Positions 1-33,146 of a stretch of DNA of 33,146 bases are shown in pieces. Position 1 is the first letter of the stretch, and every line of letters begins with the position of its first letter. Position numbers and translations under genes: made by a program. Source of the DNA: Actinomycetota bacterium (GTDB lineage Bacteria > Actinomycetota > UBA4738 > HRBIN12). Where the stretch lies: contig JACQDK010000047.1 in assembly GCA_016201135.1 (NCBI GenBank), positions 1 to 33,146 on the forward strand, read 5' to 3'. A model generated the notes under the pieces. That model was not told where the DNA came from, ran no database searches, and worked only from the letters and a program-made list of their open reading frames with translations.

Positions 1-1136
1 ATCGTCGTCCGCAGGCGTACGGGGTCGACGAAGACCGTGTCGGCGTGCCCGGCCCACTCGATCCCCGGATGCCCAGGATCTCTTCGCTGCTGCTCGGCGA
101 GATCGAGCACCAGCTTCGCCAGGTCGACCCGCTCTGGGAAGAACTCGAGCCCTCCCCCGAGGATCCGGGCAGCGTCGACGAGCTGCCGCAGGATCGTGTC
201 CATGCGGTCCGCGTCGTGCACGATCCCCCCTAGCATCAGCGCCCGCTGCTCCTCGGTCACCGAGTCCCATCTCTTCTCCAGCGCGAAGCCGAACCCCTTC
301 ATCGCGGTGAGCGGCGAGCGAAGGTCGTGTGCCGCCGCCGCGACCATCGCTTCGAGCGTGCTCGAAGGGGCCACCCGCTTCCGCGCCCATTCGAACAGGC
401 AGACGCTGGCGGCCGCGGCGAGATTGAGGGACTCCGCCTTACCGGAGTGCGGGACGCGGACGGTGGCGTCGGCGAGCGCCCTCACCTTCTCGGGCAGGCC
501 GTGGGCCTCGTTCCCGAAGACGAAGGCCAGAGGCTCCGAGAGATCGGTCGCGTACAGGTCCTCGGCGCCCCGGGCATCCATAGCGAGCACCCGGAAGCCC
601 CGGCGTCGACACAGCGAGATCGCGTCCGCGGTCCCTGCCCCCCGAACGACCGGCAGGTGGAACACCGATCCGGCCGAGGCCCGGACGGTCTTCGGGTTGA
701 ACACATCGACCGAGGTCTCCGAGAACACGACCCCGGCCACCCCGGCGGCGTCGGCGGAGCGAAGGACGGTGCCGGCGTTCCCAGGGTCGCGCACCTCGTG
801 CAGGATGGCGACGCATCCCGCGCGGGGAAGCTCCTGGAGGTCCACGTCCACGAACCTCGCCACCCCCACGAGACCCTGCGGCGTCACGGTCGAGGTGATC
901 TTTCCCATCACGTCCTCGCTCACGTGCGCCACCTCCACGCCCTCCTGGTGCGCGCGGACGGCGAGAGGATGGAGGAGGTCGGTGGCGTAGAGGACCTCCA
1001 ATCGACCGCCCTCGGCCAGGGCCTCCGAGACCCCCTGCGCCCCCTCGACCAGGAAGCGCCGATCCTGCTCGCGGTACGCGCGTCGCTTCAGCCGCGCTGC
1101 GGCCGCCACCTTCGGGTTCTTGAGGGACGTGAGCAC
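1..1136 (-). CDS. SpoU/TrmH RNA 2'-O-methyltransferase fused to a histidine kinase (3' end outside window)
   Basis: I translated this frame by hand: 378 codons with no stop, running off the left edge. Residues 1 to about 255 are a TrmH-family RNA ribose methyltransferase with an N-terminal substrate-binding part (starts VLTSLKNPKV). They carry a SAM-knot motif FGNEAHGL near residue 207 and the motif-3 stretch VPHSGKAESLNLAAAAS near 232-248. After a linker of a few residues the frame continues into a HisKA dimerisation domain with the H-box HDLRSPLTAMKGF, whose phosphoacceptor is His270. The two helices that follow lead toward an ATPase domain that lies outside the window. The GTG at 1136 fits the family N-terminus. 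It follows rplT by 65 nt, the usual place for a TrmH gene between rplT and pheS. I see no transmembrane segment in the visible part, so a soluble protein is likely. Both domain calls are firm; the fused product is seen in sequence but its function is unknown. Confidence 0.85.
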   Translation of the reverse strand, partial: MLTSLKNPKVAAAARLKRRAYREQDRRFLVEGAQGVSEALAEGGRLEVLYATDLLHPLAVRAHQEGVEVAHVSEDVMGKITSTVTPQGLVGVARFVDVDLQELPRAGCVAILHEVRDPGNAGTVLRSADAAGVAGVVFSETSVDVFNPKTVRASAGSVFHLPVVRGAGTADAISLCRRRGFRVLAMDARGAEDLYATDLSEPLAFVFGNEAHGLPEKVRALADATVRVPHSGKAESLNLAAAASVCLFEWARKRVAPSSTLEAMVAAAAHDLRSPLTAMKGFGFALEKRWDSVTEEQRALMLGGIVHDADRMDTILRQLVDAARILGGGLEFFPERVDLAKLVLDLAEQQRRDPGHPGIEWAGHADTVFVDPVRLRTT

Positions 1137-1201
1137 CGGACCCCCGTTCGTCCGGCCGAGTCTACGGTGCGCCGGCGGCGGGGGCCGGGAGCATCGCCGG
1201 G

Positions 1202-1561
1202 CTACGCGCCGAGCGCCTCGCGGGCGGTGTCGACCAGGCCCTTGAACGCGCCCGGGTCGTGAACGGCGAGATCGGCCAGGATCTTCCGGTCGACCTCGAC
1301 TCCGGCGGCCTTGAGTCCGCTGATGAACCGCGAGTAGCTGATGTCGTGCGGCCGGCACGCGGCGTTGATCCGGGTGATCCACAGCCGCCGGAACTGGCCC
1401 TTGCGGTCCCGCCGGTCGCGGTACGCGTACTGGCCGGAGTGCATGACCTGCTCTTTGGCGGCGCGGTAGCGCTTCCGGCGCGTGCCGGTGTATCCCTTCG
1501 CCGCCTCGAGGATCTCGCGGCGTTTCTTCTTCGCGTGGACGGATCGTTTCACTCGGGCCAT
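1202..1561 (-). CDS. rplT: 50S ribosomal protein L20
   Basis: The protein has 119 residues, the normal L20 length, with the very basic N-terminal helix ([18 protein letters not shown]) that threads into 23S rRNA and the conserved [15 protein letters not shown] and RINAACR segments. L20 is an early assembly protein of the large subunit and in many bacteria represses its own operon. It follows rpmI by 4 nt in the standard infC-rpmI-rplT order and ends with TAG. Start ATG at 1561 gives the family N-terminus exactly. Confidence 0.98.
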
Positions 1562-1565
1562 CGGG

Positions 1566-1757
1566 TCACTTCCCCAGCAGTCGGCGGATCTTCTTGCGCT
1601 CCGCCGACACCTCGGACATGCCCTCGACGCGGCGGCGGCGGCTGCCGGTCTTCTTGGTGAGCATGTGGTTCCCGGTGGCCTTGCGGTGCAGCACCTTCCC
1701 GTTGCGGGTGATGCGGAACCGCTTGGCGGCCGCGCGATGGGTCTTCATCTTCGGCAT
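1566..1757 (-). CDS. rpmI: 50S ribosomal protein L35
   Basis: A 63-residue basic protein starting [17 protein letters not shown], which is the L35 signature, with the conserved [12 protein letters not shown] and C-terminal [11 protein letters not shown]. It is a structural component of the 50S subunit. It lies 4 nt after infC and 4 nt before rplT, so the three genes are cotranscribed and probably translationally linked. Confidence 0.98.
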
Positions 1758-1761
1758 ATCG

Positions 1762-2379
1762 TCATCCCTCGGTGGGCTCGACGGAGGTGGAGGCGGAAGC
1801 GGGCTCGGCTACCGCGACCGGCTCGGCTACTGGAGCAGGACGCGGCGCCTCGGACCTCTTCTCCCCGTGCTTCTTGTTCGGCGCGATCACCATGATCATG
1901 TTCCGGCCTTCCTGCTTCGGCATCGCGTCCACGGTCGCGAGCTCCTTCAGATCCTCGACGAGCCGGTCGAGGATCCTGCGACCCAGATCGGTGTGGGCCA
2001 TCTCGCGTCCGCGGAACATGATCGTGACCTTTACACGCGACCCCGCCCGCAGGAACCGTTCGACGTGGCCCTTCTTCGTGGCGTAGTCGTGCGGATCGAT
2101 CTTCGGGCGGAACTTGATCTCCTTGACCTCGACACGGACCTGCTTGCGTCGGGCTTCCTTCTGGCGGATGTCGCGCTCGTACTTGTACTTGCCGTAGTCC
2201 ATGATCCGCGCGACCGGCGGATCGGCGTTCGGCGCGACCTCCACGAGATCGAGGTCCAGGTCCCGGGCCATCCGGATCGCATCCTGCGTGGAGACGATGC
2301 CGACCTGCCCCCCGTCCGCGCCCACGAGGCGCACCTGGGGTGCCCGGATCCTGTCGTTTATCCGCGGGTCAGTCGATAC
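1762..2379 (-). CDS. infC: Translation initiation factor IF-3, apparent non-canonical GTA start
   Basis: IF-3 prevents premature 50S joining and proofreads the start codon and initiator tRNA. The reading frame contains the IF-3 N-domain ([16 protein letters not shown]), the linker with MDYGKYKYE, and the C-domain ([40 protein letters not shown]), followed by an Ala/Pro/Glu-rich tail. No ATG, GTG or TTG lies upstream of the conserved N-terminus: an in-frame TGA comes four codons before GTA. The GTA at 2379-2377 sits where actinobacterial IF-3 proteins start (x-S-T-E/D-x-R-I/V-N). It is 9 nt downstream of a perfect Shine-Dalgarno GGAGGTGAT. Rare start codons in infC are well known (AUU in E. 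coli) and let IF-3 repress its own synthesis. An internal GTG at 2334 would delete the start of the N-domain. Identity is certain; the start codon is inferred. Confidence 0.93.
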
Positions 2380-2401
2380 CCCGCATCACCTCCATCGAAC
2401 G

Positions 2402-2425
2402 AAAAGCACCGGTCACGGCCGGTGC
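2402..2425 (-). terminator. Hairpin plus T-run in the infC leader (attenuator-like)
   Basis: On the minus strand a perfect 7-bp stem GCACCGG/CCGGTGC with a 6-nt loop is followed at once by TTTT. It lies between the infC promoter and the infC ribosome binding site. It is therefore inside the infC leader and could act as an attenuator, or it could terminate read-through from the riboflavin operon. The T-run is short (four), so termination strength is uncertain. Confidence 0.6.
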
Positions 2426-2457
2426 TAGCGTGGAACACGACTCAAACACTCAGCCAA

Positions 2458-2486
2458 GTATAGGGGGCCGCGCCGACGGGTGTCGA
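2458..2486 (-). promoter_or_regulatory. Sigma70-type promoter of infC-rpmI-rplT
   Basis: The minus strand reads TCGACA (2486-2481), a 17-nt spacer and TATACT (2463-2458). This is 5/6 and 5/6 match to TTGACA and TATAAT with ideal spacing. Transcription would start near 2451, giving a leader of about 70 nt that contains the hairpin at 2402-2425. Confidence 0.75.
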
Positions 2487-2500
2487 CGCCGGTCGGACAC

Positions 2501-2851
2501 TCACCAGTCGGGCTCCAGCGGCCGACCGTACAGGTCCTCCAGGCGCTGGGTGTCGTCCTCGGTCGTGTAGCCGTACGCGATCTCGAGGATACGGCCCCTG
2601 ACCTGGCCCACGTTGGAGATCCGGTGGGTCTCCTCGGCCGGGATCATGAACTCCTCCCCCGGCTCCGCCTGAACCGTGCGGTTCCCGATCTCGATGCGCA
2701 GCCCCCGATCGAGCACCACCCACATCTCGTCCCGCATCCGGTGGAAGTGCACGCTCGTCTCCTGCGCGGGCTCGACCGTGATCACGCGCACCGACGCCGG
2801 CTGGTTCAGGGCGTACGTCGCCACCTGGCCCCAGGGCTTGTCGACTATCAC
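2501..2851 (-). CDS. Single-domain cupin, mannose-6-phosphate isomerase type II-like
   Basis: A 116-residue single cupin barrel. The first cupin motif is visible as HFHRMRDEMWVVLDRG and the second as EFMIPAEETHRISN, so metal ligands (two His, Glu, His) are in place. The N-terminus VDKPWGQVATY resembles the KPWG opening of the cupin part of GDP-mannose pyrophosphorylase/phosphomannose isomerase proteins. GTG at 2851 overlaps the ribH stop as GTGA, so it is translated from the riboflavin operon. Whether it acts on sugar phosphate, or has another role linked to riboflavin, cannot be told from sequence. Confidence 0.8.
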   Translation of the reverse strand: MIVDKPWGQVATYALNQPASVRVITVEPAQETSVHFHRMRDEMWVVLDRGLRIEIGNRTVQAEPGEEFMIPAEETHRISNVGQVRGRILEIAYGYTTEDDTQRLEDLYGRPLEPDW

Positions 2852-3327
2852 TGCCGTCCCCCCTTCGCGATCTTGTCCAGCAACGAGGCCATCTCGAGGG
2901 CGGCCAGAGCTGCGTCGCGGCCCTTGTTCCCATGGGCGCCGCCGGCCCGTTCGAGTGCTTGGCGCAGGTCCTCGGTGGCCAGGACCTCGAACACGACCGG
3001 AACCCCGCTGTCGCGAGCCGCCTCCCGGATCCCGCGCGCCGCTTCGTTGGCCACCAGCTCGAAGTGCGCGGTATCTCCCCGCACGACGGCGCCCAGGCAG
3101 ATCACGGCGTCGTATGAGAGGGACTCTGCCATGCGGCGTGCCACCAGCGGGATCTCGAAGGCGCCAGGCACCCAAGCGAGATCCACGTCCTCCTCGTCCA
3201 GCCCGGCGGCGCGCAGGGTCTCGAGGCACGCGGCCACGAGCTTGCCGGTCACGACCTCGTTGAACCGCGAGGCGACGACGGCGATCCGGCGGCCGCGACC
3301 GTCCGGCTCGCCCTCGAAGGTCGTCAC
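2848..3327 (-). CDS. ribH: 6,7-dimethyl-8-ribityllumazine synthase
   Basis: This enzyme condenses 5-amino-6-ribitylamino-uracil with 3,4-dihydroxy-2-butanone 4-phosphate to lumazine, the substrate of riboflavin synthase. The 159-residue protein carries the expected motifs: [11 protein letters not shown] near the N-terminus, [10 protein letters not shown] for substrate binding, [19 protein letters not shown] around the catalytic His, and [14 protein letters not shown] at the C-terminus. GTG at 3327 overlaps the ribA stop as GTGA. It is the last biosynthetic step encoded before the cupin gene. Confidence 0.98.
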
Positions 3328-4037
3328 CGCGTGCCTCCGGCCTCAGGAAGGGCGTCGAGCAGGTGGCCGAGCTTCTCCCTCTTCGTTCGGAGGTAGCCGA
3401 TGTTCTCCGGCGTCGGGTCGGTCTCGAGCGGTATCCGCTCGACGATCGACAGCCCGTAGCCCTCCAGCCCGGCCCTCTTCGAGGGGTTGTTCGTGAGCAG
3501 TCGCATCGTCTTCACGCCGATGTCCACCAGGATCTGGGCCCCGATACCGTAATCGCGCTGATCGGCGGCGAAGCCGAGCTCGAGGTTCGCTTCGACGGTG
3601 TCCCTGCCCAGATCCTGCAGCTCGTACGCGCGCAGCTTGTGCGAGAGCCCGATGGCGCGCCCCTCGTGGCCGCGGACGTACAGCACGACACCGCGAGCCT
3701 CCTTCCCGATCAACTCCATCGCGCGCCCCAGTTGCTCGCCGCAGTCGCAGCGCAGCGACCCGAACACGTCACCTGTGAGGCACTCCGAGTGCACCCGCGT
3801 GAGGATCCCCTCGCCGTCGCCGATGTCCCCGAGGACAAGCGCGACATGGGTGCGAGAGTCGACGACGCTCTCGTACGCGTAGGAGCGCCACTCCCCCTGC
3901 GGGGTGGGGATCGTCGCCTCGGCGAGGCGGGTCACGAGCACCTCGCTCCGGCGCCGGTACTGGATCAGGTCGGCGATCGAGATCAGCTTGAGGTCGTGCC
4001 TCCTCGCCACCTCGACGAGCTCGGGAAGGCGAGCCAT
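3324..4037 (-). CDS. ribA: GTP cyclohydrolase II, separated from RibB by one in-frame TAG
   Basis: The protein opens the imidazole ring of GTP, the first committed step to riboflavin. The catalytic domain shows the zinc cluster region [10 protein letters not shown], the [10 protein letters not shown] segment, and [11 protein letters not shown] near the end. The first 30 or so residues ([24 protein letters not shown]) are not part of a free RibA. In bifunctional RibBA they are the last helix and strand of the RibB domain. The upstream gene ends DDG-TAG in the same frame with zero nt between the stop and this ATG, so the pair looks like a RibBA fusion cut by a single amber codon. The ATG is the conserved Met of the DDG-x-MAR motif. 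Confidence 0.93.
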
Positions 4038-4586
4038 CTAGCCGTCATCTCGCATGACCTCACAGATCACGCCGGCAGGGAATAGACCTCCGGCCGAGGC
4101 GAGGTCGACGGCGGCCTCGGTGTGGCCCGCGCGCTTCAGTACCCCGCCTTCCTGAGCCCGGAGCGGGAAGACGTGTCCGGGCTTCTGGAAGTCCTGCGGG
4201 CGGGAGCCGGGGTCGGTGACGGCCTTCACGGTGGCGGCGCGATCATGCGCGCTCGTGCCCGTCGTCGTGCCGGGACGGTAGTCGATCGAGACGGTGAACG
4301 CGGCCTCATGACCCCCGGGCATCTCGGAGACCATCTGAGGGATGCCGAGCTCGTCGAGCCGGCGGCCGTCGACCGGAAGGCACACGATGCCGCGACCGTA
4401 GGTGACCATGAAGTTGATCGCCTCCGGGGTCACCTTCTCGGCGGCCATGATGAAGTCGCCCTCGTTCTCCCGGTCGGCGTCGTCGACGACCAGGATGATG
4501 CTCCCCTGGCGGATCTCCTCGATCGCCTCGGGGATCGTCGCGAAGACCGACCGGTCGAGGCCGTCGACCTGCTGCTGCTCGCTCAT
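4038..4586 (-). CDS. ribB: 3,4-dihydroxy-2-butanone 4-phosphate synthase, C-terminal segment moved to RibA
   Basis: RibB converts ribulose 5-phosphate to the four-carbon unit used by RibH. The 182 residues include VVDDADRENEGDFIMAAE, the acidic metal-binding loop, YGRGIVCLP, and TGTSAHDRAATVKA and GHVFPLRAQEGGVLKRAGHTEAAVDL with the catalytic His and acidic residues. It ends ICEVMRDDG followed by TAG. Stand-alone RibB proteins (about 215 residues) and RibBA fusions continue with x-MARLPEL...SIADLIxYR, which here is encoded in the same frame directly after the stop as the start of ribA. The protein is thus about 30 residues shorter than usual. It starts at ATG 4586, overlapping the ribE stop by 4 nt. 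Confidence 0.93.
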   Translation of the reverse strand: MSEQQQVDGLDRSVFATIPEAIEEIRQGSIILVVDDADRENEGDFIMAAEKVTPEAINFMVTYGRGIVCLPVDGRRLDELGIPQMVSEMPGGHEAAFTVSIDYRPGTTTGTSAHDRAATVKAVTDPGSRPQDFQKPGHVFPLRAQEGGVLKRAGHTEAAVDLASAGGLFPAGVICEVMRDDG

Positions 4587-5185
4587 CCCTGCACCCGTCC
4601 TTCCGTCTCGCCGGACAAGAGGCGTTCCACGTACTTAGCGATCACGTCAACCTCTAGGTTCACCGGGTCGCCGGGCGCCGCCGTTCCGAGCGTGGTGGCG
4701 GCCAGCGTGTGCGGGATCAACGCGATCGCGACCTCGGCGCCGTCCAGGGCGGCCGCCGTGAGGCTGACGCCGTCCACGGCTATCGACCCCTTCTCCACGA
4801 CGTAGCGCAGGAGCTCCGCCGGCACCCGCACCTTCAGAAGCGCGCCGCCGGCGCCATCGGGCTCCCGAGCCACCACCTCGCCCACGTCGTCGACGTGTCC
4901 CTGCACGAGGTGGCCCCCCAGGCGCGCGCCGAGCGTGACGGGCCGTTCTAGGTTCACGCTCGCGCCCGGCGAGAGCCTCCCGAGCGAGGTCCGGGCCAGC
5001 GTTTCCCCCGACAGATCGAACGCGAGCGCGTCACCGCCGTTCGCCACGACCGTGAGGCACGTGCCGTTGACGGCCACCGAAGCGCCGACGTCCGCGTCGC
5101 GGGCCAGCGTGCGGCACGCGACCACGAGACGCCCGCCCTCGATCGCGGCGACCTCGCCCAGCTCCTCAACGATCCCGGTGAACAT
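4583..5185 (-). CDS. ribE: Riboflavin synthase, alpha chain
   Basis: Dismutates two lumazine molecules to riboflavin. The 200-residue protein shows two tandem lumazine-binding barrels: the first starts MFTGIVEELGEV with VNGTCLTVV, and the second contains LGGHLVQGHVDDVGEV and IAVDGVSLTAA. The MFTGIVEE start is diagnostic and fixes ATG 5185. It overlaps the end of ribD by 20 nt, placing it in the riboswitch-controlled transcript. Confidence 0.98.
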   Translation of the reverse strand: MFTGIVEELGEVAAIEGGRLVVACRTLARDADVGASVAVNGTCLTVVANGGDALAFDLSGETLARTSLGRLSPGASVNLERPVTLGARLGGHLVQGHVDDVGEVVAREPDGAGGALLKVRVPAELLRYVVEKGSIAVDGVSLTAAALDGAEVAIALIPHTLAATTLGTAAPGDPVNLEVDVIAKYVERLLSGETEGRVQG

Positions 5186-6272
5186 CGGCCTCCACCCTCA
5201 GGTCGTCTCCGATCCGGTCCACCGAGGCGATCTCCAGGCGGAGCGCATCCGAGATCGGGGCGAAGCCCTCGCCCTCGATCAGGCCCCGCGCCGAGGCGCC
5301 ACCCGCCAGGAGCGGCGCCAGGTAGAACACCACCCGGTCCACGACGGCCTCGCGCACGGCGCTCCACGCGAGCGTCGGCCCTCCCTCGATCACGAGCCCC
5401 TGCACGTCGCGCTTACCGAGCTCCTCGACGAGCCCCGGCAACCAGACGCCGCCCGACGCGTCGCGATCCAGCACGGCGACGTCCGCCCCGGCGGACCTCC
5501 ACTCCCCCAGCCGGGCGTCGGGAGCAAGGTCGGTGGTGGCCACCAGGGTCGGCGCCGAGCCGTCGAAGAGGTTGCCGCGCGCTGGAACTCGACCGGCGGT
5601 GTCGAGGAGCACCCGCAGCGGCGGCCGGGCCGCCGCGAACTCGGGGGCCCGAAGGGTGAGGGATGGGTCGTCGGCAACCGCGGTGCCGGAGCCGACCGCT
5701 ATCGCGTCGGCCCAGGCGCGCAGGCGCTGCACGTCCGCCCGCGCCGCATCGCCTGTGATCCACCTCGAGGAACCGTCGCGCGCCGCCGCCCTCCCGTCCA
5801 GCGTCCCGGCCATCTTCAGGACGACGAAGGGGCGTCCCGTCCTCACGTGGGCCAGGAAGGCGACGTTCTGCCTTTCGGCTTCGGACTCGAGGACGCCCTC
5901 GGCGACCTCGATCCCGGCCGCTCGGAGCTCCCCAACGCCGGGCGAGTCCTGTCCGAGGTTGGGGTCGAGCGCGCCGACGACCACGCGCGCCACGCGCGCC
6001 TCGACGAGTGCTCTCGTGCACGGAGGCGTTCGGCCGAACCGGTTGCAGGGCTCGAGGGTGGTGTACACGGTGGCTCCAGCCGCGCGCCCCCGGGCTTCGC
6101 GGAGCGCGGCCGCCTCGGCGTGCGCCGTCCCTGGCCCCTCGTGCCAGCCCTCGCCCACGACGTCGTCGCCGGCCACGACGACCGCACCTACCAAGGGATT
6201 GGGAGACACTCGTCCCCAGCCACGTTCGGCCAGGTCCAACGCCCGCCGCATGTACGCCTCGTCGCTCCGCAC
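5166..6272 (-). CDS. ribD: Bifunctional diaminohydroxyphosphoribosylaminopyrimidine deaminase / 5-amino-6-(5-phosphoribosylamino)uracil reductase
   Basis: Catalyses the second and third steps after RibA. The N-terminal deaminase domain has the zinc site TAHAEAAALREA and EPCNRFGRTPPC. The C-terminal reductase domain begins near RPFVVLKMAGTLDGR and has WITGDAARADVQRLR and IEGGPTL. I chose GTG 6272 (368 residues, N-terminus SDEAYMRRALDLAERG) because a purine-rich GGGGGCGGA lies just upstream. An ATG at 6287 has no Shine-Dalgarno and lies in the loop of a hairpin that would mask that ribosome binding site. It is the first gene behind the FMN riboswitch. Confidence 0.95.
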   Translation of the reverse strand: MRSDEAYMRRALDLAERGWGRVSPNPLVGAVVVAGDDVVGEGWHEGPGTAHAEAAALREARGRAAGATVYTTLEPCNRFGRTPPCTRALVEARVARVVVGALDPNLGQDSPGVGELRAAGIEVAEGVLESEAERQNVAFLAHVRTGRPFVVLKMAGTLDGRAAARDGSSRWITGDAARADVQRLRAWADAIAVGSGTAVADDPSLTLRAPEFAAARPPLRVLLDTAGRVPARGNLFDGSAPTLVATTDLAPDARLGEWRSAGADVAVLDRDASGGVWLPGLVEELGKRDVQGLVIEGGPTLAWSAVREAVVDRVVFYLAPLLAGGASARGLIEGEGFAPISDALRLEIASVDRIGDDLRVEADVHRDR

Positions 6273-6275
6273 GCT

Positions 6276-6298
6276 CCGCCCCCTCATGTCCGGGGCGG
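6276..6298 (-). promoter_or_regulatory. Ribosome-binding-site hairpin of ribD (riboswitch expression platform)
   Basis: On the minus strand CCGCCCC (6298-6292) is complementary over 7 bp to GGGGCGG (6282-6276), which contains the ribD ribosome binding site 3 nt before the GTG start. There is no T-run after it. Together with the aptamer upstream this points to control of translation initiation rather than termination. The pairing is seen; the switching is inferred. Confidence 0.6.
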
Positions 6299-6341
6299 CG
6301 GGCGAAGGCGGACGGCATGCGCGCACGGCGCCGCCGACACG

Positions 6342-6462
6342 CCCGTTCCCTCCCTTCCCGACTCTCACGGTCGGTCCCGGAATCGCACCGGGTCCACCCC
6401 CGACTGGACGCCGGGGGGTCGCGGACTGTCACCGCCGGTGGGGACTTGCACCCCGCCCCGGA
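6342..6462 (-). ncRNA. FMN riboswitch (RFN element)
   Basis: The minus strand carries the hallmark RFN blocks in order: GGGGTGCAAGTCCCCACCGG, CGGTGACAGTCCGCGA, GACCCGGTGCGATTCCGGG, CCGACCGTGAGAGTCGG and AAGGGAGGGAACG. These match the conserved core and junctions of FMN riboswitches. It lies between a promoter at 6483-6488 and ribD, so the whole rib operon should be repressed when FMN is abundant. Confidence 0.95.
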
Positions 6463-6482
6463 AACAGGCTTCCTCGGGCCCA

Positions 6483-6488
6483 AGTATA
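6483..6488 (-). promoter_or_regulatory. -10 element of the rib operon
   Basis: TATACT on the minus strand lies about 20 nt before the riboswitch aptamer, so transcription would begin near 6476. The -35 region is weak (CTGGTC or TGGTCC at 17-18 nt). The gap 6489-6562 between the ABC ATPase and this promoter holds no gene; only a loose inverted repeat (GACGCC/GGCGTC) was seen. Confidence 0.55.
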
Positions 6489-6562
6489 GGCTCGCCGGGC
6501 GGGGGGGACCAGAGGTGGCCGCGAGCGACGCCTCCTGTCGGTCCGCGGCGTCCGCCGGGCGC

Positions 6563-7324
6563 TCAGAGCACGGCGTCGAGGAACCTGCGGGTCTCCGGGA
6601 ACCTCGTCTCTTCGAACATCTGCTGGGGGGTCCCCTCCTCCAGGATGACCCCCTCGTGGAAGAACATCATCCGATGGGCCACCTCGCGGGCGAAGCCCAT
6701 CTCGTGGGTGACCACGATCATCGTCATCCGCATCTCGGTGGCGAGGGACTTCATCACGGCCAGCACCTCGCCGATCAGCTCCGGGTCCAGGGCGGAGGTC
6801 GGTTCGTCGAAGAGCATCACCTTCGGCTCCATGGCAAGCGCCCGCGCGATCGCCACCCGCTGCTGCTGGCCGCCGGACAGCCGGATCGGGTACTCCTCCG
6901 CCTTGTCGGCCAGGCCCACCTTCGCGAGTATCTCGAGGCCCATGGCCCGGGCGTCGGCCGCCGGGAACCCCTTCACGGTCACCGGACCCTCGATCACGTT
7001 GTGGAGCGCGGTCATGTGGGGAAAGAGGTTGAACTGTTGGAAGACCATCCCCGTGCGGATCCGAAGCTGGCGGACCTGCTCGCGCTTGTGGTGGGTATGG
7101 TGCCCCCCTTCCAGCCGGATGCCGTCGACCTCGATGGTGCCCGAGGTGGGATCTTCCAGGAAGTTGATGCAGCGAAGCACCGTGCTCTTGCCGGCGCCCG
7201 ACCGGCCGAACATCACGACGACCTCGCCCTCGTGGATCTCCATGTTCACGCCGCGGACGACCTCGAGGTTCCCGAAGTACTTGTGGAGGTTCTCGACTTT
7301 GACGACGGCGCGCTCGCTACCCAT
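6563..7324 (-). CDS. Polar amino acid ABC transporter ATP-binding protein
   Basis: A 253-residue ATPase of the GlnQ/HisP class that powers import through the adjacent permease. Walker A is GRSGAGKST, the Q-loop follows as [12 protein letters not shown], the signature is [16 protein letters not shown], Walker B is [12 protein letters not shown] and the switch His is in [12 protein letters not shown] small His-rich insert [11 protein letters not shown] lies before the Q-loop, where family members usually have a short Lys/Arg-rich loop. It starts 8 nt inside the end of the permease gene, so all three transporter genes form one operon. Confidence 0.95.
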
Positions 7325-8327
7325 CGGGGCTCTCCTCGGGCGCGTCGGACTCAGGGATCTCGACCATCATCGCGCCGCCGCCGGGCCCTCCCCCCGGTGA
7401 TCCAGAGATCAACCGGCGCCGCCGATCCTGCTTCGCCTGTCCGGCGGTCTGTCGCACGTACCCCTTGCTCACCCTCGCCTCGAGCTTCCGCTGGAAGACG
7501 GTGAAGGTGGCGGTCAGGATCCAGTACCACATCGCGGCGATCAGCAGCGCCTCCAGGTTGCGGAAGTCCGCGCGCCCCACCAGCGTGCCGCGACGGAACA
7601 GGTCCGACCAGGCGATCGGCGCAGCCAGGAAGGCCACGAGCGCCGTGTCCTTCATCATGGCGATGAACTCGTTGCCCGTGGGCGGGATGATGACGCGGAT
7701 CGCCTGCGGCAGAACGACCCGGCGCATGCGTTGCCCGTACGTCATGCCCAGCGCCTCGGCCGCCTCGGCCTGGCCGTGCGGCACTGACTGGATGCCCGCA
7801 CGGAAGATCTCGGTCATGTACGCGCCGTAGTTCAGTGACAGCCCGACGATCCCTGCCACGACCGGGGACATGACCAGGATCCCCCGCCAGGGCTGATCGA
7901 GCTGGATCCCGATCTGCGCGAGTCCCAGGTAGATGAGGAAGAGCTGCACGATCAGCGGCGTCCCCCGGAAGAAGGAGACGTAGAAGCCACTGACCCCGTA
8001 GGAGATCGGGTTCTTCGAGAGCCGAGCCAACGAGCCGAGGAGGGCCAGGATGAAGGCCAGCACGATCGCGCAGGCGGCGATGAAGACGGTGACCCATAGC
8101 CCCCGGCTGATGAACCAGAAGTTGTGCCGGATCCACGGCGTGTCGAGCCCGAGCGCGGCCAGCCCCGCGCCGAAGATGCCGAATATCGTGACCCAGACCA
8201 GCGCGAGCTTCGCCCTGAACGGGATCCGCTGACTCAGGAGCTCGTAGCGCTCGAAGAGCCCGGCCCGCCGGCCACCTCCGACGTCGGGGGGCCGAGAGGC
8301 CCCGGCCCCCGTTCGTTCGGTCTTCAT
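7317..8327 (-). CDS. Polar amino acid ABC transporter permease
   Basis: A 336-residue membrane protein of the His/Glu/Gln/Arg/opine family. Hydrophobic segments begin near residue 40 ([20 protein letters not shown]), then [21 protein letters not shown] and further helices. The ATPase-docking EAA loop is [20 protein letters not shown] followed by [29 protein letters not shown] is the typical conserved segment of this family. N- and C-terminal extensions of about 30 and 50 residues are longer than in the E. coli family members, the C-terminal one Gly-rich and acidic. It lies 19 nt after the binding-protein gene. Confidence 0.93.
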
Positions 8328-8346
8328 CGTCCTCGGCGAGACGACC

Positions 8347-9246
8347 CTAGGCCTGCGGGTTCGTCGTCAGGTCCTCGCCGTACCACTTCATCGAGAGCTG
8401 TGTGAGCGTCCCGTCGTCGTGCATCTGCTGGATGATCTCGCTCACCTTGTCGATCAGGCTGGTCGGGTCCAGCGAGGCGTTCTTGTCGGCGGCCGCCCCC
8501 AGCGGCTCGTAGAACACGGGATCGCCCAGAAGCTGGATCGGCTTTCCCTTGTCGATCGCGCCCTGGAGCGTCGGCACCGCCGACATCACGGCGTCCAGGC
8601 GTCCGAGGACGAGGTCCTGGATGGCCGTCGAGTCGGTGTCGTACCCCACGAACTTGATGTTCTCCGGTACCAGGTACTGGAACGTGTAGCCGGGGATGTG
8701 CAGCTTGCGCTCGAGGTAGAACTCGTAGGTGCAGGCGCTGCACGCCCCGATCGTCTTGCCGGAGAGCTGGTCGAACGAGGTGATGCTGCTTCCCTGCTGC
8801 ACCGCGAGACCGGCCGGCGTGTAGTAGTAGGGCGTCGAGAAGTCCAGGACCTGGGCCCGCTCCGCGGTGATGGTCATGGACCCGACCGACAGGTCCCACC
8901 GGTCGTTCCAGCCGCCCGCCGTGATCAGGTCCCACGACGGCGTCTTCCAGTCGACCGTCACGCCCATCCGCTTGGCGATCTCGGTGGCGACGTCGATGTC
9001 GAACCCCTCCCACGTCTGCGTGGCCTGGTCGTAGGAGGACTGCGGCGGGTATGCCGGGTCGGTGGAGACGCGGATCACGCCGTCGGCCATGATCTTCGCC
9101 AGCAGGTCCTGCGGTGCGGCAGGCGACGTCGCGCTGCCGCCGGTCGTGCCCCCGCCCGCCGGCGTTTCCTTCTTCGCGCAGGCCGTCGCCACCAGGGTGA
9201 GTGCCGCGACGACCGCGACCATGCTGAAAAGGCCCCGTCTGCGCAT
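8347..9246 (-). CDS. Family 3 amino acid-binding lipoprotein of the ABC importer
   Basis: A 299-residue solute-binding protein. It has a signal peptide with lipobox LVATAC (lipidated Cys23), then a Gly/Thr/Ser-rich linker. The SBP_bac_3 fold follows: VIRVSTDPAYPPQS, FDIDVATEIAKRMGV, DLSVGSMTITAERAQVLDFS, and DAVMSAVPTLQGAIDKG. The segment GKTIGACSACTYEFYL has a CxxC where the family normally has a GTTxE-type ligand loop, perhaps a disulphide. ATG 9246 has GGAGG just upstream. Substrate is likely a polar amino acid but cannot be named. Confidence 0.92.
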   Translation of the reverse strand: MRRRGLFSMVAVVAALTLVATACAKKETPAGGGTTGGSATSPAAPQDLLAKIMADGVIRVSTDPAYPPQSSYDQATQTWEGFDIDVATEIAKRMGVTVDWKTPSWDLITAGGWNDRWDLSVGSMTITAERAQVLDFSTPYYYTPAGLAVQQGSSITSFDQLSGKTIGACSACTYEFYLERKLHIPGYTFQYLVPENIKFVGYDTDSTAIQDLVLGRLDAVMSAVPTLQGAIDKGKPIQLLGDPVFYEPLGAAADKNASLDPTSLIDKVSEIIQQMHDDGTLTQLSMKWYGEDLTTNPQA

Positions 9247-9291
9247 GAGTCCTCCTTCGTCCTCCGGTCCACCCGGTCCGCCGGGCGCACC

Positions 9292-9325
9292 CCCCTGGCG
9301 TCTGACTACCCCTCGCGTCCGACTA
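9292..9325 (-). repeat. Tandem 17-bp direct repeat in the leader of the ABC operon
   Basis: On the minus strand TAGTCGGACGCGAGGGG (9325-9309) is followed without a gap by TAGTCAGACGCCAGGGG (9308-9292), 15 of 17 bases identical. The first copy overlaps the -10 box and the likely transcription start. This is an arrangement typical of an operator bound by a repressor on one face of DNA, but no regulator is identifiable here. Confidence 0.6.
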
Positions 9326-9350
9326 TAGGTTGCCCCAGGGGGCGCGGCAA
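9322..9350 (-). promoter_or_regulatory. Sigma70-type promoter of the amino acid ABC transporter operon
   Basis: The minus strand reads TTGCCG (9350-9345), exactly 17 nt, then TATAGT (9327-9322). The spacer contains the inverted repeat GCCCCC/GGGGC. The remaining bases of the 9247-9502 gap hold no gene that I can support. Confidence 0.8.
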
Positions 9351-9502
9351 CGGACCCGGTCGCTTCGCCACCACCTGGCAGCAGGATCCAGCGGCCGCTG
9401 CCCTTGCCCCGGGAGGTCGCTCCGTCGCACCAGCCTCAACCGCGACCGGCAGGGGGTCGGCCAGCCCGGCGGTGTCGATCGGGATGCTTGCGGCGGACTG
9501 GC

Positions 9503-10432
9503 CTACGGCTGGCGGCGGTCCACCGCGTAGCCCGAGCCGCTCTGGCGCTTGGCGAACTGCTTCATCTCGGTGGCCACGGCCACCGCCTCCCCGTAGTGGG
9601 CGAACCCGCGACGGGCCGTCGAGGCGATGCCGACCGAGACGGCTACGAGCGGTATGTCCTGCAGGACCCCCTTGCGGTCCTCCATCCGGACGAACCCCCG
9701 CTTCAGCTCGTCTTCGTCGTAGAAACCGATCAGGTGCTCGTCGAAGCGTTCGCAGATCCGCTTCGCTGTGTCCTCCGTGACCTCGGGCGGAACAACCGCT
9801 ACGAAGTCGTCGCCGCCGACGTGACCGATGAAGGCGGCCGCTCCGGCGAACTCGACGACCGCGTCCTGGATGATGCGCGCTGTCGCTTGGATCAGCCGAT
9901 CCCCGCGGACGAACCCCTTCTGGTCGTTGTAGGTCTTGAAGTTGTCCAGGTCGCAGTAGAGCACCGCGAACGGCAGGTCGTCGCGCACCTGCCGCTCGAT
10001 CTCCTCCTGGATCCGGATGTTGCCGGGGAGGCCGGTGAGAGGCGAGAGGTTCCGCATCTCCTTAGCGCGCCGAAGCGTGCCCTTCACCCGCGCGAGCAGC
10101 TCGATCGGGTCGAACGGCTTGATGATGTAGTCGTCGGCTCCCGACTGCAGGCCGGCCACCTTGTCCGCGGAGAGGGCCTTGGCGGTGAGCATGATGATCG
10201 AGGCGTTCGCCGTCTGCGGATTCTTCCGCAGGCGCTGAGCGACCTCGAACCCGTCGATCCGCGGCATCATCACGTCCAGCAACACGAGGTCCGGGCGGAT
10301 CTCGGCGGCCTTCGTGATGGCCTCCTCGCCGTCGCCCGCGACCGCCACCTCGTACCCGGCGGAGCGCAGGTTCACCTCCACGAACCGCGCGATGTCGGGA
10401 TCGTCGTCGACGACGAGGATCGTCTCGGGCAC
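9503..10432 (-). CDS. Response regulator with a degenerate GGDEF domain
   Basis: Residues 1-120 are a receiver domain with the acidic pocket DDDP, phosphoacceptor Asp53 (LLDVMMP), Thr in MLTAKA and Lys in IIKPFDP. Residues 130-305 are a GGDEF-type cyclase fold (LTGLPGN, VLYCDLDNFKTYNDQKG, and SVGIAS). The active-site loop reads HVGGDDF instead of RxGGDEF: the catalytic Glu is Asp and the preceding Arg/Tyr region is changed, and no RxxD inhibitory site is visible. It may be a weak cyclase or a GTP/c-di-GMP-binding effector. GTG 10432 abuts the rpe stop (TAG-GTG), so it is coexpressed with rpe. No partner kinase is next to it. Confidence 0.88.
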   Translation of the reverse strand: MPETILVVDDDPDIARFVEVNLRSAGYEVAVAGDGEEAITKAAEIRPDLVLLDVMMPRIDGFEVAQRLRKNPQTANASIIMLTAKALSADKVAGLQSGADDYIIKPFDPIELLARVKGTLRRAKEMRNLSPLTGLPGNIRIQEEIERQVRDDLPFAVLYCDLDNFKTYNDQKGFVRGDRLIQATARIIQDAVVEFAGAAAFIGHVGGDDFVAVVPPEVTEDTAKRICERFDEHLIGFYDEDELKRGFVRMEDRKGVLQDIPLVAVSVGIASTARRGFAHYGEAVAVATEMKQFAKRQSGSGYAVDRRQP

Positions 10433-11095
10433 CTAGGCCGCCTCTCCCCGAGCGACGTCCCGAAGGCGCCGCGCCGCCTCGGCAGGATCGGGCTGCCCGA
10501 AGATGCCCGAGGCCGCGATCAGGACCGTCGCTCCCGCGTCCACGGCGCGGCGGGCGTTCTCGATCTTGACCCCGCCGTCGATCTCGAGCTCGACGGGGAC
10601 GCCCTGGCGTTCGATCTCGGCGCGCAGGTTCGCCAGACGGGGATACACGTCGGGGTTGAGCTGCTGGAAAGACCAGCCGGGGCGGATGCTCATCAGCATC
10701 ACGTCGTCGATCTCGCCCAGGAACGGGAACGCAGCCTCGACCGGCGTCTCAAGATTGAGGGTCAGCCCCACGCCGAGGCCGGCGCCCCGGGCTTTGGCGA
10801 TCGCAGGCGCGGGCTCGGGCACGGCCTCCAGATGGAACGACACCATGTCGAGGCCGGCCTCCTTCAACTCGTCGAAGAAGCCCTCGGGCGCCTCGACCAT
10901 CAGATGCCCGTGCAGCATCCGCTCGGTGACCGGGCGGAGGGACTTCACGATCACCGCGCCCAGCGCGATCGGGGGCACGAAGTGCCCGTCCATGATGTCC
11001 ACGTGGATGACCTCGGCATACGGCTCGATCAGCTTTACCTGCTCCCCCAGGCGCGAGAAGTCGGCCGAGAGGATCGACGCGGAGAGCCTGCCCAC
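10433..11095 (-). CDS. rpe: Ribulose-phosphate 3-epimerase (divergent phosphate loop)
   Basis: Interconverts ribulose and xylulose 5-phosphate in the pentose phosphate pathway. The 220-residue TIM barrel shows SASILSADFSRLGEQV, the metal site HVDIMDGHFVPP, HGHLMVEAPEGFF, and the phosphate-binding end ELEIDGGVKIENARR and IAASGIFG. The usual MSVNPGFGGQ loop is MSIRPGWSFQQ here, so substrate preference could be altered. GTG 11095 fits the family N-terminus. It lies 21 nt after rsmB, the common actinobacterial neighbour. Confidence 0.9.
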   Translation of the reverse strand: MGRLSASILSADFSRLGEQVKLIEPYAEVIHVDIMDGHFVPPIALGAVIVKSLRPVTERMLHGHLMVEAPEGFFDELKEAGLDMVSFHLEAVPEPAPAIAKARGAGLGVGLTLNLETPVEAAFPFLGEIDDVMLMSIRPGWSFQQLNPDVYPRLANLRAEIERQGVPVELEIDGGVKIENARRAVDAGATVLIAASGIFGQPDPAEAARRLRDVARGEAA

Positions 11096-11116
11096 CAGCC
11101 GATTCTACCGGCGGGC

Positions 11117-12406
11117 CTAGCCCTCCAGGCGGAACGCGGCCGCGAACATCGCGTCGCATCCGTGGCGGTGAGGCCACAGACGGTGACGCTCGGCGTCGCC
11201 GTCGGGGCCGGGGGTGATGACCGGCGCGAGGTCCCTTCTCTGTCGCAGGACCGAGTCGAGGACGGCATCGGTCTCCGCCGCCGGGAAGGTGCAGACGGAG
11301 TAGACGAGCCGCCCGCCGGGAGCGAGCAGGTCGGCGGCGGCCGCCGTGATCTCCACCTGTAGGCGGGCGAGGCCGGCCAGCTCGTCCTTCCGCGTCCGCC
11401 ACAGCAACTCAGGCCGGCGCCGGGCCGAGCCGATCCCCGAGCACGGCGCGTCGACGAGCACCTTGTCGAACGGCCCCCGGAGCGCGGTGCGCCGGGCGTC
11501 TTGCGCAAGGACGAGCGGATGCACCCCGAGCCGTCGAGCGGTCTTCACCACGAGCCCGGCGCGCCGCGGGTTCGGCTCGGCCGCCGCCACGAGCCCGTCC
11601 GCGCCGACCAGGCACGCGGCGTGAGCGGCCTTGCCTCCCGGTCCCGCGCACACGTCCGCGACCCGCTCCCCAGGTTGAGGATCCAGCAGCGCGACGACGA
11701 ACGCGGAGGCCTGGTCCTGCACGGCGAACCATCCCTCCCGGAACCCCGGCAGCTCCGACGGATCGCCGGCCCGATCGATCAGCAGGCAGTCGGGATGGAC
11801 GGTCCCTCGCTTCGCCTCGTGCCCCGCTTCGCGCAGCGCGGCCTCCACGCGGTCCACACCGGTGATGCAGGTGTTCACCCGCAGGCACAGGAGGGCGCGC
11901 TCCGAGAGCGCCTCTGCTGCCGCCCCGGTCTCGTCGCCGAGCTCTCGGCGGAGGTCGCGCACGGCCCACGGCGCAAGGCCCGTGCGGATAGCGACGTCCT
12001 CGTCGGAGTCGCCCTCCGGCCATGCCGGCGGATCGGCGGAGAGCTTGCGCAGGACCGCGTTGACGAAGCCGCGTTCCTGCGGGCCCGCGATCCGGACCGT
12101 CTCGCCCACCGCGGCGTGCGGGGGCGTGCGCGTGAAGAGGATCTGATACGCGCCGAGGCGAAGGAGCGCCCGGGCACGAGACGTCATGCGGCGCACGGAC
12201 CTGTCGGCGTGTCGCTGGATCGCCCAGTCGAGCGACCCGGCGCGCCGGATCGTGCCGTAGGCGAGCTCGGTCGCGAACGCGCGATCCTGCGGAGACAGGT
12301 TCGCGCGGCGGAGCGCGCCGGGAAGGGCAAGGTTCGAGTAGCCGCCCTGCTCGGTTACGCGGAACACGACGTCGAACGCGACGGAACGCGCGGATGAGGG
12401 CTTCAT
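11117..12406 (-). CDS. rsmB: 16S rRNA m5C967 methyltransferase
   Basis: The 429-residue protein has an N-terminal NusB-like RNA-binding domain (ARSVAFDVVFRVTEQGGYSN, DRAFATELAYGTIRR, RGFVNAVLRK). A SAM-dependent methyltransferase domain follows: VADVCAGPGGKAAHAA for SAM binding, VDAPCSGIGSARRRPEL with the motif IV Cys, and VYSVCTFPAAET with the catalytic motif VI Cys. ATG 12406 overlaps the fmt stop as ATGA, so fmt and rsmB are translationally coupled as in many bacteria. Confidence 0.96.
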   Translation of the reverse strand: MKPSSARSVAFDVVFRVTEQGGYSNLALPGALRRANLSPQDRAFATELAYGTIRRAGSLDWAIQRHADRSVRRMTSRARALLRLGAYQILFTRTPPHAAVGETVRIAGPQERGFVNAVLRKLSADPPAWPEGDSDEDVAIRTGLAPWAVRDLRRELGDETGAAAEALSERALLCLRVNTCITGVDRVEAALREAGHEAKRGTVHPDCLLIDRAGDPSELPGFREGWFAVQDQASAFVVALLDPQPGERVADVCAGPGGKAAHAACLVGADGLVAAAEPNPRRAGLVVKTARRLGVHPLVLAQDARRTALRGPFDKVLVDAPCSGIGSARRRPELLWRTRKDELAGLARLQVEITAAAADLLAPGGRLVYSVCTFPAAETDAVLDSVLRQRRDLAPVITPGPDGDAERHRLWPHRHGCDAMFAAAFRLEG

Positions 12407-13338
12407 CCCAGGTGCTCCCCCGCCGCAGGGCGGGTCCCGCGCGCCCAGGCCGCGGCCTCCATGCGCCTGCGCCCGGCCGGAGCCACCTCCAGCAGGCGGT
12501 AGACGCCTGCGCGGGTGCCGATCGCCACGGCCGTCCCGTCGATCCCTAGGATCGCCCCCGCGTCGCCCTCGCCTGCGCCCGGCTCGCCTCGGAGCACCTT
12601 CATGATCTCGCCGCGCCAGCGCGTCGAGGCGCCGGGCTCGGGCGACAAGGCTCGCACGCGCCTGCCCACCGCCCCGGCGTCGTCCGACCAGTCGATCCAG
12701 CGATCCTCGGCGGTGAGCTTGGGCGCGTACGTCACTCCCTCGAGCGGCTGCGGCGCGGGAACGATCTCGCCGGCGGCGAGCCCTTCGACGCTCTCGACGA
12801 GGAGCCTCCCGCCAAGCTCCGCGAGCTTCGTCCCGAGCGAGCCCGCGTCGTCCTCGGGCGCCACCGGGACCTCGGACCGCAGCAGGATCGGTCCGGTGTC
12901 GAGCCCCTCGTCCATCAACATCGTGGTCACGCCGGCAACCTGATCGCCCGCCAGGATGGTCCAGCGCGCGGGGCTCGCGCCGCGCCAGCGCGGGAGCAGC
13001 GAGAAGTGCACGTTCACGCATCCGAGGCGGGGCATCGAGAGCAGATCCGCCGGAAGGATCTCACCGTAGGCGACCACGGCGAGGAGGTCTGCGCCGGCCC
13101 CGCGGATCCGCGCGAGCCCCTCGCCCGAGCGCACCGTCTCGACCTCCGCCAGCGGGAGCCCCAAAGCGCGCGCAGCAACGGCGACGGACGTCGGCGTTAG
13201 CTTCGAGCCCCGCCCCGCCGGACGCGGCACCCTCGTGACCACGAGAGCGAGCTCCAACTCCGAGCGGTTCAGGGCATCGAGGGAGGCGACCGACCAGGGA
13301 TCGTTGCCGAGGAAGACGACGCGCATGCGCGCGAGCAT
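12403..13338 (-). CDS. fmt: Methionyl-tRNA formyltransferase
   Basis: Formylates initiator Met-tRNA. The 311-residue protein has the formyltransferase fold starting MRVVFLGNDPWSVASLDAL. The catalytic NVHFSLLPRWRGASP holds the Asn and His, DEGLDTGPILL the Asp, and the C-terminal OB-fold tRNA-binding region the rest (YAPKLTAEDRWIDW, RVRALSPEPGA). I chose ATG 13338 (MLARMRVV) because GGGAGGG lies 7 nt upstream; ATG 13326 would match the family start more tightly. It follows def by 18 nt, matching its role upstream of deformylation. Confidence 0.96.
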   Translation of the reverse strand: MLARMRVVFLGNDPWSVASLDALNRSELELALVVTRVPRPAGRGSKLTPTSVAVAARALGLPLAEVETVRSGEGLARIRGAGADLLAVVAYGEILPADLLSMPRLGCVNVHFSLLPRWRGASPARWTILAGDQVAGVTTMLMDEGLDTGPILLRSEVPVAPEDDAGSLGTKLAELGGRLLVESVEGLAAGEIVPAPQPLEGVTYAPKLTAEDRWIDWSDDAGAVGRRVRALSPEPGASTRWRGEIMKVLRGEPGAGEGDAGAILGIDGTAVAIGTRAGVYRLLEVAPAGRRRMEAAAWARGTRPAAGEHLG

Positions 13339-13356
13339 AGCCGCGCCCTCCCTGAT

Positions 13357-13881
13357 CTATTCCGGGGCGTGCCTCCGCTTGCGCGGCTCGACCAGGCCCA
13401 GCTCGATCTGCCGGAGCTCGGCGAGCACCGCGCGGCGCCCCTCCTCGTCGAGCCGGTCGATGTAGAGCATCCCGTCCAGGTGATCGGTCTCGTGCTGGAA
13501 GATCCGCGCGAGCAGACCCTCGGCCTCGACCTCGTACGTACGGCCGTTCGCGTCCTTCCCACGGCAGCGGACCCTCTCGAACCTCGACGTGGGGTGGTAG
13601 GGCCCCGGGATCGACAGGCACCCCTCGTCGATCGTCAGCTCGCCCTCGCCGTCGGAGAGCTCCGGGTTGGCCATGAACATGGGGCCGGTCTCGCCGTCGT
13701 CGAAGACGAACACGCGGAGCGAGAGGCCGACCTGCGGGCCGGCCAGGCCGACGCCCTCGGCTTCGTACATCGTCTCCACCATGTCCCCGGCCAGCTTGCC
13801 CAGGGACCGGTCGAAGCTCTCGACGGGTTTCGCGGGGGTCTTCAGCACCGGGTCGCCGAGGATCCGGATCGGCATGATCAC
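13357..13881 (-). CDS. def: Peptide deformylase
   Basis: Removes the N-formyl group from new proteins. All three class motifs are present in the 174-residue protein: GVGLAGPQVGL, EGCLSIPG (metal Cys) and QHETDHLDG (metal His and catalytic Glu). GTG 13881 has GGAGGAAG at 10 nt and gives MIMPIRILGDP; an ATG two codons later has poorer spacing. It forms a def-fmt-rsmB unit for initiation and ribosome modification. Confidence 0.98.
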   Translation of the reverse strand: MIMPIRILGDPVLKTPAKPVESFDRSLGKLAGDMVETMYEAEGVGLAGPQVGLSLRVFVFDDGETGPMFMANPELSDGEGELTIDEGCLSIPGPYHPTSRFERVRCRGKDANGRTYEVEAEGLLARIFQHETDHLDGMLYIDRLDEEGRRAVLAELRQIELGLVEPRKRRHAPE

Positions 13882-13900
13882 GTGCGTTCTTCCTCCAGGA

Positions 13901-15592
13901 CTACAGGTGCGGCTCGGCCTCGACGCGCTGCACCACGCCGCGGGCCGCGAGCTCGCGCATCACGCGTCCGAACTCGGTCACCCGCCCGGGCTCGAGCGCG
14001 AGCAACCCCGCCGCGGCGCGCCGGCGGGCCTCGTCGGCGTGGAACCTGTCGGGGTTACCCCGCACCAACGCCTGCACCGCGGGATCGGCCGCCCGGCTCG
14101 CCTGCACTATCACCCGGCCATGCGGTCGGGCCCAGCCGGCCGCCTCGAACCATGTGGCGAGGGAACGCTCGCGGGCGGCCAGGCCGGGCCGGCGCTCCGC
14201 CAGGTCGGCGTCGAGGATGGCCACCAGGTCGAGCCCGCCGGGCCCCAGGTCGCGGACGTCTTCGGGACCGCCCACGAGGATCTCCTCATGGCCCGGCAGC
14301 CGTCCCGCCTGCGACCGGCCCAGCCGGCGCACCGGCACGGTCGCCGCCGCGCGCGCCCACTCCTGCACGCGCTCCTGCCCGCCGCGGCGGATCCCGAAGT
14401 CCGAGGCACCGCAGTGCCGGCACCGTCCCTGCGCCTCGCACACCACGCAGCCGACGGTCCCTTCCTCCGACCGAAGCAGCCCGCCGCAGGCGGCGCACGC
14501 TGCCGGCTCGCCGCAGGCGCGGCACACCTGAGCCACGCCGTACCCGGGGCGCGCCGCCAAAAGGAAGCCCCTGCGGGCCTCCCGCACCGCCCGGACGAGG
14601 CGGGGGGCGCGTCCCTCCGGCCCAGGCTTGACCACCTCGACCGGCGGCCATCTCCGCGAGGCCGGCGCGACCTCCGCGAGCCCCGACCCGGCGGCCTCCG
14701 ACGAGGGGCACAGCGCCGAGAGCACCGTAACCGCGTCTTCGATCCGGGCCCTCGCAAGGGCCACGTCCCGCACGTGGTAGTAGGGAGCGCGATCCTCGCG
14801 ATGGGCGGCGTGCGACTCGCGCGAGACGATGACCAGCCCGAGGTCGGGCACCGGTGAGAACACGGCGGGGCGCGTCCCGACGACGACGTCGTACCTCCCG
14901 GCTGCCACGTCCAACCACTTGCGGAACCGCGCCCGCTTGTCTCCCCCCACGAGCAGTCCCGCGCGCCGGCCGAACGCCTCCACGATCGCAGTCGCCGTGG
15001 CCGGAACGGGTTCTGCCCCCGGGACCAGCACGAGCGCCCGGCGGCCGGCGCCCAGGCACGCCTGGACCAGATCGAGGGCCGCGCCGAGCTCGTCCTCCGG
15101 CGCGGGTCTGAGCACGAACGATCCGGCGGCGCCCGCGCCGAGAACCTCCAGCAGCTCCGGGCCTCCCCGGTACGTCCGGACCAGGCCGGCGGCGTCGCGG
15201 AGCGGGCCGCTGCTCGGCTCGGGCGGCGGAGCGACGCCGCCGGCTCCGTTCGGGTTCGGGGCGCCTTCCTCCGAAGCCACCCGAGGCGGGACCGAGCGGG
15301 CGATCACGGCGGCCAGGGGCGAGACGTACCTGGCGCTCACCCACCGGAGCAGCTCCAGCGAGGCCGGCGTGACGAAGCGCACCGGCGACACGCGCTTCTT
15401 GACCGGGAGCATCCGCGCCGGCACGTCGCCGGTGGGCCCGAGCACCCATCCTCGGACGAGCCGCCCGTGGAATGGCGCCTGCACGAGGGATCCCACCCCG
15501 GCGCCCAGCTCCGCGGAGAGGTCGTACGTGAAGGACCGGTCCAGCGAGAGGACGGGGCGGTCGACGCAGATCTCGACGGGGCCCGAGAGCGT
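13901..15592 (-). CDS. priA: Primosomal protein N' (PriA), actinobacterial ATPase-deficient type, start unresolved
   Basis: About 560 residues. The N-terminal DNA-binding part is seen in CVDRPVLSLDRSFTYDL and APFHGRLVRGWVLG. The helicase core lacks a Walker A GxGKT, and the usual DEEH box is replaced (VIVSRESHAAHREDRAPYYH), as in mycobacterial PriA. The zinc-binding CxxC pairs are intact (VCRACGEPAACAACGG, CVVC, CRHC). It probably loads the primosome at restarting forks without helicase activity. No ATG, GTG or TTG is in frame between the metK stop and the conserved N-terminus; the 5' boundary given is the first in-frame codon after that stop. A rare start codon or a sequence error is possible. 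Confidence 0.85.
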   Translation of the reverse strand, partial: TLSGPVEICVDRPVLSLDRSFTYDLSAELGAGVGSLVQAPFHGRLVRGWVLGPTGDVPARMLPVKKRVSPVRFVTPASLELLRWVSARYVSPLAAVIARSVPPRVASEEGAPNPNGAGGVAPPPEPSSGPLRDAAGLVRTYRGGPELLEVLGAGAAGSFVLRPAPEDELGAALDLVQACLGAGRRALVLVPGAEPVPATATAIVEAFGRRAGLLVGGDKRARFRKWLDVAAGRYDVVVGTRPAVFSPVPDLGLVIVSRESHAAHREDRAPYYHVRDVALARARIEDAVTVLSALCPSSEAAGSGLAEVAPASRRWPPVEVVKPGPEGRAPRLVRAVREARRGFLLAARPGYGVAQVCRACGEPAACAACGGLLRSEEGTVGCVVCEAQGRCRHCGASDFGIRRGGQERVQEWARAAATVPVRRLGRSQAGRLPGHEEILVGGPEDVRDLGPGGLDLVAILDADLAERRPGLAARERSLATWFEAAGWARPHGRVIVQASRAADPAVQALVRGNPDRFHADEARRRAAAGLLALEPGRVTEFGRVMRELAARGVVQRVEAEPHL

Positions 15593-15593
15593 T

Positions 15594-16784
15594 CTACTCG
15601 ACGGCGCGGCGGAGGTCGTCGACCCTATCGGTCGCCTCCCAGGGGAACTCCTTGCGCCCGAAGTGGCCGTAGGCGGCCGTCTCGCGGTAGAGCGGGCGCA
15701 GGAGGTCCAGGTCGCGGATGATCGCAGCCGGGCGGAAGTCGAAGACGTCCCAGATCGCCGCGAGCAGCTTGGCGGGATCGACCTGCTCGGTTCCGAAGGT
15801 CTCGAGGGCCATCGACACCGGATGCGCGGTACCGATCGCGTACGCGACCTGGAGCTGGCAGCGGTGCGCGAGACCCGACGCGACGATGTTCTTCGCGACG
15901 TAGCGCGCCATGTACGCCGCCGAGCGATCGACCTTCGTCGGGTCCTTGCCGCTGAAGGCTCCACCCCCGTGAGGCGCATATCCGCCGTACGTGTCCACGA
16001 TGATCTTGCGGCCGGTGAGGCCCGTGTCGGCCTTCGGCCCCCCGATCTCGAACCGACCGGTGGGGTTGACGAGCACGCGCACGCCCTCGGTCTCGAGCTC
16101 GGGGAACTCGCGGAGCACGGGGTCGATCACCTCGGCCTCGACGTCAGGCTTGAGCAGGGTGTCGACGTCGACCTCCTCGCGGTGCTGCGCGCTGATGAGG
16201 ACCGTGTCGACGCGCACCGGCCGGCCGCCGGCGTACTCGATCGAGACCTGGCTCTTCCCGTCGGGCCTCAGGTACGGAACGACGCCCGCCTTGCGGACGT
16301 CGGCGAGACGCTTCGACAGCCGGTGGGCCATCGCGATCGGCATCGGCATGAGCTCCTCGGTCTCGCGGCAGGCGAAGCCGAACATCATGCCCTGGTCGCC
16401 GGCGCCGAGGGTGTCGAGGCGGTCGCCCGAGTGCCCTTCGCGGTGCTCGAGCGCGTCGTCCACTCCTCGCGCGATGTCGGGGGACTGCTCCTGTATCGCG
16501 GTCATCACGCCGCACGTGTCACCGTCGAGCCCGAACTTCGCGTCGGTGTATCCGATCTCGGTGATCGTCCGGCGCACGACCGAGGGGATGTCGACCCAGC
16601 TCTCGGTCGTTATCTCGCCGGCCACGATCACGAGGCCGGTCGTGACGAGCGTCTCGCACGCCACACGGCTGTTCGGGTCCTCGGCGAGCATCGCGTCCAG
16701 AACCGCGTCGGAGATCTGGTCCGCGAGCTTGTCCGGGTGCCCCTCGGTGACGGACTCGGAGGAGAAGAGGTAGCCCTCGCTCAT
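15594..16784 (-). CDS. metK: S-adenosylmethionine synthase
   Basis: Makes SAM from methionine and ATP. The 396-residue protein has [20 protein letters not shown] at the N-terminus, [12 protein letters not shown] for ATP binding, [19 protein letters not shown], and [19 protein letters not shown] with the P-loop-like Lys. ATG 16784 is the family start. No Shine-Dalgarno is visible; a -10 box ends 9 nt before the ATG, so the message may be leaderless. It supplies SAM for the methyltransferases nearby (rsmB, the SpoU fusion). Confidence 0.98.
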
Positions 16785-16793
16785 GACCGGCCG

Positions 16794-16799
16794 AGGATA
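16794..16799 (-). promoter_or_regulatory. -10 element of metK, leaderless arrangement
   Basis: TATCCT on the minus strand lies 9 nt before the metK ATG, where no ribosome binding site is seen. In actinobacteria a TANNNT hexamer at this distance is typical of leaderless messages. No convincing -35 box was found. Confidence 0.5.
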
Positions 16800-16824
16800 G
16801 CACCCGTGCCCTCGCCGGCACCCC

Positions 16825-18270
16825 TCAAGGCGCCGGCGACAGCTCGAACGCGTACCAACCCTTCGGGGCCGGCACCGGCCGAGCCCCGGCGATCTCCGGC
16901 TCCGGCGTCTTGGCCACCACGAACGTCGCCCACCCGCGGGCGACCCGTGATGCCAGCCACGCCCCGGAATCGGGCGCCAGCAGGTCCTGCGCCTCGCACC
17001 CGGCGGCGAACCCGATCTCGGGGTACGCCTCGGTGCTCGCGACGGCGCAGGGACGTCCGGCCGCGGCGCTGCGCACCGCGACCCCCACCTCGCGCGCCAC
17101 CTCCCGACCGCTCGCGGCCTGGCGCTCGACCCGAAGGGCCGTACCTGCCTGCCAGACGGCCCACGCTACGATCGCGCCGGCGGCCACCGCGAGGGCCGGC
17201 CGCCCCCCCAGCCGGATCAGCTCCACCAGCCCGGCGGCCGCCGGGATCGCCAGCAGCGCCCCCGCGGGAAGCAGGAACCTGGGCGCCGTCTCCGTCACCA
17301 GCAGCAGGTACTCCCCGCCCAGGACCCCGCCCACCGCCGCCGCGAGCAGGACGGGCCGCCGCCGGCTGCCCCGGGCCGTCGCGAGGCCCGTCACCGCGAG
17401 CGCCGCGGCCAGGACCGACCAGACGACGACCGACCTGGAGACCGCAGCGCCCGTGGCGGGACCCAGGAGGGGTCCGTCCCCGAGCGACAGGTACTGCCTC
17501 ACGCGCTCGAGCACCCCTGCCGATCCGACGTGGGAGAGCGCAGACGCCGCCCGCAGCGCCGCCAGCGGCCCGCCGAACCGCAGGGACATCTCGATCACCC
17601 ACGGGAGCCACCCGATCGCAACGCCCGCGGTGATCGCGACGAGCCACCGGCGCGGCGCGCGCGCGACGAGGAGCGCCACGAGTACCGGCGCGGCGAGCAG
17701 GGCGGCGTCGGGCGGCCGGAAGGTCGCCGCGACGGCGACCAGCGCGCCGGCCAAGCCGACGTCGCGCGCGCGCCGGCTCCCCCGCAGCCCCGGCAGCGCC
17801 CAGCCCGACGCCGCCACCGCCGCGAGGGCCACCCACAGGTTCGGCATGACCTCCGAGCCGTAGAGGAGCCCCGGCCAGGATCCCGCGAAGAAGAAGGCTG
17901 CGAGTGGCGCCGGCCACCCCACCGCCTAGGTCCAGGGCCAAAACGCGGCGACGAGCGCCAGCGCGGACGCGACGGCGAGCCAGACCCGCACCTGGAAGAT
18001 CGATCCACCCGCCGCCACGACCGGAGCCGCGAGCGCCACGATGCCGCGCGATCGCGACGCTGCGAACGGCAGGGCGGGGGGGCGCACCTGCGACAGGTAG
18101 ATGGCCTCGTCCCACGAGGGAGGGCGGTGCGGGGAGCACACGAGCAGCTGCGCCGCGAGCCAACCGACCCCGACCAGGACGAGAGCCAGGCGCACGCGGC
18201 GGGCGCCGTTCCCCGCGGCGGCCGGCGCCCCCGCGGGCCGATCCTCGCCGGGGCGGGAGCTCGCGGCCAC
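16825..18270 (-). pseudogene. Multi-spanning GT-C glycosyltransferase-like membrane protein interrupted by an in-frame TAG
   Basis: One reading frame of 482 codons runs from GTG 18270 to TGA 16825 with a single internal TAG at 17926-17928. The first 114 residues include a hydrophobic helix (LALVLVGVGWLAAQLLVC) and the motif PSWDEAIYLSQV. An Asp-Glu pair after the first helix is the catalytic loop of GT-C / GT39-type lipid-linked sugar transferases. After the stop the frame continues AVGWPAPLAAFFFAGSWPGL, then about eight hydrophobic segments and a soluble C-terminus. A GTG two codons after the stop could restart translation, but the product would lack the catalytic loop. Membrane topology and the motif are seen; substrate is unknown. 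It lies 1 nt after coaBC, an odd companion. It could be a recent nonsense allele or a base error. Confidence 0.7.
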
Positions 18271-18271
18271 G

Positions 18272-19480
18272 TCAACCGAAGCGCTTGGCGAGCCGGTCGC
18301 AGATCGCGGCCGCGAGCTCCCGCTTCGCCCATGTGCGGAGGGGCTCGTCGTCGCCGTCGCGCGTGAGGATCATCGCGTCGTTGGTCTCGAACCCGAACCC
18401 GGTGCCCTCCCGGCCGACTTCGTTCACGACGACCAGATCGAGGTTCTTCGCCAAGAGCTTCCTTCGCCCGGAGGCCTCCAGCTCGGAGGTCTCGGCCGCG
18501 AAACCCACCAGCACCCGGTCCCCCTTGCTCTCCCCGAGCTCCTTGAGGATGTCCGGCGTGGGCACCAGGCGCACCTCCGGAGGACCGGCCTCCTTCTTCA
18601 GCTTGCCCTCCGCGACGCGCTCCGGACGGAAGTCCGCGACGGCGGCAGCCATGACGACGGCGTCCGCATCCTTCGCGGCCGAAACGACCGCGTCCCGCAT
18701 CTGCTCGGCGGTCTCGACGCGCATGACGTGCAGCCCTGCGGGTGGGGTCACGGCCCCGGGCCCCAGCACGAGCGTGACGTCGGCTCCGCGTGCATGTGCC
18801 TCGGCGGCGACCGCCACACCCATCCGGCCCGACGACCGGTTCCCGATGAAACGGACCGGATCGAGCGGCTCGTGGGTCGGGCCGGCGGTCACCACGATGC
18901 GGCGCCCGGCAAGCTCCGTGGAACGTGCCGCCACGGCCTCGACCGCGGCGAGGATCTCCTCGGGCTCGGACATCCGCCCCATGCCCTCGTCCCCGGCGGC
19001 AAGGGGCCCGGCGACCGGACCGACGATCGTCACGCCGCGCGCCTCGAGCGCCTCGACGCTCGCGCACGTGGCGGGGTGGTCCCACATGCCCGTGTGCATC
19101 GCAGGCGCGACGACGACCGGACACCGCGACTCCAGGAGCGTGGAGGTGAGCAGATCGTCGGCGATCCCCTGGGCGAGCTTCGACAAGACGTTGGCCGTGG
19201 CCGGCGCGACGACGGCGAGGTCCACCTCGTGCGCGAGCCTGACGTGCAACACGGTGCCGGGCTCGTCCCACACCGTCGTGTGCACGGGGTTGCCGGTGAG
19301 CGCGGCGAACGTGTCGGGACCGACGAACCTCGTGGCCGCGTCCGTCATCACGACCCGGACGTCTGCGCCGGCGGCGACCATCAGGCGTGCGAGATGAGCG
19401 ACCTTGTACGCGGCGATGCCCCCCGTGACGCCCAGGAGCACCCGCTTCCCCTTCAGGAGGGAGGTTCCGCTCGTACTCAT
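18272..19480 (-). CDS. coaBC: Bifunctional phosphopantothenoylcysteine decarboxylase / phosphopantothenate-cysteine ligase
   Basis: Adds cysteine to phosphopantothenate and decarboxylates the product on the way to coenzyme A. The 402-residue protein has the FMN-dependent CoaC half (GVTGGIAAYKVAHLARLM, catalytic His in HVRLAHEVDL, APAMHTGMWDHPAT). The PAMH variant is the actinobacterial form. The CoaB half has VTAGPTHEPLDPVRFIGN, SSGRMG and KLKKEAGPP. ATG 19480 has GGAGGG 10 nt upstream; a GTG at 19495 is a weaker alternative. The gene order gmk-rpoZ-coaBC-metK is conserved in actinobacteria. Confidence 0.97.
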   Translation of the reverse strand: MSTSGTSLLKGKRVLLGVTGGIAAYKVAHLARLMVAAGADVRVVMTDAATRFVGPDTFAALTGNPVHTTVWDEPGTVLHVRLAHEVDLAVVAPATANVLSKLAQGIADDLLTSTLLESRCPVVVAPAMHTGMWDHPATCASVEALEARGVTIVGPVAGPLAAGDEGMGRMSEPEEILAAVEAVAARSTELAGRRIVVTAGPTHEPLDPVRFIGNRSSGRMGVAVAAEAHARGADVTLVLGPGAVTPPAGLHVMRVETAEQMRDAVVSAAKDADAVVMAAAVADFRPERVAEGKLKKEAGPPEVRLVPTPDILKELGESKGDRVLVGFAAETSELEASGRRKLLAKNLDLVVVNEVGREGTGFGFETNDAMILTRDGDDEPLRTWAKRELAAAICDRLAKRFG

Positions 19481-19488
19481 GCCACGGC

Positions 19489-19510
19489 CCTCCACTGATC
19501 CCGGTGGAGG
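19489..19510 (-). promoter_or_regulatory. Hairpin covering the coaBC ribosome binding site
   Basis: A perfect 7-bp inverted repeat CCTCCAC/GTGGAGG with an 8-nt loop lies between rpoZ and coaBC. One arm contains the GGAGG of coaBC, so the mRNA hairpin could limit coaBC translation relative to rpoZ. No T-run follows. Confidence 0.45.
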
Positions 19511-19528
19511 CCCTCCTGCCCGAGCGGG

Positions 19529-19777
19529 CTACTCGCCGACGGGCTCCTCGATGCGCTCGGCATTGATCTTGCCCTCCGCGATCTCCTCGAGCGCGATCGA
19601 CAGCGGCTTGTTCGTCAGGCCGCCGGACTCCACGAGAGGCGGAACGAACTCGCCGCGGCCCTCGCCGAGCTGGTTGTAGTACGAGTTGATCTCCCGCGCG
19701 CGCTTGGCCGCGAGGATCACCAGCGAGTACTTCGAGTCCACGGACGCGAGCAGGTCGTCGATCTTGGGTTCGATCAT
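19529..19777 (-). CDS. rpoZ: RNA polymerase omega subunit
   Basis: An 82-residue omega subunit with the diagnostic segment [21 protein letters not shown], which wraps the C-terminal tail of beta-prime. It promotes polymerase assembly. ATG 19777 overlaps the gmk stop as ATGA. The C-terminus ([20 protein letters not shown]) is typical of actinobacteria. Confidence 0.97.
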
Positions 19778-20361
19778 ACGGAAGGGTCCTCCAGGTCGGA
19801 GCGCGATGAAGCGATGATAGCAGCGACCAGGGACGCCGCTCGTTCCAGCTCGTCGTTCACGACCACGTGGTCGAAGAGGTCCCGCTGGGACATCTCCCAC
19901 TCGGCCTTAGCCAGACGCTCGGTGATCCGCTCCTCCGTCTCGGTCCCCCGGCCGCGGAGCCTCCGCGCGAGCTCGTCGAGCGACGGAGGCTCGAGCAGCA
20001 CGAGGACCGCGTCGGGCTCGCGCTGCTTCACCTGCCCGGCGCCCTGAACGTCGATCTCGAGCAGGACGTCGTTCCCCTTGGCGCGCTCCTCGTCGACGAA
20101 GGCTTTCGGCGTTCCGTAGCAGTGGTCGAAGACCTCGGCCCACTCCAGGAGCTCGCCCCGCTCGGCCATCTCGCTGAAGCGATCCCCCGACACGAACGAA
20201 TAGTCGCGATCCGCCGTCTCGTTCGCGCGCGGCGGGCGGGTGGTGACCGATACGGAGAGCACGAGCCCTTGCGGGTCGGAGGCGAGGAGGCGTTGCACCA
20301 CGCTCCCCTTGCCCACCCCCGAGGGGCCCGCGATAACGAAGAGCTTGCCGCGACGAGCCAG
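19774..20361 (-). CDS. gmk: Guanylate kinase, apparent CTG start
   Basis: Phosphorylates GMP to GDP. The frame contains the P-loop [12 protein letters not shown], the GMP-binding [21 protein letters not shown], and [17 protein letters not shown], and [12 protein letters not shown]. No ATG, GTG or TTG lies between the P-loop and well inside mihF; the first GTG is the Val inside the P-loop and cannot be the real start. CTG at 20361 gives (M)[14 protein letters not shown], a normal N-terminus, 195 residues in total. It lies 7 nt after the mihF stop. The purines AAGAAG at the end of mihF may serve as a weak ribosome binding site. Confidence 0.93.
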
Positions 20362-20368
20362 CGCGCCG

Positions 20369-20683
20369 CTACTTCTTCGCGAACTTGGAGAGGAGCTGCT
20401 CGCGCTGCTTGGCCCCGAGGCCCCGTACCCGCCGGCTCGCCGAGATGTCGAGCTCCTCCATGAGCTTCTGCGCGCGAACCTTGCCCACGCCCGGGAGCGA
20501 CTCGAGCACGGTCGAGACCTTCATCTTCCCGACCATGTCGTCACCCTTCCTCGACAGCACGTCGGTCAGCGTGCGGGTGCCGGCCTTCAGCTCCCCCTTG
20601 ATCTCCGCGCGCTTCTTCCGCGCCTCCGCCGCCTTCGCCAGTGCTTGCTGCCGCTGTTCGGGGGTGAGGGTCGGTAGGGCCAT
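20369..20683 (-). CDS. mihF: Actinobacterial integration host factor (mIHF)
   Basis: A 104-residue DNA-bending nucleoid protein of the actinobacterial type, unrelated to E. coli IHF. The N-terminal basic helix (LTPEQRQQALAKAAEARKKR) is followed by the compact helical core with a helix-two turns-helix GVGKVRAQKLMEEL and RRVRGLGAKQREQLL. ATG 20683 (MALPTLTPEQ) matches family N-termini and has AAAGGAG upstream. It sits between pyrF and gmk, the conserved actinobacterial position, with its own promoter. Confidence 0.95.
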   Translation of the reverse strand: MALPTLTPEQRQQALAKAAEARKKRAEIKGELKAGTRTLTDVLSRKGDDMVGKMKVSTVLESLPGVGKVRAQKLMEELDISASRRVRGLGAKQREQLLSKFAKK

Positions 20684-20720
20684 CACGCGCTCCTTTGCTC
20701 GTGGGGTGCAGGACGGCCGG

Positions 20721-20750
20721 AGTATACGCACGCCCGCCGACCAGGGACAA
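20721..20750 (-). promoter_or_regulatory. Promoter of mihF
   Basis: The minus strand reads TTGTCC (20750-20745), 18 nt, TATACT (20726-20721), about 37 nt before the mihF start. It separates mihF-gmk-rpoZ from the pyr operon, although no strong terminator is visible after pyrF. Confidence 0.65.
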
Positions 20751-20790
20751 CGCGGCCCTTCACCGCCCCGCGGCACGGTCGGAACCGGCT

Positions 20791-21474
20791 TCAGCGGAGC
20801 TCTAGCAGGATGGAGCGCGCCGCCGCGGCGGGATCGGCCACCGAGGTGATCGGCCGGCCCACCACCAGGTAGTCAGCTCCTTTGTCTTGCGCCGCAGCGG
20901 GTGTCAGGACCCGCGTCTGGTCGTCGCCGTTGGATCCCGCTGGGCGGATCCCGGGGACCACCAGGCAGAAGTCCTCGCCGCACGCCTCGCGAACGTCACG
21001 GACGTCCCGGCCGGACACCACCACGCCATCGAGCCCCGCCGCCCTGGCCTCGAACGCGAGTGAGGCCGGGCTCGCGAGATCCTCGCCCGCATGGCTCGAA
21101 AGCACGGTCACCGCCAGGACCATGGGCCTCGGGGCGCCCGCCTCCTCGGCGCCCCTCGTGGCCCCGCGCAGCGCGGCGCGCATCATCTCCACGCCGCCGA
21201 GCGCATGAACGTTCAACATCCGCGGCCCCAGGCGCGCGATGTTCGCGGCCGCGCGCTCAACCGTGTTCGGGATGTCGTGGAGCTTCGAATCCACGAACAC
21301 GGGCGCATGCCGCGCGACCTTGCGGACCGCGTCGGGGCCGATGGCCCAGCAGAGCTCGAGCCCGACCTTGAGCATCCCGACGTGCGGGGCGAGCGCCGAC
21401 GCAAGCTCCTCCGCACGGCCCAGCTCCGACACGTCGAGCGCAACGATCAACGGGTTCTCGGGGCGGGGGATCAC
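20791..21474 (-). CDS. pyrF: Orotidine 5'-phosphate decarboxylase
   Basis: Makes UMP from OMP. The 227-residue barrel has LIVALDVSELGRAEEL, the catalytic Asp-Lys-Asp cluster VFVDSKLHDIPNTV, AVTVLSS, and VVPGIRPAGSNGDDQTRV for phosphate binding. This is the PyrF type 1 family. GTG 21474 overlaps the pyrD stop as GTGA. All catalytic residues are present, so the last step of UMP synthesis appears intact. Confidence 0.96.
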   Translation of the reverse strand: MIPRPENPLIVALDVSELGRAEELASALAPHVGMLKVGLELCWAIGPDAVRKVARHAPVFVDSKLHDIPNTVERAAANIARLGPRMLNVHALGGVEMMRAALRGATRGAEEAGAPRPMVLAVTVLSSHAGEDLASPASLAFEARAAGLDGVVVSGRDVRDVREACGEDFCLVVPGIRPAGSNGDDQTRVLTPAAAQDKGADYLVVGRPITSVADPAAAARSILLELR

Positions 21475-22415
21475 CAGGATCCCTCCGGGTCCGGAGCCGC
21501 AGGCAGGCGGAGGCGGCCGCGCAGGTCCGCAGGGGAGGCGAGCCCCTTCTCCTTGAGGTAGGCGAGCACCCCCGTCGCCACGTTCACGGGGGCCCCGGGG
21601 TCCACAACCGTCGCCGTCCCGACCTGAACGGCCCAGGCCCCGGCCAGCATCATCTCCACGGCGTCCTCCCCGGTGCGCACGCCCCCGCAGCCCAGGATCG
21701 GCACGTCGGGCATGGCGCTCGCCACGTCGAAGACCGCCCGGAGTGCGACCGGCCGGATCGCGGGCCCCGAGAGCCATCCGGAGACCGATCCGAGCGACGG
21801 CCTCAGCCTCGAGGCGGTCACGCCCAGAGCCGGGAGGGCGTCTATCAAGGTGAGCCCGGTCGCGCCGGCGCGGACGCAGCCGCGCGCGACCTCGACGACG
21901 TCGGCCAGCAGGGGCAGCTTCGCGAAGACCGGGATCATCGACATGCGAGCCACCGCGCCGACGATCTCGGCCGCGCGGTCCGGGCGCGACGCGAGCACCT
22001 CGCGGCCGAGCTCCTCGTCGCGCCCGGAGATCTGCGTCTCGATCGCGACCACGCCCGGTCGCGCCTGGAGCAGGCTGGTGAGGCGCACGTACTCTTCCAT
22101 CGTGCCGCCCGCGATCGACACGATCACGGGCGCGCCCGTGTGCACCAGCCGGGGCAGCTCCTCCTTCACGAAGACCTCGATGCCGGGGTTCTGTAGGCCG
22201 GTCGACCACACGATGCCCGACGCCGACTCCGCGATCCGCGGGGTCGGCGTCCCCTTGCGAGGAGCCAGCGTCACGCTGCGCGACACGATCGCGCCCAGCT
22301 TGTGAGGGTCGACGAGCCCCGCCAGCTCTCTGCCCGTGCCCGCGCAGCCCGAGGCGATCATCACGGGCGTCGGGAGCAGCACGCCGCCGACGTCCACGGC
22401 TAGGCTGCGCTTCAC
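21471..22415 (-). CDS. pyrD: PyrD-like flavoprotein (dihydroorotate dehydrogenase class 1B family) with altered substrate site
   Basis: A 314-residue FMN barrel clearly related to class 1B dihydroorotate dehydrogenases (PTPVMIASGCAGTG, GLQNPGIEVF, SGPAIRPVALR). The FMN phosphate site GCGGVRTGEDAVEMMLAG and Lys166 (AKLPLL) are retained. Residues that hold and oxidise dihydroorotate in characterised members are changed. Lys of VKATTL is Arg46, Asn of LNAIGLQN is Trp70, ELNISCPN reads ETQISGRD at 126-133 with no catalytic Cys, and the INT motif is Asp192-Ala193. GTG 22415 overlaps pyrK as GTGA and the gene sits between pyrK and pyrF. The family is certain; orotate production by this protein is doubtful on sequence alone. 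Confidence 0.85.
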   Translation of the reverse strand: MKRSLAVDVGGVLLPTPVMIASGCAGTGRELAGLVDPHKLGAIVSRSVTLAPRKGTPTPRIAESASGIVWSTGLQNPGIEVFVKEELPRLVHTGAPVIVSIAGGTMEEYVRLTSLLQARPGVVAIETQISGRDEELGREVLASRPDRAAEIVGAVARMSMIPVFAKLPLLADVVEVARGCVRAGATGLTLIDALPALGVTASRLRPSLGSVSGWLSGPAIRPVALRAVFDVASAMPDVPILGCGGVRTGEDAVEMMLAGAWAVQVGTATVVDPGAPVNVATGVLAYLKEKGLASPADLRGRLRLPAAPDPEGSW

Positions 22416-23284
22416 CCCGGCCACGAGCGCACCACCGGGAGCCCCTCGGGGGGCGTCGGGATCATCGTGGGCACGTCCGACATCCAGCGGTCCCACAGGA
22501 CCCGCGCGGGGTTGAAGACCGGCCCGTCGACGCATGCACGCAGGTTGTCGTAGCCGCTCCCGTCCTTGCGGGCAACCGGCACCACGCAGGAGTGGCACAG
22601 GCCTACGCCGCAGGCCATCCGCTCCTCGACGACGACCTGCGCGGGTATCCGTCGCTCGCGGCAGAACGCCGCCACCTTCTCGAGCATCGGCGCCGGTCCC
22701 GCCGCGTATATCACCTCGGAGCCGCAGCGGGCAGCCATCTCGGGCAGCGCGTCGAGCACTGTTCCCCGATCGCCGAGCGTGCCGTCCTCGGTCATGATCG
22801 CGTTCGTCTGCGAGAGCCTCTTCCCCTCGATCGGCTTGAACACGCGTTCCATCGTCCCGGCTCCCAGGACCATGTCGACGCGCTTCTCGCGGACCAGGAG
22901 CTCCTGCGCCAGGAAGTACAGGGAAGCCGCGCCGTGTCCCTCCGCGACGAGCAGGCAGTTCGTCAGGCGCTTCGGGTACGCGAACCCCTTCCCGAGCGGT
23001 CCGGTCACGTCCAGGAATCCATGCGCCCGCGCGTTCGCCAGCCACGTCGTGCCCTTGCCCCCGGGCTCGAAGCAGAACTCGAGCGTGCCGGCCCACCCAC
23101 CCCGCCGTGAGGCCTGGTGGATCGAGAAGTGCCGCGGCAGGAGGTAGTCGCGGTCCTCGGGCATTTGGACCGCGACGAACTGGCCCGGGCGGGCGCGTTC
23201 GGCCACCTCGGGAGCGACGAGCGTCAGCGAGTGGTAGGCGCCGACCCTCCTGGCCGACAGGATCTCGGCGCGGGTTCGCCTCAC
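22412..23284 (-). CDS. pyrK: PyrK-type electron transfer subunit of dihydroorotate dehydrogenase
   Basis: Carries FAD and a 2Fe-2S cluster and passes electrons from PyrD to NAD+. The 290-residue protein has a ferredoxin-reductase barrel ([23 protein letters not shown]). The cluster motif is CGVGLCHSC followed by a fourth Cys in [11 protein letters not shown]. The nucleotide-binding loop reads [17 protein letters not shown], where the family usually has GGGxGxAPL. GTG 23284 overlaps the carB stop as GTGA. It probably forms a complex with the unusual PyrD that follows. Confidence 0.92.
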
Positions 23285-26200
23285 TGGACCAGGCCTCCGA
23301 GCGCCGACGCCGACGCGCGCTCGAGCGTGAGCCGCGCCTGAACGGGCGCAGCCGCCGCGGCCGCGTGGTGCTCCTGAAGGGACCGCGGCTCGGTCGGCCC
23401 TCGCCGGATCGACTCGATGCCGTGCACCGCAGCGAGCACCCCGGGCAGGGTCGTGATGCACTGGACCCCGGCCGCGGCGGCTGCGATCCGGATCTCGTAC
23501 CCGTCGCTTCGGGGGGCGCGACCGAAGGGCGTGTTGATGACCAGGTCGATGCGGCCGCCGCGGATCGCGTCCACCACGTTCGGCGACCCCTCGCTCACCT
23601 TCGCGACGCGCTCGACCTCGATGCCGGCTCGCTCGAGCACGCCGGCGGTGCCACCGGTCGCGAGCAGCCGGAACCCCAGGTCGGCGAGGCGCCGCGCCGG
23701 CAGCACGATCGAGCGCTTGTCGCGGTTGGCCACCGAGACGAAGACCGTACCGGAAGTGGGAAGCCCCGCGCCGCTCGCCACGAGCGCCTTCGCCAGCGCA
23801 ACGCCGGGATCCCGGTCGATACCCATGACCTCGCCGGTCGACTTCATCTCGGGCCCGAGCACCGTGTCCGCGCCGGGGAACCTTCCGAAGGGCAGCACGG
23901 CCGCCTTCACGCTCGTGTACGGCAGATGACGGTAGTGCCTCGGATCCTCGGGCACGAGCCCGTCGGCGCGCAGCCCCGCGAGCGTCCCCCCCACCGCGAC
24001 GAGCGCGGCGACCTTCGCGAGCGGCACGCCGGTCACCTTCGACACGAAGGGTACGGTACGGGAGGCGCGAGGGTTCGCCTCGAGCACCCAGATCCGCTCG
24101 TCCTTCACCGCGAGCTGAAGGTTCAGGAGGCCCCGGACGCCGAGCCGCCGCGCGAGCTCGCCCGTGATCTCCTCGACCCGGTCGAGCTCCTCGTCGGAGA
24201 CCGTCGGCGGAGGGATCGCGCACGAGGAGTCGCCCGAATGCACCCCGGCCTCCTCGATGTGCTCCATCACCGCGCCGATGAGGACGTCTGCCCCGTCGCA
24301 CACCGCGTCGACGTCGAGCTCGATCGCGCCCTCCAGGAACCTGTCGATCAGCACGGGGTGCTCGGGCGAGGCCTCGGCGGCCTGCGTGACGAAGGCCTCG
24401 AGGTCGTCCTCCACGTACACGATCTCCATCGCGCGCCCGCCAAGCACGTAGCTCGGCCGAACCACGACGGGGTACCCGATGCGAGCTGCGACGGCCCGGG
24501 CCTCCTCGAGGTTGCGCGCCTCCCCGTGGGGCGGCGCCGGGATGCCGAGCTCCCGAAGGAGCTGCGCGAACTTGCCCCGGTCCTCCGCGAGATCGATCGC
24601 CTCCGGGGAAGTTCCGAGGATCGCGAACCCCTCCTCCCGGAGCGTGCGCGCCAGCTTGAGCGGCGTCTGCCCGCCGAACTGCGCGATCACGCCGACCGGC
24701 CGCTCCGCGGCGCACACGGCCAGGACGTCCTCGGCGGTGAGCGGCTCGAAGTAGAGACGGCTCGACGTGTCGTAGTCGGTGGAGACGGTCTCCGGGTTCG
24801 AGTTCACCATCACCGACTCGTAGCCCGCCTGCTCGAGCGCGAAGCTCGCGTGCACGCAGGCGTAGTCGAACTCGATCCCCTGACCGATCCGGTTCGGGCC
24901 CGCCCCCAGGATCACGACGCGCGGCCGCCCGGCCGGGCGCACCTCGGTCTCCTCCTCGTACGTCGAGTAGTGATAGGGCGTGAGCGCCGGAAACTCGCCG
25001 GCGCAGGTGTCCACGGTCTTGAAGACCGGCTGGACGCCCAGGGCCTCCCGGTGACGGCGCACCGCCGCCTCTGTCCCGCCGGTGAGCGATGCGATCCGCG
25101 CGTCGGAGAGCCCGGCCCGCTTCGCCTCCCGCAGCTCGTCCGCGGAGAGCCTCGACATCGGCCGCCCGCACAGGCTCGACGCCTCCTGCGCGACCTCGGC
25201 GACCTGCTCCACGAACCAGGGGTCGATCCCCGAGGCCGACGCGACCTCCTCGACGGAGCGCCCGGCGGCGAGGGCGGCCTCCACGAGCAGCAGCCGGCGC
25301 TCCCCCGCCGCCCCGAGCCGGTCCAGGACCGCGCCCCCCGCCTCCTCCTCGCCCAGATCGAAGCCTGCCTTCTCGAGGCCGCGCCAGGCCTTGCCGAGCG
25401 CCTCCTTGAAGGTCCGTCCGATCGCCATGACCTCGCCGACGGACTTCATCGTCGAGGTGAGCACGGGATCCGCGCCCGGGAACTTCTCGAACGCGAAGCG
25501 CGGCACCTTCACGACCACGTAGTCGAGGGTGGGCTCGAAGGCGGCCGGCGTCGCGCCGGTGATGTCGTTCACGATCTCGTCCAGCCGGTACCCGACGGCG
25601 AGCAGCGCCGCGATCTTCGCGATCGGGAAGCCCGTGGCCTTCGACGCGAGGGCCGAGGAGCGCGACACGCGGGGGTTCATCTCGATGATGAGCCGCCGGC
25701 CTGTGCGTGGGTCGACCGCGAACTGCACGTTCGACCCTCCGGTCTCGATGCCGATCGCGCGCATGCACACCAGGGCGTCGTCGCGCATGTCCTGGTACTC
25801 CCGGTCGGTGAGGGTCTGTTGCGGCGCCACGGTTATCGAGTCGCCCGTGTGCACGCCCATCGGGTCCACGTTCTCGATCGAGCACACGATCACGGCGTTG
25901 TCGGCGACGTCGCGCATCACCTCGAGCTCGAACTCCTTCCACCCGGCGATCGACTCCTCGACGAGGACCTCGTGTACCGGCGAGAGCTCCAGCGAGCGCC
26001 TCGCGAACGCGTCGAGCTCCTCGGGCGAAGCGGCGAAGCCGCTGCCGCCGCCCCCCAGCGTGAACGAGGGCCGGACGATCAGCGGATAGCGGATCTCCTC
26101 CCCGAGGGCGAGGGCCTCCTCGAGAGAGCGCGCGGTTCCCGCGCGCGGGACCTCTAGCCCGGCCGCCTGCATCGATGCCCTGAAGCTGCCACGATCCTCC

Positions 26201-26577
26201 GCGCGGTGGATCGCCTCGAGCGTCGCCCCGATCAGCTCTATCCCGAGCCGGTCGAGGTCCCCGGACTCCGCGAGCGCCACGCTCACGTTGAGCCCCGTCT
26301 GACCGCCGAGGGTGGGCAGCAGCACGTCCGGGCGCTCCCGTTCGATCACAGCCAGCACCGACTCCGGGGTGAGCGGCTCGATGTAGGTCCGATCGGCGAG
26401 CTCCGGGTCGGTCATGATCGTCGCGGGGTTGGAGTTCACGAGCGCGACCTCGTAGCCCTCGGCGCGCAGCACCTTGCACGCCTGCGTTCCCGAGTAGTCG
26501 AACTCGCAGGCTTGGCCGATCACTATCGGGCCGGACCCGATCACCATGATCTTGCGGATGTCGGCGCGCCTGGGCAT
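23281..26577 (-). CDS. carB: Carbamoyl phosphate synthase, large subunit
   Basis: Makes carbamoyl phosphate from bicarbonate, ATP and glutamine-derived ammonia. The 1098-residue protein has two homologous ATP-grasp halves. The first starts [20 protein letters not shown] and contains [11 protein letters not shown] and [14 protein letters not shown]. The second has [34 protein letters not shown] and [21 protein letters not shown]-terminal MGS-like regulatory domain ([24 protein letters not shown]) follows. It overlaps the carA stop by 1 nt (TGATG). Confidence 0.99.
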
Positions 26578-27719
26578 CAGCCGGCGGCTTCAATCAGCGA
26601 CCTGAACTCCTCGAACAGGTACCGGCTGTCGTGAGGCCCCGGCGCGGCCTCCGGGTGATACTGCACGGAGAACGCCGGGACGTCGAGGCAGCGCAGGCCT
26701 TCGAGCGTGCCGTCGTTCAGGCTCCGGTGCGAGAGCTCGACCCTGCCACGGTCGGTCAGGACCACGTCTCCGTCGTGGCGCCACCCGTCCGGGTCCACGG
26801 CGAACCCGTGGTTGTGGCTCGTCATCTCGACGCGCCCGGTGCGCAGATCCTTCACGGGCTGGTTGACCCCGCGATGCCCGAACTTCATCTTGCACGTCCG
26901 CCCGCCCAGCGCGAGCCCCAGGAGCTGGTGGCCGAGGCAGATCCCGAAGATCGGGACCCGGCCCAGCAGCTCCTTCACGGCATCGATCCCGTACCGCGTG
27001 GCTGCCGGGTCGCCGGGCCCGTTCGACAGGAACACTCCGTCGAAGCCGCCCGCGACGATCGTCGCGGGCGGCTTCGACGCGGGGAACACCGTGGTCTCGC
27101 AGCCCTCCGCCGCGAGGCGCCGCAGGATGTTCCGCTTCATCCCGAAGTCGTAGGCGGCCACGCGGAACACGCGCCCGTGTCCTGCGCGTGCCGCGCCGAC
27201 GAGCGAACCAGCCTCGTATGGGTCGGCCGCGCTCACGCCGAGAGCCAGGTCCGCGCCCTCCATCCCGGGCGACTCGCGCACGCGCGCGACCAGCCTCTCG
27301 GCGTCCCGCTCGACGGTCGAGACAGCTGCGCGCATCGACCCCAGCTCCCGCAGGCGCAGGGTGAGCCGGCGCGTGTCGATCCCCTCGATGCCGATGACCC
27401 CGGCACCCTCGAGCTCCTCAGCTAGCGTCCGCTCCGCTCGCCAGCTCGAGGCCCGGCGCGACGCCTCGCGCACCGCGAAGCCGGCCACCTGGATCCCCCC
27501 GGACTCTGGATCCTCGCCGTTCGTCCCGCAGTTGCCGACGTGGGGAGAGGTCATCACCACGATCTGGCGCGCGTACGAGGGGTCCGTCAGGACCTCCTGG
27601 TAGCCCGACATGGCGGTGTTGAAGACGGCCTCCCCGAAGGTCTCCCCCTCGGCCCCGAAACCCGTTCCCCGGAGGACGGTCCCGTCCTCCAGGGCAAGCA
27701 GCGCCGCCGGTCCCCTCAC
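26577..27719 (-). CDS. carA: Carbamoyl phosphate synthase, small subunit
   Basis: The glutaminase subunit, 380 residues. The N-terminal domain has [35 protein letters not shown] and [11 protein letters not shown]. The class I amidotransferase domain has the nucleophile in [15 protein letters not shown] and the His-Glu pair in [14 protein letters not shown] longer upstream frame to 27848 exists, but GTG 27719 overlaps the pyrC stop as GTGA and gives a normal N-terminus. Confidence 0.98.
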
Positions 27720-29012
27720 CGGGTCGGCTTCCCGTTCGCCACGGTTAGCGCGCCGCGCAGCACCGTGTGCACCACCCGTCCACGGAGGGTGCGGCCGAGG
27801 AACGCCGAGTTGCGGCTGCGCGACGCGAACGGGACCTCGACCGTCCACTCGGCGGCCGGGTCGAACACGACGAGGTTAGCCGGCCGCCCGGGCTCGATCG
27901 GCCCTCCGTGGCCGGCCGCCCCGAGGATCCGCGCGGGCAGCGGCGACATTGCATCGATCACGCGAGCGAGCGGCACGATCCCCGGCTCGACGAGCTCCGT
28001 GAGCACGGCCGCGAGCGCGGTCTCGAGACCGATCGTCCCGGGCGGCGACCCATCGAACTCGGCCTCCTTCTCCTCCACCGCGTGGGGCGCGTGGTCCGTC
28101 GCGATCACGTCGATCGTTCCGTCGGCCACGCCGGCCCTCAGCCCGTCGCGATCATCCGCGGTTCGAAGCGGAGGATTCACCTTGAAGTTCGTGTCGTAGG
28201 TCACGAGATCGTCGTCGGTGAACGTGAGGTGATGCGGGGTCACCTCGGCGGTCACGCGGATCCCCTCCGCCTTGGCGCGCCGCACGAGCTCCACCGACCG
28301 CGCCGACGACAGGTGGCATAGGTGGATCCGTCCGCCAGTGAGTCGCGCCACGGCCAGGTCGCGCGCCACGACGATCTCCTCGGCCTCCGATGGCTGGCCT
28401 CGCAAGCCGAGCGAGTAGGAGTGGTAGCCCTCGTGCATCTGGCCACCCTCGGCGAGCGAGGCGTCCTCGCAGTGCTCGGCGAGCACGACGTCCTCGAAGG
28501 CCCTCGCATAGGTGAGCGCGTTGCGGAGCACCCGCGCGGAGGGCACGCACCGCCCGTCGTCGCTGAACACGCGGACGCCGGCAGCGACCATCTCGCCGAT
28601 CTCCGCGAGCGACTCGCCCTCGAGGCCCTTCGTGATCGCCCCGACCGGGAAGACGTCGCACAGACCCGCCTGCGCCCCCAGATCGCGCACCTCGTGCACG
28701 ACGGCGGCGTTGTCGGTGACCGGGTCTGTGTTCGCCATGGGCGCCACGGCGGTGAACCCGCCGAGCGCCGCGGCCCGCGTCCCCGTCTCGATCGTCTCCT
28801 TGTGGTCGAAGCCGGGCTCGCGCAGGTGGGTGTGCAGGTCGACCAGGCCGGGGGCGAGCACCAGCCCGTCACAGTCCATGACCTCGGCGCCCGCCGGATC
28901 CAGGCCAGCCCCGACGGCGGTGATGCGACCGCGCTCGACCCGAACGTCCGCGACTTCGTCGCGCCCACTCGCCGGATCGACGACCCGGGCGCCGCGCAGG
29001 AGCAGCTTCGGC

Positions 29013-29020
<8 letters not shown>
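27716..29020 (-). CDS. pyrC: Dihydroorotase
   Basis: Cyclises carbamoyl aspartate to dihydroorotate. The 434-residue amidohydrolase of the large class I type has the metal site [20 protein letters not shown], further ligands in VLAEHCED and IHLCHLSS, and the catalytic Asp in [16 protein letters not shown]. It overlaps pyrB by 8 nt. A normal, complete dihydroorotase here means the substrate for PyrD should be made by this operon. Confidence 0.98.
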
Positions 29021-30568
<1,548 letters not shown>

Positions 30569-30591
30569 TTAAAGGGGAACCCTTCTCCGCG

Positions 30592-30597
30592 AGGATA
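30592..30597 (-). promoter_or_regulatory. Possible -10 element of the pyr operon
   Basis: TATCCT on the minus strand would start the transcript near 30585, giving a leader of about 100 nt that includes the PyrR loop and the leader ORF. The -35 region is not recognisable. Confidence 0.45.
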
Positions 30598-30622
30598 CCG
30601 CACCCGGCGTCGCCACGACGAC

Positions 30623-30665
30623 GTTCCTGCGGAACCTCCTCGGAGCGCCTAGACTATCGGCCGAT
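30623..30665. promoter_or_regulatory. Divergent pyrR/tatA control region with two palindromes
   Basis: Between the divergent genes are a perfect inverted repeat GTTCC-TGC-GGAAC (30623-30635) and the palindrome ATCGGCCGAT (30656-30665). The second lies just after TAGACT (30650-30655), a candidate -10 for tatA on the plus strand. Either palindrome could be an operator; no regulator is known. Confidence 0.4.
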
Positions 30666-30686
30666 CCCCAGGGAAGGAAAGAGAGC

Positions 30687-30977
30687 ATGCCCAGCATCGG
30701 TCCCGAATGGTTGGTGGTCCTCGGCATCGTCGTTCTGCTGTTCGGCGCGAAGAAGCTCCCCGAGCTGGCCCGCTCGATGGGCAAGGCCTCGGGGGAGTTC
30801 AAGAAGGGCTTGAAGGAGGGAACGACGGCAGAAGATGAACCGGCGGCTCCGGCGGCTCAAGCGCCGGCGGTCCAGGCCCCGGCGGTCCAGGCCCCAGCCC
30901 CGGCGACCCCGGTGGAGCCCACGGCCCCCGTCCAGCCTCCCTCGTCTCAGCCCGGCGACCAGGCCTCCGGCGGCTAG
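30687..30977 (+). CDS. tatA: Twin-arginine translocase subunit TatA
   Basis: A 96-residue TatA: a short transmembrane helix ([14 protein letters not shown]), the FG hinge, then the amphipathic helix [18 protein letters not shown] and a disordered Pro/Ala/Gln tail with APAVQ repeated ([15 protein letters not shown]). It forms the pore for folded proteins. GGAAGGAAA precedes ATG 30687. It is the only plus-strand gene in the window; its TAG stop shares the four bases CTAG with the nusB stop on the other strand. No tatC is next to it. Confidence 0.95.
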
Positions 30978-31384
30978 CTCGGCGATCCGGCGTCGAGCTC
31001 GCGGACGATCCGGCCCAGCACGCCGTTCACGAACCGTCCCGAGTCCTCCGTGGAGAGCTCGTTCGCGGCCTCGACGGCCTCGTTGATCGCGGCGGCGGGC
31101 GGCACGTCGGGCCGCGCGATCAGCTCGTACACCGCCACCCGCAGGATCGTCCGGTCGAGGGCGGGCATGCGCTCCACGTGCCAGTCCTCCGAGTGGGCCT
31201 CCAGGATCCGGTCGACCTCGAGCAGCCCCGCCGACACGCCTTCCACCAGCTCCCTGGTGAACTCCGGCACCGGCCCTCGCAGCTCCGCCCTGTCCGCCAG
31301 CACGGCTGCGGCGTCGACCCCCGTAACGTCTGCCTGGTAGAGGATGTCGATGGCAGCGCGCCTGTCGCCTCTGCGCGAGCCCAC
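30974..31384 (-). CDS. nusB: Transcription antitermination factor NusB
   Basis: A 136-residue all-helical NusB with [15 protein letters not shown] at the N-terminus, [19 protein letters not shown], and [27 protein letters not shown] at the C-terminus. It binds boxA RNA with S10 in rRNA antitermination. GTG 31384 overlaps the efp stop by 1 nt. It converges with tatA. Confidence 0.97.
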
Positions 31385-31947
31385 TACTTCACGCGCTCGA
31401 TGTACTGGCCGGTCCGCGTGTCGACCTTGACCTTCTCGCCCTCCTCGACGAAGAGCGGCACGTTCACGACGACGCCGGTCTCCAGGGTCGCGGGCTTGAG
31501 GGAGCCGGTGCGGGTGTCGCCCCTTACTCCTGGGTCCGTCTTCGTCACCGCGAGCACCATGGAGGCCGGGAGGTCGACCGATATCGGCACTCCCTGGTGC
31601 AGCGACACCTGCGCCTCGCCGCCTTCGGTGAGGTAGCCGGCTGCCTCACCCATGATCTCGCCCGGCACGTGCACCTGCTCGTAGGTCTGAAGGTCCATGA
31701 ACACGTGGTCCGCACCGTCGACGTACAGGTACTGCATGTCCTTGCGCTCGACGATCGCCAGACCCACCTTCACGCCGGCGTTGAACGTCTTCTCGACCAC
31801 GGCGCCGTTCTTCACGTTCCGGAGCTTCGTGCGGACGAAGGCGCCGCCCTTGCCGGGCTTCACGTGCTGGAACTCGATCACCTGGAACAAGGTGCCGTCC
31901 AGGTCCAGGGTCATGCCGTTCTTCAGGTCGTTGGTGGAGACGCTCAC
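31384..31947 (-). CDS. efp: Elongation factor P
   Basis: A 187-residue three-domain EF-P that relieves ribosomes stalled at polyproline. The functional loop is HVKPGKGGAFV with Lys33 at its tip. The central OB domain has GVPISVDLPASMVL, and the C-terminal domain has GDTRTGSLKPATLETG and VPLFVEEGEKVKVDTRTG. GTG 31947 has GAGGAG upstream. No EF-P-modifying gene is visible here. Confidence 0.98.
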   Translation of the reverse strand: MSVSTNDLKNGMTLDLDGTLFQVIEFQHVKPGKGGAFVRTKLRNVKNGAVVEKTFNAGVKVGLAIVERKDMQYLYVDGADHVFMDLQTYEQVHVPGEIMGEAAGYLTEGGEAQVSLHQGVPISVDLPASMVLAVTKTDPGVRGDTRTGSLKPATLETGVVVNVPLFVEEGEKVKVDTRTGQYIERVK

Positions 31948-31960
31948 GTCGCGAAGCTCC

Positions 31961-32841
31961 TCACAGCTCGATCAGTTCCTTGGTGGATGTCGGGATCGCC
32001 CGGCAGCCGTCCTCGGTGACCTCGACGGTGTCCTCGATGCGGACACCCCCCAGGCCGGGCAGGTAGACGCCGGGCTCCACCGTCATCACGGTGCCCACGG
32101 GAAGGACGTCCTCGCTCCTGCGGTGGAACCCGGGGCCCTCGTGGACCTCAAGCCCCACGCCGTGGCCCAGCCCGTGGGAGAACGCCTCGCCGTACCCGGC
32201 GTCCTCGATCACCTTGCGCGCCGCGCGGTCGACCTCCGCTCCGGTGACGCCGGCGCGGACCGCGTCGATCCCTGCCTGCTGGGCCTCTCGCACGACGTCG
32301 TGGACCTTCCGCAGCTCCGCCGGCGGCTGCCCGAACGCGATCGTGCGCGTCATGTCGGCGTGGTATCCGCCCCAGAGCGCCCCGAAGTCGAGCTTCACGA
32401 CGTCCCCCTCCTGGAGCGTGCGGTGCGAGGGCTCGTGGTGGGGCTCCGCGGCGTTCTCGCCGAAGGCGACTATCGAGTCGAACGAGAGCCCGTCGGCGCC
32501 GGCCCGGCGCATCGCCAGCTCCAGCTCGTGCGCCAGCCGGCGCTCGGTCATGCCCACTGCGACACGATCCAAGATCGCGTCGAAGGCCTGGTCGGTCGCC
32601 TCCTGAGCGTTCTCCAGCAGCCGCAGCTCGTCGGCGTCCTTCACCCAGCGCAGGCGCTCCACCTCCCCGTCCGTCGGGACGAGCTCGACGCCGGCGAGCC
32701 GCTCGTCGAGCTCCCGCCATCCCTTGACCGTGACGTTCGACGCCTCGAAGCCGAGCTGGGCACGCCCGTTACGACGATCGCGTCGACCCGCAGCTCCGGC
32801 AGGCGCGCGGCCAGACGATCCCTTCTCAGTCGGTGATCCAA
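31961..32841 (-). pseudogene. Xaa-Pro aminopeptidase (M24) with internal N-terminal deletion and frameshift
   Basis: The C-terminal pita-bread peptidase domain is intact: VKLDFGALWGGYHADMTRT (two metal Asp), SHGLGHGVGLEVHEGP (His) and VEPGVYLPGLGGVRIEDTV (two Glu). The usual N-terminal domain of about 130 residues is broken. From a TTG at 32841, overlapping the aroQ end, one frame encodes HRLRRDRLAARLPELRVDAI up to about 32767. The next base begins another frame with AQLGFEASNVTVKGWRELDE, the end of that domain. Roughly 70-80 codons that normally lie between (the VRYLTGFTGSN-type segment) are missing. A shorter peptidase from an internal start is possible. The usual gene order aroQ-peptidase-efp is kept. 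Confidence 0.75.
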
Positions 32842-33146
32842 GGGAGGCCCTCCAGCGCCAGATGATAGCCACCGGTCCCCACCCCGGTGATCGTGGCTCG
32901 GCATACCTCCGAGACCACCGAGCGCCTGCGGAACTCCTCTCGGGCATGGATCTGCGTCTGGTGGACCTCGACGACCGGCACGCCGCAACCTTCGACCGCG
33001 TCTCGCAGCGAGTACGAGTAGTGCGTGAGCGCACCCGGGTTGATCACCACGACCTCGGTTCCCTCTGCGCGCGCTCCGTTCAGCCAGCCGACGAGGTCCC
33101 CCTCCGCGTCGGACTGCCTCCAGGTCACTTCGTGGCCGAGCGCCCG
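32826..33146 (-). CDS. aroQ: 3-dehydroquinate dehydratase, type II (5' end outside window)
   Basis: The last 106 codons of a type II dehydroquinase of the shikimate pathway. Visible are VVINPGALTHYSYSLRDAV with the substrate-binding Asn and His, VVEVHQTQIHAREEFRRRS with the catalytic His, and ITGVGTGGYHLALEGL at the end. The frame is open to the window edge, beginning RALGHEVTWRQSDAEGD, where the catalytic Tyr loop lies outside. Its end overlaps the TTG of the peptidase gene. Confidence 0.96.
   Translation of the reverse strand, partial: RALGHEVTWRQSDAEGDLVGWLNGARAEGTEVVVINPGALTHYSYSLRDAVEGCGVPVVEVHQTQIHAREEFRRRSVVSEVCRATITGVGTGGYHLALEGLPWITD

Follow-up and report, generated by a model that had tools for sequence, protein, structure and literature searches.

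A predicted rRNA methyltransferase fused to a conserved, probable pseudokinase of OhkA descent in a class of Actinomycetota

OhkA of Streptomyces is an orphan kinase that controls antibiotic production and sporulation via WblA and the response regulator OrrA (SCO3008), its demonstrated partner (PMC9739842). DivL, a pseudokinase of Caulobacter, is without kinase and phosphatase activity and has taken on the task of sensing a phosphorylated regulator, DivK~P (PMC4211667). It has PAS domains, carries Tyr at the position of the phospho-acceptor His and regulates CckA. ChpT and Spo0B combine a His-bearing DHp domain with a degenerate ATPase-like domain. Among the rRNA 2'-O-methyltransferases, RlmP (YsgA, Gm2553), RlmR (Um2552) and MRM3 are stand-alone enzymes composed of an L30e-like and a SPOUT domain (PMC12123411). 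Work on two-component signalling and work on rRNA modification usually proceed apart from each other. In this study, we describe a gene of Actinomycetota that joins a SPOUT methyltransferase and a kinase-derived module in a single reading frame, and compare its locus with these systems.

The window, that is, the whole stretch of 33,146 nucleotides that was analysed, spans the full length of contig C80 in a source genome of 132 contigs. The fusion gene occupies positions 1136..3 of the minus strand as one open frame of 378 residues, which contains no stop codon and runs off the contig; because the window is the whole contig, the frame is truncated at the contig end. The features of the locus are as follows.

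375..1136, minus strand: SpoU/SPOUT 2'-O-methyltransferase with N-terminal L30e-like substrate-binding domain (residues 1-254), from Pfam, the AlphaFold2 model of the orthologue in genome G008 and a motif scan in relatives
162..353, minus strand: HisKA / DHp helical hairpin with H-box HDLRSPLT and phospho-acceptor His270, from Pfam HisKA; the His is invariant in fused and split proteins
1..125, minus strand: first part of a degenerate HATPase (CA) domain that is truncated where the contig ends; the remainder, with a GSK-type G2 motif, lies on contig C1 at 6926-7045 (minus strand)
1202..1561, minus strand: rplT (L20), directly upstream of the fusion, in conserved synteny
1566..1757, minus strand: rpmI (L35)
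1762..2334, minus strand: infC (IF3); the listed frame starts at an internal GTG and the true start may be further upstream

Pfam assigned MRM3-like_sub_bind (residues 7-91), SpoU_methylase (109-248) and HisKA (262-325; 42.4 bits) to the window protein, each above its curated cut-off. The first-pass annotation of this DNA had read the TrmH and HisKA domains as one polypeptide with no intervening stop, placed after infC-rpmI-rplT, and both observations are borne out by the single frame and by the ribosomal genes directly upstream. The H-box that it reported was located, with its His at bases 327-329. The methyltransferase part ends at about residue 254 and HisKA starts at residue 262 with no PAS domain between them; the enzyme sits where split relatives have PAS, in agreement with the earlier remark that it takes the sensor position. 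The gene could be followed to its stop codon: its last 120 bases lie at the edge of contig C1 (6926-7045, minus strand), and this tail (SGAGSKIGMFVARGVAEAQGG...) has 80% identity to the G008 orthologue. Downstream of it are pheS, pheT and argF, which gives the order infC-rpmI-rplT-[fusion]-pheS-pheT in the window genome. About 60 residues are missing between the two contigs, as estimated from the G008 orthologue. The earlier statement that the window cuts the gene before its ATPase domain was right about the truncation, but the domain is present in degenerate form. Elsewhere in the window, a ribBA-like gene (3324-4586, minus strand) contains one in-frame stop (4038-4040) with an ATG immediately after it, and its G008 counterpart is one continuous frame of 423 aa; either the gene is genuinely divided into two coupled ones, or one base is in error.

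The class, which is uncultured and holds one order, was sampled with 27 genomes, and a six-frame search for both halves found them on one frame in 24. The recurrence of the same frame rules out an assembly frameshift, which the first-pass annotation had considered near position 360, and a chance open frame in GC-rich DNA. Production of a separate kinase from an internal start was also rejected, as the region ahead of HisKA shows no conserved start codon accompanied by a Shine-Dalgarno-like motif. Of the other genomes, G011 has a C-terminal fragment only, and the six-frame search gave no match in G023 (73% complete). In G021, the methyltransferase gene (locus L162, 7344-8030, minus strand) ends after the SPOUT domain and pheS follows 36 bases on; the kinase half has been deleted and OrrA kept, and this genome represents a natural deletion experiment.

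Many genomes across the phylum have the gene order infC-rpmI-rplT-SpoU-(kinase)-pheS. Those from outside the class either encode the kinase on its own immediately behind SpoU, in most cases with a PAS domain, or have none there. The concern that relatives might always encode two genes thus applies to other classes but not to this one. Among the matches listed for a 397-genome sample of the phylum, both halves were on one frame in class members only. The split kinases of family f5 are also without PAS; long open frames had hinted at further fusions in two genomes of this family (G102 and G171), which proved to hold separate genes. In a tree of kinase halves, 21/21 class members are on one branch (support 100/100). 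By genome order, the gene at the kinase position in Streptomyces coelicolor is presumably SCO1596, that is, OhkA. The window-class locus and its split relatives, whose kinase at this position looks functional, share gene order as well as homologous DHp and CA domains. The fusion lies between rplT-SpoU and pheS as the OhkA group does, but it is not a separate gene with an N-terminal PAS sensor: its kinase part continues directly from the upstream methyltransferase, lacks PAS and no longer has the ATP-binding motifs. Its descent from the orphan kinase OhkA, and the retention of the cognate regulator OrrA, could not be seen from the window at the first pass.

In GHKL-fold proteins, the N-box Asn binds Mg2+ and the G1 Asp binds adenine. 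We counted motif columns in an alignment of 21 fused class members and 17 split proteins. The phospho-acceptor His is present in all of them (21/21 and 17/17). In contrast, the N-box Asn (Ala, Ser, Gly or Thr instead) and the G1 Asp (Arg throughout) are found in 0/21 fused proteins and in 17/17 split ones, and one Gly of G2 is Lys or Arg in 21/21 fused proteins and Gly in 17/17 split ones. The residue after the His (H+1) is Asp in all fused and Glu in all split proteins, and the Ser at H+4 is retained. For the window genome, only G2 (GSK) is readable, its own N-box and G1 being within the contig gap. The HATPase_c domain, which the first-pass annotation had suggested looking for, is present but degenerate, scoring 19.9 bits in G008 against a Pfam cut-off of 26.4. 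Since the three residues are lost in the class and retained in split homologues, the fusion protein appears to have lost kinase activity and is unlikely to autophosphorylate. Motif loss is, however, no proof of lost ATP binding, as the N-box Glu (Asp in one protein) and part of G2 remain.

These losses do not look like decay by drift. Pairwise dN/dS stayed well below 1 in each of the three modules: the pseudo-ATPase gave 0.11-0.42, similar to the 0.12-0.35 of the methyltransferase, and DHp gave 0.05-0.39. The low dN/dS and the invariant phospho-acceptor His point to a maintained pseudokinase rather than a decaying gene. Purifying selection on all parts, together with a fusion at the sensor position from which PAS is gone, would also suit the interpretation offered at the first pass, in which an active histidine kinase uses the methyltransferase as its sensor and reads RNA, the pre-ribosome or SAM. 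We regard this as improbable, because no aligned class member retains the N-box Asn, the G1 Asp or the G2 Gly. The earlier interpretation is therefore partly supported: the fusion is genuine and conserved, but a kinase that reads RNA modification, ribosome assembly or SAM level is not supported. A second SpoU-histidine kinase fusion, from a groundwater Actinomycetota MAG (L037, 4974-6518, plus strand; JACOTK010000152; one genome only), keeps every ATPase motif. It is placed among split kinases in the tree of kinase halves and so arose separately. This protein could work as an active kinase with a methyltransferase sensor; the model suits it better than the window protein, and it would be the better test case for that idea.

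It is also conceivable that the kinase remnant is a mere structural module for dimerisation or stability of the methyltransferase, in late decay and with no role in signalling. SPOUT and DHp folds are both dimeric, and the genomes can be arranged in a series from split active kinase through fused degenerate kinase to complete loss in G021, where the pseudo-ATPase domain, maintained elsewhere, is dispensable. However, the His and the H-box are invariant, DHp is often the most constrained part of the protein, new invariant residues (Arg and Lys/Arg) stand at the lost catalytic positions, and OrrA is retained. These features argue for a specific interaction, and we consider a purely structural role rather unlikely.

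In the AlphaFold2 model of the complete G008 orthologue (483 aa; mean pLDDT 85.6), L30e-like and SPOUT domains are accompanied by a DHp hairpin of two helices (258-326) and a domain of Bergerat type (334-470). Among solved structures, the model is best matched by RlmR (Um2552), AviRb and YsgA/RlmP (Gm2553), with MRM3 and RlmB below and histidine kinases after them. The window protein has the L30e-like and SPOUT domains, and its three SpoU motifs (DPGNAGTVLRSA, FGNEAHGL and ESLNLAAA) are intact, as they are in the class members scanned. The RlmP/RlmR/MRM3 group gives the best matches in both fold and sequence, although its members are stand-alone enzymes and the target of the window-class enzyme is a prediction. 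From the fold matches and intact motifs, the methyltransferase is likely to be an rRNA 2'-O-methyltransferase of this kind acting on the 23S A-loop, at G2553 or U2552.

The kinase half alone was modelled with a pLDDT of 92.7. Its best match is HK853 with the regulator RR468, and DivL, ChpT and RetS were also matched. The fusion resembles DivL in having the DHp and CA fold with, as predicted, no working kinase, but it keeps the His, and the domain attached to it is an rRNA methyltransferase. Because the His is kept, unlike in DivL, the chief rival reading is a ChpT- or Spo0B-like one: the DHp His would act as a histidine phosphotransferase or phosphatase. Phosphate accepted from a different receiver or from a heterodimeric kinase would be handed on to OrrA, or OrrA would be dephosphorylated, while the methyltransferase sets the conformation. 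The retained His, the acidic H+1 residue and the H+4 Ser fit such a role, as do the fold match to ChpT and a weak Pfam HPTransfase match in 2/25 members. On the other hand, this Pfam match is marginal, the change from Glu to Asp at H+1 separates all fused from all split proteins, and neither a hybrid kinase acting upstream nor a REC partner dedicated to the fusion was identified. Unlike the fusion, ChpT and Spo0B are not joined to a methyltransferase. A phosphotransfer or phosphatase role of the fusion, while a candidate, seems to us unlikely on balance.

We located OrrA in a Streptomyces-like genome (G047) by its neighbourhood, mtrAB-lpqB-comFC-hpf-orrA-secA, and not by a named record. Its assignment to SCO3008 leans on the gene order of S. 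coelicolor. A second basis is that OrrA belongs to the NarL family (PMC9739842), and the class regulator is of NarL type in the same hpf-orrA-secA context. Orthologues with 70-77% identity are present in 27/27 class genomes, including G021, and the next paralogues among the matches listed have at most 54%. In the window genome, OrrA is at 21897-22550 of contig C23 (genome G000; locus L257), between hpf and secA. The Asp pair, the phospho-acceptor Asp and the Lys of the class receiver are intact. Among the 370 genomes outside the class, 66/71 OrrA-positive ones gave a match to OhkA-like kinases as well (Fisher p ~1e-43, a value that ignores shared ancestry, from a kinase set that includes paralogues of about 1000 aa). 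OrrA is directly downstream of hpf in both the Streptomyces-like genome (L216, 6272-8143) and the window genome (L257, 6892-8088), which places kinase and regulator alike in ribosome-related gene clusters; hpf, a ribosome hibernation factor, was named here by sequence resemblance and not by family search. Four genomes of one genus, g99 (G122, with locus L256 on contig C40; G141, G180 and G258), have an intact OhkA-type kinase at the locus and no OrrA at E <= 1e-68, which may reflect a switch to another partner. Other kinases may also act on OrrA, and its coupling to the fusion is not essential in G021, which lost the kinase half yet kept OrrA. In addition, a response regulator with REC and degenerate GGDEF (GGDDF) domains lies beside rpe in the window (9503-10432, minus strand); many class genomes keep it at a distance of about 5-9 kb from the fusion, and it is a putative partner.

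We propose that the fusion encodes a bifunctional protein, an rRNA methyltransferase, probably of the A-loop, with an OhkA-derived, DivL- or ChpT-like pseudokinase that docks OrrA, and we judge this reading about as probable as all others together. In the class ancestor, the PAS sensor would have been lost and the two reading frames merged into one; the ATP-binding motifs would then have degenerated while the phospho-acceptor helix of DHp stayed under selection. The product would be a dimeric SPOUT methyltransferase with a C-terminal pseudokinase derived from the neighbouring orphan kinase. By analogy with DivL and DivK~P, this pseudokinase would no longer autophosphorylate from ATP but may still dock the OrrA receiver, and docking would couple the state of OrrA to the methyltransferase or its pre-50S substrate. 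The observed joining of the two parts, the absence of ATP-site motifs, the signs of purifying selection, the fold prediction and the retention of OrrA are consistent with this proposal. Either direction fits the sequence: OrrA could control methylation, with OrrA~P as input and the methyltransferase as output, or equally engagement of the pre-ribosome could control OrrA.

Our searches of open-licence papers found no report of a SpoU-histidine kinase fusion. The components are known; what appears to be new is that an rRNA methyltransferase is combined with a conserved pseudokinase whose regulator is retained. A fusion under selection throughout a class suggests a physical link between OhkA/OrrA signalling and the assembly of ribosomes. 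The split relatives include OhkA, a developmental and antibiotic regulator of Streptomyces, and the fusion makes it testable whether the neighbouring methyltransferase SCO1597 or the state of the A-loop feeds into OhkA/OrrA, or the reverse. Through the fusion and its regulator, the making of ribosomes may be connected to bacterial signalling in an unusual way that does not depend on kinase activity.
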